A DNA stretch of 64,000 nucleotides, taken from a virus. The stretch lies in IMG/VR virus record IMGVR_UViG_3300021479_000014, positions 16,610 to 80,609 of that record; one strand, written 5' to 3'. Below the pieces are notes generated by a model. That model worked only from the letters and a program-made list of their open reading frames with translations, was not told the DNA's origin and searched no databases. The position numbers and the translations under genes are program-made. Below are positions 1-64,000 of the stretch, one piece after another (positions within the stretch are counted from its first letter, which is position 1; each line of letters opens with the position of its first letter).

Positions 1-1427
1 TTCTTTGCTCCTGGTGCGCCACCAGCTCCTTCTTCAACAGGAGGCTTATATTTAGCCAATTTTTCGTAATCAAGTATAAGCGGAGATGGAAAAAGTACCT
101 TCAAATCGTTGAAATTGTCTGCTGCCCACTCGTAAATATCAGCTTTATTGTCATCATCAGAGACCGGAAGCAGAATTTCAAGCATAGAAAGTATGGCGCG
201 CAACTTAACGTTGGCAACTTTAATCTTTTCTGAGTCAGGTTCAGTCAAAAGTGATGGCCAAATCGCAATAAAGTGATTTGACCATTCGGTAAAAGCCTGA
301 TTGTAGCTCTTTTTCTTGTATTCGTCAGGAAAATCGTTTTGAACTGTTTCGTAAAAATCAATATTCCAAGCTCTATGTTGCACTATTCTAGTGAAAAAAT
401 TGTATAAACCCTGCATAGATTCACGTAATTTATCAATATAACGTGCTATCGCTTTGGCATCTTCCTCACCTTCAGCAAAGGCAACCGCTAATGTTTCAGA
501 ATTTACTAATTTTGCTGGCATACCTGCTGCTGCTGCTATATTTTCAAGTATGTTTTTTCGTGCTGTGCGTGATGAGTTGTCTATATTCTGTAAATTTAAT
601 GATTCGACCTCTTCGTCAATACCGATATTCATTACAGAGCCGGTCATTGCCTCCTTAAGCATACCACGCTTAATGCCAGCAATGCGCTGCATAACGTCAT
701 TTATGATAGAACCAGGCGCTTTTAGCTTTGCAATAATTACACCAGCTTTTTTCGTCACTAAATCATCAGTAATCATCGACTGTAAGAATGATTTAAGTGG
801 AAAAAGCGCGCGCTGATATACAGAGCGGCCAACATAACCCCAAGCTGAAGTAGTATAATCAAGATAAATTGGATCTTCATTCTGATAAATACTAGTTCTG
901 TTAAAATGATAAGATTGCCCTTGTACAGAAATGGTTAAAGGCTTCAAAAATGTTGGAGAATTTGGATTTTGATTTAAAACTAAGCTTCCTGCTGTATTTA
1001 ATGGATCAAAAACGTTGAAAGTAATTGGTTTATTGGCTAAACTTGCAAAATCTAATGGTTTTGTAGGATCTTCATTTGGAATCATTAACGCTACAGATGC
1101 AATTCCATAAATTCTTGCTAATCTTACCACATTTGCAATAATTCTATCAGCATCTATCTTTTGCCATTCATCTGTAAATGCTTTTCTAACGCGATCTTCT
1201 GGAGAACCAGGTATATTTATCTTTCTTCCTTGTGATTGCGCTAATTGTACTGGAACATCTACAAGTTTTGCACCATATGGATGATAAGAATAGATGAGTT
1301 TACATAGCTCATAGGACGCACTCGATCCCAGCTCTATGTTATCAGCCATCAAAATTTGCATCAAAGGGGTGCCTAGCGGCGAACCGCCAAACAATCCCCC
1401 TTGACTTTCTACGACAGCTTCTGCCAT
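1..1427 (-). CDS. Portal protein, DUF1073 family (3' end outside window)
   Basis: Continuous minus-strand frame from an ATG at 1427 that runs off the left edge, giving about 475 residues without the C-terminus. The sequence reads like the DUF1073 phage portal family: N-terminal region with the segment SYHPYGAKLVDVPVQLAQ, a long middle part with many aromatic and Asp residues, and a Gly/Ala/Pro-rich end near the window edge. Portals form the dodecameric ring at the capsid vertex through which DNA is packaged. The family is sometimes labelled Acb1-like because of shared N-terminal naming; nothing here supports an anti-CBASS role. Context (large terminase upstream on the same strand) fits a head-packaging block. 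Family call is by eye. Confidence 0.8.
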   Translation of the reverse strand, partial: MAEAVVESQGGLFGGSPLGTPLMQILMADNIELGSSASYELCKLIYSYHPYGAKLVDVPVQLAQSQGRKINIPGSPEDRVRKAFTDEWQKIDADRIIANVVRLARIYGIASVALMIPNEDPTKPLDFASLANKPITFNVFDPLNTAGSLVLNQNPNSPTFLKPLTISVQGQSYHFNRTSIYQNEDPIYLDYTTSAWGYVGRSVYQRALFPLKSFLQSMITDDLVTKKAGVIIAKLKAPGSIINDVMQRIAGIKRGMLKEAMTGSVMNIGIDEEVESLNLQNIDNSSRTARKNILENIAAAAGMPAKLVNSETLAVAFAEGEEDAKAIARYIDKLRESMQGLYNFFTRIVQHRAWNIDFYETVQNDFPDEYKKKSYNQAFTEWSNHFIAIWPSLLTEPDSEKIKVANVKLRAILSMLEILLPVSDDDNKADIYEWAADNFNDLKVLFPSPLILDYEKLAKYKPPVEEGAGGAPGAK

Positions 1428-1529
1428 TTTCTTCTTGTGCTGAAAAAAGATACGCGGAGGAGGCTGTCAGTCCCCCTTGCCAGTTCACAGAGTGTTAATT
1501 CACCCCGCCGCGCACCATCCCAGTATTAC

Positions 1530-2330
1530 TTACCGACGAGTGGGATCAACTTCCGGCGACCCACCTGGGCGCTGTGGCGGTCGACCACCAACTCCACCAG
1601 CCGGCGGGGTCGGACGACCAGGAGGAAGCGGTTGACCTGCCGTCGGAGGGCGAACGCCAGGACGACCAGGCGCCATCGGAGGTTGTGGATGTTCACCTTC
1701 GCCGCCTTCACCAGGAGGCTCGCCAGGTTCATTCGGAGGAAGCCCCTGATCAGGATGAACAGGAATTTCCAACACGACGTAACGATAACCGACGCCAGAA
1801 ATCAAAACAAGAACGAGCGTCTTGCCGGCTGGGATAGTTGGCGGAAGTGGCGGCCAAATTGTGCCAGGAGGCGGATCAACCGGAGGAAGTTCAGGTTCAC
1901 CAGGCTGCGGAGGCGCGATAGGATGCGTTGGATCGACAGGCCAAGCAGGAATATGGCCTTCATCCACACCGTAGTCTGGATCAACAGGACGCCCACCCCA
2001 ACCACCAGGAGGACGATGACCAGGTCGCTCAGGAAATTCTGGACGTTCCCAAGAACCCGGAGGACGATTGCCTGGACGACCAGGACGACCAGGAAGTCCC
2101 TGATCAGGATAGCCGCCGCCACCAACACCCCAATCCGGGTCAACAGGACGACCAGGACGCGACGGGAGATGACCAGGACGGTCGCCTACGCCACCCCAAC
2201 CCGGAAGATGACCAGGACGTTCGGGGCGCCCAGGAAGACCTTGGCCAGGTCTGCCACCTTCATCAATACCGTAGTCAGGATCCACCGGACGGCCCTCCCT
2301 ATCGAGGAACTGAATATATGCAAAGGGCAT
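1530..2330 (-). CDS. Gly/Pro/Arg-rich repeat protein
   Basis: 266 residues from an ATG at 2330, preceded by GGAG at good spacing. Most of the protein is low-complexity: units of the type GRPVDPDYG and GLPGRPGRPG recur at least four times, interrupted near the C-terminal third by one hydrophobic, non-repetitive core (GKTLVLVLISGVGYRYVVLE). The repeats make the minus strand strikingly G-rich here. It lies between the portal and small genes of the packaging block, so a virion-associated role is possible, but I do not recognise the family. Collagen-like GxP spacing is irregular, so a true triple helix is not claimed. Confidence 0.75.
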   Translation of the reverse strand: MPFAYIQFLDREGRPVDPDYGIDEGGRPGQGLPGRPERPGHLPGWGGVGDRPGHLPSRPGRPVDPDWGVGGGGYPDQGLPGRPGRPGNRPPGSWERPEFPERPGHRPPGGWGGRPVDPDYGVDEGHIPAWPVDPTHPIAPPQPGEPELPPVDPPPGTIWPPLPPTIPAGKTLVLVLISGVGYRYVVLEIPVHPDQGLPPNEPGEPPGEGGEGEHPQPPMAPGRPGVRPPTAGQPLPPGRPTPPAGGVGGRPPQRPGGSPEVDPTRR

Positions 2331-2489
2331 TCATCTTCTCCATTTGGTTTCTGTTGTTAGTCTGGATCTTCAAACACATAGTGTCCCAGACAAAAGTGCA
2401 GGGTGGTATCTGATCGACGGGAGAGCCGAGACGCACTCAATTGTCGCTAGTTGGGAGGTCTTCACGACAATTTATTACCCTGCTGAAGC

Positions 2490-2699
2490 TTAAAACTGCC
2501 GACCTGTCCTAAAATGATGTTCTTCACTACTAGGCGGTTCGGACTTCTTTGGTGGTTCTGGTTTCTTTTCTGGCTCAGATTTCTTTGGTGGCTCAGATTT
2601 TTTATTCGCTTGCTCATTTTGATAATGAGTAGAATAAGAAATAGCTTTTCTGAGCGCAGGTTGTTGCGCCACAAATCGCTTCCTCTGCTCAAAGTTCAT
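2490..2699 (-). CDS. Small Lys/Pro/Glu-rich protein
   Basis: 69 residues; the ATG overlaps the stop of the upstream gene (ATGA at 2696-2699), which supports it being translated. The N-terminus looks folded (about 30 residues); residues 33-60 are tandem KSEPPK/KKPEPP units, a charged, extended linker-like tail. Function unknown. The 160 bases after its end (2331-2489) contain only the leader of the next gene. Confidence 0.65.
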   Translation of the reverse strand: MNFEQRKRFVAQQPALRKAISYSTHYQNEQANKKSEPPKKSEPEKKPEPPKKSEPPSSEEHHFRTGRQF

Positions 2700-2911
2700 A
2701 GCTTCAGATCCTTTTTAAGCTGTTGCCAAAACTCTTCGCGTTTACCTTCAGCTCTGATCTTCTTAATTTCAATATCCCTAATTATTATATCAAAGTAACC
2801 ATCTGGTGCAATAGAAGCAAGATCATCTATTAACCATAACGCACGATCATAATCATGATAGCCTAAAGCTATTATGTGTTCTTCCCATACTCTTTTAAGA
2901 CGATCTATCAC
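2696..2911 (-). CDS. Small hypothetical protein
   Basis: 71 residues, mostly helical and charged, with a Trp-rich N-terminal half (RVWEEH, ALWLIDD). Start ATG overlaps the stop of the preceding gene by four bases, and its own stop overlaps the next start, so it sits inside a translationally coupled chain with the structural gene at 2908-3693. No recognised domain. Confidence 0.7.
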   Translation of the reverse strand: MIDRLKRVWEEHIIALGYHDYDRALWLIDDLASIAPDGYFDIIIRDIEIKKIRAEGKREEFWQQLKKDLKL

Positions 2912-3693
2912 ACTGGTCCTAAATCTTCAAGAACTGCCTGCCAAGCATATTTTGATGATCCTGGTGATTGAGGATGATCCATAGTATTACAAAATGGCAG
3001 AAGAACAGGACCATTAAAAGCAGTAACTGGATGAACTGAAATCACAATCTCCTTATCTCCACCATTTATAACTGTAACAAATTCAATAGGACTTGCACCA
3101 ATATAAGGAACAGATAGTGGAGGATCAACACCACCAGTAAATCCTGGTGATTCAGCTTTACCCGTATATTGATTAGGACCAGAAAACATTAAAAAATTAT
3201 CATTAGGCGGACAATTCCCCATAGCTGTACTTTTATTGCATCTAGCATCAATTATGACTTCTCCATTACTCCCAACAATAATCTGCCCGCTCAAATTTTG
3301 ATATGCTAAACCAAATCTATTTATCCAAGCATTAGAAAAAATTGGCGTTCCAGGAGGTAAACCAGTAAATTTAATTTTACCTTTAGCTTGTGTATTGATA
3401 TCTTTATATGTATCATTAAAATAATTTGTTGGGACAGGTATAACCAAACCAAGTGCTTTAAAATAAATAGGTATTTCAAGAGTAGACATTCTTGGTATAG
3501 GAGATCCGCCTGGATAAGAAGGTGGTCTTTCTGGTTGAGAAGGAGGTGACAAAATACCCCCAGACAAACTAAGTCTAATTAGACGATTTCCAGAATCAAG
3601 AGTTGCTGGAAATCTAAATACCTCAGTATCTACATCAACAGGTGCATTTAAAATACCATTTAATACAACAGAAGCTATAAGTTCAACAGACAT
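2908..3693 (-). CDS. Putative virion structural protein
   Basis: 261 residues from ATG 3693 with a strong AGGAG upstream. The sequence is rich in Gly, Pro, Asn and beta-branched residues with few charged helices, typical of an all-beta virion or decoration protein. It begins right after the large terminase gene (nine bases apart) and heads a run of ATGA-overlapping genes. I do not recognise a named family; a structural role is inferred from composition and position. Confidence 0.65.
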   Translation of the reverse strand: MSVELIASVVLNGILNAPVDVDTEVFRFPATLDSGNRLIRLSLSGGILSPPSQPERPPSYPGGSPIPRMSTLEIPIYFKALGLVIPVPTNYFNDTYKDINTQAKGKIKFTGLPPGTPIFSNAWINRFGLAYQNLSGQIIVGSNGEVIIDARCNKSTAMGNCPPNDNFLMFSGPNQYTGKAESPGFTGGVDPPLSVPYIGASPIEFVTVINGGDKEIVISVHPVTAFNGPVLLPFCNTMDHPQSPGSSKYAWQAVLEDLGPV

Positions 3694-3702
3694 TTTATTC
3701 TC

Positions 3703-5214
3703 CTACCACAAATCCGGATCACCTAGTGCGCTACAAACACCATAACAGAACGCATCTACTAAGTCATCTTCTTGATCTGGTACGCCAACATTGAAAGTAT
3801 GAACCTGCTTAATCAAATGATTCGCGTGACGTTGTTTAAAATCAACAGTCTTACGATAGGCAAGTTCTGAATATTTTACTTTGCCAACGGAAACGTAGCC
3901 ACTAGCGTTAAGAGCACGCGGCTGTTTGCCAAGTTGTACCAACTTAGCGTCAATACCAGTTGCCAAAAGGTTGCGTCGATTACATTGTTGCAAAAGGACA
4001 ATGCCAGAGCCCTTTTCTTCAATTAATGTACCGATTGACCCTCGCCGCGGGTGACACTCTCTAGCAAATTCTTCAAGTCTCAAATAAACATTTGGAATCC
4101 AATCTATCAATAAATCAGAAGGAACCTGCAATATATCATAATCTAAAATTGTTAAAGGACGATCTTGAATGTATTGATTTAATGCCCAATATATTACGGC
4201 TGTTGCGTCATGTTTTGCATCAGCTTTAATGCCAGTATCAATAGTGGCAAAGACGCAATCACACCACTCAGGAAAGTTGACAGGAGATCCGTCAACAAGT
4301 AAGTCCTTTTCGAGGAAAAACGTACCACCAGGCGGCTGCGGATTTTGTTGATAGAGAGACTCAAAATCTCGAATCCCAACGATTGTGCGTTTTCGTTCAA
4401 GAGCAGCAGCATCTTCCCAAGATGGCCAGAGCGCCTCACCTACGCCGCGCCCCAAAGGATCATCTGCCACTGCAAAAGCCGGAAGGCATATAACTGTCCA
4501 TTGATCTCCACCCTTCTCCATTTCATGGAGAAGCATTCCACCTAAATCTTCCAAATGCCATCTTGTTTGAATCAAAATAATTCTAGCATCAGGTTTAAGT
4601 CTTGTAACCAAATCACTTTTGTACCATTCATACGTTTTCGCCCTAACGGTTTCTGACTCAGCATCTTCTCGTGATTTAACAGGATCATCAATGATTGCGA
4701 GATCAGCTCTTCGTCCTGTAATAGCCCCACCGACGCCCGCCGCAAAGTACTCACCGCCGTTCGTAGTTTCCCATCTTGAAGCGGCCCTATTTGATTCATC
4801 TAAAGAATATCCTAAAGTGGATGCTTTCAATAATATCTTGTTGCGCACCCTGCGGCCAAAACGTTCCGCAAGTTCACCTGTATGTGAGCAACCTATCACG
4901 CTTGAGCGTGGAAATTGTTTAAACCAAAATGGAGGAAGTAGTTCGCTGGTATAAGTAGATTTGGCGCTCCCAGGAGGAGCAAATATCATCAAACGATCTA
5001 TTTCGCCAGATACTACTTTTTCTAACGCTTTGATAATAAGTCTATGGTGCGCTGCTGGTTTGAAACCAAAATCACCAACACACTCTGAACACCACGCCAA
5101 TAAATTAGTTTGACATTTACGGCGCCAAGCAGCAGTCCTAAGCTTAAAAACCTGAGCACGACGGATACGATCGAACTGGGATGGATGCTGCGGTGGCTCA
5201 AATCCCATGCTCAT
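3703..5214 (-). CDS. Terminase large subunit
   Basis: 503 residues. The N-terminal ATPase has a Walker A-type loop APPGSAKST (residues 79-87) and a Walker B-like DLAIIDDP (171-178); the C-terminal RNase H-like nuclease starts at ATIDTG (324-329, first metal-binding Asp about 326) and has a late DD pair in EDDLVDAF. This matches the Terminase_6 type. It cuts concatemeric DNA and pumps it through the portal. The start (or a second in-frame ATG two codons later) abuts the stop of the small HTH gene upstream. The recognisable small subunit is not here but at 13992-14636. Confidence 0.95.
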   Translation of the reverse strand: MSMGFEPPQHPSQFDRIRRAQVFKLRTAAWRRKCQTNLLAWCSECVGDFGFKPAAHHRLIIKALEKVVSGEIDRLMIFAPPGSAKSTYTSELLPPFWFKQFPRSSVIGCSHTGELAERFGRRVRNKILLKASTLGYSLDESNRAASRWETTNGGEYFAAGVGGAITGRRADLAIIDDPVKSREDAESETVRAKTYEWYKSDLVTRLKPDARIILIQTRWHLEDLGGMLLHEMEKGGDQWTVICLPAFAVADDPLGRGVGEALWPSWEDAAALERKRTIVGIRDFESLYQQNPQPPGGTFFLEKDLLVDGSPVNFPEWCDCVFATIDTGIKADAKHDATAVIYWALNQYIQDRPLTILDYDILQVPSDLLIDWIPNVYLRLEEFARECHPRRGSIGTLIEEKGSGIVLLQQCNRRNLLATGIDAKLVQLGKQPRALNASGYVSVGKVKYSELAYRKTVDFKQRHANHLIKQVHTFNVGVPDQEDDLVDAFCYGVCSALGDPDLW

Positions 5215-5409
5215 TTAATATAACTTTTCACGTACCTTTGCGAACTTTCCACCCATACCATTGGCACGTAATATTAAACTAACTGTCCCTTGAGAAATTC
5301 CAACTTCAGCCGAAATCTCACCCTGCGTCATTTTCTGAGAGCGCAGTTCTTTAATTCGATGGACCATACGTTGGTCAACTTTTAAAGGTGATCCTCTTCG
5401 ATCTCTCAT
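5215..5409 (-). CDS. Small helix-turn-helix protein next to the large terminase
   Basis: 64 residues, ATG at 5409, no clear Shine-Dalgarno. Residues 12-50 form an HTH: MVHRIKELRSQ, then TQGEISAEVGISQGTVSLIL, which resembles the MarR/sigma-type or terminase small-subunit DNA-binding helix pair. Its stop is directly followed by the large terminase ATG. The position is where a small terminase usually sits, so it may recognise the packaging site or regulate the late operon; the longer Sf6-like small terminase at 13992 makes the regulator reading equally likely. Confidence 0.75.
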   Translation of the reverse strand: MRDRRGSPLKVDQRMVHRIKELRSQKMTQGEISAEVGISQGTVSLILRANGMGGKFAKVREKLY

Positions 5410-5507
5410 AATTAGCCAACTGTACCAACTTTGTGACGGTTTCCCATCCCAATTAAAAAGTCAAAATACACCAAATGATAAATGGAAAATTTCCTCCTTC
5501 TATGATC

Positions 5508-5591
5508 CCTGGACCCCTCTGGGCTGGGGGCACGTTAAAAAAGGGGTCCAGGTTATTAAAATCTCAGCTAGAGGGGGATCATTGCTGAGAT
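5508..5591. promoter_or_regulatory. Two adjacent inverted repeats in the divergent control region
   Basis: An 11-bp perfect inverted repeat (CCTGGACCCCT at 5508-5518 with its complement at 5542-5552, 23-nt spacer) is followed 8 nt later by an 8-bp inverted repeat (ATCTCAGC at 5561-5568, GCTGAGAT at 5584-5591). They lie between the minus-strand terminase block and the plus-strand early genes. They could be a terminator pair, regulator sites or part of a packaging or cos region. Confidence 0.5.
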
Positions 5592-5716
5592 AGCGGCCTT
5601 GTGTTCTCACCAGCTCGGTTGCAGGAAATCACACTGGCGAGCCTTCAATGATCCGCTTAAATTACGGCGAAACTAAGGCGCGCAAGGGTAAAACTACGTG
5701 GACGATACATTAAATT

Positions 5717-5746
5717 TTGTTAATGTTTACAATGTAAGCGTAGACT
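5717..5746 (+). promoter_or_regulatory. Possible promoter for the NusG-like gene
   Basis: TTGTTA (5717-5722) and TAGACT (5741-5746) are 18 nt apart. The 13-mer TTTGTTAATGTTT at 5716-5728 recurs at 48211-48223 upstream of the PEP-CTERM gene, which suggests a shared element. Weak match; the rest of 5410-5767 shows no gene. Confidence 0.3.
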
Positions 5747-5803
5747 TCATCTCTCAGTTGTGCTATAGTGTACGAAAGGGAACACAGAGGGCTGGAGCAT
5801 CAA

Positions 5804-6331
5804 GTGCAAGATCTCTTCGATCAGCAATCAGTAAATGATTTCCATTGGATTGTAGCAGTCTTCGCCAATACTGGTGCCGTAGATGTCATTAGAAAAGCTA
5901 ATGAAGTTCCTCTCAAAACATTTTATCCAATACGTTTTAATGGACGTGGAGAGCCAATACCTATGTGGCGCCACTATTTATTCATCGAATTTCGCCAATT
6001 TATAACAGCTGAGATTTGTCGTAGTACAAAGAAGTTCATAAAAGTTTTGAGTATGAGAGATAAATTTGGCATAGAATATCCAGTAATGGTACGCAAGAAT
6101 GCCATTGATGAACATATGAGATTATTGTTATCTGGTAAATTTAATGAAAAATTACGTATGAGAAGATTTTATGGTAAGGGTTCATTTGTTAGAGTAATTG
6201 AAGGAACATTTATTGATAAACGTGTAAGATTGGATATGGACATTACACCAGATATGCCAGGTACTAAGAAAGTTTTGGTAGACATTAATGGGTTCAAAGG
6301 TTCAATAGAACTATGGAAGTTAAGCTTATGA
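5804..6331 (+). CDS. NusG-like transcription elongation or antitermination protein
   Basis: 175 residues from GTG 5804, chosen because GGAG lies six bases upstream; an in-frame GTG at 5768 would add 12 residues but has no visible ribosome binding site. The N-terminal half looks like an NGN domain: FHWIVAVFANTGAVDVI, a Tyr-Pro segment and MWRHYLFIEF in place of the usual LFPGYVFV. The C-terminal part has a KOW-type strand pattern (GSFVRVIEGTF, then KVLVDINGFKGSIELW). NusG/RfaH proteins bind RNA polymerase and make it processive. It heads the long plus-strand operon, as expected for an antiterminator. Domain call is by eye. Confidence 0.7.
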   Translation: MQDLFDQQSVNDFHWIVAVFANTGAVDVIRKANEVPLKTFYPIRFNGRGEPIPMWRHYLFIEFRQFITAEICRSTKKFIKVLSMRDKFGIEYPVMVRKNAIDEHMRLLLSGKFNEKLRMRRFYGKGSFVRVIEGTFIDKRVRLDMDITPDMPGTKKVLVDINGFKGSIELWKLSL

Positions 6332-6486
6332 ACGATGATGAAGACGAACATTATAACGATTATGATGAAGGATACTTTCCTCCATCTAAATATCCTTGGA
6401 GGGAATTATTTACGTTTATATTATTTCTATCAATTTTCCTAGCAGGACTATGGTGGTTAATATGGAAGATATATGAATGGGTCTAA
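6328..6486 (+). CDS. Small single-pass membrane protein
   Basis: 52 residues. ATG overlaps the stop of the NusG-like gene by four bases (ATGA). The N-terminal 25 residues are very acidic (Asp/Glu/Tyr), followed by one hydrophobic helix (LFTFILFLSIFLAGLWWLIW) and a short aromatic tail, so an N-in or N-out single-span inner membrane peptide. Function unknown. Confidence 0.6.
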   Translation: MNDDEDEHYNDYDEGYFPPSKYPWRELFTFILFLSIFLAGLWWLIWKIYEWV

Positions 6487-6523
6487 GAGTAAAAATCATG
6501 TCAATGGCTGGAGAGCATAGAAA

Positions 6524-6718
6524 ATGGACGCTGCTATCATAGAAAATTTGGTACAAGAAACTGTGTTTACAATATCTCCTCACAAACTAAAGATCGCAAC
6601 AGATGAAGCACTAAGAGTAATGATTAATAGCGGTGTATTCTATCCACGAGAAATAGCTGAAAACATCGCCTACGCTGTACTCAGAATCGTACACCAGAAT
6701 GGAGGTTTCATTGACTAA
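6524..6718 (+). CDS. Small hypothetical protein
   Basis: 64 residues with GGAGAG upstream of the ATG. Mainly alpha-helical, amphipathic, no cysteines. Its end overlaps the start of the following zinc-motif gene. No family recognised. Confidence 0.65.
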   Translation: MDAAIIENLVQETVFTISPHKLKIATDEALRVMINSGVFYPREIAENIAYAVLRIVHQNGGFID

Positions 6719-6974
6719 AGATGAAGACTTCCCTCGAATGAGCGAACCATATGTCATAGCGTGTCTGCGAATATATGGCGCTGCACCAACAGAATCACTA
6801 GTGGGATGGTGCGGTAGATGCGGACATGATATATGGATCGCTAAAAGCACTCCTCAGATCAAAAACGCAAAATACATATGTCTCAATTGTGTTAACTGGA
6901 GTGAGGTTGATGATATTGAAGCGCCAACTCCAGAACAAATTGAAGATGTACTGAGACATAGGAAGAGACAATGA
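6699..6974 (+). CDS. Small zinc-ribbon protein
   Basis: 91 residues from ATG 6699; a TTG at 6711 preceded by GGAGG is an alternative start and would give 87 residues. Two Cys pairs (GWCGRCG around residue 38 and ICLNCVNW around 62) form a CxxC-x(n)-CxxC zinc ribbon. Ends in a charged helix and overlaps the nuclease gene downstream by four bases. One of many small zinc proteins in this operon; target unknown. Confidence 0.7.
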   Translation: MEVSLTKDEDFPRMSEPYVIACLRIYGAAPTESLVGWCGRCGHDIWIAKSTPQIKNAKYICLNCVNWSEVDDIEAPTPEQIEDVLRHRKRQ

Positions 6975-7465
6975 AACTAGAAAATATTACTAGTGAAGGT
7001 GATTTGCGCAATTGGCTCACAGATCAGATCTTCGAGTGCGAAGGCCGATTAGGATTGGAATGGATAGAACCTGCCAAGTTCGGTTCCACTATTGGCGCAC
7101 CAGACTGTAAAATCAAATATGGTATTAGCTCCATAGGTCTTGAGCTAAAATATTTAATCAGTACAAAGAAAGGCATAAAATGGGCGGTAAGACCTGCCCA
7201 ACGACGCTATCATCACATGCTTGCTTTTCATGGTGGTCGTAGTGCGCTTATGGCTTTCATTGCCGCCAAACAAGAATTGTATTTAGTGCGAGGTGACCAT
7301 ATTCCATTGAGAGATTATGCTTCTGATCCTCAATCTGGATGCGCCAATAGATTAGTTAAAATGACACACTTAGACTTTATGAGTATTGATAGAGATCGCC
7401 AAGCTATGTTCGCTCTTGAAGATAATTTGTTTCAAGACGAGTTTTGGGAGAAGAGCAATGGTTAA
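6971..7465 (+). CDS. Putative PD-(D/E)xK nuclease
   Basis: 164 residues, ATGA overlap with the gene before. The core STIGAPDCKIKYG...GLELKYLIS matches the PD-(D/E)xK signature (Asp about residue 45, E-x-K around 58-60), followed by a VRR-NUC/Holliday-resolvase-like helix with Arg and Gln (RPAQRRYHHML). Such enzymes cut DNA in replication, recombination or host-genome breakdown. No extra domain. Exact subfamily cannot be settled by eye. Confidence 0.65.
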   Translation: MKLENITSEGDLRNWLTDQIFECEGRLGLEWIEPAKFGSTIGAPDCKIKYGISSIGLELKYLISTKKGIKWAVRPAQRRYHHMLAFHGGRSALMAFIAAKQELYLVRGDHIPLRDYASDPQSGCANRLVKMTHLDFMSIDRDRQAMFALEDNLFQDEFWEKSNG

Positions 7466-7700
7466 GATGGTACCGCCACAATACAAAAAGGGAGGATTAC
7501 ATGGGCCACCTAATGATAGAATATTTCATCACTTTGTTGGTCAAGCAGTACAAAAAATCAAAGGCTACAAATATCCAGGTATCATCTTAGTTGCATTCAA
7601 AACATTAGATGGAAAGGCACGCTATGTCGTTGAAGCTGATCATCCTGATTTTCGCGGTATGCTTCATATTTTCTCTGATGCGGACATTGAGGAACGGTAA
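7458..7700 (+). CDS. Small hypothetical protein
   Basis: 80 residues. Start taken at ATG 7458 (GGAGAAG upstream) rather than the longer in-frame ATG at 7386, which lies inside the nuclease gene. Composition is basic N-terminally, then a mixed alpha/beta segment (GIILVAFKTLDGKARYVVEADHP). No recognised motif. Ends overlapping the next start. Confidence 0.65.
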   Translation: MVKMVPPQYKKGGLHGPPNDRIFHHFVGQAVQKIKGYKYPGIILVAFKTLDGKARYVVEADHPDFRGMLHIFSDADIEER

Positions 7701-8029
7701 TGAAATGTGAAAACTGCCATGGCAAAGGAAATATTTGGTCACAATTAACTCAAGAATATCTACTTTGCATGGAGTGTAATGGTAGTGGCATAACATCATG
7801 TTGTGAAGGAAATCCAAATATGACTGAGCAGCGCCCAATGTATGAGTGTGACGTTGAACTTTATACATGTCCATACTGTAAAGAAGATGTGGTAGTATAT
7901 GTCGAACTAGATGGCACAGGAATCATTTCACACGAGAGCTATGATCTCATTGCCAATTGGGTGTATCATTCCAAATGTTGGGATGAACAGATGCGTAAAT
8001 TTCCACCTGGAGGAACCAATGTCGAATGA
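7700..8029 (+). CDS. Zinc-finger protein with DnaJ-like Cys motif
   Basis: 109 residues starting MKCENCHGKG, a CxxCxGxG unit as in DnaJ cysteine-rich domains, followed by CMECNGSG (about residue 23) and a later CPYC pair (about 57) with a distal Cys. Two zinc sites are likely. Stop TAATG overlap connects it to the gene before. A nucleic-acid or protein-binding role is plausible; no enzymatic signature. Confidence 0.7.
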   Translation: MKCENCHGKGNIWSQLTQEYLLCMECNGSGITSCCEGNPNMTEQRPMYECDVELYTCPYCKEDVVVYVELDGTGIISHESYDLIANWVYHSKCWDEQMRKFPPGGTNVE

Positions 8030-8342
8030 TCCACTAAAAGAACTCCAAGAATATAATGCGCGGCGTGATGCTTTATTCCGCAACCCAACTACAGAAGGTG
8101 CTGTGGCGCTCCTAAAGGAAACGGGCGTTACTCAATTTGACAGAGAAGATGTGCCATTGGCCACAGTCCACAAAGCAAGATTGCAATGGCTTGGCGCCAC
8201 AAACGAAATGATAACAGAGAGCATTGTGTGGCTAAAAGAACATGGCTATCTAACTACTTTTAAAGGAGCGCCACCACTCACACCTGAACAACGTGACGCA
8301 GATCGCGTGTCAATAGGAAAGAAACCATTGGGAGAAGAATGA
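8019..8342 (+). CDS. Small hypothetical protein
   Basis: 107 residues. ATG 8019 is chosen because CTGGAGGA precedes it; an upstream in-frame ATG at 7911 lies within the previous gene. Helical and charged, with an N-terminal KELQEYNARRDALF helix and a middle segment ending in WLKEHGYLTTF, which could be a small helical bundle or winged-helix fragment. Function unknown. Confidence 0.65.
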   Translation: MSNDPLKELQEYNARRDALFRNPTTEGAVALLKETGVTQFDREDVPLATVHKARLQWLGATNEMITESIVWLKEHGYLTTFKGAPPLTPEQRDADRVSIGKKPLGEE

Positions 8343-8548
8343 TGGAAGTATCAGAAATGTCTGATGATGAACTCATGAGATATGCCGCACAATATAATTT
8401 AGAATTACGTCGTGGCAGAGAATTATTGAAGGAAGGTGACGATATCATCAAAGCGAACATTAACCTATATGTGGCATGCCAAAATGAATTAATGTCTCGA
8501 ATGACCAATCGTATTGAACAAGAAACAAACAAGTTGGGAGAAGAATGA
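8339..8548 (+). CDS. Small acidic helical protein
   Basis: 69 residues, start and stop both overlapping neighbours (ATGA style). Long charged helices predicted throughout, with several Met and Glu/Asp repeats. No cysteines, no recognisable domain. Confidence 0.6.
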   Translation: MMEVSEMSDDELMRYAAQYNLELRRGRELLKEGDDIIKANINLYVACQNELMSRMTNRIEQETNKLGEE

Positions 8549-8919
8549 TGGGAGAAGCCAAACGAAGAGGAATAATAGTCAATACTACCAGGCTAAGTTA
8601 TATTTGTGATTGTCTAAATTGTGGAGTAGAAATTGACGCTGCTACAAGCGTTGGCCATAAACATTTACCAAAACCAGGAGCCATTGCCATTTGTATAGTG
8701 TGTAGTCATATTATGGCTTATGATAAAAATCTACACTTGCGAGAACTTACAGATGATGAAATTCTAGCCATTGCGGGTAGACCAGAAATCATCTTCCTCA
8801 TCAACGGCCTAGGTGGCGCCAAAGCAAAATGGGAGAGTGAACATGGTAAAGGAACGTGGGGTCAAAAAGCCAGGGAGAGGCTCGCGCAAGTTCGAGCATC
8901 CAGGGCTCAGATTCAATAA
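8545..8919 (+). CDS. Zinc-binding small protein
   Basis: 124 residues. Two Cys pairs (CDCLNCGVE about residue 22 and ICIVCSH about 50) form a treble-clef-like or ribbon zinc site; the C-terminal half is basic and helical (GTWGQKARERLAQVR). The next gene starts inside its tail. Function unknown. Confidence 0.65.
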   Translation: MMGEAKRRGIIVNTTRLSYICDCLNCGVEIDAATSVGHKHLPKPGAIAICIVCSHIMAYDKNLHLRELTDDEILAIAGRPEIIFLINGLGGAKAKWESEHGKGTWGQKARERLAQVRASRAQIQ

Positions 8920-9145
8920 ACTCAAAGGAGAGTTGAATAAAAATGAATATGAGTGCGCTGCATGTCACGAAGTGTTCATTGCTGCGATAAGTGATGAACA
9001 AGCCATAGCAGAAGCAGCGGAGAATTTCCCAACAGTACCGATTGAGGAAACTTCAATCGTGTGCGAGGACTGCTTTCAAAAGATGATGGCAGACGTAGCT
9101 GCGCACCCATGGGCATACCCACCACTCCCACCGGAGAAAAAGTGA
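8843..9145 (+). CDS. Zinc-binding small protein
   Basis: 100 residues. ATG 8843 has GAGAG upstream and removes a 10-residue extension that lies within the preceding gene. Very basic N-terminus (KKPGRGSRKF), then CAACHE (about residue 37) and a distal CEDC (about 77): a likely four-Cys zinc site. Ends in a Pro-rich tail. Role unknown. Confidence 0.65.
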   Translation: MVKERGVKKPGRGSRKFEHPGLRFNKLKGELNKNEYECAACHEVFIAAISDEQAIAEAAENFPTVPIEETSIVCEDCFQKMMADVAAHPWAYPPLPPEKK

Positions 9146-9234
9146 TGCGGATCGACATATTATGGATCATAGCTGTCATGTTTATGGTGGCCTATGGTGG
9201 CCAAATCATCATCAATCTACTGGGGTTAAAATAA
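9145..9234 (+). CDS. 29-residue membrane peptide
   Basis: ATG overlaps the previous stop (TGATG), and its TAA overlaps the following ATG. The product is one hydrophobic helix (IDILWIIAVMFMVAYGGQII). Too short for a database-style call; supported mainly by the overlaps on both sides. Confidence 0.5.
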   Translation: MRIDILWIIAVMFMVAYGGQIIINLLGLK

Positions 9235-9785
9235 TGGTCAATTATGATAAGTTCAAACGTCCAGGCAGCGGAGTAGCGCCAAAGCCGCTTGATAAGACTG
9301 AGCTTGAGATCGTAAGAGCAGACATGAAGTATCTCATTGAGAAAGAAAAAGAGAATGGTGATTGGGCCAAATGGTTAGAATCACAAAAACCATTTGGAGC
9401 ATATACAATCCCACTCAACTTCGTTGAAGTTGATCTAAGTATACAGGTCACGATCCTCGATGCTCATGGCAATCCGGTAGTTGTGGCTGGCCCAACTCCC
9501 ATCTTCCAAGCCATATCAGAAGAAATTCAACGCCGTGCCCATATCAATCATGACCCCAATCTTGACCCAATGGCTCCTCTTCTAAGGCCAGGCAGCATCA
9601 CCGCAGAAATATTCACATTCTATGTTGGTCGCGCCCCAGAGAATGATGATCTTCTTCGGTGTAATTGTGAACTAGCAGGACAGTGGGGCCATATTGGATG
9701 TGGTTGGTGCAATCTGTGCGTGAAGCCAAAATTCATGTGCCATGGCCATCCGCGAATGCCACGACCTGGAGATGCTCTATGGTAG
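9234..9785 (+). CDS. Conserved-looking phage protein with C-terminal Cys-rich tail
   Basis: 183 residues. Start ATG 9234 overlaps the stop of the peptide before it. Middle is mixed alpha/beta; the last 50 residues carry about seven Cys and two His (RCNCELAGQW, CGWCNLCVKP, MCHGH), pointing to one or two zinc sites. No enzymatic motif. Followed by a coupled small gene. Confidence 0.65.
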   Translation: MVNYDKFKRPGSGVAPKPLDKTELEIVRADMKYLIEKEKENGDWAKWLESQKPFGAYTIPLNFVEVDLSIQVTILDAHGNPVVVAGPTPIFQAISEEIQRRAHINHDPNLDPMAPLLRPGSITAEIFTFYVGRAPENDDLLRCNCELAGQWGHIGCGWCNLCVKPKFMCHGHPRMPRPGDALW

Positions 9786-9991
9786 ATGATGCGCAACATG
9801 ATGACCATATTTGGGTGACCGTGAGAGGTGAATCTTGGGCTATAGCTGAGATCTACAAAAGTTGGATATGGTTATGGAGAGGTTATTGGCCAAACATGGA
9901 AGTTGCGCTCCTAGATACAAATGGCATTGACTGGGTTGGATATTGTGATAGGGCTGTCTTTATGATGTATGGTGATACTATTGTGTGGTAA
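9779..9991 (+). CDS. Small aromatic-rich protein
   Basis: 70 residues from ATG 9779, which overlaps the stop of the preceding gene; the longer frame to 9683 is rejected since it lies within that gene. Eight Trp in 70 residues (WVTV, SWAI, KSWIWLWRGYW). Beta-strand-like pattern. Last gene of the early cluster before the GC-rich region. Confidence 0.55.
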   Translation: MVDDAQHDDHIWVTVRGESWAIAEIYKSWIWLWRGYWPNMEVALLDTNGIDWVGYCDRAVFMMYGDTIVW

Positions 9992-10423
9992 TTTTACTGG
10001 TGAAGGTTGTAGAATTATGGTTCGTGGATTTTTGACGCTAGTGCAGAGACGGTGGCCACCAAGTGGTGGGCGCAAACAGGTGAATTTCTGATTCTCCGAA
10101 AGCGTCTCCGACGCTTCTGGCTATCCCTAGATCGTCTAGGAAGCTCTAGGAGCTGGGGCTTTTTCTAGGGGCACGGACATAGCGGGCAACGACCGAGGGC
10201 TGATGGACGGCCTTCCTAATGCGTTTAAACGCATATCGCCAAGGTTAGGCGACAATCGTCGCCGAGGGCGACTGGCCCTATTTATTAGATGCCCATAGAT
10301 GTTTTTTAGGGGCAAAACCATTAAAATAATTCTAGACTTTCCTACGCGGTAGGAGTAGCTTGTTTCTTGTCGGACGGCGATGTCGCCCTCCGCTAAAACG
10401 CCCCGAGCGGGCAGGAGAGAAAA
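9992..10423. other. GC-rich hairpin-dense intergenic region
   Basis: 432 bases with no convincing gene. Hairpins: AAGCGTC/GACGCTT at 10100-10116, CCTAGA/TCTAGG at 10126-10140, GGCGAC/GTCGCC at 10248-10263; a 16-bp palindrome ATGCGTTTAAACGCAT at 10219-10234. Base composition is visibly higher in GC than the flanking genes. No tRNA was seen. Could be an imported element, structured RNA or regulator sites for the gene at 10424. Confidence 0.45.
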
Positions 10424-10885
10424 ATGGGTAAGGTATCGTTAGACGAGCGCATTGCGCTCGCCGTGTCCCAGGCGCTTGCGCTTAAGACACGCAAGGCTCG
10501 CGATCCGGTCGTTCCGGTGGACGAGAGCGAGTGGGACCGCGTTGCGCGTGTCCTGCGTATGCAGAAGGGCATGCGTGGTATGCTCTTGCGGCATATCGTG
10601 CGCAAGGGTCCGGGCGTGTACACGTTCGAGGGCATACATGCGGTGGAGGGTCTCGAGTGGATCTCGGCGCCTAATGTCGCTGCGTGCCTAACGCATATCG
10701 CCTGGAAGATGCAGGGCGGTTCGGGGTCGGGCACGGTCGCCCCGTGTGGGTACACCCTCGCCGTCGATGGGACGGGTGTTAACGTGCGGGCAATGCTCGC
10801 CCGCGTTAAGCCCGCGAAAAAGCCGGTGGCTCGCAAGGCGAAGGCTTTGCCCGCTCCGGTGGCGAAGAACACAGACGCCGCGTAA
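10424..10885 (+). CDS. GC-rich small protein with basic Ala/Lys/Pro tail
   Basis: 153 residues with GGAGAG before ATG 10424. The N-terminal 110 residues look like a compact alpha/beta domain (DERIALAVSQALALK, IAWKMQGGSGSGTVAPCGYTL); residues 125-153 are a basic AKKPVARKAKAL tail like histone-like or DNA-compacting tails. GC content and codon choice (third-position G/C) differ sharply from almost every neighbour, implying separate origin. Followed directly by a strong terminator. Family not recognised. Confidence 0.7.
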   Translation: MGKVSLDERIALAVSQALALKTRKARDPVVPVDESEWDRVARVLRMQKGMRGMLLRHIVRKGPGVYTFEGIHAVEGLEWISAPNVAACLTHIAWKMQGGSGSGTVAPCGYTLAVDGTGVNVRAMLARVKPAKKPVARKAKALPAPVAKNTDAA

Positions 10886-10890
10886 AAACT

Positions 10891-10916
10891 GGGGAGGCGC
10901 AAGCCTCCCCTCTTTT
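10891..10916 (+). terminator. Terminator with GCAA tetraloop
   Basis: Stem GGGGAGGC (10891-10898), loop GCAA, complement GCCTCCCC (10903-10910), then TCTTTT. Six bases after the stop of the GC-rich gene. Confidence 0.85.
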
Positions 10917-10949
10917 CCCCTCGTTTCTCACTAGTCAGGAGTCATCAAA

Positions 10950-11078
10950 ATGGCACACATCTACTCGGGAGTTAACTCCCAGCATCGCGACCCCATCGAT
11001 CACCTCGAAGATGGGTGGGTGGTCTACGTCAGCGACGACCAGGTCCAGATCCTCATCATTATCGTGGAGGTGGAGTGA
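10950..11078 (+). CDS. 42-residue acidic peptide
   Basis: ATG 10950 has CAGGAG upstream; reading frame is closed by TGA at 11078. Product has a conserved-looking core (DGWVVYVSDDQVQILIIIVE). GC-rich codons like the gene at 10424, sharing its origin. The stop overlaps a second possible 18-residue basic peptide (11078-11134), for which evidence is thin. Confidence 0.5.
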   Translation: MAHIYSGVNSQHRDPIDHLEDGWVVYVSDDQVQILIIIVEVE

Positions 11079-11137
11079 TGGCCAAACTCCAGCGCTTATG
11101 GCGGCGCATCATGGGTCAAAGACCATACTTCTAAGAT

Positions 11138-11162
11138 GGGGTGGCGCAAGCCACCCTTTTTT
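11138..11162 (+). terminator. Terminator with GCAA tetraloop
   Basis: Stem GGGTGGC (11139-11145), GCAA loop, GCCACCC (11150-11156), then six T. A second terminator of the same design as 10891-10916. Confidence 0.85.
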
Positions 11163-11164
11163 AT

Positions 11165-11667
11165 CAACGTGGTGATAGATGATATTTGGCTTTTGATGCG
11201 CACCAATTTGCGTGTCACCATGCCATATGTCATTTATCATTTCACCAATGGTGAGAGATAATTTTTGACTGATGATATATGATATGGATGATATTTGGCG
11301 TGATATGTTCTCGGTTTGTTCTCAGCTGTCATATGTGTTCTTGATCTGTTCTTTATGATTATCATTTGTGGTGACTTCTGATTTTCCGCTTTTGGCTTTG
11401 GTTGCGCACCAAGCATTATGATGTTATCATTGTCTACTTTGTTCTAAAATAAAGCAGACATAAAAAGCATAACGATATCAATGACTTAGGTGCATCAGTC
11501 TACTTTGTCCGCTTTGTATGCTTATCATACCGTCCTACATGTATGATTTAAAATACAGCTATACCAGGTCAGCAAAGATTTATCATTTGGTGGAGCACTT
11601 TCCCCAAGCATTTCAGTTGGTTATGCCTGAAACTTAATCTAAAACATTAAGCAGACAATTTACAGAT
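11165..11667. other. AT-rich repeat region, possible replication origin
   Basis: 503 bases without a gene, beside the replicative helicase. It holds short repeats: GATGATATTTGG at 11178-11189 and 11287-11298; GTCTACTTTGT at 11432-11442 and 11498-11508; AAGCAGACA near 11453 and 11650. Many TGATATATGATATGG-like steps make it unwinding-prone. An origin is inference; a regulatory leader for the minus-strand helicase gene is not possible because that gene reads toward this region. Confidence 0.4.
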
Positions 11668-13212
11668 CTAGAATAGATTATGCGATGACATGATGTTTCT
11701 TTCAGTAAAAGTAGGATATTCCCACACATCATTATCATCACCCCAATTAAATTTTGATTTAAGTCTAAAATCCATTAGCGCGCGACAAATACTCAATTTC
11801 GGAATTGTATAAACATTCAGCCGTTCTTTTCCGGCATTGTATTTATCAGTATGTTTTATCATACTAACAATTTTACCATTTGGATAAGTTTGTACTCTAC
11901 CATTATCAAGCTTTGGTATGAGCGCAGCAAATTGCATTCCAAACGATCGTGGATCACATCTATGTTTATCATTTATCCTCTTTTGAGCATCAACAAAATC
12001 TTGATATAATTTTTCTTTCACTACCATATATCCATTATCATTTTGATTAACAAATGGCAATTGGCCACTCACCAATAGATTAAACCACCAACGCTCTACA
12101 CCTGTCATAGTTTCAGTTTTCTGTTCAATTTGCGCCTCAGTTACCAATGCTGTTCTGAGATTAACATCAATTTTCCAATTCATCAATTCATACATGAATG
12201 CTTCCAATCCACCATGCTCCAATAGTTCTTCATCAAGAGCATCGAAATATGATTTAACATCCTTCTGAGCGCTGCTAACATTCAATACAAAAAATCTTCT
12301 TTCATCATATGATGCTGGAACTAGCCAATCAGCATTGCCAATTATGATTGAGCGAATATAGCTCTTCACACTACGACCTGGTAAGTTCTTTGGATTGATA
12401 AATAATGTATCGCCAGTTATGATATGTTTCAATGTGCTCTCGTGAGCCTTATCGCCTGCCCATATTGCTTCTTCCAAACATAACAATATTATCTTTTCCA
12501 AATGATCATTATGAGGGCCAAATATGGAATTTTTACTATCAATTGGCAAATAAATCTTTTGTTTTCGCTCTTCTGGGTAGCCATTCATCAATCGTCCAAG
12601 TGTGAGAGCCAAATATGATTTTCCTATCCCTTTGATACCTTTCAATACCAATGCTGTTCCAAGTTTATTCCATGGCTCTTGGAATATCTGAGCGCACCAA
12701 CACATTAGCCAATGATAATGCTCTTCATTACCACTGCATATAATATTTCTGATATAATCCAAGAACAAATGGCAATCGCCTTGTTTTGGCTCCATAGCAA
12801 ATCCACGCCATGTATTATATGCTCCACTGCGCATTGTTTTAGAATCAAATTTATATTTGGGATCGAATATGATTCCTTTCTCATATGTGCGCCTCAATGG
12901 CCAATCCAACCATAATTGTGATGCTGGAACTGCTTTTGGAGGTCCATCTTCTTGAGTTACATTGATTTTAATATGTCTTAATGAACTGATAAAATCTTTC
13001 TCAGTACGCAACTGCATTTCATCTTCTAATCGCTCATCAATAATCATAAATTTGCCCACTATAGATGTAATGGCTGATATGCTATCCACCCATTCGTTTG
13101 AATCTCTTGTAGATTTGATTTCTGGGCGCTCAGAACGTTTCTGTTGTGCGCCAAAGAGTGGATTATTTCTGAGCTGATTGAGACGGATGATGTTATCATC
13201 TTCTTCAGACAT
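11668..13212 (-). CDS. Replicative helicase, DUF5906/NrS-1-like (SF3-type)
   Basis: 514 residues. Walker A GIKGIGKS (192-199), Walker B-like hydrophobic stretch with acidic pair ILLCLEEAI (about 242-250), and a sensor-like IIIGNADWLVPASYDERRFF downstream: the arrangement of SF3/DUF5906 phage helicases, often fused to a primase but here alone. It unwinds DNA at the fork. No AEP or Toprim domain is visible in the N-terminal 180 residues; the primase activity is probably supplied by the gene at 28100. ATG start preceded by GGGGAAA. Confidence 0.85.
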   Translation of the reverse strand: MSEEDDNIIRLNQLRNNPLFGAQQKRSERPEIKSTRDSNEWVDSISAITSIVGKFMIIDERLEDEMQLRTEKDFISSLRHIKINVTQEDGPPKAVPASQLWLDWPLRRTYEKGIIFDPKYKFDSKTMRSGAYNTWRGFAMEPKQGDCHLFLDYIRNIICSGNEEHYHWLMCWCAQIFQEPWNKLGTALVLKGIKGIGKSYLALTLGRLMNGYPEERKQKIYLPIDSKNSIFGPHNDHLEKIILLCLEEAIWAGDKAHESTLKHIITGDTLFINPKNLPGRSVKSYIRSIIIGNADWLVPASYDERRFFVLNVSSAQKDVKSYFDALDEELLEHGGLEAFMYELMNWKIDVNLRTALVTEAQIEQKTETMTGVERWWFNLLVSGQLPFVNQNDNGYMVVKEKLYQDFVDAQKRINDKHRCDPRSFGMQFAALIPKLDNGRVQTYPNGKIVSMIKHTDKYNAGKERLNVYTIPKLSICRALMDFRLKSKFNWGDDNDVWEYPTFTERNIMSSHNLF

Positions 13213-13227
13213 GGCATTTCCCCAGAA

Positions 13228-13431
13228 CTATTCTTCTTCGCTGATATGTACTACTCTCAGCGCATCATATATTTTCTTGAATTCTCTATTGGCCATACTT
13301 ATATTCTCAAATTCTATTGGCCTAAATGATTCACTATTATCTGTGTCCCACAATTTTATGACATTATCTTTTATAGTGACACAACGTATATGATCCATAT
13401 TGGTGATGATAGATCCTGATTTAATCCACAT
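13228..13431 (-). CDS. Small hypothetical protein
   Basis: 67 residues; GGGAGG five bases before the ATG is a strong binding site. Beta-rich with Ile/Val strands and an acidic C-terminal tail (HISEEE). It precedes the helicase in the same minus-strand operon, so a replication accessory role is possible but not shown. Confidence 0.65.
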   Translation of the reverse strand: MWIKSGSIITNMDHIRCVTIKDNVIKLWDTDNSESFRPIEFENISMANREFKKIYDALRVVHISEEE

Positions 13432-13443
13432 ATTAACCTCCCA

Positions 13444-13617
13444 TTACGCTGCAAATAAATCACGTCCCATTATTTTAAGTTTACGATTTCTTTTTCTGAA
13501 ATCACGTTTCCTACAAACATCACAACAAAATCTCTGATTTTTTATTACCTTTATGAATTCTTTATTGCATTCGTGACAATTGATAACTAGCTTTTTTAGT
13601 TCTGTATCAATATCCAT
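13444..13617 (-). CDS. 57-residue zinc-finger protein
   Basis: ATG 13617 follows AGGAGAG. The product has CHEC (residues 14-17) and CCDVC (31-35) pairs, i.e. a four-Cys zinc finger with a basic helix after it (RKRDFRKRNRKLK). Too short to call in standard gene finding. Likely DNA- or RNA-binding. First gene of the minus-strand helicase operon. Confidence 0.6.
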   Translation of the reverse strand: MDIDTELKKLVINCHECNKEFIKVIKNQRFCCDVCRKRDFRKRNRKLKIMGRDLFAA

Positions 13618-13759
13618 CTTTCTCTCCTGCTACCGGGATCGTAAGCATAGAACGAGACGAGTCTCTCAGCAAGCCCTAAAAATCAGAAATCGTAGATCAT
13701 ATTTCTGTTTTTCAGATATCGCCTTAATTTCGACACAATTGGAGAGTTATCATGCAAGC

Positions 13760-14002
13760 ATGATAAATGAACACCCAGAAACTGCTAGACAAAGAGCAGC
13801 GCGTATCTGGCGCAATCATCAAATTCAACAAATGGGTATTCAACAGCCAGAGCCAACTATACCTGAAGTGACATTGAATGAGATTGAGGCGCGATTCAGA
13901 AAAGAAATGAGAGATGCGCTCCAACAACACAATAAGAACAAATCATTACTCCAATATTTGATATTGAAACTACGTCAGAGGAAGAGTAAAGATGACAAGT
14001 AA
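13760..14002 (+). CDS. Small helical protein upstream of the small terminase
   Basis: 80 residues starting MINEHPETARQRAARIWRN. The longer in-frame start at 13580 is rejected because it overlaps the promoter region of the minus-strand gene and encodes no plausible N-terminus. Very basic and Gln-rich, with long helices (RFRKEMRDALQQHNKN). Its last codons overlap the terminase start. The binding site GGAGAG at 13741 is 13 bases from this ATG, so the start is uncertain. Confidence 0.55.
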   Translation: MINEHPETARQRAARIWRNHQIQQMGIQQPEPTIPEVTLNEIEARFRKEMRDALQQHNKNKSLLQYLILKLRQRKSKDDK

Positions 14003-14636
14003 TGCGTATCATCCTGATGATCAACCAGCCATGTTGGCTGAAGATTGGGAGCGTATGAAATTTGAGCAGCGCCAACAAGCTGAACAAGAACGTATCAGAA
14101 AAGCTCAACAAGATGAGATCAATCGTGAACTCCATAAAGAACAAATCAAAATAAAGGACAAAATCAATTATACTGAAGAATTGGCACAAGAGATATGTGA
14201 ACGTATTGCTGCTGGTGAGTTGCTCATTAATATTTGCAAAGATGAGCACATGCCCACTGTGCGCCGCTGTAATGTGTGGCTGAAGCAAAATGACGACTTC
14301 AGTATTCTATATAAAGACTCAATCAATGATCGCTTATCCATATTTGAAGAGCAGGTGATCAGCATCGCTGATGATGCAGCGCATGATTTTAGAGAAATAG
14401 TGAAGAATGGAAAGACCATCAAAACGCAAGATGCTGAGGTGATTGCCAGAGCCAAGTTGCGCGTCGAAGTGAGATTCAGGCATCTCAAAGCTGGTAGGCC
14501 TGGCAAATGGGGCGATACTTCAACTCTCATCACTAAGAGTGAGGATGAGGCTGCCATTGACAATATGACCACAGAAGAAATGGAAAAGAAGATTGCTGAT
14601 CTGGAAGAAAAAGACAATATCATCAAAGTGGTATGA
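13992..14636 (+). CDS. Terminase small subunit, Sf6-like
   Basis: 214 residues. After a Gln/Glu-rich coiled N-terminal 55 residues comes the signature YTEELAQEICERIAAGELLINICKDE (about 60-85), then a helix-turn-helix NVWLKQNDDF and the C-terminal EVIARAKLRVEVRFRHLKAGRPGKWGD, all typical of the Sf6/HK620-type small terminase. It recognises the packaging start site and hands DNA to the large subunit. Unusually, the large subunit is 8.8 kb away on the other strand. Faces the DUF3631 gene tail to tail. Confidence 0.85.
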   Translation: MTSNAYHPDDQPAMLAEDWERMKFEQRQQAEQERIRKAQQDEINRELHKEQIKIKDKINYTEELAQEICERIAAGELLINICKDEHMPTVRRCNVWLKQNDDFSILYKDSINDRLSIFEEQVISIADDAAHDFREIVKNGKTIKTQDAEVIARAKLRVEVRFRHLKAGRPGKWGDTSTLITKSEDEAAIDNMTTEEMEKKIADLEEKDNIIKVV

Positions 14637-14677
14637 TTGATGATAAATGATGTTGTAACTTAGCACGTAATTCCTGC

Positions 14678-14690
14678 CCTCGATCCGAGG
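14678..14690. terminator. Small hairpin between convergent genes
   Basis: CCTCG at 14678-14682, loop ATC, CGAGG at 14686-14690, in the gap between the small terminase and the DUF3631 gene. Short stem and no T-tract, so only a weak terminator candidate. Confidence 0.35.
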
Positions 14691-14709
14691 CGCTAGATTG
14701 AGTGGCTAA

Positions 14710-15723
14710 TCAGCTATATCTTGTCCACATTTCTTCAAAATCTTCTCTGAACCAGCATCGCTGAACTGGGCCACGTTGGTGCCTATATGGACGGCTTCTG
14801 ATTTGGAATTCCACTAGTATGTTACCCAATACTCGTTTTGTGACTTTGTGCTCAGTATAATCAACCTCGAAATCACCGTCCTTATCTTCACGTAATGTTT
14901 CGCAAAGATAATCTGTGGTGATGATCTTGGCCTTTGTTTTTGTGAACACTTTCTGTGTATCACGCAACACTGACTCTCTTATATCAAGAGTAGCACTCTC
15001 ATTCATATACGTGAGAGCCATACTTCTGACTAAATGGCCTCTACCAAAATAGTCAGCAATGGCAATTAGAGGGCGCCACTTGTCTGCATTACGTCCAACC
15101 ATCGAAAGAGGCATTTTCGGATCTGGATCCAAATTTTGACCCGAATGTTCGGCCCATCTATGCAATTGAGATGCATAGTAATGTTCTCTTGGGCTGAACC
15201 TCTCAAGAGGTTTAGATGAGCGATGCAACCTGATTACAACTGATCTACTCATTAGAGTTGCTGGCACTTTACCGATACCAGCAAGTGCAACTGGGCCATA
15301 AACTGGCCAATTGACTACAGTCTTATCTGGTTGTACGCGCGATACACTTCCACCGAAACTATGCCCGTCATTAAGAATGGATCTCATTCTCTTAACGATT
15401 GACATATTGTCCACTTCGTCAATCAACAATGAGTGTTTGTTGGCTAGACGAAGCAGAGATGCTTCAGATGGATCTATCACTCTTTTGGATTCCCACGCCA
15501 TTGCACCAAGAATATTCAGAACTGTGCTCTTTCCACAATTCGGAACAGGACTGAGGATAGTCAATCTTGGTGACTTATCGTATTGCATGAAGACGTGAGT
15601 ATGTAGCGCCCATAGAGCTGCGCCCCACATATAGTGTGGTTTAGCATCCATATAAGTGTCGAAGACCTTTACCACTTGATCAAGTGGATTTGGCGCTATG
15701 GTAGTTTTCTTTGTCAGACTCAC
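14710..15723 (-). CDS. DUF3631-type ATPase
   Basis: 337 residues from GTG 15723 (AGGAGA upstream). Walker A PVPNCGKST (59-67), Walker B LLIDEVD (99-105), then an arginine-rich segment MSRSVVIRLHRSS: the DUF3631 pattern, often the C-terminal ATPase of phage primases or conjugative proteins. Here it stands alone. Likely a DNA-dependent ATPase in replication, perhaps loading the primase-polymerase at 28100. Reads away from the gene-poor hairpin region. Confidence 0.8.
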   Translation of the reverse strand: MSLTKKTTIAPNPLDQVVKVFDTYMDAKPHYMWGAALWALHTHVFMQYDKSPRLTILSPVPNCGKSTVLNILGAMAWESKRVIDPSEASLLRLANKHSLLIDEVDNMSIVKRMRSILNDGHSFGGSVSRVQPDKTVVNWPVYGPVALAGIGKVPATLMSRSVVIRLHRSSKPLERFSPREHYYASQLHRWAEHSGQNLDPDPKMPLSMVGRNADKWRPLIAIADYFGRGHLVRSMALTYMNESATLDIRESVLRDTQKVFTKTKAKIITTDYLCETLREDKDGDFEVDYTEHKVTKRVLGNILVEFQIRSRPYRHQRGPVQRCWFREDFEEMWTRYS

Positions 15724-16610
15724 AACGGTTCTCCTAATAGGCCGAAATTACGTGCAAAGTTACACGTATGGCTTGGCAGTATTGCCTAAAAGGTGAGCCG
15801 TCCATAGGCGATTTACGATGTCAAACAGCACATTGGTCTAGCCCTATTATAGCACGTTTTCTAATGTGAAGCAAACCCACATTAAATAGTGGCGCATCAA
15901 GTCATCTATCACCATTATCAATAGCTGATGATATTTGACAATTGAACATGGCAAATCTGTGTATGAATTCTGAACCGCCAAAGTGCGGCAAAAATAGGGC
16001 TTGCCTTCCTTCGCGATTTCGGCTAGACTACCCTCTAGCCCGCTATAGGCGCGGGCGAAGACGATCTGATCTGACTTCTACTGCGGTTACACTTGACATT
16101 CCGCCGAAAGCGGTCTCTGCGGTTTTTGACAGATCCTACGACCCGCTGTTTGACATTCGAGGATTGCTTTATGCCGGCTGGGCTCGTCCGTGTTCGGGGC
16201 TGATTACGCATGTCTGAAGACATGCGGAGAATCAACAGGAGCGGTAAAAGGATCACTCGTAGAATAGCGCAAGTATCACGGGGTTGCGAAGAACAACGCT
16301 CTGATACGAAAGGCAAGCGCATGACAAGTTGCCTGAGGATGTTTGACCAGCCTTAGATGCAGGAAAACAGATTTGACGAACTCATGTAACACCCTGTTGA
16401 GTCCAAAAAGGCAAGAGACAGTGTTTTGAGGGTGCAAACTGGACGGGAAAAGAAACCGTACGTGGCGAGCAAGGGAACATCCGAAACCCAGACATTGTGC
16501 GATAGTGTCTGGTGACCCAAAAAATCAAAGACAGCAATACAGAGCACAGCGGGATGAAATAATCCTGCTGTGTTCAATAGTGCTGTCAGCACTAGAAAGG
16601 AGAAATCAAA
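15724..16610. other. Gene-poor, hairpin-rich region, possible structured RNA
   Basis: 887 bases with no gene I can support; the frame at 15942-16217 gives no recognisable protein. Hairpins: GGCTAGA/TCTAGCC at 16021-16040 overlaps GCCCGC/GCGGGC at 16038-16056, so the two exclude each other; GCATGTC/GACATGC with TGAA loop at 16208-16225; CCAGACA/TGTCTGG at 16488-16512; an 11-bp near-perfect stem at 16545-16572; TAGTGCT/AGCACTA at 16578-16594. Middle part is more GC-rich than flanking genes. A leader or noncoding RNA is possible. Confidence 0.45.
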
Positions 16611-17045
16611 ATGTCTTATAGAAGTAAAAAGATTCAAAAAGAAAAGCATGAATCTTATTCTGCATCATTGCGACAAATAGTTCTCTCAACAACAAGAGAA
16701 CGTCTACCACAACAAGACGGATATGTTGTGGCTCAAACGCCAAGAAAGAAGCGTTCTAAGTGGCGTATCGTAATTGATCCTGAAAATAGCAAGAAAACGC
16801 GAAAAGTTTCAGGATTCAGAATTAAAACATCAATTAAAGATCCAACTGTCAATCGTTATAGAGAAAACGATCAGAATTTAGGATATATCAACAAGAAGAA
16901 GTATTATGGGAGGTTTACGACTAATCCAAAGACCAAAGGGCGCGTCTTAGCTGTTATTCAGCAACCAGCGCAAGCAGCGTCTCAAGAGTCAGAATATATG
17001 CAGATCGAAGGAATAGTCATCGAAGGCGAGTATACTGAGGAGTAA
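16611..17045 (+). CDS. Basic hypothetical protein
   Basis: 144 residues with AAAGGAG upstream of ATG 16611. Strongly basic (MSYRSKKIQKEKHE..., KKRSKWRIVIDPENSKKTRK), ending in an acidic stretch EGEYTEE. No recognised fold. First gene of the long plus-strand operon after the structured region. Confidence 0.65.
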   Translation: MSYRSKKIQKEKHESYSASLRQIVLSTTRERLPQQDGYVVAQTPRKKRSKWRIVIDPENSKKTRKVSGFRIKTSIKDPTVNRYRENDQNLGYINKKKYYGRFTTNPKTKGRVLAVIQQPAQAASQESEYMQIEGIVIEGEYTEE

Positions 17046-17050
17046 GTACA

Positions 17051-17206
17051 ATGCGTGTCAAACACTTCGTGCATTCTAATCAACCAGAACAGAAGCGCAC
17101 CAGAATAGAGATTGAACTGCGAATGATGAATAATCGCAGAAAGAAAAGAGGACCAATAACACTAAAGCAACTAAACTTCATAAACAAACAACCACAGGAG
17201 AAGTAA
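17051..17206 (+). CDS. 51-residue basic peptide
   Basis: ATG 17051 to TAA 17206. Arg/Lys-rich centre (LRMMNNRRKKRGPIT). No clear ribosome binding site of its own, so it may depend on read-through from the previous gene. Listed because it fills the space neatly before the next gene with its own AGGAG. Confidence 0.45.
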   Translation: MRVKHFVHSNQPEQKRTRIEIELRMMNNRRKKRGPITLKQLNFINKQPQEK

Positions 17207-17207
17207 A

Positions 17208-17540
17208 ATGGCCGTATATGCGTTTGGACACCCAGGACAATGGTGGGCTGATGTAATGGGTAAAAGATACCCTTGCGTTGGCGCAATGCGAATAAAGAAT
17301 GACCACTACCAACAAGCGTATTCTCTTAATAAAGAGAAGTCGTGGAACCTCATAGAGGAAATTGAGGAGCTTCAAAAGGTTATAGTCAGAGAGGAAATAC
17401 TGCAAGCTAATGGCATCTATAAAGTGATAGGATATGTTGGCTTATTTCATGTACTCAATTTTATAGTAACAATTACTGATACCCACAAGATCGTTGATTT
17501 CGATCTTGGTCCGAAAATTGTTACGATCAAAAACCGCTAA
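17208..17540 (+). CDS. Small hypothetical protein
   Basis: 110 residues with AGGAGAAG upstream. N-terminal GHPGQWWADVMGKRYPCVGA then charged helix and a beta-rich C-terminal half. No known motif seen. Confidence 0.65.
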   Translation: MAVYAFGHPGQWWADVMGKRYPCVGAMRIKNDHYQQAYSLNKEKSWNLIEEIEELQKVIVREEILQANGIYKVIGYVGLFHVLNFIVTITDTHKIVDFDLGPKIVTIKNR

Positions 17541-17555
17541 CCACAGGAGAGTAAA

Positions 17556-17801
17556 ATGGCAAACATAAGCATACCGGTGGAACTTATCGACAGCTTCAAC
17601 TACTTCCTCAATAAGGGAGCTGGCGATCACAAAGCGAAGCCAATGATAGACGAACTTGGAATGACTAAGATAAGAAAGATAATGAAATTAAGAACGTTCT
17701 TCAATAAGAACGAGCAATATGGATACAGAATTGTTGCTCATGGTCCAGACGATAAAGAAGAAACTGGAGATGATAGCTATTACGAATTCATATTTCCGTA
17801 A
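17556..17801 (+). CDS. Small hypothetical protein
   Basis: 81 residues with CAGGAGAG upstream. Mixed charge, helical, C-terminal half with aromatic pairs (YYEFIFP). Its stop codon is followed three bases later by the first hammerhead. Confidence 0.65.
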   Translation: MANISIPVELIDSFNYFLNKGAGDHKAKPMIDELGMTKIRKIMKLRTFFNKNEQYGYRIVAHGPDDKEETGDDSYYEFIFP

Positions 17802-17804
17802 ATA

Positions 17805-17861
17805 GATCGAAACAGCCAGTGCGATTGGCTGTCCTAGCGTTTGGCGCTAGCTGATGAGATC
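17805..17861 (+). ncRNA. Type II hammerhead ribozyme 1
   Basis: All core elements in type II order: stem II strand GATC (17805-17808), GAAA (17809-17812), stem III ACAGCCA/TGGCTGT (17812-17818 with 17826-17832), target GTC ending at 17833, stem I CTAGCG/CGCTAG (17834-17839 with 17845-17850), CTGATGA (17851-17857), stem II GATC (17858-17861). Predicted cut is between 17833 and 17834. Followed by AGTAAC, AGGAGA and the next ATG at 17880, so cleavage would free the downstream gene's leader. Confidence 0.9.
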
Positions 17862-17879
17862 AGTAACAGGAGAAGTAAA

Positions 17880-18299
17880 ATGAAGATAAATCTTAACATA
17901 CATATCATGTCGTGGATGTGTCGCGAACATGACATCATCGATCCAGATCTTATCCAACTAAAGAACAATCACGAACAAATGATTGTGGATATTTCAGAAA
18001 GGATATCAATAAGATTTGATTATCCTCTTTCACATTCTGTATTGCTCCAATTTGGTGGCAAGAAGCCGTGGAGATTATCAGATCTAATTGATGTTGTCTG
18101 CGCCGGATATGTGAAGATATATGACGAGGAAGATGAAACCAGAACGCTTCCAGCTAGTGCTCCGTTGGATTCGATTCTGGTCAATCGTCCTAAAACTGAC
18201 GGCAAGCACGGCATCTGGGGACACATCCTAAATGACTTGTATATTGAAGGAATATACAAAGGATCAGACGGTGTTTGGTTGCTACAAATGGGATCATAA
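17880..18299 (+). CDS. Hypothetical protein between hammerheads 1 and 2
   Basis: 139 residues from ATG 17880, which has AGGAGAAG upstream, beyond hammerhead 1. Predicted mixed alpha/beta with segment RFDYPLSHSVLLQFGGKKPWRLSDLIDVVCAG, and a C-terminal WGHILNDLYIEGIYK. Not recognised. Its stop is immediately followed by hammerhead 2, so its message would be cut on both sides. Confidence 0.7.
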   Translation: MKINLNIHIMSWMCREHDIIDPDLIQLKNNHEQMIVDISERISIRFDYPLSHSVLLQFGGKKPWRLSDLIDVVCAGYVKIYDEEDETRTLPASAPLDSILVNRPKTDGKHGIWGHILNDLYIEGIYKGSDGVWLLQMGS

Positions 18300-18360
18300 G
18301 ACCGAAAGGGTGGCGCCACAAGCGCCATTCTCCTAGCGTTAGGCGCTAGCTGACGAGGTC
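18300..18360 (+). ncRNA. Type II hammerhead ribozyme 2
   Basis: Stem II GACC (18300-18303) with GGTC (18357-18360); GAAA at 18304-18307; stem III of ten pairs including two G-T wobbles (18307-18316 with 18322-18331); cut predicted after C18332; stem I CTAGCG/CGCTAG (18333-18338 with 18344-18349); CTGACGA at 18350-18356. Starts the base after the stop codon of the preceding gene and is followed by AGTAAC and AGGAGA before ATG 18379. Covariation against copy 1 (GACC/GGTC for GATC/GATC) supports the fold. Confidence 0.92.
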
Positions 18361-18378
18361 AGTAACAGGAGAACTAAA

Positions 18379-18600
18379 ATGGTAAAAGCAGTATATTGGT
18401 ATGGACCAGATAAAACTGGTCACGACGACTTTGGTATGCCATACGGCGATTTTATGTTTGATGGCAAAACAAAGATGGGACCTTGGGCCTGCATGAGTAG
18501 CTATAGCTGGGAGAAACACGGCTGTGGCAAACTCGGAACTGGCTTTGGCCAGAAGTACAAGAGACAGGCTGATGGCCGTTGGCTTAAGGTGGAGGGTTAA
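18379..18600 (+). CDS. Small hypothetical protein
   Basis: 73 residues with AGGAGAAC upstream, just beyond hammerhead 2. Gly- and aromatic-rich (VYWYGPDKTGHDDFG, GPWACMSSYSW), probably beta. No family recognised. Confidence 0.65.
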   Translation: MVKAVYWYGPDKTGHDDFGMPYGDFMFDGKTKMGPWACMSSYSWEKHGCGKLGTGFGQKYKRQADGRWLKVEG

Positions 18601-18951
18601 ATGGCGCGCATCAGTGTAAGACGTGGATCTGAAGGTCCAGAACACGATCCGTATTCATATACGGAGATCACGTTCTACTTCACAGATTCTGAGCGATCAA
18701 AAGTCGTTTATCATAGAGGATTAGGTGAGTGGCTTAAATATGGTGGTCGAACATACGACGCTAGTGACAGTTGGTTACCATCGTCAATTGACTATCTATT
18801 TAAGCACATAACTGGACTCTCAGTTCGTAGAGCCGAAGAGATTCCAGAGATGCTGTTTGAGCGTTCCATGCGTAAATACACTAAAGCTGAGCGCTGGGCC
18901 ATCATGGAATGCATCGAAGCCGATGAGGCCATGCTCAGAAACTGCTATTGA
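18601..18951 (+). CDS. Hypothetical protein
   Basis: 116 residues starting directly after the previous stop, with GGTGGAGG as binding site. Contains EITFYFTDSERSKVVYHRGLGEWLKYGG followed by a helical C-terminal half ending in EADEAMLRNCY. No known motif. A terminator hairpin follows. Confidence 0.65.
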   Translation: MARISVRRGSEGPEHDPYSYTEITFYFTDSERSKVVYHRGLGEWLKYGGRTYDASDSWLPSSIDYLFKHITGLSVRRAEEIPEMLFERSMRKYTKAERWAIMECIEADEAMLRNCY

Positions 18952-18965
18952 AATAATTGAACTTT

Positions 18966-18991
18966 GGAGCGCAGCAATGCGCTCCGCTTTT
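18966..18991 (+). terminator. Terminator, first of two terminator-RBS cassettes
   Basis: GGAGCGCA/TGCGCTCC with GCAA loop (18966-18985) and GCTTTT. It is followed by TTTTAGGCAATTTTGCCA and GAGGAGAATAAAATG, which is shared with the cassette at 19976-20033. Confidence 0.75.
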
Positions 18992-19021
18992 AGGCAATTT
19001 TGCCAGACTGAGGAGAATAAA

Positions 19022-19321
19022 ATGAGGTACGTTGTTATCAATAGAGCATGTGATGGAACACATATTTCGTCACATGCTACGTTTGAGAAAGCACAAAAGC
19101 GTGTGGAAGAAATGGTTGGCAGAAGAGAAGGGCCATTCAAACTTAATCAACCCTATTGTTCTGATTGGGGTAACGTTCTCACAATCGAGGAGCGCCCAGG
19201 CAATTGGACTGCGAATACTGAGCGGCGCGTTTCCGAGGCTTTTGATGCTAACGAATGTGGTTTTGCAACAAAGGCTCAAATTAAATTGTTGCATGAAAAG
19301 GGTTGGCTGACAGGAGAGTAA
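19022..19321 (+). CDS. Small hypothetical protein
   Basis: 99 residues from ATG 19022 with TGAGGAGA upstream; longer in-frame starts lie in the terminator region. Mixed alpha/beta; a hydrophilic segment SHATFEKAQKRVEEMVGRREG is followed by a Trp-rich stretch. No recognised family. Confidence 0.65.
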   Translation: MRYVVINRACDGTHISSHATFEKAQKRVEEMVGRREGPFKLNQPYCSDWGNVLTIEERPGNWTANTERRVSEAFDANECGFATKAQIKLLHEKGWLTGE

Positions 19322-19516
19322 ATGACAGAAAATCAAGAGTTTAGTATTTGGATGTCAAGGGTAGAATTTTACCTTGAATCTATGGTAAAGAAGTCGTTGA
19401 CACTATTGAAGTCATATGACTATCGCGATGACTTCAATAAAGGTTTTCTACCAGAAGAAACAGCAACTCGTGTAATTCAAAGGAGCAGAAAATGGCAAAG
19501 AAAGACCCGTGGATAA
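19322..19516 (+). CDS. Small hypothetical protein
   Basis: 64 residues, starts on the base after the previous stop with CAGGAGAG inside the preceding gene. Helical, basic tail (QRSRKWQRKTRG) shared with the overlap of the next gene. Function unknown. Confidence 0.6.
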   Translation: MTENQEFSIWMSRVEFYLESMVKKSLTLLKSYDYRDDFNKGFLPEETATRVIQRSRKWQRKTRG

Positions 19517-19791
19517 TATGCCCTGTCTGTGAAGGAGAGGGAAAGACAGTCAATCCAAATATTGACGCGAATGGATTGACTGCGGAAGACTTCAATGAAG
19601 ACCCAGACTTCAGAGAAGACTATATGAGCGGCGTATATGACATTACGTGCGCTGCATGTGGAGGTCAACGCGTCATCAAGAAGCAACGCATGAAAGAGCT
19701 GGCGCGAAATGCCGAAAGTCGCCGTCTGGCTGCTCGTGAAGATGGCGATTATGAAGGCTATTGCGGCGCTGGTGATTGGAGATATGGATAA
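19492..19791 (+). CDS. Zinc-finger protein with DnaJ-like Cys motif
   Basis: 99 residues. N-terminal CPVCEGEG (residues 10-17) and later CAACGG (about 55-60) form a CxxCxGxG-type zinc module related to DnaJ central domains, like the gene at 7700. C-terminal half is helical and charged. Coupled to the following membrane protein through TAATG. Confidence 0.7.
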   Translation: MAKKDPWIICPVCEGEGKTVNPNIDANGLTAEDFNEDPDFREDYMSGVYDITCAACGGQRVIKKQRMKELARNAESRRLAAREDGDYEGYCGAGDWRYG

Positions 19792-19970
19792 TGCATATCC
19801 TCCTTACCATAATTGTTATCATTGTACTAGTGGTTGTTTTTAGCAACCTAAATCAACAAGGAGTGATAACAGCTTGGAAAGGTCCAAATAACAATCTTGG
19901 TTGTATACCATTATTGTTAGTCTTTATATTTACCATTTGGGCCTTATGCCAATTGCCTGTAATACATTGA
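19791..19970 (+). CDS. Two-span small membrane protein
   Basis: 59 residues from ATG 19791, which overlaps the previous TAA. First hydrophobic helix ILLTIIVIIVLVVVFS, a short polar loop with Gly/Pro, then CIPLLLVFIFTIWALCQL. Size and topology suit a holin-like or inhibitor peptide, but it is far from the lysis genes, so the role is open. Confidence 0.55.
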   Translation: MHILLTIIVIIVLVVVFSNLNQQGVITAWKGPNNNLGCIPLLLVFIFTIWALCQLPVIH

Positions 19971-19975
19971 ACTTA

Positions 19976-20001
19976 ATGGCAGGTGCGATCTGCCATCTTT
20001 T
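19976..20001 (+). terminator. Terminator, second terminator-RBS cassette
   Basis: ATGGCAG/CTGCCAT hairpin (19976-19996) and CTTTT, then the same TTTTAGGCAATTTTGCCA plus GGAGAATAAAATG as at 18966-19024. Confidence 0.7.
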
Positions 20002-20030
20002 AGGCAATTTTGCCAAACTAGGAGAATAAA

Positions 20031-20288
20031 ATGGATAATCCTACAGTAGTGGTAGAAATAGAAGTGGATGCCGTACAAGAGGCCATCCAAACAATCCGAA
20101 AGATCAATAGCAAGATTGCTTGGGTGCTGGAAAATAATCCGCCATACAAGCAGAAGGAGCTTGATGATCTGAAGTATCGCAACGCCAATCTTACACTGGT
20201 TGAGTTGCGCCTCACTAAAGCTCTGAGCGATAGGGCTTTGGCCAATCAAGCCAAGGGCAATGTCGTTAAGATGGGAGGCAAGAAATGA
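20031..20288 (+). CDS. Small coiled-coil protein
   Basis: 85 residues with AGGAGAATAA before ATG. Begins with beta segment VVVEIEVDAV and continues as a long amphipathic helix (YRNANLTLVELRLTKALSDRALAN). Function unknown. Coupled to the next gene. Confidence 0.6.
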   Translation: MDNPTVVVEIEVDAVQEAIQTIRKINSKIAWVLENNPPYKQKELDDLKYRNANLTLVELRLTKALSDRALANQAKGNVVKMGGKK

Positions 20289-20530
20289 GAAAGGCTCTAT
20301 TGGCAGAATATAAAGTCAAGCCAAATGGCACAAAACTCCTTGACGATTTCAGAGGAGACAGAATTTATGGTAATTGTTATATTATCATAAAGGCTGGCGT
20401 AGAAATCTACGAGGTTATTACCTCAACGTTGGGTGATTGGTGTAACTGCCCAGCCGGACAACATGAGAAGAAATGCAAGCATCTATCTATGGTGTATGAT
20501 TTCAAAGAGAAGGAAGAAAAGGTCATATGA
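20285..20530 (+). CDS. Small SWIM-type zinc-finger protein
   Basis: 81 residues. The motif WCNCPAGQHEKKCKHLSMV (about residues 53-71) has the CxC-x(n)-CxH signature of SWIM zinc fingers, which bind DNA or protein in helicases and Sws1-like recombination factors. The whole protein is little more than this module. A second, diverged SWIM protein is at 26508. Start overlaps the previous stop. Confidence 0.75.
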   Translation: MRKALLAEYKVKPNGTKLLDDFRGDRIYGNCYIIIKAGVEIYEVITSTLGDWCNCPAGQHEKKCKHLSMVYDFKEKEEKVI

Positions 20531-20739
20531 AATACAATGCGACGTGTACGCTTCAAGCAGTACATATCAAAACTGGCAAAGTGATAGATATTTGTCAGTT
20601 TGATTCTTCTCCTCTTGAGATAGAAGCATCTTCACAAGAAGACGCAGACGAAAAATGGTCCAGACGCTGCCTCATCGAGGCAATGTGCTCTGGTTCTGAT
20701 ATAGCCAGAAAAGAATACAAGCAAGGGAAATGGAAATGA
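20527..20739 (+). CDS. Small hypothetical protein
   Basis: 70 residues, ATG overlaps the SWIM gene's stop. N-terminal beta segment (ATCTLQAVHIKTGKVIDICQF), three Cys not in a standard pattern. No recognised family. Confidence 0.6.
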   Translation: MKYNATCTLQAVHIKTGKVIDICQFDSSPLEIEASSQEDADEKWSRRCLIEAMCSGSDIARKEYKQGKWK

Positions 20740-20984
20740 ATAAACAAGACAAAGCCAGGTATCCTTTTATACGTGCCTGGGGCTACCAACTTGGTTCTTT
20801 TCAATATTATATCGAGAGTGAAATTGAAAGAGCCATTCGAGAAAATGCTCCTGAGCGTGCCATTTATAAAAGTGGTGCAGGAGGGTGGCGAACTATAGAT
20901 GACTGCAAGGATGAAGCAGTCAAACAACAGTGTATTGATTGGGTAGAAGCACATAAGAACGATCAATACGTTTCTGACGAATAA
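20736..20984 (+). CDS. Small hypothetical protein before hammerhead 3
   Basis: 82 residues from ATG 20736, preferred over ATG 20730 because the AAGGGA site is seven bases upstream and the ATGA overlap with the previous stop is the pattern here. Contains YPFIRAWGYQLG and an amphipathic C-terminal helix. Its TAA is followed at once by hammerhead 3. Confidence 0.6.
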   Translation: MNKQDKARYPFIRAWGYQLGSFQYYIESEIERAIRENAPERAIYKSGAGGWRTIDDCKDEAVKQQCIDWVEAHKNDQYVSDE

Positions 20985-21045
20985 GACCGAAACTGGCCGC
21001 AGTGATGCGCCCAGTCGTTGCGTAATGCGCAGCCTGACGATGGTC
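20985..21045 (+). ncRNA. Type II hammerhead ribozyme 3 (diverged)
   Basis: GACC (20985-20988), GAAA (20989-20992), stem III ACTGG/CCAGT (20992-20996 with 21011-21015) extended by a C-C mismatch and CGCA/TGCG with a GTGA tetraloop, cut predicted after C21016, stem I GTTGCG/CGCAGC (21017-21022 with 21028-21033), CTGACGA (21034-21040), one extra T (21041), stem II GGTC (21042-21045). AGTAAC follows, as in the other copies. The extra T at the core may lower activity. Confidence 0.8.
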
Positions 21046-21065
21046 AGTAACCCAAGGAGATGTAA

Positions 21066-21209
21066 ATGGGCGATCCAGAAGAGCATAAAGACGAAGAGTT
21101 GACTGTAAAATCTGATGCTCCAAAGGAAGAAGGGCCAAAAACAGATCCAGAAGAGAAAGAGGCGGATCCAATTCGCCCAGGAGAAGGCGGACAACCTGAA
21201 GTAGCGTAA
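21066..21209 (+). CDS. 47-residue acidic disordered peptide
   Basis: ATG 21066 with AAGGAGAT upstream, after hammerhead 3. Nearly half Glu/Asp/Lys with Pro/Gly (MGDPEEHKDEELTVKS); likely unstructured. The terminator at 21218 follows. Confidence 0.55.
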   Translation: MGDPEEHKDEELTVKSDAPKEEGPKTDPEEKEADPIRPGEGGQPEVA

Positions 21210-21217
21210 TCAACTTG

Positions 21218-21251
21218 CCGCTCCCATTTTAGGGAGGATGGGAGCGGTTTT
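21218..21251 (+). terminator. Terminator
   Basis: CCGCTCCCA (21218-21226) pairs with TGGGAGCGG (21239-21247), then TTTT. Twelve-nt loop. Followed by AGGGATGGAAAATG at the next gene. Confidence 0.75.
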
Positions 21252-21266
21252 AACTAGGGATGGAAA

Positions 21267-21476
21267 ATGATAACCATAAAAGAAATCACTTCTATGAAAG
21301 AGTTTGCTATCATAAGAAGTGCTTTGGAACTATATGTCGCTACTCTGAGTGAAGAGTATGACAGTAAGCAAACACGCCTCAAACTTAAAAAACTTGAGGA
21401 AGCCCAAAAATGTCTGAAAGACTTCAAACAACTAGGAGAACAAAATGGCAAACTTCAAAAGGCTACCGTCACTTAA
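21267..21476 (+). CDS. Small coiled-coil protein
   Basis: 69 residues with AGGGATGG upstream of the ATG. Charged amphipathic helices with heptad-like spacing (LKLKKLEEAQKCLKDFKQLGEQ). Overlaps the next gene's start. Function unknown. Confidence 0.55.
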   Translation: MITIKEITSMKEFAIIRSALELYVATLSEEYDSKQTRLKLKKLEEAQKCLKDFKQLGEQNGKLQKATVT

Positions 21477-21714
21477 ACCCTGCCATTGCGGCAGCGGTTT
21501 GGAAAGAGAAGCGCGTTATGATGCGCGTGGAATCTTCCTCACATATGTCTGCGAGAAGTGTGTGGAAGAGAAACTGGGTAAATTTCGCCCGGAAGTTCTA
21601 ACTGATCCCAATTATGATCTTATGGGAGAAGAGTTAGACGATGATGGTGATCTTGCAGATCCTGATATTCATCGCGATCTGCCGGATTTTGAAGATCCGG
21701 ATGTTCTCAGATGA
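21445..21714 (+). CDS. SEC-C-like zinc-binding protein
   Basis: 89 residues. PCHCGSGLERE (about residues 12-23) resembles the SEC-C motif (CxCGSGxK) and is followed by CEKC; the C-terminal half is very acidic (LMGEELDDDGDLADPD). A zinc-binding module for protein or nucleic-acid contact. Start lies inside the previous gene, AGGAG upstream. Its last bases overlap the next start. Confidence 0.7.
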   Translation: MANFKRLPSLKPCHCGSGLEREARYDARGIFLTYVCEKCVEEKLGKFRPEVLTDPNYDLMGEELDDDGDLADPDIHRDLPDFEDPDVLR

Positions 21715-22070
21715 AAACTCTTATCACGATGGGTGCGCTGCTAATTTCAGGCAGCGCACAGGCTATGTGTGATTTTGAACATCATTGCTATCAAGATACA
21801 CCACCGCCGCAAGTATATCATAATCTAAACGGAGACGTGATACCGCCTCCGCCTCCTCAATATCCTAAGCCTAATCAAATTATAGTTCATGCACCAACAC
21901 CACAAGTGACAATAAATGCGAATGTTTGTAAGTTGGTAAGAATTAGAGTAGCGCCAGAAGCTCCACAAACAATAGTTGAAATCTGCACAATGTCTGATGA
22001 TGAAGAAAGAATGTATCGTCAGAGACAGAGTCAACTACAAGCATCTATTCCACAATTTCAACCCTATTAA
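21711..22070 (+). CDS. Secreted Pro-rich protein with signal peptide
   Basis: 119 residues. MKTLITMGALLISGSAQAMC has a basic start, hydrophobic core and AQA-type cleavage site (cut about residue 18). The mature protein is Pro-rich (PPPQVYHNLN...VIPPPPPQYP) with a Cys after cleavage but no lipobox spacing that convinces me, then a charged helical C-terminus. Exported by the phage into the host envelope, possibly for superinfection exclusion or lysis control; function not recognised. Confidence 0.6.
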   Translation: MKTLITMGALLISGSAQAMCDFEHHCYQDTPPPQVYHNLNGDVIPPPPPQYPKPNQIIVHAPTPQVTINANVCKLVRIRVAPEAPQTIVEICTMSDDEERMYRQRQSQLQASIPQFQPY

Positions 22071-22074
22071 GGAA

Positions 22075-22120
22075 TCACCTGGTCTTTTCAACAGCCCCCC
22101 GGTTGTTATAGGCCAGGTGA
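22075..22120 (+). other. Hairpin in leader of next gene
   Basis: TCACCTGG (22075-22082) pairs with CCAGGTGA (22113-22120); an inner CAAC/GTTG stem has a C-rich loop. The terminator follows it. Possibly a regulatory RNA element. Confidence 0.4.
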
Positions 22121-22127
22121 AGACTTG

Positions 22128-22164
22128 CCGCCAGGATTTGTACTGCGTACCTGGCGGATTTTTT
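22128..22164 (+). terminator. Terminator
   Basis: CCGCCAGG (22128-22135) pairs with CCTGGCGG (22150-22157), then ATTTTTT. Precedes the next gene's GGAGG. Confidence 0.85.
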
Positions 22165-22183
22165 GTCAATTTAGGAGGCAGTA

Positions 22184-22396
22184 ATGGCAACCTATCATTA
22201 TTCCATGTTGGGAATGGTAAGAGTAAGACAACTTCCAGATAAATGGGTACTTGAAGTATCCTACAAGGATGAGGATGTCCAATCTGGATATTACAAACAT
22301 GACCAGATATGGCACCTAGTAGGCGAATGTTCTGATCTTGTCCAAGTAGGTGAACTAGTTTTGAACCTATGCAAAGAGGAGACCAAACGTGTCTGA
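22184..22396 (+). CDS. Small hypothetical protein
   Basis: 70 residues with TAGGAGGC upstream. Beta-rich start (MVRVRQLPDKWVLEVSYKDED) and acidic C-terminus. No known motif. Confidence 0.6.
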   Translation: MATYHYSMLGMVRVRQLPDKWVLEVSYKDEDVQSGYYKHDQIWHLVGECSDLVQVGELVLNLCKEETKRV

Positions 22397-22413
22397 CTCA
22401 AGGAGGAAAGAAA

Positions 22414-22605
22414 GTGGTTGAGCAAAGGCGTTATATGAGTATCGTAATTGCCATCCTCAGAGAGGAAGGTTTGTACAGTATGGCAATGTCTAATGATCTG
22501 TATGTGTGGATCAACAAGCGTATCAGCGAGAACCATCAGAAAGGTCTCACTGTCCTAGAATGTGTGAAAAATATCAAGAAGGAACTTCAGCATGCCAGAG
22601 CATAA
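22414..22605 (+). CDS. Small hypothetical protein
   Basis: 63 residues from GTG 22414, chosen because AGGAGG sits seven bases before it; the earlier in-frame ATG at 22369 has no such site. Helical, cationic (MSIVIAILREEGLYS, then CVKNIKKELQ). Function unknown. Confidence 0.5.
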   Translation: MVEQRRYMSIVIAILREEGLYSMAMSNDLYVWINKRISENHQKGLTVLECVKNIKKELQHARA

Positions 22606-22960
22606 ACTGCCAAAGCGTTTAAAGCTACCAGTAGTTCCGATGGAAGGTAACTTCATGTTTATAATTAAACCTGAAGATACTCAATTTGCTGAAGGGAAGA
22701 TATTGGAGACTTTACCAGATGTTGATATGCTTACATTTGGAGTTGGCGGTTTATTAGAAATCATCCCTTTATTCACTAAGTTTGGTGGACGTCCATGTGT
22801 TGCTTTCTGTAATGAAGAAGGCAAATTATATGGACTTCCTCCTAATCATTTAGCCCATATGCTTTGGGAACAAAACTTGGGGCGCATCATAACTGAAGAT
22901 CAACTTGTTGGAAATGTGGTTGTTGTTGTAGGATCACCATCATTCTTAAGGAGGATGTGA
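22592..22960 (+). CDS. DUF3846-like protein
   Basis: 122 residues. Central segment VGGLLEIIPLFTKFGGRPCVAFCNEEGKLYGLPPNHLAHMLW matches the DUF3846 pattern (GGyiE..., NEEGklkglp.N..A), and the tail has the ivGdvvvvG-like strand. DUF3846 proteins occur in phages and mobile elements; molecular role unknown. Overlaps the previous gene by a few bases. Confidence 0.75.
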   Translation: MPEHKLPKRLKLPVVPMEGNFMFIIKPEDTQFAEGKILETLPDVDMLTFGVGGLLEIIPLFTKFGGRPCVAFCNEEGKLYGLPPNHLAHMLWEQNLGRIITEDQLVGNVVVVVGSPSFLRRM

Positions 22961-23259
22961 TGAAGAAAATCCTCGTCATAACTCTAACCATAGGAACGAT
23001 AAATGCAGCAGATGCTCATTGTTACTCTCGCTGGTATTATCCGTTTCCTCAAAACTGTGGAGTCGCTTATCGCAGCCACTCCCATCGCATGGCTCTATTA
23101 CAGCTTGATTCCACTCCTCCTGTTCGTCCTGTTTCTATTGATTTCCCATTACCTGATCTGAGTGGAATATGGATCAACGCTACAGAAACTCCAGAACAAT
23201 TAGAATTAATGGAAGCAATGGATCGTATCAAAGCTATTAGAATATTATCAAATAATTAA
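22960..23259 (+). CDS. Small secreted protein with signal peptide
   Basis: 99 residues from ATG 22960, preceded by AAGGAGG; an overlapping GTG at 22957 is less likely. KKILVITLTIGTINAADAHC is a signal peptide with AxA cleavage about residue 17-18. The mature part is Pro/Tyr-rich with two Cys that may form a disulfide (HCYSRWYYPFPQNCG) then a helical C-terminus. Exported, like the gene at 21711; the pair may be envelope-acting. Confidence 0.6.
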   Translation: MKKILVITLTIGTINAADAHCYSRWYYPFPQNCGVAYRSHSHRMALLQLDSTPPVRPVSIDFPLPDLSGIWINATETPEQLELMEAMDRIKAIRILSNN

Positions 23260-23285
23260 TTTGCCAATTTGGCAAGGAGACAGCT

Positions 23286-23618
23286 ATGAATAAGGCAGAA
23301 CTCAAGGTAGTTGCTGATGCCAAGGGAGAAATTGAAGATGCAAAGGAGAAAGTTTCCAATTTTATCGATGAGATCATAACAAAGACAATAGATCCAATGA
23401 TAGAAACCATTGGAAATCTGCAAGATGAGCTGCAAGCGCAGTTTGACGATCTTTCTGAGAAGACCCAGGAAGGTGATAAGGGGACAAAACTCACAGAAGA
23501 AATAGACGCTCTTGGTGAGCTCAAAGATGAACTCGATACGTTCAAGACAGAGTTTGATGATACAGCGTTCGACGATATCATCGCTAAGTTCGATGATGTA
23601 CCAGGACTGACTGCATAG
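23286..23618 (+). CDS. Acidic coiled-coil protein
   Basis: 110 residues with GGAGACAG upstream. Heptad-like helices throughout (ELKVVADAKGEIEDAK, DELQAQFDDLSEK, ELKDELDTFKTEFDD) with strong net negative charge. Might be a scaffold or DNA mimic; nothing specific can be said. Followed by the structured region at 23622. Confidence 0.6.
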   Translation: MNKAELKVVADAKGEIEDAKEKVSNFIDEIITKTIDPMIETIGNLQDELQAQFDDLSEKTQEGDKGTKLTEEIDALGELKDELDTFKTEFDDTAFDDIIAKFDDVPGLTA

Positions 23619-23621
23619 TTT

Positions 23622-23704
23622 TGCTTGACGTACCAGCCTTAAGGCTACCGCAAACCCCCGACAGGAACTGGCGTTGATATAGCACAGTCAACGAAAGTCA
23701 AGCA
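23622..23704 (+). other. Possible structured RNA closed by an 8-bp stem
   Basis: TGCTTGAC (23622-23629) pairs exactly with GTCAAGCA (23697-23704). Inside are AGCC/GGCT with TTAA loop, CCAG/CTGG and GTTGA/TCAAC pairs. The hammerhead core CTGANGA is absent, so it is not a fourth ribozyme. Role unknown. Confidence 0.4.
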
Positions 23705-23709
23705 ATGGG

Positions 23710-23755
23710 TGGGAGGAGGTATTTTGAATGGCATCCTAGCCTCCTCCCATTTCTT
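23710..23755 (+). terminator. Terminator
   Basis: Ten-bp stem TGGGAGGAGG (23710-23719) with CCTCCTCCCA (23740-23749), 20-nt loop, T-rich end. Next gene starts 20 bases on. Confidence 0.65.
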
Positions 23756-23769
23756 ATATGGAGAGAAAA

Positions 23770-24000
23770 ATGAACACATGTGAAGTTATGCACCAATATA
23801 AAGATGGGTTAGTAATAAAATGGAATAATTCTATATGGGTTGTTAGAGCAGATGGAGATCAGCCATCCTTGTGGCCTGTTGCGATTGTTGAGCGCAATGC
23901 ACAAGGAAGATTATCATTCAAAATTCCTAAAGGAACTGACATTGCTAATGCCAATGCAGTTCTTGCATCACTTATCGGAATTAATGACTTCTTTAAATAG
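23770..24000 (+). CDS. Small hypothetical protein
   Basis: 76 residues from ATG 23770 with GGAGAGAA upstream. Predicted beta sandwich-like pattern (GLVIKWNNSIWVVRADG), ends in a helix. Not recognised. Confidence 0.6.
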   Translation: MNTCEVMHQYKDGLVIKWNNSIWVVRADGDQPSLWPVAIVERNAQGRLSFKIPKGTDIANANAVLASLIGINDFFK

Positions 24001-24009
24001 GAGCGCCAC

Positions 24010-24234
24010 ATGCCAGTAGGTCCAGGTAAATATGATGGAGAAGCAACATGGGTACAAGCGCGCACCCAAGCTACTGGTGTATTACTAATGATAGTAGACG
24101 GTAATAAAGGTAATGGATTTTCAATAGCCAGTTTTGATATTCAAGCAACTCTTGATATTACATTGGTATTACCAAAATTATTAAGGGAAATGGCAAATCA
24201 AATCGAACAAGAAATCTCTAAAATGGGTCATTAA
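24010..24234 (+). CDS. Small hypothetical protein
   Basis: 74 residues with AGGAGCGC upstream. Gly-rich first half with VLLMIVDGN strand, second half amphipathic helix (KLLREMANQIEQEI). Function unknown. Confidence 0.6.
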   Translation: MPVGPGKYDGEATWVQARTQATGVLLMIVDGNKGNGFSIASFDIQATLDITLVLPKLLREMANQIEQEISKMGH

Positions 24235-24235
24235 A

Positions 24236-24469
24236 ATGACAAAAACTAAACCGTCTAATCAACAAGTACAATTCCGATTGTTACAAATGCCATGTTGTAA
24301 TATTTTGATCTGTTGGGTTAATCCACGCAGACCAATGTATTGTCCAGAATGTGGAACAAGAGTGTTCCATGCCTATCCAAAAGCAAGATGGGAAGAACAA
24401 TATTCTGAAGCATGGTTACGTGTAACTGACTATGAGAAAGCGACTTGGAAAGATGAAAAAGAAACATGA
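24236..24469 (+). CDS. Small zinc-ribbon protein
   Basis: 77 residues, starts two bases after the previous stop. CC (about 20-21) plus CxxCG (YCPECG, about 35-40) suggest one zinc site; basic/aromatic tail. Overlaps the next gene. Confidence 0.6.
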   Translation: MTKTKPSNQQVQFRLLQMPCCNILICWVNPRRPMYCPECGTRVFHAYPKARWEEQYSEAWLRVTDYEKATWKDEKET

Positions 24470-24695
24470 AGAGCATGATGAAAAGACCTGCTTTCGTTGC
24501 AGACTTCATGCACTATTTGAAGAAATATATCCGAAAGGTATTGGTGATGATGAAAGATTTATATTGACTACACTTGCTGAGGCAGTAGGTCAACTATTAT
24601 CAGGAATGGATGATCGTGAAGCAGCATATTTTATGTTTGCAGTAATGAAATATATGCAAGAAGATGATGAAGACGAAACACCCACAGAACACTAG
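24432..24695 (+). CDS. Small hypothetical protein
   Basis: 87 residues; ATG 24432 or 24453 (neither has a strong binding site). CFRC pair plus a run of helices (ILTTLAEAVGQLLSGMDDREAAYFMFAVMKYM). The acidic C-terminal tail is shared with nothing known. Confidence 0.5.
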   Translation: MRKRLGKMKKKHEEHDEKTCFRCRLHALFEEIYPKGIGDDERFILTTLAEAVGQLLSGMDDREAAYFMFAVMKYMQEDDEDETPTEH

Positions 24696-24705
24696 GAGGC
24701 GCAAC

Positions 24706-24990
24706 ATGGCTAAGTTTGAAGAATCAATCGATCCCACTGAAAGGCTTACGTTCTTTCCAGATGGAACTGCTCTAGTTATCAGGTATTCGCCGTGGACAGG
24801 TAAATTCAATAAAGTTACCATACGACTTACTGAAGAACAATATAATAATTGGCACAACAAGCGTATGCTGATACAAGATGCAATGCCTCATCTAGATAAA
24901 GATGAGCGTGAGTTTTTAATGACAGGCTATACCCCTACAGATTGGGCGACAATATTTCCTCCAGAAGACGAGGATGATAAAGACGTTTAA
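24706..24990 (+). CDS. Small hypothetical protein
   Basis: 94 residues from ATG 24706 with AGGAGG upstream (earlier in-frame ATG at 24664 lies in the previous gene). Starts with beta strands and ends with a strongly acidic PPEDEDDKDV. No known family. Confidence 0.65.
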   Translation: MAKFEESIDPTERLTFFPDGTALVIRYSPWTGKFNKVTIRLTEEQYNNWHNKRMLIQDAMPHLDKDEREFLMTGYTPTDWATIFPPEDEDDKDV

Positions 24991-25001
24991 TGGGGGAATA
25001 A

Positions 25002-25202
25002 ATGGAAACGTCTCCTTGGAACAGGAAGCTCCATAAATATCTAATGACTAATGGATATAAATACACTCAACATTATCGTTATGATAGATATGACAAAGGT
25101 AAGATAACCATCTTCTATTATATCAATAACTACATAATGATTCTAGAGGGAGGGGAACCAGCATCAAGTAGAATAGTACGTGAAATAGAAAGTGTACTCT
25201 AA
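25002..25202 (+). CDS. Small aromatic-rich protein
   Basis: 66 residues with GGGGGAA upstream. Tyr-rich (MTNGYKYTQHYRYDRYDKG) first half, then a hydrophobic beta segment. Function unknown. Confidence 0.55.
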   Translation: METSPWNRKLHKYLMTNGYKYTQHYRYDRYDKGKITIFYYINNYIMILEGGEPASSRIVREIESVL

Positions 25203-25215
25203 CCAGGAAACTAAA

Positions 25216-26226
25216 ATGTATCTCATGGATCATATAATAGAAACAGTTCACGAAGCTAAAAAGAGACGATTGTTGAATCATCCAGTTATAAGTGTCTTCC
25301 CAATATTGGAAGAGAAACTGAAAGGATGTCCACGTTTCTTATTTGATGAAAACTCAATACATACAGCAGTTGAACTTACTCTGGGGCGCCCCAAAGTTCT
25401 CAGAGAAGCCATGGCGCATCTTACCATACCTTATTCAAGAATGTGGATAGAATGGCCAGAATCTGGTAGAGAAAGATTGAGGCAAACATTCTCAATAGAT
25501 GCTTTTGAGCATCCAAATAGACCTTTACCAACCCGTCTTGGCTTTTTGTTAGAAGCAGATGAAGCTGGTAGAAAAGGAATGGTAACTTGGGTCTGGAGTA
25601 ATCATTTTATTAAAAAAGGAGAGCCACCTAATGTGTGTCCAATATCTGCTTTCTTTGATCTAGATTTTGATTACGGAAAGTTATCCAATTCGCATATGTC
25701 AAGCTTTTTGGACGCAAATCTAGCACACATTTGGAGAAACAAACCAATTCAATTAGCTGCGCTCCAGAGTATATGGGACACAGCAGTACATAAGCCATCT
25801 GATTGGGGAATGAGATTTCTAGAACTTCCTACTCCAACATCTCCATTTGGACACACCAATAATGAAGTAGCCAATTTCTACGCAGACGTTTATGGTGAAT
25901 ACATTATGGTTTGGTCTTGCCTAATGCTTCTTACCAGTTCTAGGAAGATCATAGATCTAGAAGAAGTTGACATGTCTAAACTTAATCAGATTCGTAAACG
26001 AATGAACAAACCTGTAAAGCTGGACCATACTGTAGTGAGCATGTATATTAATCAAGATGTTCACGTACACAAGCCAGGTGTGCCGTTAGGATTTGATAGA
26101 AAGAGTCCTCGAATTCATATGGTTTCTCGCTATCTAAATAGACGTGGCGATAAACATTGGATAGTGGAGCCTTTCTGGCGCGGCAAAGGTGAAGTTATAA
26201 GCAGACATGTGAAGGTAAAAGTTTAG
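25216..26226 (+). CDS. Conserved phage-type hypothetical protein
   Basis: 336 residues from ATG 25216 (CAGGAAAC upstream; in-frame ATG 25192 lies in the previous gene). N-terminal hydrophobic-charged helical region, a central segment with FADVYGEYIMVWSCLMLLTSSRKII, and a C-terminal signature KSPRIHMVSRYLNRRGDKHWIVEPFWRGKG seen in many phage hypotheticals (HxxRxHxR...WIxPhxrGxG). No catalytic motif I can name. Largest protein of this operon section. Confidence 0.75.
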   Translation: MYLMDHIIETVHEAKKRRLLNHPVISVFPILEEKLKGCPRFLFDENSIHTAVELTLGRPKVLREAMAHLTIPYSRMWIEWPESGRERLRQTFSIDAFEHPNRPLPTRLGFLLEADEAGRKGMVTWVWSNHFIKKGEPPNVCPISAFFDLDFDYGKLSNSHMSSFLDANLAHIWRNKPIQLAALQSIWDTAVHKPSDWGMRFLELPTPTSPFGHTNNEVANFYADVYGEYIMVWSCLMLLTSSRKIIDLEEVDMSKLNQIRKRMNKPVKLDHTVVSMYINQDVHVHKPGVPLGFDRKSPRIHMVSRYLNRRGDKHWIVEPFWRGKGEVISRHVKVKV

Positions 26227-26235
26227 GAGTGCAAC

Positions 26236-26511
26236 ATGACTTATGAAGTAGTATCATTTACCGGTGATTTCCCATTAGCACATCAGCCTAATTGGGATGT
26301 CCAATACGTAACAAGAGCAGAAGCTATCAAAGAAGGTAGACTTCAACATGAACTATTCAACATAGAACAACATAATGAACATTATACTATGGTTTTAGAT
26401 TTAGATAAAGATGAAGATAATGAAGTTGAATGGATAATTTATCAAGATAAAGAATATGTAGGACGTAAAGCTCAAATACTTGCTGATGATTTAGCAGGAG
26501 AATGTACGTGA
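26236..26511 (+). CDS. Small hypothetical protein
   Basis: 91 residues with AGGAGTGC upstream. Acidic and Tyr/His-containing (LAHQPNWDVQYVTRAEAI, NEVEWIIYQDKEY). No recognised family. End overlaps the SWIM gene. Confidence 0.6.
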   Translation: MTYEVVSFTGDFPLAHQPNWDVQYVTRAEAIKEGRLQHELFNIEQHNEHYTMVLDLDKDEDNEVEWIIYQDKEYVGRKAQILADDLAGECT

Positions 26512-26708
26512 CAGCAGACGAATATGAATATTTCATTAAGCAATTAAATCCAAATTGTTGGAAAATATATAAAGTAGATGGACATTATAAAGAACCAACT
26601 GATACTTATACAGTTATGCTACACCGTGGCTATTATCAATGTGATTGTCCAGCACCAAAACACTGCAAGCACATTGATATGGTCAAACCCAAGAAGGATC
26701 TATTCTAA
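26508..26708 (+). CDS. Second small SWIM-type zinc-finger protein
   Basis: 66 residues from GTG 26508, whose AGGAG site is seven bases upstream; ATG 26502 is too close to it. CDCPAPKHCKHIDMV (about residues 45-59) is a compact CxC...CxH SWIM motif. Related in type, but not closely in sequence, to the protein at 20285. May bind DNA or tether a partner. Confidence 0.7.
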   Translation: MTADEYEYFIKQLNPNCWKIYKVDGHYKEPTDTYTVMLHRGYYQCDCPAPKHCKHIDMVKPKKDLF

Positions 26709-26941
26709 TGAAATGTCCTTACTGTAATGGAACTGGAGATTTAATAAATCCTGAAGTTGGTGCACTCATTCTGTTGGCGCGCCAAGCTAAAGGAATGACA
26801 CAAGAACAACTTGGTATAGGTTCTAGCTTATCACGCGCACAAATTGCTAATATTGAACTTGGTAAATCAGATGTACCAACAAGAACTTTAGCGCGTATTG
26901 CCCAGACACTTGGTGTTTCTATGAAGGATTTAGTACCGTGA
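26708..26941 (+). CDS. XRE-family HTH with N-terminal zinc knuckle
   Basis: 77 residues, ATG overlaps the previous stop. MKCPYCNGTG is a CxxCxGxG knuckle, followed from residue 18 by a Cro/C1 HTH (LARQAKGMTQEQLGIGSSLSRAQIANIELGKSD). A DNA-binding regulator in which a zinc motif was joined to the XRE domain, an uncommon arrangement. Coupled to the downstream Cys-cluster gene by GTGA. Confidence 0.8.
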   Translation: MKCPYCNGTGDLINPEVGALILLARQAKGMTQEQLGIGSSLSRAQIANIELGKSDVPTRTLARIAQTLGVSMKDLVP

Positions 26942-27447
26942 CTCGTGAATGTGGAGACTGTACTCTTTGCTGCAAATTGGTACCAGTCAAAGAGATAGAT
27001 AAGCCAGCTAATACACGTTGTAAGCATCAACGACAAATAAAGGGTTGTCTTGTTTATCATACAAACAAAATGCCATTCTCTTGCCATGTTTGGAATTGTC
27101 GTTGGCTTGTTAATGCTGATACACACGATTTGGCGCGCCCAGATAGATCGCATTACGTCATAGATATGATGCCAGATTTTGTTATTGCCTTAGATGGAGA
27201 TAAGAAGATTCAAATTCAAGTAGTCCAAATTTGGTGCGATGCTAATTATCGAGATGCTTGGAAAGATCCTAAGCTCAAAGCATATATGATGCGTCGTGGC
27301 GCAGAAGGAATTGCGTCTATGATTCGTTACGACTCTTATGAAGCGTTCATTGTTTTTCCGCCTAATATGACTGCCGAAAAGCAATGGATGATTAGGTCTG
27401 GTGACATGAGAGAGAAGAGTGAGCTAATCGAACTATTGGAGGAATAA
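26938..27447 (+). CDS. YkgJ-type cysteine-cluster protein
   Basis: 169 residues from GTG 26938. First 55 residues hold about eight Cys (CGDCTLCCKLVPVK, CKHQRQ, GCLVY, FSCHVWNC), the YkgJ/zinc-iron chelating pattern; the rest is alpha/beta with Trp. May bind a metal cluster; biochemical role not settled for the family. Confidence 0.7.
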   Translation: MTRECGDCTLCCKLVPVKEIDKPANTRCKHQRQIKGCLVYHTNKMPFSCHVWNCRWLVNADTHDLARPDRSHYVIDMMPDFVIALDGDKKIQIQVVQIWCDANYRDAWKDPKLKAYMMRRGAEGIASMIRYDSYEAFIVFPPNMTAEKQWMIRSGDMREKSELIELLEE

Positions 27448-27872
27448 TGGTAAAGTATAAACCAGGTTATGAACATCTATATAAAAGATTTCCAGGTCAT
27501 TATAGACAACTCATAATGAATCCAACAAAACCATTTAGACCTAATTATGAATATTTATATACACCATATCCTCCAGAAGATGATGAGGAAAAATGGCATC
27601 ATTGGTGTGAATTTCATGGTGTAAAATTATGGACAGATTTAATATTTTGTGACAATTGTTGTAAAATAATTAATCCAAACAGACATTATAATAGAAGTAT
27701 GGTGCCAAATTTATTACCAGCAAGAATACGATATTCAGTACCTGAAAAAATTCTCTGTCAAAGTTGCACAGCAAAAGAAAATTATCAATATTACCAACTT
27801 GAAGAGATTACGCATCTCACTAGGGAGATTCGTAATATGACGAGGAGAAGCAAACGTGGGAAAAAAGAATAA
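27447..27872 (+). CDS. Zinc-finger hypothetical protein
   Basis: 141 residues. Aromatic-Pro N-terminus, then CDNCC (about residue 74) and CQSC (about 110) pairs that may bind zinc, and a very basic C-terminal tail. Start overlaps previous stop. Function unknown. Confidence 0.6.
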   Translation: MVKYKPGYEHLYKRFPGHYRQLIMNPTKPFRPNYEYLYTPYPPEDDEEKWHHWCEFHGVKLWTDLIFCDNCCKIINPNRHYNRSMVPNLLPARIRYSVPEKILCQSCTAKENYQYYQLEEITHLTREIRNMTRRSKRGKKE

Positions 27873-28107
27873 TAAACCAAGACAGATCGTAAATGACACT
27901 CGTGGTTTACGATGGCTACTTTTAGTCTGTATAGATGATCTTGCGAACAGCAGGATCACACCCAACAAGGCAAACGCAATGTCCAATGTTGCTAATTCGA
28001 TAATGGACACAATGCGTTTAGAGATGGTATCCACCAGGATTGGCAGTTCTGATGGATACGCGCCTCTGATTCTTGCTAACGTTCCAGAAGAGATCGAGGC
28101 TAGTTAA
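27856..28107 (+). CDS. Small hypothetical protein
   Basis: 83 residues from GTG 27856 (AGGAGAAG upstream). Helical, last gene of the plus-strand run. Its end overlaps the convergent primase gene by eight bases. Confidence 0.6.
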   Translation: MGKKNNKPRQIVNDTRGLRWLLLVCIDDLANSRITPNKANAMSNVANSIMDTMRLEMVSTRIGSSDGYAPLILANVPEEIEAS

Positions 28108-29341
28108 ACAGGTCTTTGACCTCCTGAGAGACAGGCAAAATCTTTTCTCCAAGCTCTTTTGCCTGTCTCTCAAAATCTGGTTCCCATTTAACTTCGTTTA
28201 TCCATGGAAGAACCATCCCATTCTGTTGCGCTGCAAAGATTAAACCGCCAAGACTTTTAGTCCCATTTCTAGGTAGTTCTGGCCGATGCGATTTCCATTG
28301 CCGTGTAAAGTATCCTTGGCCTCTACCCATAGTTCCGTAGCGTGCGCCTCCTGATACTGCTTCTAAGAACAGTTCAAATGCTTGATCAATTGTTAGTTGA
28401 TTAGCTTCGTTGTCGTCATGTATTGCACCTATTAACGGTAGCATAACATTGAGTGTGTACCACTCGTTACTATCTGCTAGATGGTTATCACGTATGTAAT
28501 CAATACATGCTGATGCTTTCTTATACGCTGTCCATTTTGAATCTTTACGAGGGATATATGGTGTACGAACTGTTTCTCGCTGTACTGACATCTCTGGTAC
28601 TAGGCTGCGTAGCTTACGTATATCAGTCTTATGATAGTATTCCTTTAAGAGGTGAGCTAACGCTGGTTTTTGTCCTTTTGCTATCTTTTCTAATTTTGGA
28701 TAATTAACAGTGCCAGGTAAGCGCATAACACGATCAACGTTGGACATGTTGTCTACTTTGACAGGTAGATCTTGGAATATGTTGCGCAGCATAGCTTCAA
28801 AATCGTGTGATAAATTGGTTACACCAGAACGAAATTTTATTAGTTCATTATTTATTTCTTTTTGCACTTCATCATTAGCTGGACGGAATAGTTGAATATC
28901 TATTGCTTCAATAAGAAAATATACAAGCTGAAAACCACCCCCAGAATTAACAACAACTGATGGGCAAATATCTCCTGTTAGTTTCTCATCTATAAAGGAC
29001 GCGATTTGATCTGCATCTCTTTGGAAGGATGTAAAATCTATGTCAAAAGCTAAAGCTCTGATAGCGATAATATCATCAATATTATTCTTGCCCCACCAAC
29101 CTTGCCTTTGTGAAACTTTGCACGGTCTATTGACGCTATAATATACGTTTGATTTACGATCTTGTCTTTCTTGAATATCTTGTATGAGTTGTTTCTGTTG
29201 TTGCGCCTCAAAGGTGCAACCTGGTTCCCATTTAGGACCGTTTTGTGGACCTCCGAATGGAGCTTCACTTGCAATAGTATGGCGACCTCCTGGATCCAGG
29301 AGGTCTAGAAAATACAGGCATTGTTTGATATTTAGTTCCAT
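28100..29341 (-). CDS. Primase-polymerase (AEP-like)
   Basis: 413 residues, GGAGG before ATG. Catalytic DxD-type motif FDID (99-102), the SGGG-containing VVVNSGGGFQLV (129-140), and a later RLPGT motif (DRVMRLPGTVNYPK) are the archaeo-eukaryotic primase signatures seen in RepB-like and phage primase-polymerases. It can prime and extend DNA. C-terminal 130 residues likely form a PriCT-type helical domain. No helicase is fused; the helicase at 11668 and ATPase at 14710 are separate. Tail overlaps the convergent plus-strand gene. Confidence 0.85.
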   Translation of the reverse strand: MELNIKQCLYFLDLLDPGGRHTIASEAPFGGPQNGPKWEPGCTFEAQQQKQLIQDIQERQDRKSNVYYSVNRPCKVSQRQGWWGKNNIDDIIAIRALAFDIDFTSFQRDADQIASFIDEKLTGDICPSVVVNSGGGFQLVYFLIEAIDIQLFRPANDEVQKEINNELIKFRSGVTNLSHDFEAMLRNIFQDLPVKVDNMSNVDRVMRLPGTVNYPKLEKIAKGQKPALAHLLKEYYHKTDIRKLRSLVPEMSVQRETVRTPYIPRKDSKWTAYKKASACIDYIRDNHLADSNEWYTLNVMLPLIGAIHDDNEANQLTIDQAFELFLEAVSGGARYGTMGRGQGYFTRQWKSHRPELPRNGTKSLGGLIFAAQQNGMVLPWINEVKWEPDFERQAKELGEKILPVSQEVKDLFN

Positions 29342-29342
29342 T

Positions 29343-29564
29343 TTATTCCTCCGTGTTGTTTGGACGGAAATTGACTACGTTTTCCTTTTCCAATTTTACT
29401 TCTTGTTTTTGAAATTTATCCCAGGCTTCGTTAAGTTCTTGTTGAGCTTGTCTTAGAATTGAAAATGTATCTTTATAAAGCTTAACAGCATCGTCAAACC
29501 TCTTTTTAGATGTTTCCCATTCTTTCTTCGCAGATTCAAATTCTGCGGGAAAAAGTTCTGGCAT
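29343..29564 (-). CDS. Coiled-coil protein upstream of the primase
   Basis: 73 residues from ATG 29564 (AAGGAGAA upstream; a TTG at 29570 is too close to it). One long amphipathic helix from residue 8 to 58 with heptad-like spacing, then a polar tail. Runs with the primase gene in one operon. Confidence 0.6.
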   Translation of the reverse strand: MPELFPAEFESAKKEWETSKKRFDDAVKLYKDTFSILRQAQQELNEAWDKFQKQEVKLEKENVVNFRPNNTEE

Positions 29565-29595
29565 TACCAATTCTCCTTTTCTTACTTTCTTGCCC

Positions 29596-29648
29596 TAAGT
29601 ATAGCGCAAGTAGAGGCGTAAGTATAGATCGAATATCGCAAGTAGAAT
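29596..29648 (+). promoter_or_regulatory. Direct repeats, putative operator of the XRE regulator
   Basis: CGCAAGTAGA occurs at 29605-29614 and 29637-29646, interleaved with TAAGTATAG at 29596-29604 and 29619-29627. They lie in the divergent space between the primase operon and the XRE gene. The inverse (ATTCTACTTGCG) is at 30953-30964 overlapping the ligase promoter. Confidence 0.55.
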
Positions 29649-29676
29649 GTTAACTCTCACAGCAGGAGCACAACTA

Positions 29677-30027
29677 GTGGCAAACTTCACGTACAAATCA
29701 TACAACTTTGTAGACAAAGATCCCATAATTGATGAGATAAGGACTGTCTATCAAGATAGCGGTGTGAATTATAGGTGGATTGAAGAAAATTCTGGTGTAA
29801 CTGCCCAGACATTATCTGCTTGGTTTAATGGCAGAACTAAGAAGCCACAGGCAGCAACCATCAACGCAGTTCTTCGATCATTAGGCTACAAGCTCGGTAT
29901 TGTTGAATATGGGAAACAACAAGTTAAAGTTTTTCCAGCAATGGAACAGCCAAAAACTTCTGTTAGACATCAAAATGTCGTAACAATCCAGAAATACAAC
30001 AAGTTCAAGAAAGCTAAAAGAAGATGA
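29677..30027 (+). CDS. XRE-family transcription regulator
   Basis: 116 residues from GTG 29677, with AGGAG eight bases upstream; an ATG at 29647 (10 residues longer) overlaps the operator repeats. Residues 14-80 carry a Cro/C1-type HTH (EIRTVYQDSGVNYRWIEENSG, then TLSAWFNGRTKKPQ), followed by a basic tail. It likely controls its own divergent promoter and the ligase gene through the shared CGCAAGTAGA sites. Whether it acts as repressor or activator is not shown. Confidence 0.75.
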   Translation: MANFTYKSYNFVDKDPIIDEIRTVYQDSGVNYRWIEENSGVTAQTLSAWFNGRTKKPQAATINAVLRSLGYKLGIVEYGKQQVKVFPAMEQPKTSVRHQNVVTIQKYNKFKKAKRR

Positions 30028-30032
30028 AGAAT

Positions 30033-30278
30033 CCCACCGAGGATAAAACCCCGGCAGCGGACGCGTGATTACCGGCTAGTGATGGGTAACAGGATTGTGC
30101 CAGTACATGGCCAGACGTAGCAATAACGCCGTCGCATGTGACTCCAGGTTGCCTGTTATTTTGGCACTACAAGATGAGATTCAGGTCTTCGGTGGGTGTG
30201 GTATCATTGCCTGTGAAATCTCATAACGTCACGTATTGGCGCTGCTATCGGAATGGGCCGGTAGCAGCGCCTCTTACT
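30033..30278 (+). ncRNA. Possible structured RNA with pseudoknot potential
   Basis: Gap without a gene. Outer stem CCCACCGA (30033-30040) with TCGGTGGG (30189-30196); inside, TAACAGG (30087-30093) with CCTGTTA (30152-30158) crosses GTGCCA (30097-30102) with TGGCAC (30162-30167), a pseudoknot arrangement. Then a terminator-like 10-bp stem GGCGCTGCTA/TAGCAGCGCC (30238-30271) with a T-containing tail. No known RNA family recognised. Confidence 0.45.
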
Positions 30279-30300
30279 CTCAAACATCAGGAGAAATAAA

Positions 30301-30519
30301 ATGGGTAGACCAAAGAGAAAGATTCCAAAAAGCCCTGTACCAGTTAGTGAACAGGGTTATAAAAAATGCATCATGCAATTACGACATGCTGCTTTATATC
30401 AAAATTTAGAATTGAAAGATTTATTCAAGAAGAGTGATGAATGGTTATTAGACCAACCATATATCGGTATCAAATGTCTGTACGTGTTACGTCAAATCCA
30501 GCAAGGAGAAGTAAAATGA
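30301..30519 (+). CDS. Small basic hypothetical protein
   Basis: 72 residues, CAGGAGAA upstream of ATG 30301. Basic N-terminus (MGRPKRKIPKSPVPVSEQGYKK), helical centre. No known family. Overlaps the start of the next gene. Confidence 0.6.
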   Translation: MGRPKRKIPKSPVPVSEQGYKKCIMQLRHAALYQNLELKDLFKKSDEWLLDQPYIGIKCLYVLRQIQQGEVK

Positions 30520-30929
30520 AATATAAGATAGAGTTCTCAGGTCAAGCTGAGCTTTTATTCTCAATGATGGCCAAACTACTGCCAGATGAGCTTAATGTAC
30601 ATGTGGAGGAAATACCTGATATACAACCAGGTAAAAGCTCTAAAGTTGCGCAACAGATGATATCTGCATTAGGTCCACCACAATTAGAAAAGCCAAAACG
30701 AGTAAAACATTTTATACATCCTACTGGAAAAACATCGTCTGATTTTATTCTTGAGTATTTACAAAAACATCAAACAGGACGATGGAGAGATATGAGTAAG
30801 CATCTTGTCAATATTGGTTATAATAAAAGTACAATCAATAATTCTGTAACCAGATTAAAGAGTAAGAAAATTATTGAACAAACAGGTATTGGTGTGTACA
30901 GATTGATAAAACAAGCCAAAGCCTCTTAA
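30516..30929 (+). CDS. Probable winged-helix DNA-binding protein
   Basis: 137 residues from ATG 30516 (AAGGAGAAG upstream; the longer frame from 30441 is rejected). C-terminal half DFILEYLQKHQTGRWRDMSKHLVNIGYNKSTINNSVTRLKSKKIIEQTGIGVYRLI has the helix-turn-helix-wing pattern of winged-helix proteins. N-terminal half has a different alpha/beta part. Role in DNA binding is inferred. Confidence 0.65.
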   Translation: MKYKIEFSGQAELLFSMMAKLLPDELNVHVEEIPDIQPGKSSKVAQQMISALGPPQLEKPKRVKHFIHPTGKTSSDFILEYLQKHQTGRWRDMSKHLVNIGYNKSTINNSVTRLKSKKIIEQTGIGVYRLIKQAKAS

Positions 30930-30952
30930 TCACATGTAGATCATGTATTATT

Positions 30953-30988
30953 ATTCTACTTGCGTCGCGAAGGAAAGTATGCTATTCT
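30953..30988 (+). promoter_or_regulatory. Ligase promoter with operator-like site
   Basis: TTGCGT (30960-30965) and TATTCT (30983-30988) are 17 nt apart. The -35 box lies within ATTCTACTTGCG (30953-30964), the inverse of the CGCAAGTAGA repeats upstream of the XRE gene, so the regulator would block or position polymerase here. Confidence 0.65.
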
Positions 30989-31009
30989 AACCGTAGGAAG
31001 GAATGAGTA

Positions 31010-32158
31010 ATGGAATTGGCCAAGTTGTACAAGAAGGATGCATCAGGTAATACAAGAGTTTGGTGGGCAGAAGTAGGTGAGAGTCCTCATGAAGGTTATT
31101 GGCGCACCCATTCTGGTCGTATAGATGGACAAATATCTGTATCAGAATGGAAATGGGCTGCACCTAGATCTCAAGATACTGCTTATGATCAAGCGCATTT
31201 TTATGCTGCCGCAGCTATGGAAAAAAGATTGAAAACTGGCGACTATAAATCTAATGAGGAGAATATTGGAGAACAACGCTCCAGTATAATTAGTCCCATG
31301 CTTGCTCAACCTTATGCAGGTTGGCAACGTCCTTGTTATGCTCAACCCAAATTAGATGGAATACGTTGCCTAGCTAATAAAGATGGTCTATGGTCGCGCA
31401 CCAATAGACAATTGGTTGCCACACCGCATATAGAGGGAGAATTGAAAGAATTCTTTGTAGAATATCCTGATATAGTTCTTGATGGAGAACTATACAACCA
31501 TGATCTGCATGACAATTTCAATAAGATAATTTCACTTGCTAGAAAGACAACGCCAGATTTTGCGGAGCTAGAAGAATCAGCACAATTAATAGAATATTGG
31601 ATATATGATATGTATGATGCAACCTATCCCAATATTTTATTTGGAGATAGATGGCGTTTTCTATATGATAAATTATTCAATCTTGATCATAATATAAATA
31701 TGATCAGATCTGTTCCAACTAAATGGGTAAATTCAGAAGATGAACTAAACATATATAATATTGAATTGCTAACTAACGGCTATGAAGGCCAAATTGTGCG
31801 GCATAATACGCCATATGAGCAGAAGCGCACCAATAATCTTTTGAAGAGAAAGGAATTTGTTGACCAAGAATTTGAGCTTAAAGATATATTGGAAGGTCAA
31901 GGACAATGGACTGGATATGCGAAAATAGCTGTTTGTTCTTTGCCGGATGGTAGAGAATTTAGAGCTGGTATAAGTGGCACTCAAGAATTTAATTATCAAC
32001 TCTTATTGGAAAAAGACAAATATAAATCAGTTACAGTCAAATATCAAGCATTAACACCAGATGGTATTCCACGTTTCCCAATAGCAATTAAGTTCTATGA
32101 TGACATATTTGGTGGATTGGAAGAGAGAATCAAACCGCGAAAGGATCTGTTCGCATGA
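31010..32158 (+). CDS. ATP-dependent DNA ligase
   Basis: 382 residues, ATG 31010 with AGGAAGG upstream. Adenylation motif KLDGIR (114-119, Lys is the nucleotidylated residue), DGE around 158-160, EGQIVR (259-264) and LLKRKEF (277-283), then an OB-fold-type C-terminus. An N-terminal 90-residue WGR-like or unclassified region (WRTHSGRIDG, WKWAA) precedes it. Seals nicks during replication. The promoter overlaps the XRE operator, so it may be an early gene under that regulator. Confidence 0.92.
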   Translation: MELAKLYKKDASGNTRVWWAEVGESPHEGYWRTHSGRIDGQISVSEWKWAAPRSQDTAYDQAHFYAAAAMEKRLKTGDYKSNEENIGEQRSSIISPMLAQPYAGWQRPCYAQPKLDGIRCLANKDGLWSRTNRQLVATPHIEGELKEFFVEYPDIVLDGELYNHDLHDNFNKIISLARKTTPDFAELEESAQLIEYWIYDMYDATYPNILFGDRWRFLYDKLFNLDHNINMIRSVPTKWVNSEDELNIYNIELLTNGYEGQIVRHNTPYEQKRTNNLLKRKEFVDQEFELKDILEGQGQWTGYAKIAVCSLPDGREFRAGISGTQEFNYQLLLEKDKYKSVTVKYQALTPDGIPRFPIAIKFYDDIFGGLEERIKPRKDLFA

Positions 32159-32982
32159 GTGATGCACACGCTAGAGACATTATGAATACAGCCGCATCTG
32201 GTAATCTTGTGCTAGATGATGAACTCCTAAAATTAGGAGGGATGGGCACTGAGAATGTCAAGGCTAAAGATGTTGTTATTCCTCGCCTAGTCATTCTGCA
32301 AGCTCTATCTCCACAACTCAATAAAAAGAAAGCTGAGTTTATTGAGGGCGCAGAGATTGGTGACTTTTGTAATGTTGCCACTGGCGACATTTACAAGGAA
32401 TCAATTCTTGTTGTTCCTTGCCATTTCGCTACAGCATATATGGAATGGACAAAGAACAGAGGTGGTCTAGCTGGTAACCACGGAGATGATCCTTCCATTC
32501 TAGCTAAAACAACTCAGAATGACAAACGAGAGAACATATTGCCTAATGGCAATGTGATTCAAGAACAGGCGCAATGGTTTTGCTTGGTACAAAATGGTGC
32601 GCAATGGCAGCGTTCATTCTTGCCACTAAAAGCAACCAATCTAAAACATAGCAGAAAATGGCTAACACTCTGTCAAACGGAGACAGTCCAACTTCCAAAT
32701 GGAGAGTTCTGGAAGCCACCTCTTTTTTGGCGTTCTTGGAAGCTCATTATTGTTGACGACAGTAATGACCAAGGAGACTGGGCGACATTCCGTCCAGAAA
32801 AAGGCGATTTAATAATGGATATTGATCCAAATCGCCAGCTTCTTAGAATGTGCAAATCATTCTACGAAGATATTAGAACTGAAAAGGTTCGTCCTGACAT
32901 CGAACAGACTCAGGATGAAGGTGGTCCTATTATTGAAGGTAGTAGGGCTAAAGGCCCTGATGACAAAGACGTAGCGTTTTGA
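32155..32982 (+). CDS. Replication-associated phage protein, possible SSB
   Basis: 275 residues, ATG overlaps the ligase stop. N-terminus VIPRLVILQALSPQLNKKKAEFIEGAEIGDF and the core with VVPCHFATAYMEW are a pattern I associate with a family found beside phage replication genes. The C-terminus is acidic (GPDDKDVAF-type), as in single-strand binding proteins. No OB motif could be confirmed by eye, so the SSB assignment is tentative. Confidence 0.55.
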   Translation: MSDAHARDIMNTAASGNLVLDDELLKLGGMGTENVKAKDVVIPRLVILQALSPQLNKKKAEFIEGAEIGDFCNVATGDIYKESILVVPCHFATAYMEWTKNRGGLAGNHGDDPSILAKTTQNDKRENILPNGNVIQEQAQWFCLVQNGAQWQRSFLPLKATNLKHSRKWLTLCQTETVQLPNGEFWKPPLFWRSWKLIIVDDSNDQGDWATFRPEKGDLIMDIDPNRQLLRMCKSFYEDIRTEKVRPDIEQTQDEGGPIIEGSRAKGPDDKDVAF

Positions 32983-32993
32983 AAGGAGAAAGC

Positions 32994-33419
32994 ATGTCTG
33001 AAGAAAACGTTGAGCGCGCAACAATAGACATTGAAAATCTAATAAAAGGTGAAGCATCTAGGCCAAGATTTCTACGCCAAATAGAAGCAATACCAGTTAA
33101 AGAACCAATGCCTGAACCTAAACCACCTAAGATAGATCATACATATCTTCCTCTAGATGCCCTTGAGGAAGTATCACGTTCTCTTATGTATGGCGCTGCA
33201 AAACGAGAAGCTTGGAATTGGGCTGTAAATCCAATTAGCTGGACAGAACGTTTGGCTAAAGCGCAACGCCATATATTTGAATTCCAGAAAGGGATAAATA
33301 TTGATCCTGCTTCTGGAGATGCGCAACTTCAGCATCTTGCATGTGCCATAACTCAACTTATGTTCTTGCAGTCATATGTTATAAATGACGCAGGAACGGA
33401 CGATAGATTCAAGCGGTAA
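32994..33419 (+). CDS. dATP/dGTP diphosphohydrolase-type protein (DUF5664)
   Basis: 141 residues from ATG 32994 (AGGAGAAAG upstream). The segment TYLPLDALEEVSRSLMYGAAKREAWNWAVNPISW, then RLAKAQRHIFEFQKGINIDPASGDAQLQHLACAITQL, matches DUF5664 (dGTP_diPhyd_N), including the conserved Asp/Glu positions of a metal-dependent MazG-like helical fold. It would hydrolyse dNTPs and so alter host or phage nucleotide pools, possibly to favour a modified base. Confidence 0.8.
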   Translation: MSEENVERATIDIENLIKGEASRPRFLRQIEAIPVKEPMPEPKPPKIDHTYLPLDALEEVSRSLMYGAAKREAWNWAVNPISWTERLAKAQRHIFEFQKGINIDPASGDAQLQHLACAITQLMFLQSYVINDAGTDDRFKR

Positions 33420-33425
33420 TATTTA

Positions 33426-33533
33426 TGGCGCGATCAGGCTACAGAAGCTTGGTGAGTGGACCTTATGCTTCGAGGACTAATTCCAGGAAAGTGGGAGGCA
33501 GCTTTCACTGGCGCGCCTATTTGGAGGATTAAA
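33426..33533 (+). other. Structured leader before a zinc-finger gene
   Basis: About 100 bases without a gene. GGCGCG near 33426 can pair with CGCGCC just before the next gene; inside are GAAGC/GCTTC with inner GGT/ACC, and CCAG-GAAAG/CTTTC-CTGG. Three-way-like fold. Next gene has TTGGAGGA and ATG 33534. Confidence 0.35.
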
Positions 33534-33731
33534 ATGGCAAAAGACGTAGTGAATTATAAAGAGTTTGACTGCATAGATTGTCATTGCCACGTCTATACTT
33601 GGATGGATGATCCAAGAGATCGTTGTGCTGTCTGTACATGGATATACATGCAGCCCAATTTAACTAAAAGTGAAATCGCTGAAATACGGTTGATAACTGC
33701 AACACCAATCTTGGAGAAGAATGATGACTAA
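33534..33731 (+). CDS. Small zinc-finger protein
   Basis: 65 residues from ATG 33534 with GGAGG upstream. CIDCHCH (about 13-19) and CAVC (about 31-34) form a zinc site. The last bases overlap the SDR gene start. No known partner. Confidence 0.65.
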   Translation: MAKDVVNYKEFDCIDCHCHVYTWMDDPRDRCAVCTWIYMQPNLTKSEIAEIRLITATPILEKNDD

Positions 33732-34458
33732 AGAGACCATCTCAAAGTCTTATATTGATGGACAGAAAGTTCTCCATTCTGGAAAAAGAGCACCAGATAA
33801 TAGACTCATTGCAGTTACTGGTGCATATAAGGAAGGATCTATTGGCGAAGCAATTAAAGAAAAATTCTCAGATGCTAGATCATTTGATGGATATGATGTT
33901 ATACTTGACGATTTTGATTTTACTGGCTTTACAGATTTAGTTATGTGTCACGGATATACATATATGGATTGGTTAGAAGAAGTTCCTGATGAAGAAGTTG
34001 ATAAAATTATCAACGTTAATCTATATGGCTCTATAAGAGTGATCAAACAATTTGTAAACCAGACTATAGATGAACCATTTCGTAAGAAAATCATTTCTAT
34101 AGGATCAATGGCACATAATCACGTATTAAATGGAAGTGCAGCGTATTGTGCGTCCAAAGCAGGATTGAACCATTACATTAGGTGCGCAGCATGGGAGTTA
34201 GCGCCAAAAGCATATGACGTCTATTGCATTAACCCTTCCAATGTATTAGATGCACCTATGACAAAAGATACAATTAATCATTTGATGAACTATAGGCAGT
34301 TAACATTGGAACAAGCGTTAGAATATTGGGGTGCAAACAATCCAAGGGAAGTATTTTTGACAAAAGCTGAAATAGTAGATACAGTTCAACATTTACTCTT
34401 TATTGACAAAGGCTATCTTTCTGGAAATCCTATAGATATGGCAGGTGGACAACGCTGA
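33721..34458 (+). CDS. Short-chain dehydrogenase/reductase (SDR)
   Basis: 245 residues. Cofactor loop TGAYKEGSIG (33-42; a TGxxxGxG variant), SIG-type Ser (about 126), catalytic YCASK (Tyr142, Lys146). The standard SDR fold would use NAD(P)H for reduction or oxidation. It lacks the usual phage neighbours of tail or head genes and sits in a nucleotide-metabolism cluster. Its substrate is unknown: sugar nucleotide or base modification are both possible. Confidence 0.85.
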   Translation: MMTKETISKSYIDGQKVLHSGKRAPDNRLIAVTGAYKEGSIGEAIKEKFSDARSFDGYDVILDDFDFTGFTDLVMCHGYTYMDWLEEVPDEEVDKIINVNLYGSIRVIKQFVNQTIDEPFRKKIISIGSMAHNHVLNGSAAYCASKAGLNHYIRCAAWELAPKAYDVYCINPSNVLDAPMTKDTINHLMNYRQLTLEQALEYWGANNPREVFLTKAEIVDTVQHLLFIDKGYLSGNPIDMAGGQR

Positions 34459-35018
34459 TGTCTGATACAGAAGATGTCCGTGATATGTTCGGATTCATAG
34501 CTCCATCCGAGGCGCAACTATCATCCATTTCTAAATGGGCACAAAAAGCCCTAGAGCTTCATGCTGAGATAGAACAAGCTGAAGCGCACCTTAAGGAACT
34601 GAATAGAGAGCTAGCTCAAATAGAGGAAATTGATCTGCCTAGAGCTATGATGACAGCAGGCTCTGCTGAATTCAAAATGGTAGGTGGTGGCAAGATAACT
34701 ATTAGCGATGAGATTCAAGGTAGTCTTGCCAAAGGTGAAGAGAAACGAGAATATGCTATTGATTGGGTAGCAAAGAATGATGGTGCAGATCTTATTAAGA
34801 GGCATTTTGAAATTGACTATACAAGAGGTCAACTTTCTTATGCTACAGCATTTCGTGAACTTCTGCAAAAGAATCAAGTGCATTTTGATGAGTTCGAATC
34901 AATACATACCAGTACATTTAAGTCGTTCTTACATGAGAAGCTAAGAAAAGGTGTGACGCCACCTTTTGATAAGATGGGCTTTCGCTACTTCAAAAAAGCT
35001 AACATCAAGACAAAGTAA
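34458..35018 (+). CDS. Phage hypothetical protein with coiled-coil N-terminus
   Basis: 186 residues, ATG overlaps the SDR stop. Residues 25-55 form a coiled coil (ELHAEIEQAEAHLKELNRELAQ), then LPRAMMTAGSAEFKMVGGGKITISDEI, and a C-terminus ending in KGVTPPFDKMGFRYFKKANIKT, a pattern I associate with a family common in phage replication regions. No catalytic motif. Could be an accessory of the replisome. Confidence 0.65.
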   Translation: MSDTEDVRDMFGFIAPSEAQLSSISKWAQKALELHAEIEQAEAHLKELNRELAQIEEIDLPRAMMTAGSAEFKMVGGGKITISDEIQGSLAKGEEKREYAIDWVAKNDGADLIKRHFEIDYTRGQLSYATAFRELLQKNQVHFDEFESIHTSTFKSFLHEKLRKGVTPPFDKMGFRYFKKANIKTK

Positions 35019-35027
35019 GAGCTAATC

Positions 35028-35909
35028 ATGACAGAGATCCATATAATCGGTGCGGGTATGGCAGGACTACTGGCAGCCAATATTTTGAGGCGCCACAAAG
35101 TAACTGTACTTGAAAGACAAAATGAATTGCCTAACAATCATCATGCTGTATTGCGCTTCAAATCAGATGAAATTGGACATCTCTTGGGTATTCCATTTAA
35201 AAAAGTTAATATGATTAAGACAGTTGCATCATATACTAATAATATAGTGGCAGATAGTCTATCTTATTCAAAGAAAGTAACTGGTAAGTATTTGTCAAAT
35301 AGATCTATTATTGATGGAACTGTTACTGCTGAGCGTTGGATTGCTCCAGAAAATCTAATCGAACAGATGGCTGAATCTGTTCAAATTTCTTTTGGTACAG
35401 AATGGACGCCTAGAGTAAAAGCGCAAATTCCAATACCTGTTATATCAACAATACCTATGCCACAACTAATGAATATACTAGGTTATGAATGTGAGGAGTT
35501 TTTCACAAGTATACCAGGTGTAGTATTTACTGGCACAATACAAAATTGTGATGCTTATTGTTCAATTTTATTTCCTGGACCAGAACCCTTTAGTCGCGCC
35601 ACTATTACTGGAGATCAATTAATAATAGAATTTCCAGGTATGGAAGAAGTACCAGAAAGTCTGGATATAGCTAAAGCCTATTGGCAATTAGGTTTTTCGG
35701 ATGCTGTTATTCTTGACGCAGAATTCAGTAATCAGCCATACTTCAAAATTACAGAAATAGATGAAGCAGAAAGAAAAGCATTCCAGCGTTGGGCAACTGT
35801 CACGTACGGGGTCTATTCTCTGGGGCGTTACGCGACTTGGAGACCAAAGTTACTACTTGATGATCTCGTAGATGATATTCGCAAAATAGAAGGATGGATC
35901 TGCAAATGA
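35028..35909 (+). CDS. FAD-dependent oxidoreductase
   Basis: 293 residues. N-terminal Rossmann loop IIGAGMAGLLAANIL (6-20) and the acidic residue at E29 typical of FAD binding; C-terminal YGVYSLGRYATWRPKLLLDDLV segment typical of flavoprotein oxidoreductases of this sort in phages. Substrate unknown; proximity to ThyX and SDR suggests nucleotide or sugar chemistry. No signal peptide. Shorter than most class I FAD oxidoreductases, so it may lack a substrate domain. Confidence 0.8.
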   Translation: MTEIHIIGAGMAGLLAANILRRHKVTVLERQNELPNNHHAVLRFKSDEIGHLLGIPFKKVNMIKTVASYTNNIVADSLSYSKKVTGKYLSNRSIIDGTVTAERWIAPENLIEQMAESVQISFGTEWTPRVKAQIPIPVISTIPMPQLMNILGYECEEFFTSIPGVVFTGTIQNCDAYCSILFPGPEPFSRATITGDQLIIEFPGMEEVPESLDIAKAYWQLGFSDAVILDAEFSNQPYFKITEIDEAERKAFQRWATVTYGVYSLGRYATWRPKLLLDDLVDDIRKIEGWICK

Positions 35910-36169
35910 AAAAACACGGTCTAGGTGATGCTCCAATAGAGCCAGAATATGAACAGAAGATGAATGAACTAGCTATGTTCATCGATACATATTTTAACGG
36001 AAGTCAGCATAATAAGAAAGTAGGCTTCTGTCTAATGGTATTTCCATTTGAAGGGTTTGAGGGACGTGCCAATTATATCTCTAACGCTCAACGCAGCGAT
36101 ATAGTGACGTTGCTTAAAGAACAAATTAAACGTTTTGAAGGTATGGCAGATCAAACAGGGAGGGCATAA
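35906..36169 (+). CDS. Small hypothetical protein
   Basis: 87 residues, ATG overlaps the previous stop. Acidic helix-rich N-terminus, segment KVGFCLMVFPFEGFEGRANYISNAQ, then an amphipathic helix (DIVTLLKEQIKRFEGM). Function unknown. Confidence 0.6.
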   Translation: MKKHGLGDAPIEPEYEQKMNELAMFIDTYFNGSQHNKKVGFCLMVFPFEGFEGRANYISNAQRSDIVTLLKEQIKRFEGMADQTGRA

Positions 36170-36418
36170 ATGATCAAAGCAACTGCAAAACAGGCTAATG
36201 GAAAAGATCTATTGATAATTGGTCTAAGTTTCGGAAATCTTGATAAGTTCCGTGCTGAGCCAGGAGATACATTCATCAAAATTCTTGGCGAAAATATGGG
36301 CATATCTATGGATGTTTTGATATTCTCTGGTCAAACTGAAGCGCATATGCAAGGTTTAATGTCAAAAATGATCGGTCCAGATACTAAGCTCCATATTGAT
36401 CCAAAACTAAAGAGCTAA
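36170..36418 (+). CDS. Small hypothetical protein
   Basis: 82 residues directly after the previous stop. Beta-strand beginning (DLLIIGLSFGNLDK) and a helical C-terminal part. No family recognised. ThyX follows. Confidence 0.55.
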   Translation: MIKATAKQANGKDLLIIGLSFGNLDKFRAEPGDTFIKILGENMGISMDVLIFSGQTEAHMQGLMSKMIGPDTKLHIDPKLKS

Positions 36419-36430
36419 TGGAGGTAGCAA

Positions 36431-37174
36431 ATGCAAGTGACTCTCTTTGATGGAACAGGCTTTGGCGCTCCAAATCCAGAACGCCACGCAGCTAATGTGA
36501 TTGTTTTCACAAGAAATACTCGATTGAAGATGACGCCAGGAGGCTTCGCTGCTGTTCAAGAAAAGCCAGATTATGAAATTCTAAAAGAACTCAAAGAGGC
36601 AGCTAACACGCTGCCTTCATCATGGGAGTTTGTTCACTTCTCATTTCTAATCGAAGGCGTCACAAGAGCTTTTACCCATCAATTGGTGCGCACCAGAACT
36701 GCCAGTTATGCTCAACAAGCTCTGCGTATTGTAGAAGTGACAGACTTTCAATACTCAACAGGACCAACAATAGCAAACGACAGATTGATAAAAGGTGCGT
36801 ACCATAATACAATGGAAAATGCTCATCAGTGTTATAAATTCTTGATAGAAGCAGGTGCCAGCACAGAAGATGCACGTGGCGTTCTTCCTATGAACATTCA
36901 TACAAATATCTGCATGTCTATCAACATGCGAAACTTTATTAACTTGACTCGTAAGCGCGTCAGTAAACGAGTGCAAGATGAATACAGAAGCGTACTGGAC
37001 GCCTGTATAATGCAAGTTGAAAAAGTCTATCCATGGTTCTATCTATTTTATAAAAATGATGCATTTAAAGCTAGGAAAGACTTGCAGGATATGATATGGG
37101 AGAATAAGTATCTTACGCCTGAAGACAAAACAAACATGGTCAAGAAACTCGATATAATGATGCCGGACCTGTAA
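36431..37174 (+). CDS. thyX: ThyX-like flavin-dependent thymidylate synthase, variant motif
   Basis: 247 residues with GGAGG upstream. The segment VRTRTASYAQQALRI (86-100) corresponds to the ThyX motif RHRxxSxxxxSxR, but His is Thr and the second Ser is Ala; the first Ser is kept. Flanking regions (FVHFSFLIEGVTRAFTHQ; CMSINMRNFINL) fit ThyX. Known ThyX transfers a methylene group to dUMP with FAD and NADPH. The variant suggests altered substrate or product, such as hydroxymethyl or another 5-modified pyrimidine, which is inference. Confidence 0.85.
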   Translation: MQVTLFDGTGFGAPNPERHAANVIVFTRNTRLKMTPGGFAAVQEKPDYEILKELKEAANTLPSSWEFVHFSFLIEGVTRAFTHQLVRTRTASYAQQALRIVEVTDFQYSTGPTIANDRLIKGAYHNTMENAHQCYKFLIEAGASTEDARGVLPMNIHTNICMSINMRNFINLTRKRVSKRVQDEYRSVLDACIMQVEKVYPWFYLFYKNDAFKARKDLQDMIWENKYLTPEDKTNMVKKLDIMMPDL

Positions 37175-37363
37175 ATGGATAAACCTAAACTTAGCTGGGC
37201 TGAGACCAATAGTTTAGATGTCTCGGCCTGTTATCAGCAAGGCAAAGTGGCGCGACAGAAGAATGAAAGTAGATTCAAAAATCCCTATACGAATGAAAAA
37301 TTCGTATTCGAGAAGTATTGGGATCAAGGTTGGGTTGATGAGGACGATCTAATCAATAAATGA
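37175..37363 (+). CDS. RMF/CrpP-like small protein
   Basis: 62 residues starting directly after ThyX. The pattern ACYQQGKVARQKNE...NPYTNEK...YWDQGWVDED is reminiscent of ribosome modulation factor and CrpP (YxxGxxA...NPY...W..GW). Such peptides bind ribosomes or enzymes. Match is by pattern only. Confidence 0.5.
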   Translation: MDKPKLSWAETNSLDVSACYQQGKVARQKNESRFKNPYTNEKFVFEKYWDQGWVDEDDLINK

Positions 37364-37788
37364 TAATACTGGTTGACATTGATCATACTGTTGCAAACGC
37401 CTTCTGGCGCGACGGTATGATTGGGACTGAAACTTGGGATTACTATCACGAGCAGTCTAAATTCGACAAGCCATTTAAGAACGTAGTGAATTTATTAAAT
37501 GCTTTATCCAATTCTGGATATAATATAATGGGCATAACAGGGAGGAATGAAAAACATAGACAATTGACTGTTGCTTGGTTAGTACAGAACAAAGTTGATA
37601 TAGATGAATTATTGATGCGCCCAGATGATGACTATACTAAGAATGGAGAACTAAAAGTCAAACTAATACAGGAATACTTCAAAGGAGACTTCAAAGAAAT
37701 ACACTTCCTTATTGATGATAATGAAGATGCAATCCTAGCGTTTATGGCTATAGGTATCGCAACACTCCAGATAAGGAACATAAGATGA
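37360..37788 (+). CDS. HAD-superfamily phosphatase
   Basis: 142 residues. DIDHT (6-10) is the HAD nucleophile loop (Asp6 and Asp8), TGR (60-62) motif II, and FLIDDNEDA (116-124) motif IV. Length and lack of a cap suit a 5'(3')-deoxyribonucleotidase or polynucleotide 3'-phosphatase. Start overlaps the previous stop. With ThyX, it fits nucleotide metabolism. Confidence 0.8.
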   Translation: MIILVDIDHTVANAFWRDGMIGTETWDYYHEQSKFDKPFKNVVNLLNALSNSGYNIMGITGRNEKHRQLTVAWLVQNKVDIDELLMRPDDDYTKNGELKVKLIQEYFKGDFKEIHFLIDDNEDAILAFMAIGIATLQIRNIR

Positions 37789-38660
37789 TCGTATTCGAGA
37801 TGCCATGTCACAGAGGTCATCTATTAGCGCACATTGTTACTGTGGCAAGAAACACTAAATCTGACAAAATTGCTTTTGCAGTTGCTACAAATGGCAAAGA
37901 AATGCATGGTAGGGAAGATTATAACATACTTACTCATAATTTTGCTTCTGAATATATCCCAAACGAAATTACAGATCCTTGGGTCTCAATGGTAGAGTTG
38001 CGCGCCAATGCAAATAAAGTGGCCACTAAATATTTTGACTACCAATATAGAATTATGGGTGATCATAACTTTATATTTAAGGATGGTTGGGAAGACTATA
38101 TACTTGAAGCTGTTGACGATATGAAAAGATTTTCCAATCTAGTTAAACGACCTTGCTACATGGGTATGGGTGGTGCTTTTGGATCATATGGTCACGGACG
38201 AAAAGCATTTATTGGTCCGCAGCCTATATTTCCATGCGGTAGAGGGATCATCTATAATATGCCATTTGTTTGGGAGTTTATGGAGAGATTGCCTTGTGCT
38301 GGAGAAGAACAGTACATGACATCAATTCTATTCAAACGAGGCCATGTTCCGCTTAGAAAGATGATGAGTCCAATTCATCATACGATGAATACTAATCGCT
38401 CTGTATTGGATAATATAAATACTGATGTATACAATCCAGAACTTATTAGGCAAATTTGGAATGATCCTAATTGGATGTTTACACCCAAATATTCTAATAC
38501 GCGCAGCCCTCCTCCTGGGCGCTACTTTGCTCATTGTCCAAGAAATGCTATGAAAGAAATGGCAAAATTAAAAGCTTTTTTGTTAACACTTCCAGGTGTA
38601 GAAGAATTCACTAGACCAGACTATGGGATAAAACTGAAAGGAAAGGATCTATTCATATGA
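37785..38660 (+). CDS. Glycosyltransferase-like protein
   Basis: 291 residues. Centre holds IMGDHNFIFKDGWEDYI (90-106), which recalls a GT-A DxD-like metal site, and PCGRGIIYNMPFVWEF further on, typical of GT2-like acceptor regions. It precedes an apparent methyltransferase and another GT-A-like protein. The target could be DNA, a nucleotide or a capsid glycan. The family call is weak. Confidence 0.5.
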   Translation: MIVFEMPCHRGHLLAHIVTVARNTKSDKIAFAVATNGKEMHGREDYNILTHNFASEYIPNEITDPWVSMVELRANANKVATKYFDYQYRIMGDHNFIFKDGWEDYILEAVDDMKRFSNLVKRPCYMGMGGAFGSYGHGRKAFIGPQPIFPCGRGIIYNMPFVWEFMERLPCAGEEQYMTSILFKRGHVPLRKMMSPIHHTMNTNRSVLDNINTDVYNPELIRQIWNDPNWMFTPKYSNTRSPPPGRYFAHCPRNAMKEMAKLKAFLLTLPGVEEFTRPDYGIKLKGKDLFI

Positions 38661-39409
38661 TTCTTCTTAATAAAGAAATTGAACCTTTATTCTGGACTCC
38701 TAGTCGTCTTGATAAAGATAGTTCTTGGTGGGGTCATGTGCCATTTGCCCATTGGATGGTATCAAATTGTAAACCTCGTAGCCTAGTTGAATTAGGAACT
38801 GAGAAAGGCGTATCTTACGCAGCTTTCTGTGATGCAATAGCTAAGTCATATATTTTCAAAGCTAAACTTTTTGCTGTTGATACTTGGAAAGGAGATAATC
38901 ATACAGGATCGTATGATGATAGTGTTTATCAAGAATTATATGAATTCAATGATGCTCATTATTCTAGTTTTTCCAAATTATTACGTATGACTTTTGATGA
39001 TGCACTAGATGTATTTTTTGATCATACAATAGATATTCTTCATATAGATGGATATCACACATATAATGCTATTAGTCACGACTTTAATAGCTGGCGTATA
39101 AAGCTCTCTGATAGAGCAGTTGTTCTTATCCATGATACCAATATACGGAATAAAGAGGATTTTGGTGTTTGGAAATTTTTTGAAGAATTAACACAAAAAT
39201 TTCCAACTTTTAATTTCCTCCATTCTTATGGTCTTGGTATTGTCGCAATTGGTAGTGATCCTCCACAATCAATTATAGATTTATGCTCATTAAGTGATAG
39301 TGATATAGAAAAAGTCAGTAATATCTTTGCGCATTTAGGAGCGATTTGGGTTGGTGTAAACCGTTCTTATCGCTCATTAGATCTTCTTAATGGTGGGAGC
39401 ATACGATGA
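38657..39409 (+). CDS. Class I SAM-dependent methyltransferase
   Basis: 250 residues. ELGTEKG (45-51) is the SAM-binding motif I, VDTW (74-77) motif II, HIDGYHTY (129-136) and LIHD (157-160) the catalytic/metal region of the Methyltransf_24 class that acts on sugars or small molecules. Overlaps its neighbours by four bases. It would methylate the product of the neighbouring GT-like enzymes; substrate unknown. Confidence 0.8.
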   Translation: MILLNKEIEPLFWTPSRLDKDSSWWGHVPFAHWMVSNCKPRSLVELGTEKGVSYAAFCDAIAKSYIFKAKLFAVDTWKGDNHTGSYDDSVYQELYEFNDAHYSSFSKLLRMTFDDALDVFFDHTIDILHIDGYHTYNAISHDFNSWRIKLSDRAVVLIHDTNIRNKEDFGVWKFFEELTQKFPTFNFLHSYGLGIVAIGSDPPQSIIDLCSLSDSDIEKVSNIFAHLGAIWVGVNRSYRSLDLLNGGSIR

Positions 39410-40212
39410 GACTAGCTTTCAGTTTGATGTGCGCATATGTGGAACGTTTTGGTAAACTACGGGAGAGTTTTCATTATAAAATAGGTGATCCAATTACTTC
39501 TTTTACCAAAAATGCGTTGACGAATCCACCATTTCAAAGATATTATTATTATGATTTTAATACTCCAGATTGGAATGTAGAATGGAAATGTTACAATCCA
39601 TCAGAAGGATTAATTGATTTTTTCTCTATTCGCCAAGATGCTTTGGACATGTCACCACATGCAGATTTCATCTTTATGCTAGATGATGAATTTGTATTCA
39701 AAGAAGGATCAACAGAAGTTATAAATCAATGTTGCAGATATTTATATGATAACCCAGATTGTGGCGCCATATATCTTGCTGGTAATTTTGGTGGCGAAGG
39801 TGATCATCACGGAGATGAAATATATATTACAAATAATAAACTTTTGAGTTTAAACCGCGGTATCGTGTTGCGCAACAAGCCTGTGAATATGGACAACCGT
39901 CTTCATGGATTAGGTTGGGCAGACGAAACTGTTATTGGCTTTACTAACTTGATACAAGGATATTATCTTGCCAGAAGGATGCATGTACCAATTGAACATG
40001 ATAGTATAAATTGGCTAAGTGAAGATAATAAAAATTTGAATTACAATACGAATTACATTATAAATGAAGGAATTGGAGCTGGAATCAACAGAACAATAGG
40101 AAGATGGAATAAACTTGATGTTTGGCCAGAAAATATATTTAACCTATATCGTCAAGCGGCGATGTTGAAAGGGTTCGTGCCTAAGTACGATGTTGACGGG
40201 AGTGTACTATGA
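39406..40212 (+). CDS. GT-A-type glycosyltransferase-like protein
   Basis: 268 residues. HADFIFMLDDEFVF (85-98) has a DDE that could be the DxD metal site of GT-A enzymes; the later DNRLHGLGWADETVIG fits an acceptor loop. It follows the methyltransferase in an overlapping three-gene set. In phages such enzymes glycosylate DNA bases or virion proteins. Only the motif and context support it. Confidence 0.55.
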   Translation: MRLAFSLMCAYVERFGKLRESFHYKIGDPITSFTKNALTNPPFQRYYYYDFNTPDWNVEWKCYNPSEGLIDFFSIRQDALDMSPHADFIFMLDDEFVFKEGSTEVINQCCRYLYDNPDCGAIYLAGNFGGEGDHHGDEIYITNNKLLSLNRGIVLRNKPVNMDNRLHGLGWADETVIGFTNLIQGYYLARRMHVPIEHDSINWLSEDNKNLNYNTNYIINEGIGAGINRTIGRWNKLDVWPENIFNLYRQAAMLKGFVPKYDVDGSVL

Positions 40213-40697
40213 CAGCAACGCGACAAGAAATCGTATCTCTGGTTGTTGGTGCATTTTTTGATGCTGAGAAATCACCAGCCCAAAGAAAGCTTAAAAGATT
40301 AGCTGAAGACGATGGTGTCGATCTTCAAAACAACAGAATAGCTTTTGCCGAATGGCTAGGCCAAAAGTTGAATGGTCAATCTGAACCTCAACCTCAAACT
40401 CAGCAAAGGCCAAATAGTAGAGTTAAGGACAGATTCAAAAAACATTCTCCAAGAGAATGGATAGATACAAAGATGAAAGATAGCCCATGGGCTAAAGCAG
40501 GTTTTCAAGGTATGAATAATAGAGATGAGGCACAAGATGTCATTGATGGAAATGATGCCATATTAGGTTTTCCATCATATAGAGATTGTACATGGGAGGA
40601 ATTAGAAAATGCGCCAGGTAATAGACCTGGATTTCTAATTAAGATGATCGTTGCACTCGAAAGCTTCAACGAAAAATACGCCTATATTAAACGATGA
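40209..40697 (+). CDS. Hypothetical protein
   Basis: 162 residues, ATG overlaps the previous stop. Helical N-terminus, Gln/Pro-rich linker (QSEPQPQTQQRPNSRVK, about 57-73), C-terminal half with Trp and acidic residues. Looks like two small domains joined by a linker. Not recognised. Confidence 0.6.
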   Translation: MTATRQEIVSLVVGAFFDAEKSPAQRKLKRLAEDDGVDLQNNRIAFAEWLGQKLNGQSEPQPQTQQRPNSRVKDRFKKHSPREWIDTKMKDSPWAKAGFQGMNNRDEAQDVIDGNDAILGFPSYRDCTWEELENAPGNRPGFLIKMIVALESFNEKYAYIKR

Positions 40698-41227
40698 TAG
40701 CCACAGTCTTTGATACAGAAACTACAGGATTGATCATCAATCCAGCACGTTCTCTTGCGCTGCAACCAGAGATCATCTCTTTTGCAGCGCAAGAGTTCAA
40801 TTTGATGACTGGTGAGAAATTTAATTCATTTTATAGAATATTCAAGCCAACTAGACCTATAAGTGAAGAGATAACAAAGATCACAGGATTTACCAATGAG
40901 CAACTTGCTATAGAACCGCCAATAAAAGATAGTTTAGATGAGATAACTATAATGCTGGAAAAAGCAAATTTGCTTATTGGTCAAAATATTACGTTTGATA
41001 AAGGTATGGTGGAATTAGAATTGAAACGATACGGTAAGAGAATTTTATGGCCAATGTCACTAGACTTAGTTGAGCATACTATCTATCTTAAAGGGTACAG
41101 ATTGAGTTTAACTAATTTACATTTGGAGTTGTTTGGTGTAGGATTTGAGTCTGCGCACCAAGCCAATGTAGACGTTGATGCAACATATCGTTGTGCTGTG
41201 GAATTATACAAGCGAGGGTTACTGTGA
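40694..41227 (+). CDS. DnaQ-like 3'-5' exonuclease (proofreading)
   Basis: 177 residues. FDTETTG (6-12) is Exo I with catalytic Asp7 and Glu9, NITFD (98-102) is Exo II, and HQANVDVDAT (155-164) is Exo III of the DEDDh family. Like the bacterial epsilon subunit but with no clamp-binding or C-terminal tail that I can see. It directly precedes DnaE, overlapping it by four bases, so the two are probably made together as a proofreading polymerase. Confidence 0.9.
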   Translation: MIATVFDTETTGLIINPARSLALQPEIISFAAQEFNLMTGEKFNSFYRIFKPTRPISEEITKITGFTNEQLAIEPPIKDSLDEITIMLEKANLLIGQNITFDKGMVELELKRYGKRILWPMSLDLVEHTIYLKGYRLSLTNLHLELFGVGFESAHQANVDVDATYRCAVELYKRGLL

Positions 41228-44109
41228 GGATCAGGTCTGAGTATAGCTTTCGCTATGCTTATGGTAAACTACCAGACGTACATAATCGCGTTCTGGAAAT
41301 GGATTGGAGTGCTTGTCCAATTAGTGATAGGATAAGCACATTCAGCTTTACCTCTTGGAATTTACTATGCGAACAAGTAAAAATGAAGCCAGTATTTGGT
41401 GTAGAATTAGGAGTCACATCTCTATTAGGTGTTAAGAGACCAGCTACATCTTTTTGGTCATTCTTTGCGCTCGATAAGTTGCGCACCATAAATGAATTGG
41501 TATATCAGACTACAAATAAGCCAGGACATTATCCATTATTAGATTATGGAGAAGCTTGCACTACTATAGATATGATTAAGATAGCTGACAATAAGGTCCA
41601 GTTACATGAAGTATATCCACATGATAATTTCTATATTGCACTGTCTCCATCAACGCCAATTGGATTATTTAGAGAAGCCAAATCTAGATGTTTTAACTTT
41701 ATGGCATCATCAGATAATGTGTTTCCATATGTAGAGGATAGAATACCGTATCATACCATTCTCTATAAAAATGCTGAGACAGCATCCTATCCACAATACA
41801 TCTTAACAGACGAAGAATGGCGCAAGTCTTTGCCATATGTCATAACAGATGAAGATGCACAACAGGCTATCAATAATAGAAATGAAGCTATGTTGCGGTG
41901 CAATGCAGTCTTGCTCAAAGCTGATGTATTTAAGCCAAAGAACAATTTCTCATTAAGAGATATGTGTGAGGAAGGTGCGCGTGAATTAGGTGTAGATTTA
42001 AATGATCCTCTCTATGCAGAACGTATGGAGAGAGAATTAAAAATGATTTACGATAAAGGATTTCAAGATTATTTTTACATTGTGGCAGATATGATGGCGT
42101 TTGCCAAGCAACACATGATAGTGGGGCCAGGCCGTGGATCATCAGCGGGTTCTTTGGTTTGTTATATTTGTGGCATTACAGCTGTTGATCCTCTTAGGTT
42201 CAATCTATTATTTGAAAGGTTCATCGACGTTACACGTACAGATCTTCCTGATATTGATCTTGATTTCAGCGATGTTAAGCGCCAGTTGGTTTTTGATTAT
42301 ATTCGTGACAAGTATGGAAATAACCATGTAGCGCGCTTAGGCTCAGTAATGAGTTATAAGCCTAAGTCCATCCTTAATACAGCTGGCGCTGCATTAGGTA
42401 TACCAAAATGGCTATGTGATAAAGTAGCTGATACTTTGATCGAAAGATCTTCAGCTGATTCGCGTGCGCTGCAAACGTTTGAGGAAACCTTCTATGACAC
42501 AGAAATAGGAAGGAAATTACTCAATGATTATCCAGAAATTTCTGCTGTTTTTGAAGTCGAAGATCATGCAACAAATGCAGGCCAGCATGCAGCCGGTATC
42601 GCCATTACTAGTGGTGAAGTATTGGACTATGTTGCTATTGATGGTCGCACTGGCGCAATCATGGCAGATAAGTACGATGCAGAGATTCTCAATATTCTTA
42701 AAATCGACTGTCTGGGCCTTTCCCAGCTATCTATATTTGAACGCGCCTTGGAATTAATAGGAGAAAATCCAAAGAACGGATTTCTTGAAATGCTGCCGTT
42801 AGATGATCAAACAGCATATGACGTTTTAAATAAGAAGCAATTCTCAGGTATATTCCAAGCAAATGGAAAAAGCTTGCAGATTTTGTTCCAATCTATTCAT
42901 ACTGATAGATTTGATGATTTAGTAGCAATCACTTCTCTGTCGCGCCCAGGTCCAGTTGCCTCTGGCGGTGCTGTTCGTTGGACACGCAAGAGAATGGGAA
43001 CAGAGCCAACAGTTTTTAAACATCCATTATTGGCGTCACATCTTGAAAGTACATATGGAGAAGTAGTCTATCAAGAACAGATTATGTCCATTTGTAGAGA
43101 TGTTGGGAAAATGCCTTTCTCTGAAATAGAGAAGGTTAGACGCGCCATGTCTAAGTCTCTGGGCGTAGAAGCCATTAAAGAATGGGGACAATCATTCAAA
43201 AGAGGCGCGCTAGAGAATGGAATATCAGAAGAATTGATAGATGTTATTTGGGGAGAGTTGACGCAATTCGGAGCATGGGCTTTTAATAAATCTCATGCAC
43301 TATCTTATTCTCTTATCACATATTGGTGTTGCTGGCTTAAGGCGCATCATCCAGTAGAGTTTGCTGCGGCTACTCTTGATAATGAAGCAGAGCCTATGAA
43401 GCAATTGCATCTTCTACGCGAACTTGACATAGAAGGTATTAAATATAAGCCATTAGATGTTGAACATTCAATAGATAAATGGACAATTAAAGTAGAAGAT
43501 GGTAAGAAAATTCTAGTTGGACCTTTGACAAATATCAAAGGCGTAGGTCCAGTTACTGTTCGCAAGATAATGGAATCACGCAACGGTGGTGCGCCACTAA
43601 CGCCAGCAATCTTAGATAAATTGGCAATAGCATCAACAAAGATAGACTCATTAACGCCTATTAGTGATGCAATCAATAAGTTGCATCCAGATTTAACTGC
43701 AATAAAAATCTTTTCTAGTCCAACTCCTATATCTGATTTGTATGCAGGATTAGATGGAGAATATATGATCTTTGGATTAGTCAAAAGAATACAGCCTAGA
43801 GATGAGAATGACTTGCACTCGATAGCAAAAAGAGATGGCAGAAAGTTGGAAGGTCCATCTTGGAGTTTAAATCTGTTTATGCATGACGATACAGATGAGA
43901 TACTCTGTAAGATTGATAGATTTGATTACGAAACATCAGGAAAGAGAATTGAAGAAATAGGCGGACAAGGTGATGCGCTCTATGCCATAAAAGGCCGCAT
44001 CCCACGCGGCTTTAGAATGATTTTAATATCAGGTATAAGATATTTGGGACGTATGTCTGATTTGGATATAAAAACGCCTAAGTATCAAGGAGCGGATCTG
44101 TTCGCATGA
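41224..44109 (+). CDS. dnaE: DNA polymerase III alpha subunit-like (C-family, DnaE)
   Basis: 961 residues from GTG 41224 (GTGA overlap; an in-frame ATG at 41191 lies inside the exonuclease gene). N-terminal PHP-like domain has SEYSFRYAYGKL where HxHS-type metal ligands usually stand, so it is degenerate. Palm motifs GPGRGSSAGS (301-310) and PDIDLDFSD (342-350) hold the catalytic Asp residues; RPGP, KSHALSYSLITYWCCWLKAHHP and a C-terminal OB-type region follow. About 200 residues shorter than cellular DnaE. This gives the phage its own replicative polymerase. Confidence 0.95.
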   Translation: MRIRSEYSFRYAYGKLPDVHNRVLEMDWSACPISDRISTFSFTSWNLLCEQVKMKPVFGVELGVTSLLGVKRPATSFWSFFALDKLRTINELVYQTTNKPGHYPLLDYGEACTTIDMIKIADNKVQLHEVYPHDNFYIALSPSTPIGLFREAKSRCFNFMASSDNVFPYVEDRIPYHTILYKNAETASYPQYILTDEEWRKSLPYVITDEDAQQAINNRNEAMLRCNAVLLKADVFKPKNNFSLRDMCEEGARELGVDLNDPLYAERMERELKMIYDKGFQDYFYIVADMMAFAKQHMIVGPGRGSSAGSLVCYICGITAVDPLRFNLLFERFIDVTRTDLPDIDLDFSDVKRQLVFDYIRDKYGNNHVARLGSVMSYKPKSILNTAGAALGIPKWLCDKVADTLIERSSADSRALQTFEETFYDTEIGRKLLNDYPEISAVFEVEDHATNAGQHAAGIAITSGEVLDYVAIDGRTGAIMADKYDAEILNILKIDCLGLSQLSIFERALELIGENPKNGFLEMLPLDDQTAYDVLNKKQFSGIFQANGKSLQILFQSIHTDRFDDLVAITSLSRPGPVASGGAVRWTRKRMGTEPTVFKHPLLASHLESTYGEVVYQEQIMSICRDVGKMPFSEIEKVRRAMSKSLGVEAIKEWGQSFKRGALENGISEELIDVIWGELTQFGAWAFNKSHALSYSLITYWCCWLKAHHPVEFAAATLDNEAEPMKQLHLLRELDIEGIKYKPLDVEHSIDKWTIKVEDGKKILVGPLTNIKGVGPVTVRKIMESRNGGAPLTPAILDKLAIASTKIDSLTPISDAINKLHPDLTAIKIFSSPTPISDLYAGLDGEYMIFGLVKRIQPRDENDLHSIAKRDGRKLEGPSWSLNLFMHDDTDEILCKIDRFDYETSGKRIEEIGGQGDALYAIKGRIPRGFRMILISGIRYLGRMSDLDIKTPKYQGADLFA

Positions 44110-44288
44110 AAAATCATCCACGAATAGTCGATCCAGGACACACTCATCCAATTCGACAATTGACGCCTGAAGAAAGTGCTGCGTCTCAAAAGGAACACGG
44201 TTTTGATATAAATGAACATTTAGCTGCACTTCCAGAGAAAGTGCGTGACGATTATGCAAAAGCCATAAAGAGACAATCTAAAATATGA
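44106..44288 (+). CDS. Small His/Glu-rich hypothetical protein
   Basis: 60 residues, ATG overlaps DnaE's stop. MKNHPRIVDPGHTHPIRQLTPEES then helical tail. No family recognised. Confidence 0.55.
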   Translation: MKNHPRIVDPGHTHPIRQLTPEESAASQKEHGFDINEHLAALPEKVRDDYAKAIKRQSKI

Positions 44289-44431
44289 GAATATTCATAT
44301 GGTTATTCAGTCTGTCTTTGATAGGATTATGGCTTACAGCACTGATAATAGTGCTGTTTGTTCCAAAAGTTCATAAGCATTTGTCAATAGATGGAGTGCA
44401 ATATGAAAATATGTCCAAGATGCGGAGGTGA
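44285..44431 (+). CDS. 48-residue single-pass membrane peptide
   Basis: ATG overlaps the previous stop. One hydrophobic segment (FIWLFSLSLIGLWLTALIIVLF) with a basic C-terminal side. The frame overlaps the next gene's start. Confidence 0.5.
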   Translation: MRIFIWLFSLSLIGLWLTALIIVLFVPKVHKHLSIDGVQYENMSKMRR

Positions 44432-44606
44432 AAAGAAAACTAATAAAGGAATTTATTGTCAGCCTTGTGCTGTTCACATTGCTGCTGTAAAAGGTAAACT
44501 GTCAAAACAGGCTAAGAAAAGTTCAAGTAAAGGAGGACTTAAAGGTGGTCCTTCATCGAGAAAAGGTAAAGTCAAAATAACTTTGCCTCCAGTTGGGAAG
44601 AAATAA
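44403..44606 (+). CDS. Small zinc-ribbon basic protein
   Basis: 67 residues from ATG 44403 with GGAG six bases upstream. CPRCGGE (4-10) and CQPC (about 20-23) form a zinc ribbon; the rest is Lys/Ser/Gly-rich and basic, likely nucleic-acid-binding. The TAATG with the next gene couples it to the helicase. Confidence 0.65.
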   Translation: MKICPRCGGEKKTNKGIYCQPCAVHIAAVKGKLSKQAKKSSSKGGLKGGPSSRKGKVKITLPPVGKK

Positions 44607-46321
44607 TGATACGAGTTGTTGCTGAAAATAGATATCTCACGGTCTATGGGCCATTTCCTTTAGATTTTTTGAAGGTATTGTCGCGCACCAGTGGACGTAA
44701 GATCTGGACCCAATCTAAGCAAGTTAGAGTGGAAGGTTCTGCATGGAATCTTAACATCTTAAAGAATAGTGGATTTGATTTAAATTTTGAAGATGCTACT
44801 AATGATATAAAAGAAATTGAAGAAATTAAGAATATGCTCACAATTGCTGATCCTATCAAACATAATTATCGTCCAAAACTTGCTCTTAAAGATCATCAAG
44901 TAGAAGGATTGAACCTTAGTTGTTATCGTCATGCATTTGCTTGGTTCCTAGAAATGGGTCTAGGTAAGACTGCAATGGCTATTGCCAATTTTTGTATTTT
45001 ATGGCTACAAAATACAATTGAAGCAGTTCTTATTTTAGCACCAAAAGGCGTACATAAGCAATGGATAGCAGAGGAAATTCCAAAACATATAGATCCAACT
45101 ATTCCTCTAAACATGACATTATGGACAGCTGGCGCTGCATACGAATCATCAGAATTAAAGGTGCATGGTGCGCTCAATATCTTTGCCATGAACATAGATT
45201 CAGTTAATACTAATGATGGTGATTTTGCAATTCGCCAATTTTTTAGTTTGTTTGGTGCTAAGTTCGATATGAAATATAGCAAGAAAGGAGAAAGATCATT
45301 CATAGTTGATAAGAAAAGCAAAGTAATGATGATTATTGATGAGTCTCATCAAATAGGAAATTATTCATCTAAAAGAACTCAAGAAACTATTGAGTTTGGT
45401 AAATTAACAGAATATAGAAGAATATTGACTGGAACTCCTATTGCCACAAGTCTACTTAATATTTGGTGTCAATTTATGTTTTTGGATAGTCGCATTATAG
45501 GTATTGATTATATCACGACATTTAAGTCGCGCTTCTGTGAGACTGGTGGCCATACAGGATATGATGTTATTGGCAGTAAGAATGTTGAAGAATTCTATAC
45601 TCTTATTGCATCACATTGTTATAGAAAGACCAAAAAAGAATGTCTGGATCTTCCAGATAAAATTTATGCTCAACGTACTTATGTGTTAGGAAATGAAACT
45701 CGTTGGCATTATGAAAATATTAAACAAGCTTTTATGACAAAATTAAAGTCAGGCAACGTAGTAGCGCCAGCTAATGCTCTCGCGTCTCTGGTGCGCCTCC
45801 AACAGATATGTTCAGGGTTTTTGCCAGACGAAAATGAGAATGAAATAGCAAGTAAGAGAGTTTATGAAATCTTCTCTTATGAGCGTGCAGATATAGCTCT
45901 GGATATGGTTAAGCAAATTGAAGGTCAAGTTATTATATGGGCACGATTTATTCCTGATATCAAATGTATAAGGCATAAATTCCAGAAAGATTTTGGAAAA
46001 GATATAGCTTTAATGGAAGAAAATGAACAATTTAAATCTGGTAAGAAAAAGATATTGCTCTCTAATCAAGCTAAAGGAATTGGCGGTAACTTACAAGAAT
46101 CAGGTTGCACAAATATGATATTCTATAATAACAGTTTCAATTTGATACATAGATTGCAACCAGAAGATCGTGTCCATAGAATGGGTATGCGTGGTGCATT
46201 AACTATTTGGGATATAACCGCAGATAGAACAGTTGATAAAATTATTGCGGATAATTTAAAAGCCAAAAAAGATTTATCTCAATTCGTATTAGATGACATT
46301 CGGCAGATAATAGAGGCTTAA
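44606..46321 (+). CDS. SF2/SNF2-type DNA helicase
   Basis: 571 residues. Walker A EMGLGKT (116-122), DESH (245-248) motif II, LTGTP (274-278) motif III, and a C-terminal arginine finger segment LQPEDRVHRMG. The motif set is that of SNF2-family translocases or DEAD/DEAH-like helicases in phages. It could restart forks, unwind recombination intermediates or strip proteins from DNA. A zinc-ribbon gene directly upstream is its likely partner. Confidence 0.85.
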   Translation: MIRVVAENRYLTVYGPFPLDFLKVLSRTSGRKIWTQSKQVRVEGSAWNLNILKNSGFDLNFEDATNDIKEIEEIKNMLTIADPIKHNYRPKLALKDHQVEGLNLSCYRHAFAWFLEMGLGKTAMAIANFCILWLQNTIEAVLILAPKGVHKQWIAEEIPKHIDPTIPLNMTLWTAGAAYESSELKVHGALNIFAMNIDSVNTNDGDFAIRQFFSLFGAKFDMKYSKKGERSFIVDKKSKVMMIIDESHQIGNYSSKRTQETIEFGKLTEYRRILTGTPIATSLLNIWCQFMFLDSRIIGIDYITTFKSRFCETGGHTGYDVIGSKNVEEFYTLIASHCYRKTKKECLDLPDKIYAQRTYVLGNETRWHYENIKQAFMTKLKSGNVVAPANALASLVRLQQICSGFLPDENENEIASKRVYEIFSYERADIALDMVKQIEGQVIIWARFIPDIKCIRHKFQKDFGKDIALMEENEQFKSGKKKILLSNQAKGIGGNLQESGCTNMIFYNNSFNLIHRLQPEDRVHRMGMRGALTIWDITADRTVDKIIADNLKAKKDLSQFVLDDIRQIIEA

Positions 46322-46382
46322 AGATGGTAATTAACCCTGATCAAACAGTAGAAAGAAAGTTGCTTTTCCTTCGCTTTTTTAG

Positions 46383-46411
46383 TTGCAATTGTCCGCGAAA
46401 TGTGTTATACC
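46383..46411 (+). promoter_or_regulatory. Sigma70-like promoter
   Basis: TTGCAA (46383-46388) and TATACC (46406-46411) with exact 17-nt spacing, upstream of the gene at 46464. No other gene in the 46322-46463 gap. Confidence 0.6.
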
Positions 46412-46463
46412 AGCGGTGTGAAGACGCTGTATAATCAACGTCTCTAGCAAGGAGAGCAGAGTA

Positions 46464-47303
46464 ATGGCTAAAATCTACCAGGTACGATACACAGTTGCTG
46501 ACAGCACTGTGGCGCACGAACACTATACTGAAAAAGGCGCCAAGGCTGACGCAAAGCAACTGTCCAAGGCTATCGGAAATGCGATGCTTGGAGAGATCGA
46601 GCGCGCAGAAGATGGCACAGACCTTATTCTACGTGTTTGGGAATATGCTGGCGGAGAACCAGGAAAGGCAATTCCAAAAGAAGGTTCACCTTCGGCAGTC
46701 AATGTAGTCAAGACCGCAGACGAAACGAAGTTGGCGGAAGGCACTATCGAAAAGAAGCCAAAAGCTCCGAAGAAAACTGACGAAGAGCGTATCGCTGAAA
46801 TTGCTGCCGACGCGCAGCGCAAACTTGATGAGATCGCTTCTGGTACCTTTGTTCTTCCAACTCGCGGTCGTCGCGTAGCTTCTGGCGAACCCAGAGCAGA
46901 ACGTAAGCCCAAGACGCCTGATCTCGACAAGGCGAAGAAGTTCCAGGAGCTTATGGGCGCCTCGGAAGGCGTTGCCAAACTTCTTACGGAAATTGGCGTT
47001 ACGACGGTCAGCCGGCGCGCCAAGGTTGCGGTTATTGTTATGGACAACAATGGCCCTATCTTCGCTTCGCAGGTTGCTGAGCTCTACAACACCAATCTTG
47101 ATGAAGGCGAAATCAAGATTGAAGTCAAGGAAGTTATGGCGTGCGTTAACCACGTTGTGTACCTGCTTACGCGTGAAGAGAAGCCTTGGCGCATTACGGT
47201 TCGGCCGAAGGATGGCGGAGATAAGCGCCTGAACTTCGTTCCAATTCGTGTCGAATACGAGGACAATGACGACGAACCGGAAGCGGATCAATCCGCTGCC
47301 TGA
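46464..47303 (+). CDS. GC-rich hypothetical protein
   Basis: 279 residues, AAGGAG upstream of ATG 46464. Beta start (YQVRYTVADSTVAHEHY), a Lys/Pro-rich acidic-basic linker (about 85-150), then a folded C-terminal part (AKVAVIVMDNNGPIFASQVAEL...VACVNHVVYLL) and acidic tail. GC content is higher than neighbours. Own promoter and terminator, so separately expressed, possibly abundantly. Not recognised. Confidence 0.7.
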   Translation: MAKIYQVRYTVADSTVAHEHYTEKGAKADAKQLSKAIGNAMLGEIERAEDGTDLILRVWEYAGGEPGKAIPKEGSPSAVNVVKTADETKLAEGTIEKKPKAPKKTDEERIAEIAADAQRKLDEIASGTFVLPTRGRRVASGEPRAERKPKTPDLDKAKKFQELMGASEGVAKLLTEIGVTTVSRRAKVAVIVMDNNGPIFASQVAELYNTNLDEGEIKIEVKEVMACVNHVVYLLTREEKPWRITVRPKDGGDKRLNFVPIRVEYEDNDDEPEADQSAA

Positions 47304-47311
47304 AGACTTGG

Positions 47312-47339
47312 GGAGCGCCCTTGTGGCGCTCCTTCTTTT
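47312..47339 (+). terminator. Terminator
   Basis: GGAGCGCC (47312-47319) with GGCGCTCC (47325-47332) and TTCTTTT. Directly after the GC-rich gene. Confidence 0.85.
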
Positions 47340-47350
47340 ATGAGGCGAAA

Positions 47351-47614
47351 ATGGACGCGTTTGACAAGATTAGATATTCTCCAATGGAGAAAAAGATTTT
47401 GGCTGCTATCCCGAAAGATGGCAGATATATCTCTACTTTAGAGTTAGTGGATATAGTTTATACAGATCCACCAAGGAACGCACGGCAATCAATTTTGACT
47501 GCTGTCAATTCGCTCATCAGTAAGAGCGACGAGAATATGGAACCTTGGGAAATTTTCAAATCTAAGCCTAGAGGTAGCCAACCCAGTTATTTCTGGTGTA
47601 AAGTACGAGAGTGA
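47351..47614 (+). CDS. Probable winged-helix protein
   Basis: 87 residues from ATG 47351 (GAGGCG upstream). MEKKILAAIPKDGRYISTLELVDIVYTDPPRNARQSILTAVNSLISK has helix-turn-helix-wing features. A small DNA-binding regulator is possible. Hairpin-rich DNA follows. Confidence 0.6.
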   Translation: MDAFDKIRYSPMEKKILAAIPKDGRYISTLELVDIVYTDPPRNARQSILTAVNSLISKSDENMEPWEIFKSKPRGSQPSYFWCKVRE

Positions 47615-47812
47615 AGTGTGCTTTAGACTACAAAAATAAGACGTATTTTTTTAAACAGCTTCCCAGGCATCATAGGCGGCCGATACGGTTCTAGGCTAGG
47701 GATATGCCCGACAAGGTAAAACGACCGTGCTAGGGCCGTTTCTAGCGGTTTAATCCGCTATCCTGCCCGCGATCTAGCACGATCCGTGCGAGCTAAACAG
47801 AGGGAGAGCCAC
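47615..47812. other. GC-rich hairpin region
   Basis: 198 bases without a gene, with small hairpins TAGCGG/CCGCTA and GCACG/CGTGC near 47743 and 47778. GC-rich like 9992-10423 and 48302-48949. Cannot be assigned. Confidence 0.35.
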
Positions 47813-48118
47813 ATGCAAAACATCTCAGAAATCAAAGTCCTAATTGATGAAATGGAAATGAAGATTGAATCATACGGAGATAAGACCGTATGGCAAAAAT
47901 CCAATAGCTCGGATTGGTACACTTTCGTTGTAGAAAGTGGCCCTAAGATTATCCAAAGTTGGAGAGAATTGGCTGCTTTGGTAAGACTTACGCCAGGAGA
48001 TCAATTACTAGAATTGATTGCTAAACTAGAAAGCATCCAAGCAATGGTTGCCAATCAAGACGTAATGCAGCTTGCAGTGAAACTCAACCGCTCTGTGGCG
48101 CCACCAATACAAGAATGA
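47813..48118 (+). CDS. Small hypothetical protein
   Basis: 101 residues from ATG 47813 with GGGAGAG upstream; in-frame ATG at 47786 lacks a site. Helical with central WYTFVVESGPKIIQSW segment. No known family. Confidence 0.6.
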   Translation: MQNISEIKVLIDEMEMKIESYGDKTVWQKSNSSDWYTFVVESGPKIIQSWRELAALVRLTPGDQLLELIAKLESIQAMVANQDVMQLAVKLNRSVAPPIQE

Positions 48119-48210
48119 ATTATAGCAAAGTTATCTAAGTTATCCAAAACCACTATAACTAAATCACAAATAATTTTTGTACTATACAAGGGCGCATAAA
48201 TATGTTACAG

Positions 48211-48223
48211 TTTGTTAATGTTT
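48211..48223 (+). promoter_or_regulatory. 13-mer shared with the early control region
   Basis: TTTGTTAATGTTT at 48211-48223 is identical to 5716-5728. It lies in the 183-base gap before the PEP-CTERM gene, which otherwise holds no gene. Confidence 0.4.
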
Positions 48224-48301
48224 CAAGAATAACTGTGAGTGCGTATTAACTCACCGTTATGCGTTGTAATGGTGCGTTCACCCAGATCTGGAGAACAACA
48301 C

Positions 48302-48949
48302 ATGAGAACTATGCTGCTTGCTGGCGCGGCTATGTTGGGGCTTATGGCCCCGGCTTATGCCACGTTGCAAATCGAAGTGTTTGACAATGGCACTTTGATC
48401 GACAACATCACGGGGATTACGACTGGCGCTGCTTCGCTCACAACCAATGATGCGAACTTTGCCAATATCACAATCGCCTCTCAAGGCTCGCCTATTTTGC
48501 CCAATGCCGATCTGTCAAGCGTCACACTTGACGCCTCCGCAGCGGCTGGCTTTACAGGCTCGCACACATTGACGGTTGATATCCTGCAAAGCGCCGTGTC
48601 TGGACTTGGAAACACGCTCTCGACCTTTACGGTCAACGGCCTTACCAACGATCCTGGCCCAACGACAGAGAGCACGTTCGCCGATGGAGGGCTTCTAGCA
48701 ACGCACACGTTCCCTGCTGCGCTGCTTGACGGTTCTTTTGGGCCGGTATCGGCAGCAACTGGTCCGTTCACTTCGGATGAGATCCAGTTTGCTGTGGACT
48801 TCACTGCACCAAGGCAGTCGTTTGGTGGTTCAGCCCAGTTGACGACAAACGTTCCTGAGCCTTCGACTTGGGCTATGCTCATTCTTGGCTTTGTCGGACT
48901 TGGCTTTGTCGGGTTGCGCCACAAAGCTGGACGCCTAGCGTCTCTCTAA
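48302..48949 (+). CDS. Secreted PEPxxWA-CTERM protein
   Basis: 215 residues from ATG 48302 with CTGGAGA upstream (an in-frame GTG at 48239 would add an unlikely N-terminus). MRTMLLAGAAMLGLMAPAYA is a Sec signal peptide (AYA cleavage). The C-terminus VPEPSTWAMLILGFVGLGFVG followed by RH is the PEPxxWA-CTERM sorting signal used by exosortase systems, here with a short basic end. The centre is a Ser/Thr/Gly-rich beta protein. GC content and codon use are those of a bacterial gene, not of this phage: a recent host acquisition. May decorate or modify the host surface during infection. Confidence 0.9.
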   Translation: MRTMLLAGAAMLGLMAPAYATLQIEVFDNGTLIDNITGITTGAASLTTNDANFANITIASQGSPILPNADLSSVTLDASAAAGFTGSHTLTVDILQSAVSGLGNTLSTFTVNGLTNDPGPTTESTFADGGLLATHTFPAALLDGSFGPVSAATGPFTSDEIQFAVDFTAPRQSFGGSAQLTTNVPEPSTWAMLILGFVGLGFVGLRHKAGRLASL

Positions 48950-48957
48950 CAACAATG

Positions 48958-48980
48958 GTGGGAGGCTTGTAGCCTCCCAC
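48958..48980. terminator. Bidirectional terminator-like hairpin between convergent genes
   Basis: GTGGGAGGCT (48958-48967) with AGCCTCCCAC (48971-48980), TGT loop. Serves the PEP-CTERM gene and the convergent LuxR gene. Confidence 0.75.
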
Positions 48981-48981
48981 T

Positions 48982-49287
48982 TCATCTGGAGAGATTATAT
49001 CTGATAGCAACCATTTCGCCATATAATCGTTCCATTAATTCTTCAGTAAACTCTTCACGTTTTATTTTAGCTTCTTCTGTCATAAAAATATGACCATATG
49101 TAATAGCTAAAGCAACTGCATGTGTCAAATTAACAGCACCAAATTTAAACCGTGCTGTATCAAGATGAGTTTTTACTGTTCCGAAAGATACACCCATAAT
49201 AAGACTAATTTCGTGATAAGTCTTACCTTGCGCTGCCCATGTTAGAGCTTCAATTTCTCTTGGTGAAAGTTTTATGGCATTTAGCAT
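48982..49287 (-). CDS. Stand-alone LuxR-type HTH protein
   Basis: 101 residues. LSPREIEALTWAAQGKTYHEISLIMGVSFGTVKTHLDTARFKFGAVNLTHAVALAI is a complete GerE/LuxR DNA-binding domain, close to the alphaproteobacterial type; no signal-binding or receiver domain is present. It could bind host LuxR-regulated promoters or sense nothing and act constitutively. It overlaps the cupin gene and lies at the end of the minus-strand tail block. Confidence 0.85.
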   Translation of the reverse strand: MLNAIKLSPREIEALTWAAQGKTYHEISLIMGVSFGTVKTHLDTARFKFGAVNLTHAVALAITYGHIFMTEEAKIKREEFTEELMERLYGEMVAIRYNLSR

Positions 49288-49637
49288 TGTGTCTTTTCAT
49301 ATGCATCTAGCCAGCCATTATATTCAAGTGCTACTTCCCCCTGTGGCGTTCTATGTGAATAAACACACCAAGCATGTCCTACTGGTGCGCCACCAAGAAA
49401 GGTGAATTCATGTTTAGCACCTTTTTCTATTAACAAATGGAATGGACCAGATTTTTTAAAATCAAAACGTGTTTCGCCATCTGTAGCCCATTTTACAATA
49501 TGCCAATCACCACAAAAGAATATCGAAGTATGATCGAAATTGTGCGTATGGCCTTTGACTACTTCTCCTGGCTCAAGACCTTTGCCATTTTTGCCCATAG
49601 CACGGATAAAAACGTTCCCACTAATCCAATCTGTCAT
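49281..49637 (-). CDS. Cupin-like protein
   Basis: 118 residues, ATGA overlap with the fibre gene. GHTHNFDHTSIFF (29-41) supplies the HxH...H metal ligands of cupin motif 1 and VGHAWCVYSHR fits motif 2. Small single-domain cupins bind metal or sugar. A role in the fibre or in sensing is not clear. Confidence 0.7.
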   Translation of the reverse strand: MTDWISGNVFIRAMGKNGKGLEPGEVVKGHTHNFDHTSIFFCGDWHIVKWATDGETRFDFKKSGPFHLLIEKGAKHEFTFLGGAPVGHAWCVYSHRTPQGEVALEYNGWLDAYEKTQC

Positions 49638-51850
49638 AGTCCTGCTTTCTTAAGTCGCGCCTCAAGCTCTTTAATTTTGGCAATCGCTATAGCTAGTACG
49701 CCAGCTACATCATATGCTTTTACCATATTTGGTTCTAGATTTTCAATATTATTGCCATCAAAATCAAGATGTCGTGTGTAATCAGCTAGCGTCACCAAAT
49801 CTGGCGCGCCAATTTCAATATCATCAGCAACCAGGCCCCAGTGCAGACGATCTGGATCTTTATATGGCAGATTACTGTAACCAGTTGCGGATAGAGGATC
49901 AGGTTGTTGTGGCGGTTTTAGTTTGTATCGCACAGGATTGAATGATTTAAAAGCAGCATCAACTTCATTCAAATTGACAGGCACTACATTAGATTTCAAC
50001 CTTATATCTGATGGCGCACTGACTGTTGCGTAAACTGTGCCATTGAATGTGGTCGATGGTCCAACATTACTGTGCATGAACCATTGCCAACCATAACCGC
50101 CATTGCCGTTTAAAAGATATACCTGGCCCTGTGCCCCGCCATAACCAGTATAACCGTCATGTATAGCGTAAAATCCAGCAACACCTTGACCGTTAGAATT
50201 AACGGCTTGCAAAACTGGGTACATACCAACATTGGCGCTTGTATAATCAATATGGCGATAATACATGCCTCCTGCTTGATATAGATCAAGGCGACCATTT
50301 TGAAGAGTTAATTGGCCATTTATTGGATCATCAAATCGCCAGTTATAACCATTCTCAGCTTTAATATGCATAATATTGGCACTACCATAACCCATATAAC
50401 CACGACGAGTTCCTTCTGGAGTATAAAAACTAATTTCACCAGATGTTACTGTGCTACCAGAATGAAGCTCAAGTTTACCAGTATTATTAACAGTTTGTAC
50501 TCTTAGAGTATTGGCAATAGATGTTAAACCATTAACATTTAAAGTGCCACCTATAGTCGTGGCACCACTTACTAAAAATGTCCCAGCAGTAATTCCTAAA
50601 ATATCAAAAGCTACAGAACTAAAAGACATACCACCAGGAAATGTTAATCCATTACCAATATTTAGAAAATTCAAACTTCCTGTCAAATTATCACCGGCTT
50701 TTTTCACCAAAGTAGCTTCGGCAGTTGCTAATGAATCTTGAACGCTTGATTCTCCAAATACTGGAGGATTAACTGCAACATTCGCAGCCAAATTAGAAGG
50801 AGAACCAACATTCAATAAGAACCAAGTTGTTCCATCACATATCCACCAATCACCTACTTCTGCTAATACTCGTGTTTCTGGTGGGCCAAAAGCTGGCGTT
50901 CCACGAACGTTAACAATAACATAATCATTAGCCCATTGCGGCGCTGCATCTGGTAACCAACCATTAGGAAGAAGAGTACCAGGAATAAAGTTTGCTATTG
51001 ATGTTGAAGCATCGAATGATCCAATAAACTGTTGCGCACCAGAAACTCCTTTATCAACATAAATTTTAGTCGCTGCTTGCATATCCTGAGTAGGATCGCG
51101 ATCCAATAAAACAGTAGCATTAAGATTAATTACTGCGTTACCAGGAATAATTGGATCTGTATTGTTAATTAAAATTGGTGCCCCTCTAGGAGTACCAATT
51201 TGATCATATCTAATTAATGCAAAATCAGGTAGCATCCCTGCGCCACCTCCTACAGCTATACCCCACCATGGATTTTGACCTGTAAATGGATCATAAAAAT
51301 CAACTCCAGGAGTTTTTAATAATCCGGTTAATGTGCCACCTGTTAATGGCAAAAAATTATCATCAATATATTGTTTTGGCGCAGCGCCAAGAGGAACTGT
51401 TGGATCTCCATATAGATGGAGTTCTCCTGTCATAGTATCGCCAGATAGATTAACGTATAATCCATCTGCTTGATTAGCATTTAAAGGTGATATATTAATA
51501 TTTCTATATGCTAAATTAGCTTCCTCCCAAACAATAAGTTCTCCATTATAAATACGTTTATTACCAATGCCTGGTAATGAAGGATCAGCTAATTCAGGAA
51601 CTACTGGATCAACAGTTTGAGCGATCCATGTAGATCCATTTTTTAATATTGGCAAAACATCAGGATCAATATCTGGATCATTAATACCTACGTGCCAGAT
51701 ACCTTGAATTTGATTCGCACCCAAATTTCTTTTAAATAGTCCATGCACAAATTGTCTATTGGTGGCATCTAATTTACCCCAACCGTCTAGCTCTTCGCCA
51801 AACAAAGCCCAAGGAGTACGGACCTTTAGTGAACCAGCAGACTCACCCAT
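49634..51850 (-). CDS. Tail fibre with C-terminal S74 chaperone
   Basis: 738 residues. N-terminal and central parts have tail-fibre repeats (LYVNLSGDTMTGELHLYG, FLPLTGGTLTGLLKTP, AATKIYVDKGVSG). The last 125 residues, from about 612, are the S74 intramolecular chaperone: SDIRLKSNVV, WGLVADDIE, and helix AIAIAKIKELEARLKK. The chaperone folds the trimer then cuts itself off at the Ser-Asp. The final fibre binds the host surface. Upstream gene overlaps by one base. Confidence 0.9.
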   Translation of the reverse strand: MGESAGSLKVRTPWALFGEELDGWGKLDATNRQFVHGLFKRNLGANQIQGIWHVGINDPDIDPDVLPILKNGSTWIAQTVDPVVPELADPSLPGIGNKRIYNGELIVWEEANLAYRNINISPLNANQADGLYVNLSGDTMTGELHLYGDPTVPLGAAPKQYIDDNFLPLTGGTLTGLLKTPGVDFYDPFTGQNPWWGIAVGGGAGMLPDFALIRYDQIGTPRGAPILINNTDPIIPGNAVINLNATVLLDRDPTQDMQAATKIYVDKGVSGAQQFIGSFDASTSIANFIPGTLLPNGWLPDAAPQWANDYVIVNVRGTPAFGPPETRVLAEVGDWWICDGTTWFLLNVGSPSNLAANVAVNPPVFGESSVQDSLATAEATLVKKAGDNLTGSLNFLNIGNGLTFPGGMSFSSVAFDILGITAGTFLVSGATTIGGTLNVNGLTSIANTLRVQTVNNTGKLELHSGSTVTSGEISFYTPEGTRRGYMGYGSANIMHIKAENGYNWRFDDPINGQLTLQNGRLDLYQAGGMYYRHIDYTSANVGMYPVLQAVNSNGQGVAGFYAIHDGYTGYGGAQGQVYLLNGNGGYGWQWFMHSNVGPSTTFNGTVYATVSAPSDIRLKSNVVPVNLNEVDAAFKSFNPVRYKLKPPQQPDPLSATGYSNLPYKDPDRLHWGLVADDIEIGAPDLVTLADYTRHLDFDGNNIENLEPNMVKAYDVAGVLAIAIAKIKELEARLKKAGL

Positions 51851-52164
51851 TACTCTTTTCCGTTTCTTCTATAGATCCAGAAAGCAACTACTGATGTAAA
51901 CGCAGAAAATAAAACACCAGCAGCAGCAGAAGTAATTTCATCATTTGGAATAGTATATAATAAACTAAGTGTCATAGCACCTACAAATGCCAATACTATT
52001 ATAATGGATATTGTTAATGGACCTTTAGTTTTATCAAATTTGTCAACAACTATAAGCAAAATTGTAGTGAAAATAATAATAAATAAAGCTGTTATCAATA
52101 CTGGATAATCTGTCATCTTGACTCCCGATGCTGGAGACAAGATGATTGGTGGATTGTCTGCCAT
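51850..52164 (-). CDS. Three-span membrane protein, holin-like
   Basis: 104 residues, three hydrophobic helices (VLITALFIIIFTTILLIVV; ISIIIVLAFVGAMTLSLLY; AAAGVLFSAFTSVVAFWIY) with short loops and a basic C-terminus. Sits between the endolysin and a tail fibre gene, the usual holin place. No sequence family recognised; the 32 bases between it and the endolysin hold nothing. Confidence 0.6.
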   Translation of the reverse strand: MADNPPIILSPASGVKMTDYPVLITALFIIIFTTILLIVVDKFDKTKGPLTISIIIVLAFVGAMTLSLLYTIPNDEITSAAAGVLFSAFTSVVAFWIYRRNGKE

Positions 52165-52196
52165 ATAGTTTGTTGCGCCCCCTCATCGTGGCATCC

Positions 52197-52646
52197 TTAC
52201 GCAAAACCGTTACGGGTGCCTTTATTGTCAATTGTCATAGCCATATGACGCGGCGCAGATGCGCTCAAACCAAGATGCACCCAAGTATCGTATTCGTGAA
52301 TCAATTGGTCTATGCCAAGTTCTTTCATATGCGGATGAAGTTTATGGCAGATAGCTTTTGGCGTCCCGAAACCAGGACAGCTGAAATCGACAGCTAGACC
52401 ACTCATATGTGCGCTGCTTTTGCTGCCGCCAACAGCAGCATTGACTTGTGGACTACGATAACCAGAGCTGATTAAAATAGGCTTGTCGCCAAGAATGGTG
52501 CGCACCTGTTCCATTGTTTCAGCAGTACGCTGAATATTCTTACGTTCCTGACTATTTTCTGGCGGAATATTGTGAATTCCCTTGCGCGCAGCAGTTTGAC
52601 TGTCAGTAAATTCTTCCAGAGTAAAATGTGGTGTTAGTTGAGTCAT
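52197..52646 (-). CDS. Endolysin, peptidase M15 (D-Ala-D-Ala carboxypeptidase type)
   Basis: 149 residues. ILISSGYRSPQVNAAVGGSKSSAHMSGLAVDF gives the HxxxxxxD zinc site (His80, Asp87) and WVHLGLS supplies the third His (124) with a nearby Glu (118). The VanY/M15_3 fold cuts peptide crosslinks in the wall. No signal peptide, so release needs the holin. N-terminal FTLEEFTDSQTA resembles phage M15 enzymes. Confidence 0.9.
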   Translation of the reverse strand: MTQLTPHFTLEEFTDSQTAARKGIHNIPPENSQERKNIQRTAETMEQVRTILGDKPILISSGYRSPQVNAAVGGSKSSAHMSGLAVDFSCPGFGTPKAICHKLHPHMKELGIDQLIHEYDTWVHLGLSASAPRHMAMTIDNKGTRNGFA

Positions 52647-52876
52647 TGTTGCCTCGCAATTACAGCTTGTTGAATTGCTCCAGAAATAATATTTATAATT
52701 GGAACTGGATCAACAAACGGACGCATAGAACCATCTTGCGTTTTTGCAAAGATGACTGAATTATTTAAATGCATTATAATTTGTTCCACAGCTTCTCCAG
52801 CCAAATGAATAGAAGGTGCTCTTTGTGTGGGAGGATTAAACGGCGCGTTCATTTCTTTCTCCACTGTATCGTTCAT
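52643..52876 (-). CDS. Small hypothetical protein in lysis region
   Basis: 77 residues from ATG 52876, which overlaps the stop of the tail gene upstream; the longer frame is rejected. Hydrophobic patches (AVEQIIMHLNNSVIFAK) but no full membrane span. Might be a spanin or antiholin only by position; no motif supports it. Confidence 0.5.
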   Translation of the reverse strand: MNDTVEKEMNAPFNPPTQRAPSIHLAGEAVEQIIMHLNNSVIFAKTQDGSMRPFVDPVPIINIISGAIQQAVIARQQ

Positions 52877-53628
52877 CTTGCTCGCCTTGCTAGAATGTTT
52901 CCAGTTACTAGAACATTTCCAGACGGAAAGTTTACATGTCCAATTAAATAATATGGTGTTGGTATACTCAAACTTGCACGGCAAGGTCTTAATGATATAA
53001 CTGCAAAGCTATTAACAGCAAAATTCATAGGTAAAGACATACGTGATACACCAGGTCCAGGTGTATTGGGAATTGCAATTATGTTAGGATTTATTCCAGC
53101 TTGTATCAATGTTGGCATCATATTTGATGTAGACCAATTAAACCAAAGTTCACCATCAATATCCCAATCACCAGGCGTTAATGTAACACCAATAATATTA
53201 GTTGGTATACCCGATGTTATGGATATTCCGGCTGTCGCTGAGTTTGTAGAAATTTGTCCAACAGCACCTGGAGTAGCATTATCATTTGTACCTGTACCTG
53301 TAATACCAAGAGCAGAATCAGGAATGAATGGCGCTGCCATTACAAGCGGACCATTCATAGTTCCGCCAGCTGTAGGTAAAAATGAACCTCCTCCAGTTAA
53401 TTGATTATCAACATACTCTTTGGTACTAGCATCTAATGGATTAATAGGGTCCGCATCCAGGGTTAACGGTCCTGTCATAGTTCCGCCAGCTATTGGAAGA
53501 TATAGACCAGGTGGTATTCCAACAGCAGCGCCAAGATCTGGGATCCATTTTATTCCATCCCAGACCCACGCCAATCCTCCAGATTGGAAGGTATCTCCAG
53601 GAGTAGGCGTGGCAGGAAAAACAATCAT
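52873..53628 (-). CDS. Tail fibre/collar-repeat protein
   Basis: 251 residues. [31 protein letters not shown] and a second AGGTMNGPLVM are the tail-collar/fibre repeat modules also present at 54430 and 49634. C-terminal half is beta-rich (NIIGVTLTPGDWDIDGELWFNW). Probably part of the fibre or baseplate appendage. Overlaps genes on both sides. Confidence 0.7.
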   Translation of the reverse strand: MIVFPATPTPGDTFQSGGLAWVWDGIKWIPDLGAAVGIPPGLYLPIAGGTMTGPLTLDADPINPLDASTKEYVDNQLTGGGSFLPTAGGTMNGPLVMAAPFIPDSALGITGTGTNDNATPGAVGQISTNSATAGISITSGIPTNIIGVTLTPGDWDIDGELWFNWSTSNMMPTLIQAGINPNIIAIPNTPGPGVSRMSLPMNFAVNSFAVISLRPCRASLSIPTPYYLIGHVNFPSGNVLVTGNILARRAR

Positions 53629-54419
53629 TTCTTAGGTTCTTCATGCGAATGAGAATGGCCTAAAGCATGTGCCACAGCATGTGCTATTTGTTCATTTACA
53701 TATTTTTTGGTAGCTACATCAAGTGATGGATCCACAGGTTGTAATGGAGTAGGTAATGGAGAAGGTAATGGAGTAGGTTCACCATAAGTTGGCGAATGAG
53801 GTGAATATGGACTTTTATAAGTAGGAGATATTTCAGGTGGTTCTGTAATATCATTTAAAGGTGGTGGTTCATTTCCTTCATCTAACCATCGTAAATACAT
53901 TCTATAAACAGCATTATTTGGATCATTTTCTGGTACAAACACACCATCGCTACGTGTAAGTATATTAGTTCCATCATAAAAATAACTAAATTCAAATGTA
54001 GGTATATTAATTTCAGGAAGTGGAGGTGGTATAGGTGGTGGCTCATTACCAAGAGCTAGCCATTGTAAATAAAGCGTATATGGAGTATTATTTGGAATAG
54101 TTTCATCTTCTTTTATAAGTGAATTATCTTCAATACGCAAAAGTGTTCCACGTTCATCACGTTTATAAGTGTATATACTAGGATCTATATCAGGAATATC
54201 TGGAATATCAGGATCGCTACGTTGAGCTCCTTTCGGTATTGATTTAACAATTACTGGCATAGATGGTGGAGAATTTCCTAATTCTAACCATTCTAAATAA
54301 AGTTTATAAGCAACATTACTAGGATCATTTTCAGGTACTGCAACTTTATCATCACGCATAAGCCATCCAAATTTATTACGGCTATAAGTGAATTGAGCAG
54401 CAGGATTTTCAGGAATCAT
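53625..54419 (-). CDS. Three-repeat tail protein with His-rich end
   Basis: 264 residues. Three tandem repeats of about 70 residues, each with a pattern like ...VAVPENDPSNVAYKLYLEWLELGNSPP (about residues 27, 110 and 180). Ends in a helix with HAVAHALGHSHSHEEPKK. Repeats resemble a tail-fibre-assembly-like domain, and the His tail could bind metal. Its exact place in the virion is unknown. Confidence 0.65.
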   Translation of the reverse strand: MIPENPAAQFTYSRNKFGWLMRDDKVAVPENDPSNVAYKLYLEWLELGNSPPSMPVIVKSIPKGAQRSDPDIPDIPDIDPSIYTYKRDERGTLLRIEDNSLIKEDETIPNNTPYTLYLQWLALGNEPPPIPPPLPEINIPTFEFSYFYDGTNILTRSDGVFVPENDPNNAVYRMYLRWLDEGNEPPPLNDITEPPEISPTYKSPYSPHSPTYGEPTPLPSPLPTPLQPVDPSLDVATKKYVNEQIAHAVAHALGHSHSHEEPKK

Positions 54420-54429
54420 GACATTCTCC

Positions 54430-57333
54430 TTATTGGTATTTAATAATAAATGGAATCACAATGTATTGCGGTTCAATATTATATGGTGCGCCGCCCCCAT
54501 TCCCGTAAACACCCATACCAGTACCAGCAGCATAAGTGCCACCATAAGTATTTATTTCAGTACCAGCAGCGTAAAGATTAGAAGGACCAGCATAAGTAGC
54601 ACTAATACCTGCCCAAGCAGCATCAATTCCTATATTAGCAATAGCACCATAAACATTAATACCACCTGATCCACCTGCTGAAGTTCCTGGATTATGTAAA
54701 GGCGCGCCAGCAGCACCAAGAGAATAATATCCAACATTTGGCTGCATAACATTGCCATGCACGTGACCACCTACGTCACCAGTATGTGCATGGCCATAAT
54801 CTGGAAGTCCATGATTATGATAATTATCATAAACACTATGATTATGCCAAGGATCTGGATGAACATGTCCAGGATCAGTAACTAAATGAGTATGGCCAGG
54901 ATCATAAAGTGTATGATCGTGTGCAGCCATCTCAGCAATAGTATTAGTATGTGTTGATGAACCTCCTGTTGTGCCTGGAATATCAGTTGCACTGGCACCA
55001 CGTGGGAATGTTTGAGACATATTAGGAACGGCATTGGATACACCTGGTACGCCGCCATATCTATTTCTAAGTCTTGGTGCAAGTAATGGAATATCTACGT
55101 TATCATAAACTGTACCATCACATAATAGCCAATCAGCTGGTGGTACATCGTCGCACCACATTACAATTGTTCCAACTTTTACAGCACCTGCTATTCCAAC
55201 ATCAACATACTCTTTCGTTGTTGCGCCAAGTGGATCAATAGGATCAGCATTAAGAATAAGTGGCCCTGTCATAGTTCCGCCAGTTATCGGAACATAATCA
55301 AGAGGCGGTATTGGTTGATTAATAGCAACTACCCATTGGGCAGATGTAGCGTCCTCATACCAGATATACAATTGAGCATTGATACTATCGAACCAGAATT
55401 CTCCTTGTGAAGGGTTAGCAGGAGGAACATCACCTATGTATACGGCGCCACCATCTATACCGGATGGGCCTACAGGGCCTTGAGGACCCATTTGTCCTTG
55501 AGGGCCATCTGGTCCAATAGGGCCAGGTAAACCTTGAGTACCTTGTATTCCTTGCGGACCTACAGGACCATCTATACCAGCAATTCCTGGAGGCCCTTGA
55601 TTTCCTTGTGGGCCTTGAGGTCCAACAAGCCCTTGCAGTCCTGCTGGTCCTTGTTGTCCTATTGGACCTTGAATACCCTGTCCACCAGTTGGACCTTGCG
55701 GGCCTTGAATTGGTCCCGCATCTACCCAACCGCTAGGATCATATACTGTTGTCACATAAACATAAACATGACCAAAAGTAAATGTGGAAGCATTATTATT
55801 TAAGATACCTTCACCCTGTATCATCTGATACGGGGTTGGTGGCCAATTATTTGGCTGATCCCAATTTGCAGGAATTGCGCCACTAGGGGGTAATTCAAGA
55901 AGTTGTTCTGGATCTCTATATTCGCAAGATCCAATAAGAACTCCGATTTCTCCAGATGAACCTTGTATGCCTTGTGGACCCATCGGTCCTTGCGCACCAG
56001 GTAGACCACCAATTCCTTCTGGTCCTTGTGCGCCTCCTGGACCTTGCGGTCCCATAGGACCAGAACCACCTGACGGTCCTGGCGGGCCTTGATTTCCTTG
56101 TTGACCTGCCGGGCCTATCGGACCTTGCAGTCCTTGATTTCCTTGTGGACCCACCGGTCCTAATGGTCCTTGTGGACCATCTAAACCAATTGGACCTTGC
56201 GGTCCTAATGGACCAGGTATTCCTTGTGGACCATCCGGTCCTGGAGGGCCTTGTACTCCTTGTGGACCTATAGGTCCAGGAGGGCCTTCAATTGCTCCTC
56301 CATTTACCCATCCAGATGGGTCAAAAGCTGTTGTGACATAAATATAAACATTTCCAAGTTCTGGAATTGCAGTATTACTACATAATAATGATTCACCAGA
56401 ATTCATTTGAAAAGAAGGTTGACCTTGTCCATCCCAATCAACAGGCATTAATCCATTTGGTGGAAGATTAGCAGGTGTTTCATGTTCAAAATATCCAACA
56501 AGAGTTGTAACTTGACCAGAAGAACCTTGTGGCCCTTGTGCTCCAGTAGGCCCTTGAGGTCCAATTGGACCTACTGCCCAAGTTAAAACTCCTGCGCCAT
56601 TAGTACGAAGAAATTGATTTGCAGCGCCACCTCCAATTGTTAAATTGGCAATATTATTAAAATGTAATTTTGATAAAGTAGTAATACCAGTACTACGTGC
56701 AATTGTTAGTGGAGTTCCTAGATATACACCATTATTATCATAATTAATGATAGTTAAATCTGATCCAGAATTATCCTGAGCTTCAGCAGTACCATTACCT
56801 AAGTTTAATGCCCAACGATTACTCAAATTTGATTGTCCAAAAATTGAACTAATCTGATTTAATAACGGCAACTTACTAAGAGTTAATGATGGATTACCAG
56901 TAACAATTGATAAATTACCCGTAAGTTTACCACCTAGTAATGGCAAATATTGGTCAAGATGAGATTGATAAATACCACTTGTAAAACTTAAATTTCCTAA
57001 ACCATCCGTCATTATAATATCGCCAGGATTACCTCCATACATAGTCAAATAATTATTGTTAATTAGGACCAATGGTCCAGTAAGTGTGCCTCCAGTTATT
57101 GGCAAATAAAGTCCAACTGGACTTATAACTTGTTGCCCACTAATAAAGAGAGCATTGGCGTTAATAGTTCCTGCACCCATACTTCCACCAAGAACATTTC
57201 TTGGTACAAGTAGAGCACCATCATTAGCAATAACAAATCCACCCATAGATATCCACGGCTGCGGAGGCGCACCTGGGCCTCCACTAGCAGCAGCGGAACT
57301 ATCAAAAGCTAGTGGATTAACTTGCTCATTCAT
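54430..57333 (-). CDS. Collagen-like tail fibre with collar domain
   Basis: 967 residues. N-terminal beta part with fibre repeats ([30 protein letters not shown]), then two long stretches of Gly-X-Y ([18 protein letters not shown]...), each followed by a folded module of similar sequence (VYVYVTTxYDPSGWVxxGxIxGP). A phage collar domain with [15 protein letters not shown] and a Gly/His/Asn-rich tip ([19 protein letters not shown]) follow. A long side or central fibre. Tip His repeats could bind metal. Confidence 0.85.
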
Positions 57334-57336
57334 ATC

Positions 57337-57624
57337 TTAAATCCACTGCACAGACACAAATGCTTGATTAGGAACAGGACTAGCAACTGATAAAGGTAAT
57401 GTAGAACCAGGAATGGCATAATATGTTCCACCTGGCTGTATAGCCATAGATGAACCATTTCCTAATGTTGATGCTGGCCCTGTCGGATCAACATACAAAG
57501 CAGCTGGCGCATCTGCTGGATTGAATATATATCCACCAGATATATTTGCTGAAAGAGCATCAACAGGTTGACCAGGTATTGTTGATGTTAAATGAGCTAT
57601 ACCTGGAGTTGGAGTTACAGCCAT
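57337..57624 (-). CDS. Small virion protein with repeated domain
   Basis: 95 residues. GGYIFNPADAPAALYVDPTGPAST and IQPGGTYYAI recur in the N-terminal part of the tail protein at 59275 (GGYIFNPIDAYEQDLS, LYVDPTGPAAS, LQPGQRFDI). So a module was duplicated. Beta-rich, possibly a fibre-attachment cap. Not otherwise recognised. Confidence 0.7.
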   Translation of the reverse strand: MAVTPTPGIAHLTSTIPGQPVDALSANISGGYIFNPADAPAALYVDPTGPASTLGNGSSMAIQPGGTYYAIPGSTLPLSVASPVPNQAFVSVQWI

Positions 57625-57977
57625 TATTTTTGAGCCTTTAGTTGCGCCACTTCAGATTTTAAATCATTGATTTCTTTTCGTAAATCTTCAATTACTTTAA
57701 ACATAGGATTTGGTACTGTATCTTCCGAAGTTGAAGTTCGTGGTGTAATTACATCTGGTGATGCAGTATATTCACCAATTTCGCCGTATTCACCTCTAAT
57801 TGCTTTATTGTAAATTTCTCTACCATAATCCATTTTATCATATGGACTAGCATAAAATAATAATTTTTGTCCATCAATTATTCCAATCAAAGCAATAGGT
57901 CCAACATGATCCCGATTAACATATTGGGGATTATGTAGAGTTCCTAAAAACGCATCACGCTGTCCAGGATCTAACAT
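57624..57977 (-). CDS. Small tail protein with C-terminal coiled coil
   Basis: 117 residues, ends overlap neighbours. Beta-type N-terminal half and a C-terminal helix (FKVIEDLRKEINDLKSEVAQLKAQK) with heptads that suggest a trimeric coiled coil. Likely a connector in the fibre. No known family. Confidence 0.65.
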   Translation of the reverse strand: MLDPGQRDAFLGTLHNPQYVNRDHVGPIALIGIIDGQKLLFYASPYDKMDYGREIYNKAIRGEYGEIGEYTASPDVITPRTSTSEDTVPNPMFKVIEDLRKEINDLKSEVAQLKAQK

Positions 57978-59269
57978 TATGCTATCCTCTGATAATAATA
58001 AAGCAACGTATTAATAGGAGATGGATCAAATGAAACAGTCGCACCTAATTGTGCCCATAATCCCCCATAATCAGACATTTGTCTACCAGTAAAAGAAGAA
58101 GTACCTTGACCTGCTTGCCCAGGAACGACAAGATACCATGATCCAGGTTCTCCATAACCTGACATAATACCAGCAGCGCCAGGCGGACCTTGTGGTCCTT
58201 GCCCGCCTTGTGGTCCTTGAACACCCTGTAAACCTTGTGGTCCTAATCCACCTTGTGCTCCAACTGGGCCAGGCGGACCAGGAGGGCCTGGAGGTCCTGG
58301 CGCGCCAGGTGCGCCAGCAGGTAGCTTAGTTTCAAGAAACGCTAAAGAATAACCACCTGTAATAAAGAAAGCTCCATTTGGGTAAATATTATTTGTATCA
58401 AATTCTAAAAACAACATTCCCTGTAATTCACCACCTGTAAGAGTTTCTCCTTGATGTCCAAGAACAGCATATGGTCCCCATTGGACACCTTGCGATCCTT
58501 CAACAGTAAGCTGAACTGGACCTGTACTTACATTAGTGCTACCAGTAATAATCATTCCAGGAAATGGACCAGTTGCTGGGAAAGTAAGTCCAATATTGCA
58601 AAGAAGATTATTATAATCTGGAGATGGAATTGCGGCGCCAAAGAAGAAAATATCAGAAGTTATTTCTTTAAAGTTTAGAATTTGAAATTCTGATCCATCA
58701 AATTCCATTAATGCTATTTGACCAGTAATTAAATCGTCTGGAGAAAGTTGTGAAAGATCTGATCTCGTAACAGGATGCGCGAGTGATCCTTGCACTTGCA
58801 TTACCACAGGACCAGTATTGGAATTGGCAATAGTAACTGATAAAACAGTGCCAACATCTAGACTGGGTAGAGGTGGATTAGTATTAGCTATTTCAATTAG
58901 ATTAGGAGTAACACTAATATCATTACCAGAATAAGTGACATTTGGAACATCACCCTGCTGTAACATTTGATTCATTGCACCAGCAGTATGCAAATGACCA
59001 AATATAGAACCAGCTGGCCAAGATTGGGGTAATGTGTTTTCTTGGCCTCTAACTATGGTTAATGTGTCACCAACAACAGATGTAACATGAACAATTTCTC
59101 TTAACTGTCCAGTTAATTGGTCAATCAAAGTTGCAATGAATTGTTCTTGTCCAGGAACAGGTTGCGGGAATGTGGCGCCACTTCCAGATGCTACATTCAC
59201 CTGTGTGCTGGTAGGAAAGATAGACCCAGCAATAGTGCTACTAACATTATTACCAAAGATGAGTCTCAT
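57977..59269 (-). CDS. Tail fibre with collagen-like segment
   Basis: 430 residues. N-terminal half looks like a baseplate/fibre attachment domain (IATLIDQLTGQLREIVHVTSVVGDTLTIVRGQE), then a Gly-X-Y stretch (about residues 320-370), and a C-terminal tip. A second collagen-type fibre in one phage, shorter than the 54430 one. Confidence 0.8.
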   Translation of the reverse strand: MRLIFGNNVSSTIAGSIFPTSTQVNVASGSGATFPQPVPGQEQFIATLIDQLTGQLREIVHVTSVVGDTLTIVRGQENTLPQSWPAGSIFGHLHTAGAMNQMLQQGDVPNVTYSGNDISVTPNLIEIANTNPPLPSLDVGTVLSVTIANSNTGPVVMQVQGSLAHPVTRSDLSQLSPDDLITGQIALMEFDGSEFQILNFKEITSDIFFFGAAIPSPDYNNLLCNIGLTFPATGPFPGMIITGSTNVSTGPVQLTVEGSQGVQWGPYAVLGHQGETLTGGELQGMLFLEFDTNNIYPNGAFFITGGYSLAFLETKLPAGAPGAPGPPGPPGPPGPVGAQGGLGPQGLQGVQGPQGGQGPQGPPGAAGIMSGYGEPGSWYLVVPGQAGQGTSSFTGRQMSDYGGLWAQLGATVSFDPSPINTLLYYYQRIA

Positions 59270-59274
59270 TATTT

Positions 59275-60396
59275 TTATCCTGTTACTACATCATCCCAGA
59301 TAAACTGAAATGGCAATTCTAGAATACCCGATCTAACAGCATCAGCAAATTCTATCATATTAGGTAATGATGGAAAATTAACAGCCACAGTATTTACTTG
59401 ATTATATCGCATAACATTATATTGAAATGAATCATCATTGTATAAGGCACTATCCACTAATGTACGATCAACTAGAATCAATCTAATCGTAACATCACAA
59501 TGTGCACCAAAAGTAACGCTAACTTGATAAGTATTATCTATATTTGGACTTGTTCCGTTTGTTCCCAATAGAAAGCGCATAATGCGCTTCTTAAGCCATT
59601 CAACACTAAATCGTTTACCATCACCTTTATGATAATGCCATGTTATACAACGTCGATAAATATCATCATTTACTAATGCTGGTGCAGTAGGAAAATAATA
59701 TTGCCAGAAATTATATTGCTGAGTATTATATTGTCCAGTATTATATGGTCCTATAATAGTTGGAGATTTATACAATAAACTTGGACGAGGATATCCATAA
59801 ACGCCTTGACCTACCCAATCTAGCAGCGCACCAGATACAGGATCTTTGGTGTAAATGGGTAAATTAAGAGCATTAAATGTATCAACTATATCCTGTTGCA
59901 TTTCATTATAAGCACGTATAAATGCTTGTAAATCATCATCATCGGAATATTCTTGATAAAGATATGCAGGAATTGTTCTTAATAAGCCAGTTGGACCTTT
60001 AGGAGGAAAATCACTTGTTATAAAAGGAGGTGGCGGAGGCTCTTGCGGAAGAATTTGAACTACAACAAATTTATGTCCAACAGCAGTAGAGTTTACCCAA
60101 ATACCATATTCTGATTGCGGCGGAATATCAAAACGTTGTCCAGGCTGTAGCGCAACAGTAGTGGAAGTAGTTTCACTAGCAGCAGGACCAGTAGGATCTA
60201 CGTAGAGAACAGTTGGAACAGATAAATCTTGTTCATAAGCGTCTATTGGATTAAATATATAACCACCAACAGCATCTCCTGATGAAACTTGTACCGAATG
60301 GTGCGCTGCTAGTATCTTGGATACAAATCCCTTTGTTGGCGTTACTGGTGCAACTACATCAACACTTACATCTACAAATGGTACATGTTTATTCAT
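59275..60396 (-). CDS. Tail protein, P2 gpI-like (DUF2612 type)
   Basis: 373 residues. The N-terminal 130 residues carry the GGYIFNP/LYVDPTGPA module; the rest resembles P2 gpI-type baseplate proteins (LLRTIPAYLYQEYSDDDDLQAFIRAYNEM, GALLDWVGQGVYGYPR). Forms a peripheral baseplate part that attaches fibres. Overlaps the J-like gene by four bases. Confidence 0.75.
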   Translation of the reverse strand: MNKHVPFVDVSVDVVAPVTPTKGFVSKILAAHHSVQVSSGDAVGGYIFNPIDAYEQDLSVPTVLYVDPTGPAASETTSTTVALQPGQRFDIPPQSEYGIWVNSTAVGHKFVVVQILPQEPPPPPFITSDFPPKGPTGLLRTIPAYLYQEYSDDDDLQAFIRAYNEMQQDIVDTFNALNLPIYTKDPVSGALLDWVGQGVYGYPRPSLLYKSPTIIGPYNTGQYNTQQYNFWQYYFPTAPALVNDDIYRRCITWHYHKGDGKRFSVEWLKKRIMRFLLGTNGTSPNIDNTYQVSVTFGAHCDVTIRLILVDRTLVDSALYNDDSFQYNVMRYNQVNTVAVNFPSLPNMIEFADAVRSGILELPFQFIWDDVVTG

Positions 60397-61826
60397 ATCG
60401 AATTTACTATCACATTATTGGTAGTTGTATAAAAATAACTAAATGGATCTCCTGGTATAATTCCTGTATCAGGTGTTGGAGGTTGTCCTACTCCATCAAA
60501 AGCAACCTCAAAATTAAGAACAGTCACATTTTCAGATGCAAGAATATTCTTAATTGAATCAAGAAATACAGCAGTCATATCATAAATATTTAAAGGTGAT
60601 ATACCAACAAAAAGACTGTTTATGTAATTTACCAATGCTGGAGTTGCAGCTTGAGCTATAGCTTGTGGAGACACATAATTTGGAGAATTAGTATCCCATA
60701 ATACAACCATAGTTACAAGTTGCTGCGGTGGAAGAATAAATGGAATAAGATAACTATCAGGATAACTATTAAGTGTAACTTCTTGAAGAATAGGATTGGG
60801 ACTTACAATTCCACCTCCGTTGTTATATGGAAATAACAATGTGCCATCAACAGGAATACTAAAACTATCATCATCAATTATAGTAACTGGATATTTATTG
60901 CCATTTAATATTGACATATTACCAGAGATATTATATAACGTCTCTGTCATTCCTGTTAAAAGATTATGATTATATGCTGTTTCAATAACGACTGGATTAG
61001 TATTTGAGATATTGACTATTTCGATATTTGGACGATCAAGACTAACAAGATCGCCAAGAGCATAATAAATTGCCCAAGCGACTTGATAAGGATCACCACC
61101 TCCAACAAGTATTGTCCATTTGCAAGTATTCAGATTTTGACGAACAGAAACCAACCGTTGCACAACACCTGGAATGTTCCAAAGCAATGTCTTGAGATAA
61201 CGATCCGTACCTGTTGATGAAGCAAGACCTGCTGTCAACGTTCTAGTTCTAAATGATTGTATAGTTTCTGTTGATAAAGAAGGAATACCATCAGAAGGAT
61301 TTGTAACTGACAAACTAATATCTAATGGAACAGATGTACCAAAACTTGTTACAGTTCCAGCTGGAACAGGCCAAGTGCCAGCTTGCGTAGCTACAGCATG
61401 AATAGGAAGTGAATCACCGTATGAACCAACAACACCACCATCTGTGCAAATATATTGATAACTACCGTCAGTAACAGTAAAGCCAGGAATAATAATGAAT
61501 CCAGGTGTACCACTAAATATAAGATCAACAGAAGTATTGTTAGCCGCACCAGGCTGTATACCATATATATCAATTCCAAGTTGATATAATATAAAAGCAT
61601 TGGCACCATAAGGCGTTACAGAATTTATTAAATCAACCATAAATTGATTTGAAATAACAATAGCAGCAACACATGTGGAAGCCACATCTTCTATAAGTGT
61701 TGCTGGAAGATTGGCTGTATAATCTGGATTGGTAGATGCTACCTTAGCAACCAATCGCTGACGCAATTGTGCAGGTGGCGTAGGCAGCAAACCTTGTGGA
61801 CCCATAATTAAAGGAAGTACAGCCAT
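60393..61826 (-). CDS. Baseplate J-like protein
   Basis: 477 residues. The early region RLVAKVASTNPDYTANLPATLIEDVASTCVAAIVISNQFMVDLINSVTPYGAN is the typical start of Baseplate_J proteins (P2 gpJ/Mu gp47), followed by TQAGTWPVPAGTVT and SFRTRTLTAGLASSTGTDRYLKTLLW. It forms the outer ring of the contractile-tail baseplate. TAATG overlap with the upstream gene. Confidence 0.9.
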   Translation of the reverse strand: MAVLPLIMGPQGLLPTPPAQLRQRLVAKVASTNPDYTANLPATLIEDVASTCVAAIVISNQFMVDLINSVTPYGANAFILYQLGIDIYGIQPGAANNTSVDLIFSGTPGFIIIPGFTVTDGSYQYICTDGGVVGSYGDSLPIHAVATQAGTWPVPAGTVTSFGTSVPLDISLSVTNPSDGIPSLSTETIQSFRTRTLTAGLASSTGTDRYLKTLLWNIPGVVQRLVSVRQNLNTCKWTILVGGGDPYQVAWAIYYALGDLVSLDRPNIEIVNISNTNPVVIETAYNHNLLTGMTETLYNISGNMSILNGNKYPVTIIDDDSFSIPVDGTLLFPYNNGGGIVSPNPILQEVTLNSYPDSYLIPFILPPQQLVTMVVLWDTNSPNYVSPQAIAQAATPALVNYINSLFVGISPLNIYDMTAVFLDSIKNILASENVTVLNFEVAFDGVGQPPTPDTGIIPGDPFSYFYTTTNNVIVNSI

Positions 61827-62200
61827 TAGTAAGGTATCACATCAGTTAGAACTGCACCATACTGCGTAATCACGACAAATTGATAAGCAGGTGCAGGACG
61901 CCCATCTTCATCACGACGATTTGGCAAATTTGTTAAAGTTAATGACATAAAATACTTTGCAAATCTTTGTTGTATCAAATTTATATTATAATCAGGAGCA
62001 ATCTGTGTCATGACAGAAGCATGTGCAGGAATACCCCAATCTGCAAAGAATGGACTTTCATGTAAATTCAGCTTAATAACTTGAATCATATTTGTTAAAT
62101 ACACCATATCATTAAAGCCATTGGGATCTGTTTCTACAACTACCCATTTCTTTTTATATGGATAAAGTATATCAGGTACGATGCGCCCATAAACCCGCAT
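61826..62200 (-). CDS. Baseplate protein, gp25-like
   Basis: 124 residues from ATG 62200 (TAATG with the previous stop, AGAGG upstream); a start at 62218 would add six residues. Centre ESPFFADWGIPAHASVMTQIAPDYNINLIQQRFAKYFMSLTL fits gp25/W-like wedge proteins of contractile tails. Family match is moderate. Confidence 0.65.
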   Translation of the reverse strand: MRVYGRIVPDILYPYKKKWVVVETDPNGFNDMVYLTNMIQVIKLNLHESPFFADWGIPAHASVMTQIAPDYNINLIQQRFAKYFMSLTLTNLPNRRDEDGRPAPAYQFVVITQYGAVLTDVIPY

Positions 62201-63516
62201 TATGACCTCTGCGCCCAAATATTACCCATTACAGTACAAGCTCCAGTAAATTTTGCTTGAGCAATTAAATAATAATAAGTATCAGCAATTATGTTGACAT
62301 AGCAAGATCGTAATGGTAAAATTTGCAAGTCACTTGCCGGAGTAGCTGATGGAAACCAAAGCTGATTTCTAGCTACTCCAATATCTGGAATATTAGGAAG
62401 TGTCACTGTAGTATTAATAGCAGCTGACATATCTGTTAATCCAGCTACTGGTTTAAACCAGACTTCTCCATTAATAGTCCAAATACCAGGAGTTAACCAA
62501 ATACCAGTAAAACCTGCTGGTATATCACTAGTAATATCAACTCCAGTTGTGATATTACTGTAAATTATTTCTCCAGTTGCTCCTACTCCTGGAAAACCAC
62601 CTCCTGGTGCGCCGCCAAATCCACCTCCAGCACTAATCATTCCACCTGCGCTAATGTTACCACTAGCCGTAAGACTTCCAATAATATTAAATAATGTTTG
62701 GGCAGTAGGTTTTGGGACATTAGGAAGTGAAGGTAAAGGAAGAGGAAATGTAAGATCAGATTGTTCTGGTGTTTCTAATGTGGATATTTCTGTTTCAAGA
62801 CCTCCTGCTGCACCAACTGTAAAATGTGACGCTACTAAATTGAACATACCACTTCCGCTAATAGCGTGAGTTATTTCATTTTGTGCAAGCTGCTGTATAC
62901 TTTGAGCATTGTGAGATATAATACCAGAAAGAGCAGTATGAAGAATATTGCTACCAGCAGTATGAGATATAAGACCTTCAAGAGCTTGATGAATAATATT
63001 GCTATTAGCTACATGATTTATAGCTGCGGAAGAATTATGTATTATATTATTGAGAAAATCTAAAAGATGGAACGTTGATTTATCTTGTGTTTGAGTTTTA
63101 TGTCCTGATGGTCCTCCTGTAACTAAAAACTGGTTAGGATCGCGTTGATCAAATTTCTTATTGCTAATAGGATGAAATACATGCGTTGCTAAATTGCCTC
63201 TTGAATACATGTTAGCGGTTCCACCGCTAACTCCATCTGTAGATGATATGGAAAAATCGCTTGGGACAGCGTATCCTTTATCACCAACTTGCGTAGGTTC
63301 ACGAGTATACTTAGAAAATGCTTGAGGAATAACAATTTTAGGTAAAGTAAATGGGCCAGTAGCATCAAAAGTAAACTCTAACATATCATTTTCTAAGATT
63401 TGCGATACATGTCCTTGAAATGTTTTAGGCTGATTTTGTTGATTATCAGCCGCTTTAGTACGCGTGAAATTATGCAGTTTATTAATAAATGAAACCTTCT
63501 GTGAGGTATCGTTCAC
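62200..63516 (-). CDS. Baseplate spike-like protein
   Basis: 438 residues from GTG 63516 (GTGA overlap with the plug gene). N-terminal OB-like part (FQGHVSQILENDMLEFTFDATG, IPQAFSKYTREPTQVGDKGYAVPSDFSI), then a helical-repeat region with regular IIHQALEGLISHTAGSNILHTAL units that may be a beta-helix/needle, then a Gly-rich C-terminal domain ending in beta strands. Likely the tail-tip spike or gp138-type protein. Confidence 0.7.
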   Translation of the reverse strand: MNDTSQKVSFINKLHNFTRTKAADNQQNQPKTFQGHVSQILENDMLEFTFDATGPFTLPKIVIPQAFSKYTREPTQVGDKGYAVPSDFSISSTDGVSGGTANMYSRGNLATHVFHPISNKKFDQRDPNQFLVTGGPSGHKTQTQDKSTFHLLDFLNNIIHNSSAAINHVANSNIIHQALEGLISHTAGSNILHTALSGIISHNAQSIQQLAQNEITHAISGSGMFNLVASHFTVGAAGGLETEISTLETPEQSDLTFPLPLPSLPNVPKPTAQTLFNIIGSLTASGNISAGGMISAGGGFGGAPGGGFPGVGATGEIIYSNITTGVDITSDIPAGFTGIWLTPGIWTINGEVWFKPVAGLTDMSAAINTTVTLPNIPDIGVARNQLWFPSATPASDLQILPLRSCYVNIIADTYYYLIAQAKFTGACTVMGNIWAQRS

Positions 63517-64000
63517 GGAGATACCTCAAATTGTCGATTTCTAAATATCAATGTTGAATTAAAATAGCTCTTTGTCATACTTATTAAATATTGCACCACA
63601 CCAGCTTGATACATGGCACCAGGATTTTGATCCATAGGATAAGCAAACGTATTAACTCCAGTAATTAATGCCATTCCACTTCCATTATATGTACTAGGAA
63701 GAGCTTGAATAATGCTAACATTAACTATTTTTCCAAATTGAAAATTATGTGGCGCAGCTAATGTAGCATTGACTACTTTGTTATTTTCATCCCAAACTAG
63801 TGATAGTATCTCAGCGCCTATAAGAGTTTCTACCAAAGGTACCATAAAAATTAAATTATTATTAAATGATGTACATTTGACATAATATCGTTGGGCAGCT
63901 ACATTCCATAAAACTGTAATAGTATAGGTTTCTCCATCAAATATAGGCGTAAAAGATGGTGCTCTAACGTTTGAAGGAACAAATGGATAATAAGAAATAA
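63513..64000 (-). CDS. Baseplate plug-like protein (5' end outside window)
   Basis: The open frame continues past a Met at 63845 to the right edge, so that Met is internal and the true start lies outside the window. The N-terminal visible part has FDGETYTITVLWNVAAQRYYVKC and, further, TLIGAEILSLVWDENNKVV, as in phage baseplate plug proteins; the C-terminus ends SYFNSTLIFRNRQFEVSP, a typical plug ending. The protein caps the tail tube. Confidence 0.7.
   Translation of the reverse strand, partial: ISYYPFVPSNVRAPSFTPIFDGETYTITVLWNVAAQRYYVKCTSFNNNLIFMVPLVETLIGAEILSLVWDENNKVVNATLAAPHNFQFGKIVNVSIIQALPSTYNGSGMALITGVNTFAYPMDQNPGAMYQAGVVQYLISMTKSYFNSTLIFRNRQFEVSP

What the first reader, a model, noticed from the sequence alone, without database searches (positions are those of the whole stretch)
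17805..21045. Three type II hammerhead ribozymes at gene junctions of one operon
At 17805-17861, 18300-18360 and 20985-21045 the order is stem II strand, GAAA, stem III, GTC or CTC cut site, stem I, CTGANGA, stem II strand. All three cores are complete, stems differ in sequence but pair (GATC/GATC against GACC/GGTC), and all are followed by AGTAAC then a ribosome binding site. Each starts 0-3 nt after a stop codon, so self-cleavage would cut the polycistronic RNA at each gene boundary and leave a 5'-OH leader on the next message. Type II hammerheads are known in phage and bacterial sequence in general; the regular placement as intergenic processing signals in one operon is what seems new. Copy 3 has one extra T after the core.
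Basis: partly seen in the sequence, partly recalled or inferred. Interest (0 to 1): 0.92.

Follow-up and report, generated by a model that had tools for sequence, protein, structure and literature searches.

The report
Phage ribozymes that refold after cutting
Three small self-cutting RNAs sit between genes of an uncultured bacterial virus and probably chop its long message into single-gene pieces; many such viruses share them, and the neighbouring sequence looks built to refold the used ribozyme into a hairpin at the start of the next message.

Summary
Observation confirmed. All three copies are complete type II hammerheads at the stated places. A covariance model trained on 45 hammerheads from loci outside this phage group finds these three and nothing else in the window (E 1.3e-20 to 3.6e-14), although Rfam finds none.

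What I did not find in print is the leader that follows. In this Rfam-missed subclass the bases just downstream, N'UCAG, complement the catalytic CUGAN. In ribozymes newly fetched by two scans that left both N free, core position 7 pairs with N' in 150 of 151 (70 of 70 representatives; 114.9 and 55.6 expected). The two folds exclude each other. Cleavage should leave the next mRNA with a 5'-OH and two adjacent hairpins, stem I and the refolded core, ahead of a free ribosome site.

210 of 278 ribozymes start -2 to +3 nt from the upstream stop codon (median 1); 86 terminator-like hairpins in the same loci have a median of 17. Arrays reach 12 scan hits in 7.5 kb. No cleavage was tested. New variant of a known kind.

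The parts
17805..17861 (+). hammerhead copy 1: stem II GATC 17805-17808, GAA 17809-17811, stem III 17812-17832, C17 at 17833 (cut after it, 5'-OH at 17834), stem I 17834-17850, CUGAUGA 17851-17857, stem II GATC 17858-17861
   Evidence: model R1 60.1 bits, E 1.3e-20
18300..18360 (+). hammerhead copy 2: stem II GACC 18300-18303, GAA, stem III 18307-18331, C17 at 18332 (5'-OH at 18333), stem I 18333-18349, CUGACGA 18350-18356, stem II GGTC 18357-18360
   Evidence: model R1 47.4 bits, E 1.2e-15
20985..21045 (+). hammerhead copy 3: stem II GACC 20985-20988, GAA, stem III 20992-21015 (with one C-C mismatch), C17 at 21016 (5'-OH at 21017), stem I 21017-21033, CUGACGA 21034-21040, extra U 21041, stem II GGTC 21042-21045
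   Evidence: model R1 43.6 bits, E 3.6e-14
17851..17863 (+). competing hairpin of copy 1: CUGAU 17851-17855 with AUCAG 17859-17863; excludes the active core and stem II
   Evidence: minimum-energy fold; covariation in other phages
18350..18362 (+). competing hairpin of copy 2: CUGAC 18350-18354 with GUCAG 18358-18362
21034..21047 (+). competing hairpin of copy 3: CUGAC 21034-21038 with GUCAG 21043-21047
17862..17882 (+). tail AGTAAC, then AGGAG and the start codon ATG 17880 (copy 1); same layout after copy 2 (ATG 18379) and copy 3 (ATG 21066)
   Evidence: sequence
17556..17801 (+). gene upstream of copy 1 (81 aa, no PHROG match)
   Evidence: conserved in L124
17880..18299 (+). gene between copies 1 and 2 (139 aa, no PHROG match)
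   Evidence: homologues in L124, L132, L127, L140, L139, L137
18379..18600 (+). gene downstream of copy 2 (73 aa, phrog_29767, unknown function)
20730..20984 (+). gene upstream of copy 3 (84 aa, no PHROG match)
21066..21209 (+). gene downstream of copy 3 (47 aa)
   Evidence: homologues in L124, L045, L203, L046, each with a hammerhead just upstream
18957..19008 (+). terminator-like element (hairpin, CTTTT, small hairpin) at a junction that carries a hammerhead in L130 and L134
19971..20018 (+). second terminator-like element; its hairpin TGGCAGGTGCGATCTGCCA (19977-19995) is identical to stem III of hammerheads in L138 and L139

Best explanation
The three elements are self-cleaving type II hammerhead ribozymes that punctuate a polycistronic phage transcript. 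While stem II pairs, each cuts after C17. The upstream message then ends in the stem III hairpin plus one base with a 2',3'-cyclic phosphate. The 4-bp stem II comes apart, and the catalytic CUGAN pairs with the N'UCAG just downstream. The downstream message therefore starts with a 5'-OH at the first base of the stem I hairpin, directly followed by the refolded core hairpin, then a single-stranded leader with the ribosome site. The refolding makes the cut irreversible and gives the new 5' end a double hairpin, so one element finishes the 3' end of one gene and the 5' end of the next. Shown here: sequence, structure, conservation, placement, and covariation of core position 7 with N'. Inferred: activity, order of events, and the effect on mRNA stability (a 5'-OH and a 5'-terminal hairpin hinder 5'-end-dependent decay by RNase E and RppH; recalled).
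For: Model R1 finds all three. Loci newly fetched by the two scans with both N free: position 7 pairs with N' in 150 of 151 unique ribozymes (114.9 expected if independent) and 70 of 70 representatives (55.6); all loci together 175 of 176 and 87 of 87, none of 10,000 permutations reaching this. 12 representatives in which position 7 cannot pair with the second base of stem II still pair with N' (12 of 12). Where UCAG overlaps stem II (GGTC+AG), position 7 is C in 60 and T in 28; without AG it is C in 2, T in 12, G in 2 (Fisher p = 4e-5). In 183 representatives from loci not chosen for their tail, the exact complement of CUGAN lies within 20 nt after the core in 70, against 3.3 in shuffled tails. 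The 3' product folds into the hairpin with P of at least 0.5 in 110 of 120 representatives that have UCAG, and in all three window copies the minimum-energy fold of the product is stem I, core hairpin, open ribosome site. Hairpin modules are shared with terminator-like elements, and one junction has a terminator-like element in the window and L127 but a hammerhead in L130 and L134, as expected if stem III serves as a 3'-end hairpin. Published arrays of this layout cleave in vitro, one of them in E. coli.
Against: No cleavage or RNA-end data for this phage. Rfam's model misses all three. Nearest-neighbour energies put the competing fold level with or slightly below the active one (E_active minus minimum: median 0.3 kcal/mol over 205 representatives), so it could as well hinder cleavage. 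83 of 183 tail-unbiased representatives lack UCAG within 16 nt, so it is not essential to all. In control (b), pairing position 7 with stem II base 2 (slide -3) gives nearly the same covariation score (0.206 against 0.208), though only 57.9% of cells pair. Copy 3 has an extra U next to the core.
Confidence: 0.58

Rival explanations
1. The UCAG hairpin is mainly a switch before cleavage: it holds the core in an inactive fold, and cleavage depends on something that tips the balance, such as a ribosome on the upstream stop codon, temperature or a protein. The stop codon abuts or overlaps the 5' strand of stem II, so a terminating ribosome would cover that strand and favour the inactive fold; the operon would be cut only when upstream translation pauses or ends.
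For: Near-equal energies of the two folds. Start of the ribozyme at -2 to +3 nt from the stop codon in 210 of 278 (median 1) against 5 of 86 terminator-like hairpins (median 17). Stem II with four G/C goes with a C-G competitor pair (17 of 22) more than stem II with three G/C (7 of 54), as if the folds were balanced.
Against: Compact phage genomes could explain the stop-codon adjacency. The stem strength link is confounded with G+C content of the locus (rho 0.38 and 0.29) and vanished in the coarser comparison of three or more against fewer G/C (p = 0.49). No ligand site or regulator is visible.
Confidence: 0.25
2. The elements are ordinary type II hammerheads and UCAG is part of the active fold, for example a tertiary contact between the tail and loop I as in the published pseudoknot class.
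For: Published type II hammerheads use a Watson-Crick contact between loop I and the 3' tail (passages and section). The tail AGNAAC is common, and loop I is usually GUNNNGC or GUNNNUC.
Against: Loop I and tail are no more complementary than shuffled partners: 15 of 236 with 4 or more contiguous pairs against 19.6. A tail contact does not predict the match between position 7 and N'. A non-Watson-Crick contact cannot be excluded.
Confidence: 0.1
3. The ribozymes do not cut in the cell; they persist as hairpins that stabilise RNA or end transcription.
For: Some hairpins are shared with terminator-like elements; the minimum-energy folds of the whole elements lack stem II.
Against: Core bases and stem II are kept while stems change at orthologous junctions; relatives of the same architecture cleave.
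Confidence: 0.07

Closest known systems
Type II hammerhead ribozyme (Rfam RF02276; Perreault et al. 2011, PMC3088659)
   Same: Order of parts, core CUGANGA and GAAA, A15.1-U16.1, H17, closed stems I and III, open stem II; clusters around phage genes; proposed processing of long phage transcripts.
   Different: Stem II is 4 bp; stem I usually 17 nt; no Watson-Crick pseudoknot between loop I and tail detected; complement of the core follows. Rfam's model at its gathering score gives 14 hits in 31 array loci in which my scan has 146; one of the 14 is not among mine, and I matched coordinates only for L125.
Clustered hammerheads of Agrobacterium tumefaciens, Clostridium scindens and Azorhizobium (Perreault et al. 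2011, Fig. 3, figure not seen)
   Same: Several hammerheads flanking single genes in a polycistronic region; cleavage seen in vitro, and for A. tumefaciens also in E. coli.
   Different: Those are three small prophage cases; here 51 loci have three or more scan hits and 22 have five or more, up to 12. I could not compare their tails.
HHphage of haloviruses HF1 and HF2
   Same: Hammerhead just before the start codon of the first gene of a polycistronic transcript; mapped 5' end within three nt of the cut site.
   Different: Variant core, archaeal virus, single copy as described in the passage.

Membership tests
Type II hammerhead ribozyme | CUGANGA and GAA core with A15.1-U16.1 and H17 = C | tested here: met
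   All three copies
Type II hammerhead ribozyme | Three helices, stems I and III closed, stem II open | tested here: met
   The training alignment has paired changes in all three helices, but its members were chosen for pairing, so that count is partly circular
Type II hammerhead ribozyme | Score above the Rfam RF02276 gathering cut-off | tested here: not met
   0 of 3. The Rfam model fits a long stem I class with a tail pseudoknot; a model of the short-stem class hits all three
Type II hammerhead ribozyme | Watson-Crick pseudoknot between loop I and 3' tail (usual, not essential) | tested here: not met
   No excess over shuffled partners in 236 related ribozymes; for the window copies judged by eye only: GUUA-UAAC possible in copy 2, three pairs in copy 1, none seen in copy 3
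Type II hammerhead ribozyme | Self-cleavage at the predicted site | not testable with these tools
   Needs in vitro transcription or RNA ends from infected cells

The most novel reading that the evidence does not exclude
Phage gene junctions carry bistable ribozymes: a terminating ribosome on the stop codon that abuts stem II holds the RNA in the CUGAN/NUCAG fold, and its departure lets the hammerhead form and cut, so each gene's translation controls when it is severed from the next. After cutting, the same hairpin becomes the 5' end of the next message.
Probability: 0.22. Interest if true: 0.82.

Novelty: new variant of a known kind. Interest (0 to 1): 0.62.

Why it matters
[quoted passage not shown] The covariation between a catalytic-core base and the mRNA leader is a specific, testable clue: cutting is tied to a second fold that buries the used core at the new 5' end. 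If right, these phages cut and cap their own mRNAs without a nuclease, with a compact part that occurs at up to 12 places in 7.5 kb. It also shows that Rfam's model undercounts these ribozymes, and gives natural designs for self-cutting operons with stable pieces.

Tried and rejected
Chance: rejected by the reversed control (2 against 661), shuffles and the independent model. Loop I to tail pseudoknot: no excess. Complement of stem I in the tail: 9 observed, 9.25 in shuffled tails. Further or degenerate copies in the window: none with one core mismatch or up to E = 10. Isolated relatives: blastn of a window stretch and of four array loci against 50,697 phage records gave no match; TerL and DNA polymerase matches are all under 60% identity. 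PaP3 and Bcep176, named in a 2011 figure legend, gave no convincing type II ribozyme in my scan (one weak long hit in Bcep176). Genome scan: 5 stretches; my scan confirms a ribozyme in 2 of the 5 (L372, L373). Element C as an HDV-like ribozyme: considered from memory and dropped; no Rfam match up to E = 5.

Rows dropped: 9 of 205 representatives near locus ends; 10 of 342, and 54 of the remaining 332 without a usable stop codon; ribozymes with stem II under 4 bp or an inserted base in the position 7 tests. Representatives are clustered by shared 6-mers, which removes close copies but not deeper ancestry, which merges identical rows, leaves 19 distinct (9 UA, 8 CG, 2 UG).

Papers: PMC3088659, sections 6 and 11 (part 1 of 2) and passages; PMC10085705 and PMC6155905, passages; others only as listings. 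The statement that the core complement is not in print rests on these eight searches of open-access papers only; figures and supplements were not seen.
Full report
What was checked. The stretch 17401-21480 was read. Each copy has, in order, a 4-base strand of stem II, GAA, a hairpin closed by A-U (stem III), C, a 17-nt hairpin (stem I), CUGANGA, the other strand of stem II, and AGTAAC, then a ribosome site and an ATG. That is the type II order of the hammerhead. Rfam reports no hammerhead in the window at its gathering score nor up to E = 5 over 17000-22000. A model built from 45 ribozymes in loci outside the window's phage group finds the three copies and nothing else; the whole 80,609-base virus record has the same three.

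Surroundings. The record carries a T4-type terminase large subunit, a DNA polymerase of phrog_405, a helicase, a ligase and collagen-like tail fibres. The ribozymes lie in a run of small co-directional genes, most of unknown function. Fetched stretches of relatives (L139, L140/L137, L130/L148, L046, L203/L138, L045/L127, L132, and L124, which is identical at the protein level) keep ribozymes there. The junction before the 47-aa gene at 21066 has a hammerhead in L124, L045, L203 and L046 (4 of 4 with a homologue); in L046 and L203 stems I and III are of different sequence, yet pair. Downstream of the 139-aa gene, L124, L132, L127, L140 and L137 have one; L139 does not. Upstream of it, L124, L132 and L139 have one by scan, and L140 has one that the strict scan missed because of an imperfect stem III.

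How widespread. In them the structural scan finds 661 ribozymes (554 unique, 342 representatives), 2 in the reversed control. 410 loci have a hit, 117 two or more, 51 three or more, 22 five or more, and L508 has 12 in 7.5 kb, one of them with an unusually long span. These loci were chosen for hammerhead patterns, so the figures show that arrays exist, not how common they are. Some loci are pieces of one contig.

Placement. Of 332 representatives tested, 278 have the stop codon of a frame of at least 60 codons nearby; 210 of these 278 ribozymes start -2 to +3 nt from it, and in 78 the last base of a TAG is the first base of stem II. For 86 terminator-like hairpins in the same loci the median is 17 nt and 5 lie in that range. 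In an earlier set, 154 of 196 representatives had both an upstream stop and a downstream start with a ribosome site, against 13% of 1025 random places.

The competing hairpin. Folding the three elements gave not the hammerhead but a hairpin of CUGA with UCAG. That led to the test. In the first tail-unbiased set UCAG followed the core in 174 of 274 unique ribozymes. In some it overlaps stem II (GRUC+AG), as in the window; in others it lies one base beyond (N'UCAG). In the second form position 7 of the core, a free base in the hammerhead consensus, paired with N' in 24 of 24. I then scanned with both N free. In loci newly fetched by those scans, 150 of 151 unique ribozymes pair (87 UA, 61 CG, 2 UG, 1 CA; 114.9 expected) and 70 of 70 representatives (55.6 expected). 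All loci together: 175 of 176 and 87 of 87; none of 10,000 permutations came near (maxima 147 and 76). In the overlapping form position 7 follows stem II base 2 only when AG completes UCAG (Fisher p = 7.6e-9 with AG, 0.48 without). Against this: in the second form position 7 also goes with stem II base 2 (75 of 87 could pair), and the slide control that tests it gives nearly the same score; but in the 12 of 87 where that pair fails, the N' pair holds. Ancestry surely explains part of the association.

Reading. CUGAN cannot be in the catalytic core and in this hairpin at once. The hairpin needs nothing from the 5' fragment, starts exactly where stem I ends, and forms with probability of at least 0.5 in 110 of 120 predicted 3' products, leaving the ribosome site open. 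I therefore think it acts after the cut: it traps the product and, with stem I, closes the 5' end of the next message. Stem III would in turn finish the upstream message. In line with that, the hairpin TGGCAGGTGCGATCTGCCA is a terminator-like hairpin at window 19977-19995 and stem III of ribozymes in L138 and L139, an 18-nt piece of stem III of copy 2 recurs in such an element in L127 (random hairpins: 0.45 hits per pass), and one junction has the terminator-like element in the window and L127 but a ribozyme in L130 and L134. The alternative, a switch before the cut, fits the near-equal energies and the stop codon placement and is kept as the main rival.

Known or new. Type II hammerheads, their clustering around phage genes and the processing idea are in Perreault et al. 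2011 (sections read). I found no paper on a complement of the core in the leader (eight searches, open-access papers only). The Rfam type II model gives 14 hits in 31 array loci where my scan has 146. Filed as a subclass of type II hammerheads: core and architecture met, Rfam score not met, tail pseudoknot not met, activity untested.

Noticed in passing
window 23616-23760; also L139 9883-, L140 11645- and 12674-, L137, L148 7408-, L045 3378-, L568, L614, L124: A conserved structured element between genes: long helix (GCUUGAC/GUCAAGC and variants), CCAG/CUGG helix, third helix, then CGAAAGUC, followed in several relatives by a G-rich terminator-like hairpin. No Rfam match up to E = 5. Could be a riboswitch-like or other regulatory RNA.
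   Followed up: partly
window 22071-22183; also L045, L124, L137, L140, L148, L552: Another intergenic element: CACCUGG...CCCCCC...CCAGGUG, then a terminator-like GCCGCCAGG hairpin ahead of the next gene. Seen only in this phage group among 19 pattern stretches; the others looked like unrelated matches.
   Followed up: partly
L125 5300-10821 (- strand): Four Twister-P5 ribozymes interleaved with hammerheads (five by my scan, one more by Rfam only) on the same strand within about 5.5 kb: a mixed ribozyme array. L185 also has one Twister-P5 beside hammerheads. These were the only two of 31 array loci with a Twister-P5 at the gathering score.
   Followed up: partly
window 18957-19008 and 19971-20018: Terminator-like elements with the shared sequence CTTTTAGGCAATTTTGCC; in relatives the hairpin changes while this trailer is kept.
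   Followed up: partly
L371, L373, L374 among the genome-contig hits: Hits to the GACC...GGTCAG pattern in bacterial and one archaeal (Candidatus Baldrarchaeum) metagenome-assembled or genome contigs; only L372 and L373 were confirmed by the structural scan.
   Followed up: no
window 16356-16610: A 254-base gap between called genes just upstream, with several hairpins and a CCGAAACCCAGACA...UGUCUGG stretch resembling half a hammerhead; nature unknown.
   Followed up: no

What the first reader, a model, noticed from the sequence alone, without database searches (positions are those of the whole stretch)
48302..48949. Phage-borne PEPxxWA-CTERM secreted protein
A full Sec signal, a Ser/Thr-rich mature domain and a PEPSTWAMLILGF...GLR C-terminal signal make it a substrate for an exosortase. 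PEP-CTERM proteins belong to bacteria with exosortase and extracellular polysaccharide; one in a phage genome is unexpected. GC content and codon use look bacterial, and a hairpin terminator closes it. It could alter surface adhesion or block other phages.
Basis: partly seen in the sequence, partly recalled or inferred. Interest (0 to 1): 0.7.

Follow-up and report, generated by a model that had tools for sequence, protein, structure and literature searches.

The report
Swappable phage genes for host-surface proteins
Many unrelated uncultured phages, this one included, carry in a dedicated genome slot a gene for a small protein bearing the tag that some bacteria use to sort their own surface proteins, which suggests that these viruses redecorate the infected cell's surface, probably to keep rival phages off.

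Summary
At 48302-48949(+) an 80.6-kb virus record encodes a 215-aa protein with a Sec signal, an all-beta mature domain and a PEP-CTERM tail (PF07589, above cut-off). It is not a chimera: about 63 viral contigs from 30 metagenomes carry homologues (53-100% identity) in at least nine unrelated phage backgrounds, some between terminase, portal and capsid genes. The mature domain is under purifying selection (dN/dS about 0.11). It was not found in about 1,300 sampled proteobacterial genomes (few may be true hosts), in plasmids or in cultured phages. The slot matters more than this gene. In a podovirus group, 32 of the 37 closest relatives hold a PEP-CTERM gene between portal-like and capsid genes, drawn from three mutually non-homologous mature families; 43 more distant relatives hold none and have mostly shorter gaps. 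A fourth family shares slots in other lineages. The tail motif is retained while the outer domain is swapped. No virus record tested encodes an exosortase. Best reading: a phage-borne surface-display cassette that uses the host's exosortase, most likely for receptor masking or superinfection exclusion. Display is inferred, and the function is a guess from precedent (T5 Llp). I found no paper describing phage-encoded PEP-CTERM proteins.

The parts
48302..48949 (+). PEP-CTERM protein gene (family 1), 215 aa
   Evidence: homologues in about 63 viral contigs
48302..48361 (+). Sec signal peptide (residues 1-20, AYA|T)
   Evidence: sequence; variable among homologues (47% mean identity, pN/pS 0.70)
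48362..48850 (+). mature all-beta domain (residues about 21-183)
   Evidence: 88% mean identity, pN/pS 0.18, dN/dS 0.11; AlphaFold2 pLDDT 82, pTM 0.77
48851..48946 (+). VPEPSTW motif, transmembrane helix and basic tail (residues 184-215)
   Evidence: PF07589; motif 88% identity, pN/pS 0.09, helix and tail free to vary, 43%
48289..48293 (+). Shine-Dalgarno-like GGAGA
   Evidence: sequence; conserved in L003-L005
48958..48980 (.). hairpin between convergent genes; T-run on minus strand

Best explanation
The gene is a phage-dedicated surface-display cassette. During infection the host's Sec pathway exports the protein, the host's exosortase (none is encoded in the viral records tested) recognises the VPExxTW-helix-basic tail, and the small all-beta domain is released to or fixed in the cell-surface/exopolysaccharide layer. 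There it most likely shields or jams phage receptors: it excludes superinfecting phages and keeps progeny from sticking to infected cells or debris, as T5 Llp does by another route. Unrelated phages of probably exosortase-bearing alphaproteobacteria exchange such cassettes, and the outer domain is replaced by non-homologous ones in the same genomic slot. Shown: gene, tags, phage origin, spread, purifying selection, slot and domain swapping. Inferred: host, exosortase processing, display. Guessed from precedent: receptor masking (about 0.4; display cassette of some purpose about 0.85).
For: About 63 viral contigs from 30 metagenomes carry the gene in at least nine backgrounds that share only the gene, next to hallmark phage genes (terminase, portal, major head protein, baseplate). 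Gene tree: 17 background changes, minimum 8. dN/dS 0.11. Mature core and VPExxTW conserved, signal peptide and helix free: 41 of 42 distinct tails keep a PExxTW-type motif. Slot test: 32 of 37 close podovirus relatives have a PEP-CTERM gene between F5 and F9/F10, of families 1, 3 or 4 (12, 10, 10); 43 farther relatives have none and mostly shorter gaps. The terminase-portal slot holds families 1, 2 or 3. Family 3 also takes family-1 positions in g4, g6 and L028-type phages. The four families are mutually non-homologous by hhalign. No exosortase in 23 virus records; exosortase in 7 of 8 candidate alphaproteobacterial or related genomes. Beta-sandwich with weak similarity to carbohydrate-binding modules and phage fibre tips. 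T5 Llp is a precedent for a secreted phage protein that blocks a receptor (PMC9586334).
Against: No host is linked to any carrier contig. Exosortase is rare in one sampled family (1 of 101). In the g1 podoviruses the gene lies among head genes on the same strand and so may be expressed late, when superinfection exclusion matters less than debris masking. Fold matches are weak (TM about 0.4-0.5). One copy (L059/L235) has a non-PEP tail (VPGPVVGAGLPG). Nothing tests processing, surface location or blocking.
Confidence: 0.42

Rival explanations
1. Matrix or adhesion effector: the displayed protein binds exopolysaccharide and changes aggregation or biofilm of infected cells, for instance keeping progeny near new hosts or easing their release. 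Function lies in the mature domain, not in receptor masking.
For: Bacterial PEP-CTERM proteins are tied to exopolysaccharide and floc formation (PMC1569441, PMC9850573); beta-sandwich fold with weak carbohydrate-binding-module matches.
Against: Non-homologous domains replacing each other in one slot resemble exclusion or arms-race loci more than one fixed adhesive task, although several adhesins could also be swapped. Fold matches are weak.
Confidence: 0.27
2. Inner-membrane or periplasmic blocker: the protein stays anchored by its C-terminal helix with the domain in the periplasm and stops incoming genomes or modulates lysis (like T4 Spackle or other periplasmic exclusion proteins); exosortase is incidental.
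For: Signal peptide plus C-terminal helix alone would give this topology; one copy has lost the PEP motif.
Against: The VPExxTW motif is the most constrained part outside the core (pN/pS 0.09) while the helix is free, and four unrelated families keep the same tag.
Confidence: 0.14
3. Exosortase decoy: the phage floods the host's exosortase with substrate to strip the surface of host PEP-CTERM proteins.
For: Shared tag in four otherwise unrelated families.
Against: A pure decoy would not need a mature domain with 88% identity and dN/dS 0.11.
Confidence: 0.06
4. Host DNA: chimeric assembly, misbinned bacterial contigs or recent host cargo without phage function.
For: Gene GC 54% against flanks 40% in this phage; a few singleton PEP-CTERM hits in IMG/VR do look like host flanks (L068, L071).
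Against: 63 contigs, hallmark phage genes on both sides, strong purifying selection, no mature-domain homologue in bacterial loci even at maximum sensitivity.
Confidence: 0.04

Closest known systems
PEP-CTERM / exosortase (EpsH) substrates of Gram-negative bacteria (TIGR02595, PF07589)
   Same: Sec signal, PEP motif, transmembrane helix, basic tail; single gene of about 200 aa; diverse mature domains
   Different: Encoded by phages, mature domain not found in the bacteria searched, no exosortase or exopolysaccharide genes found alongside, exchanged between phage lineages in fixed slots
Phage T5 Llp and similar superinfection-exclusion lipoproteins (PMC9586334)
   Same: Small secreted phage protein thought to act at the host envelope
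   Different: Llp is a lipoprotein that jams FhuA from the periplasmic face; here the route is the exosortase tag, the fold is a larger beta sandwich, the target is unknown
NCBIfam NF038126 FxDxF family PEP-CTERM proteins
   Same: Best NCBIfam model, E 1e-7 over residues 51-206
   Different: 32 bits against a cut-off of 50, so not a member; at least part of the score comes from the shared tail

Membership tests
PEP-CTERM sorting-signal protein | C-terminal PEP motif, transmembrane helix, basic tail scoring above the curated cut-off | tested here: met
   PF07589 26.7/20.7 bits, TIGR02595 21.7/16
PEP-CTERM sorting-signal protein | N-terminal Sec signal peptide | tested here: met
   Read from the sequence (MRTMLLAGAAMLGLMAPAYA|T), kept in homologues; no signal-peptide predictor was available
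PEP-CTERM sorting-signal protein | Exosortase in the same cell | tested here: inconclusive
   None in 23 virus records; present in 7 of 8 candidate hosts but 1 of 101 in one sampled family; host unknown
PEP-CTERM sorting-signal protein | Exosortase-dependent cleavage and surface display | not testable with these tools
   Needs wet work
PEPxxWA-CTERM (NF035944) | Score above cut-off | tested here: not met
   26.7 against 35 bits; the motif PEPSTWA is present by eye
FxDxF family (NF038126) | Score above cut-off | tested here: not met
   32.3 against 50 bits
Superinfection-exclusion protein (Llp-like) | Secreted phage protein that blocks adsorption or entry | not testable with these tools
   Secretion signals present; blocking untested
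Superinfection-exclusion protein (Llp-like) | Lipoprotein signal (lipobox Cys) | tested here: not met
   No Cys in the mature part of the protein

The most novel reading that the evidence does not exclude
Soil phages of exosortase-bearing bacteria possess a general modular exclusion system: a fixed genomic slot whose gene always carries the host's exosortase tag while the outer domain is swapped between non-homologous families. The host's own surface-sorting enzyme is thus used to repaint infected cells against competing phages.
Probability: 0.35. Interest if true: 0.88.

Novelty: new variant of a known kind. Interest (0 to 1): 0.77.

Why it matters
I found no paper reporting phage-encoded PEP-CTERM proteins: six papers in the held library mention both PEP-CTERM and phages, and the one of them I read concerns host genes. 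If right, exosortase, whose biological role is poorly known, is a pathway that phages exploit. The swapped domains give ready reagents to find what exosortase display achieves and which receptors soil phages use.

Tried and rejected
Assembly chimera or host cargo: rejected (63 contigs, hallmark genes, selection). Sequence search against the PDB: no match. PHROGs: no family. Cultured phages and plasmids: no match. A mobile cassette with its promoter: rejected, because DNA homology outside the window's own clade is limited to the coding region. Sigma-54 promoter: pattern not found between 48119 and 48301. A 20-bp dyad 48235-48254 as LuxR operator: not above chance in the window and absent from L004. 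Phage-encoded exosortase: none in 23 virus records. Tyrosine integrase: none in the 20 family-1 records tested, so lysogenic conversion is unlikely for family 1; the three family-2 carriers tested have one. Some calls of mine were malformed or carried a dummy sequence and were redone.

Full report
WHAT IS THERE. The window is positions 16610-80609 of an 80,609-bp virus record. The ORF 48302-48949(+) encodes 215 aa: a Sec signal (MRTMLLAGAAMLGLMAPAYA|T), a 162-residue mature domain with 25% Ser+Thr and no Cys, and VPEPSTWAMLILGF...GLRHKAGR. PF07589 scores 26.7 bits against a cut-off of 20.7, and TIGR02595 is also above its cut-off; the more specific NF035944 is not. The phage itself has a DnaE polymerase, an SNF2 helicase, an S74 tail-fibre protein and a collagen-like collar fibre, a baseplate wedge protein and a primase. 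It therefore looks like a myovirus with no near cultured relative. The gene is 54% GC in 40% GC surroundings. A perfect hairpin lies between it and a convergent LuxR-type HTH gene (48982-49287, minus). The hairpin is significant, but its T-run is on the minus strand.

IT IS A PHAGE FAMILY, NOT A CHIMERA. A scan of IMG/VR found about 63 contigs with homologues at 53-100% identity, from 30 metagenomes. Around the gene nearly everything differs: grouping contigs by shared neighbours gives 16 groups, summarised as nine backgrounds. DNA similarity outside the window's own clade is limited to about 48350-48915, the coding region. The backgrounds are phages: in L047 the gene stands between a terminase and a major head protein, in L019 between terminase and portal, in L060 near an exonuclease and a Sak4-like protein, in L011 near a phage primase. 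The nearest cultured relatives infect Ochrobactrum and Sinorhizobium (portal) and Rhizobium (primase). Carrier GC runs from 40 to 65% and the gene's third-position GC follows it.

SELECTION AND TRANSFER. Median dN/dS of the mature domain is 0.11. By segment, mean identity and pN/pS are: signal peptide 0.47 and 0.70, mature core 0.88 and 0.18, VPExxTW 0.88 and 0.09, helix and tail 0.43 and 0.61 (one search was off by three residues and is replaced by it). That is the pattern of a functional outer domain plus a recognised motif with a generic membrane anchor. Of 42 distinct tails, 41 keep a PExxTW-type motif; one (L059) has a different tail, VPGPVVGAGLPG. The gene tree needs 17 background changes against a minimum of 8, so the gene has moved between phage lineages, though many branches are poorly supported.

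NOT FOUND IN BACTERIA SO FAR. The mature-domain profile found nothing in 392, 385, 199 and 349 proteobacterial genomes, while the same query hit all eight family-1 carrier records given as a control. The wide genome scan returned only proteins sharing the tail, and re-searching those 80 bacterial loci at maximum sensitivity gave nothing. 'Phage-restricted' is therefore probable, not proven.

THE SLOT. Some contigs carry another PEP-CTERM protein in the same place. A census by phage hallmark genes makes this clear. For the g1 podoviruses (major head protein profile), each of the 80 best relatives spans the interval between F5 and F9. Among the 37 closest, 32 hold a PEP-CTERM gene there: 12 of family 1, 10 of family 3, 10 of family 4. 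None of the other 43 does, and their interval is mostly 0.7-1.3 kb instead of mostly 1.5-2.6 kb. For the g5 group (portal profile), 23 of 80 loci hold one, of families 1 (4), 2 (9) and 3 (9), plus L336 with two others; many of these loci are too short to tell. Family 3 (41 contigs) also sits where family 1 sits in g4 (L407), g6 (L420, L422) and L028-type phages (L421, L424). The four mature families show no mutual homology by profile comparison (all probabilities below 1%), yet all have the signal and the PEP-type tail. Family-3 and family-2 profiles also found nothing in 289 and 199 bacterial genomes. One 73-kb phage, L216, has two PEP-CTERM genes in tandem.

STRUCTURE. AlphaFold2 on 38 homologues gives a confident all-beta model (pLDDT 82, pTM 0.77; only the best of five models is good). 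Foldseek finds weak matches to carbohydrate-binding modules and phage fibre tips (TM about 0.3-0.5). This is compatible with a surface- or sugar-binding domain and proves nothing.

MECHANISM. No exosortase is found in 23 virus records, while 7 of 8 genomes bearing similar tails have one, so the host's enzyme would do the sorting. The published model places the PEP motif at the outer face of the inner membrane, where EpsH would cleave it (PMC1569441). Because the tag is kept while unrelated outer domains are exchanged in one slot, the selected property appears to be display of some domain on the infected cell. No tyrosine integrase was found in the 20 family-1 records tested, which points to action during lytic infection. 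Receptor masking or superinfection exclusion, with protection of progeny from debris, fits best by precedent (T5 Llp, PMC9586334); an effect on matrix or adhesion is the main rival. A pure exosortase decoy is unlikely because the mature domain is conserved.

NOVELTY. Searches of the held library for PEP-CTERM together with phage terms gave no report of phage-encoded PEP-CTERM proteins (the one relevant paper read, concerns host genes). Parts are known (PEP-CTERM tag, phage exclusion proteins); the combination and the swappable slot appear new.

Noticed in passing
window 48982-49287 (-): LuxR-type (GerE) HTH protein of 101 aa convergent with the PEP-CTERM gene; its best NCBIfam model is EpsA, a PEP-CTERM-associated regulator, but far below cut-off (42 of 170 bits). 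A 60% homologue lies beside a family-3 PEP-CTERM gene in L412.
   Followed up: partly
L031:4738-5415 and homologues (family F4): Pro/Gly-rich protein with repeats like HPDQGLPG and a conserved PPGxxWPPLPP...GKAxxxxxIxGVGxRY core, often directly upstream of the PEP-CTERM gene in several phage backgrounds; no NCBIfam match.
   Followed up: partly
L059:1339-1998: Family-1 copy whose tail is VPGPVVGAGLPGVIVGCGFLVLLAMTRRK instead of a PEP tail: possibly another sorting signal on the same outer domain.
   Followed up: partly
L216:6001-7533: Two PEP-CTERM genes in tandem, family 2 followed by an unrelated one, in a 73-kb phage with an integrase.
   Followed up: partly
window 48235-48254: Perfect 20-bp dyad GTGAGTGCGTATTAACTCAC upstream of the gene; unique in the window but not above chance when two mismatches are allowed.
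   Followed up: partly
L061, L062, L063: Phages with head protein 90-92% identical to L047 but family-1 protein only 53-59% identical to the window's copy: the slot gene diverges or is replaced much faster than the capsid.
   Followed up: partly
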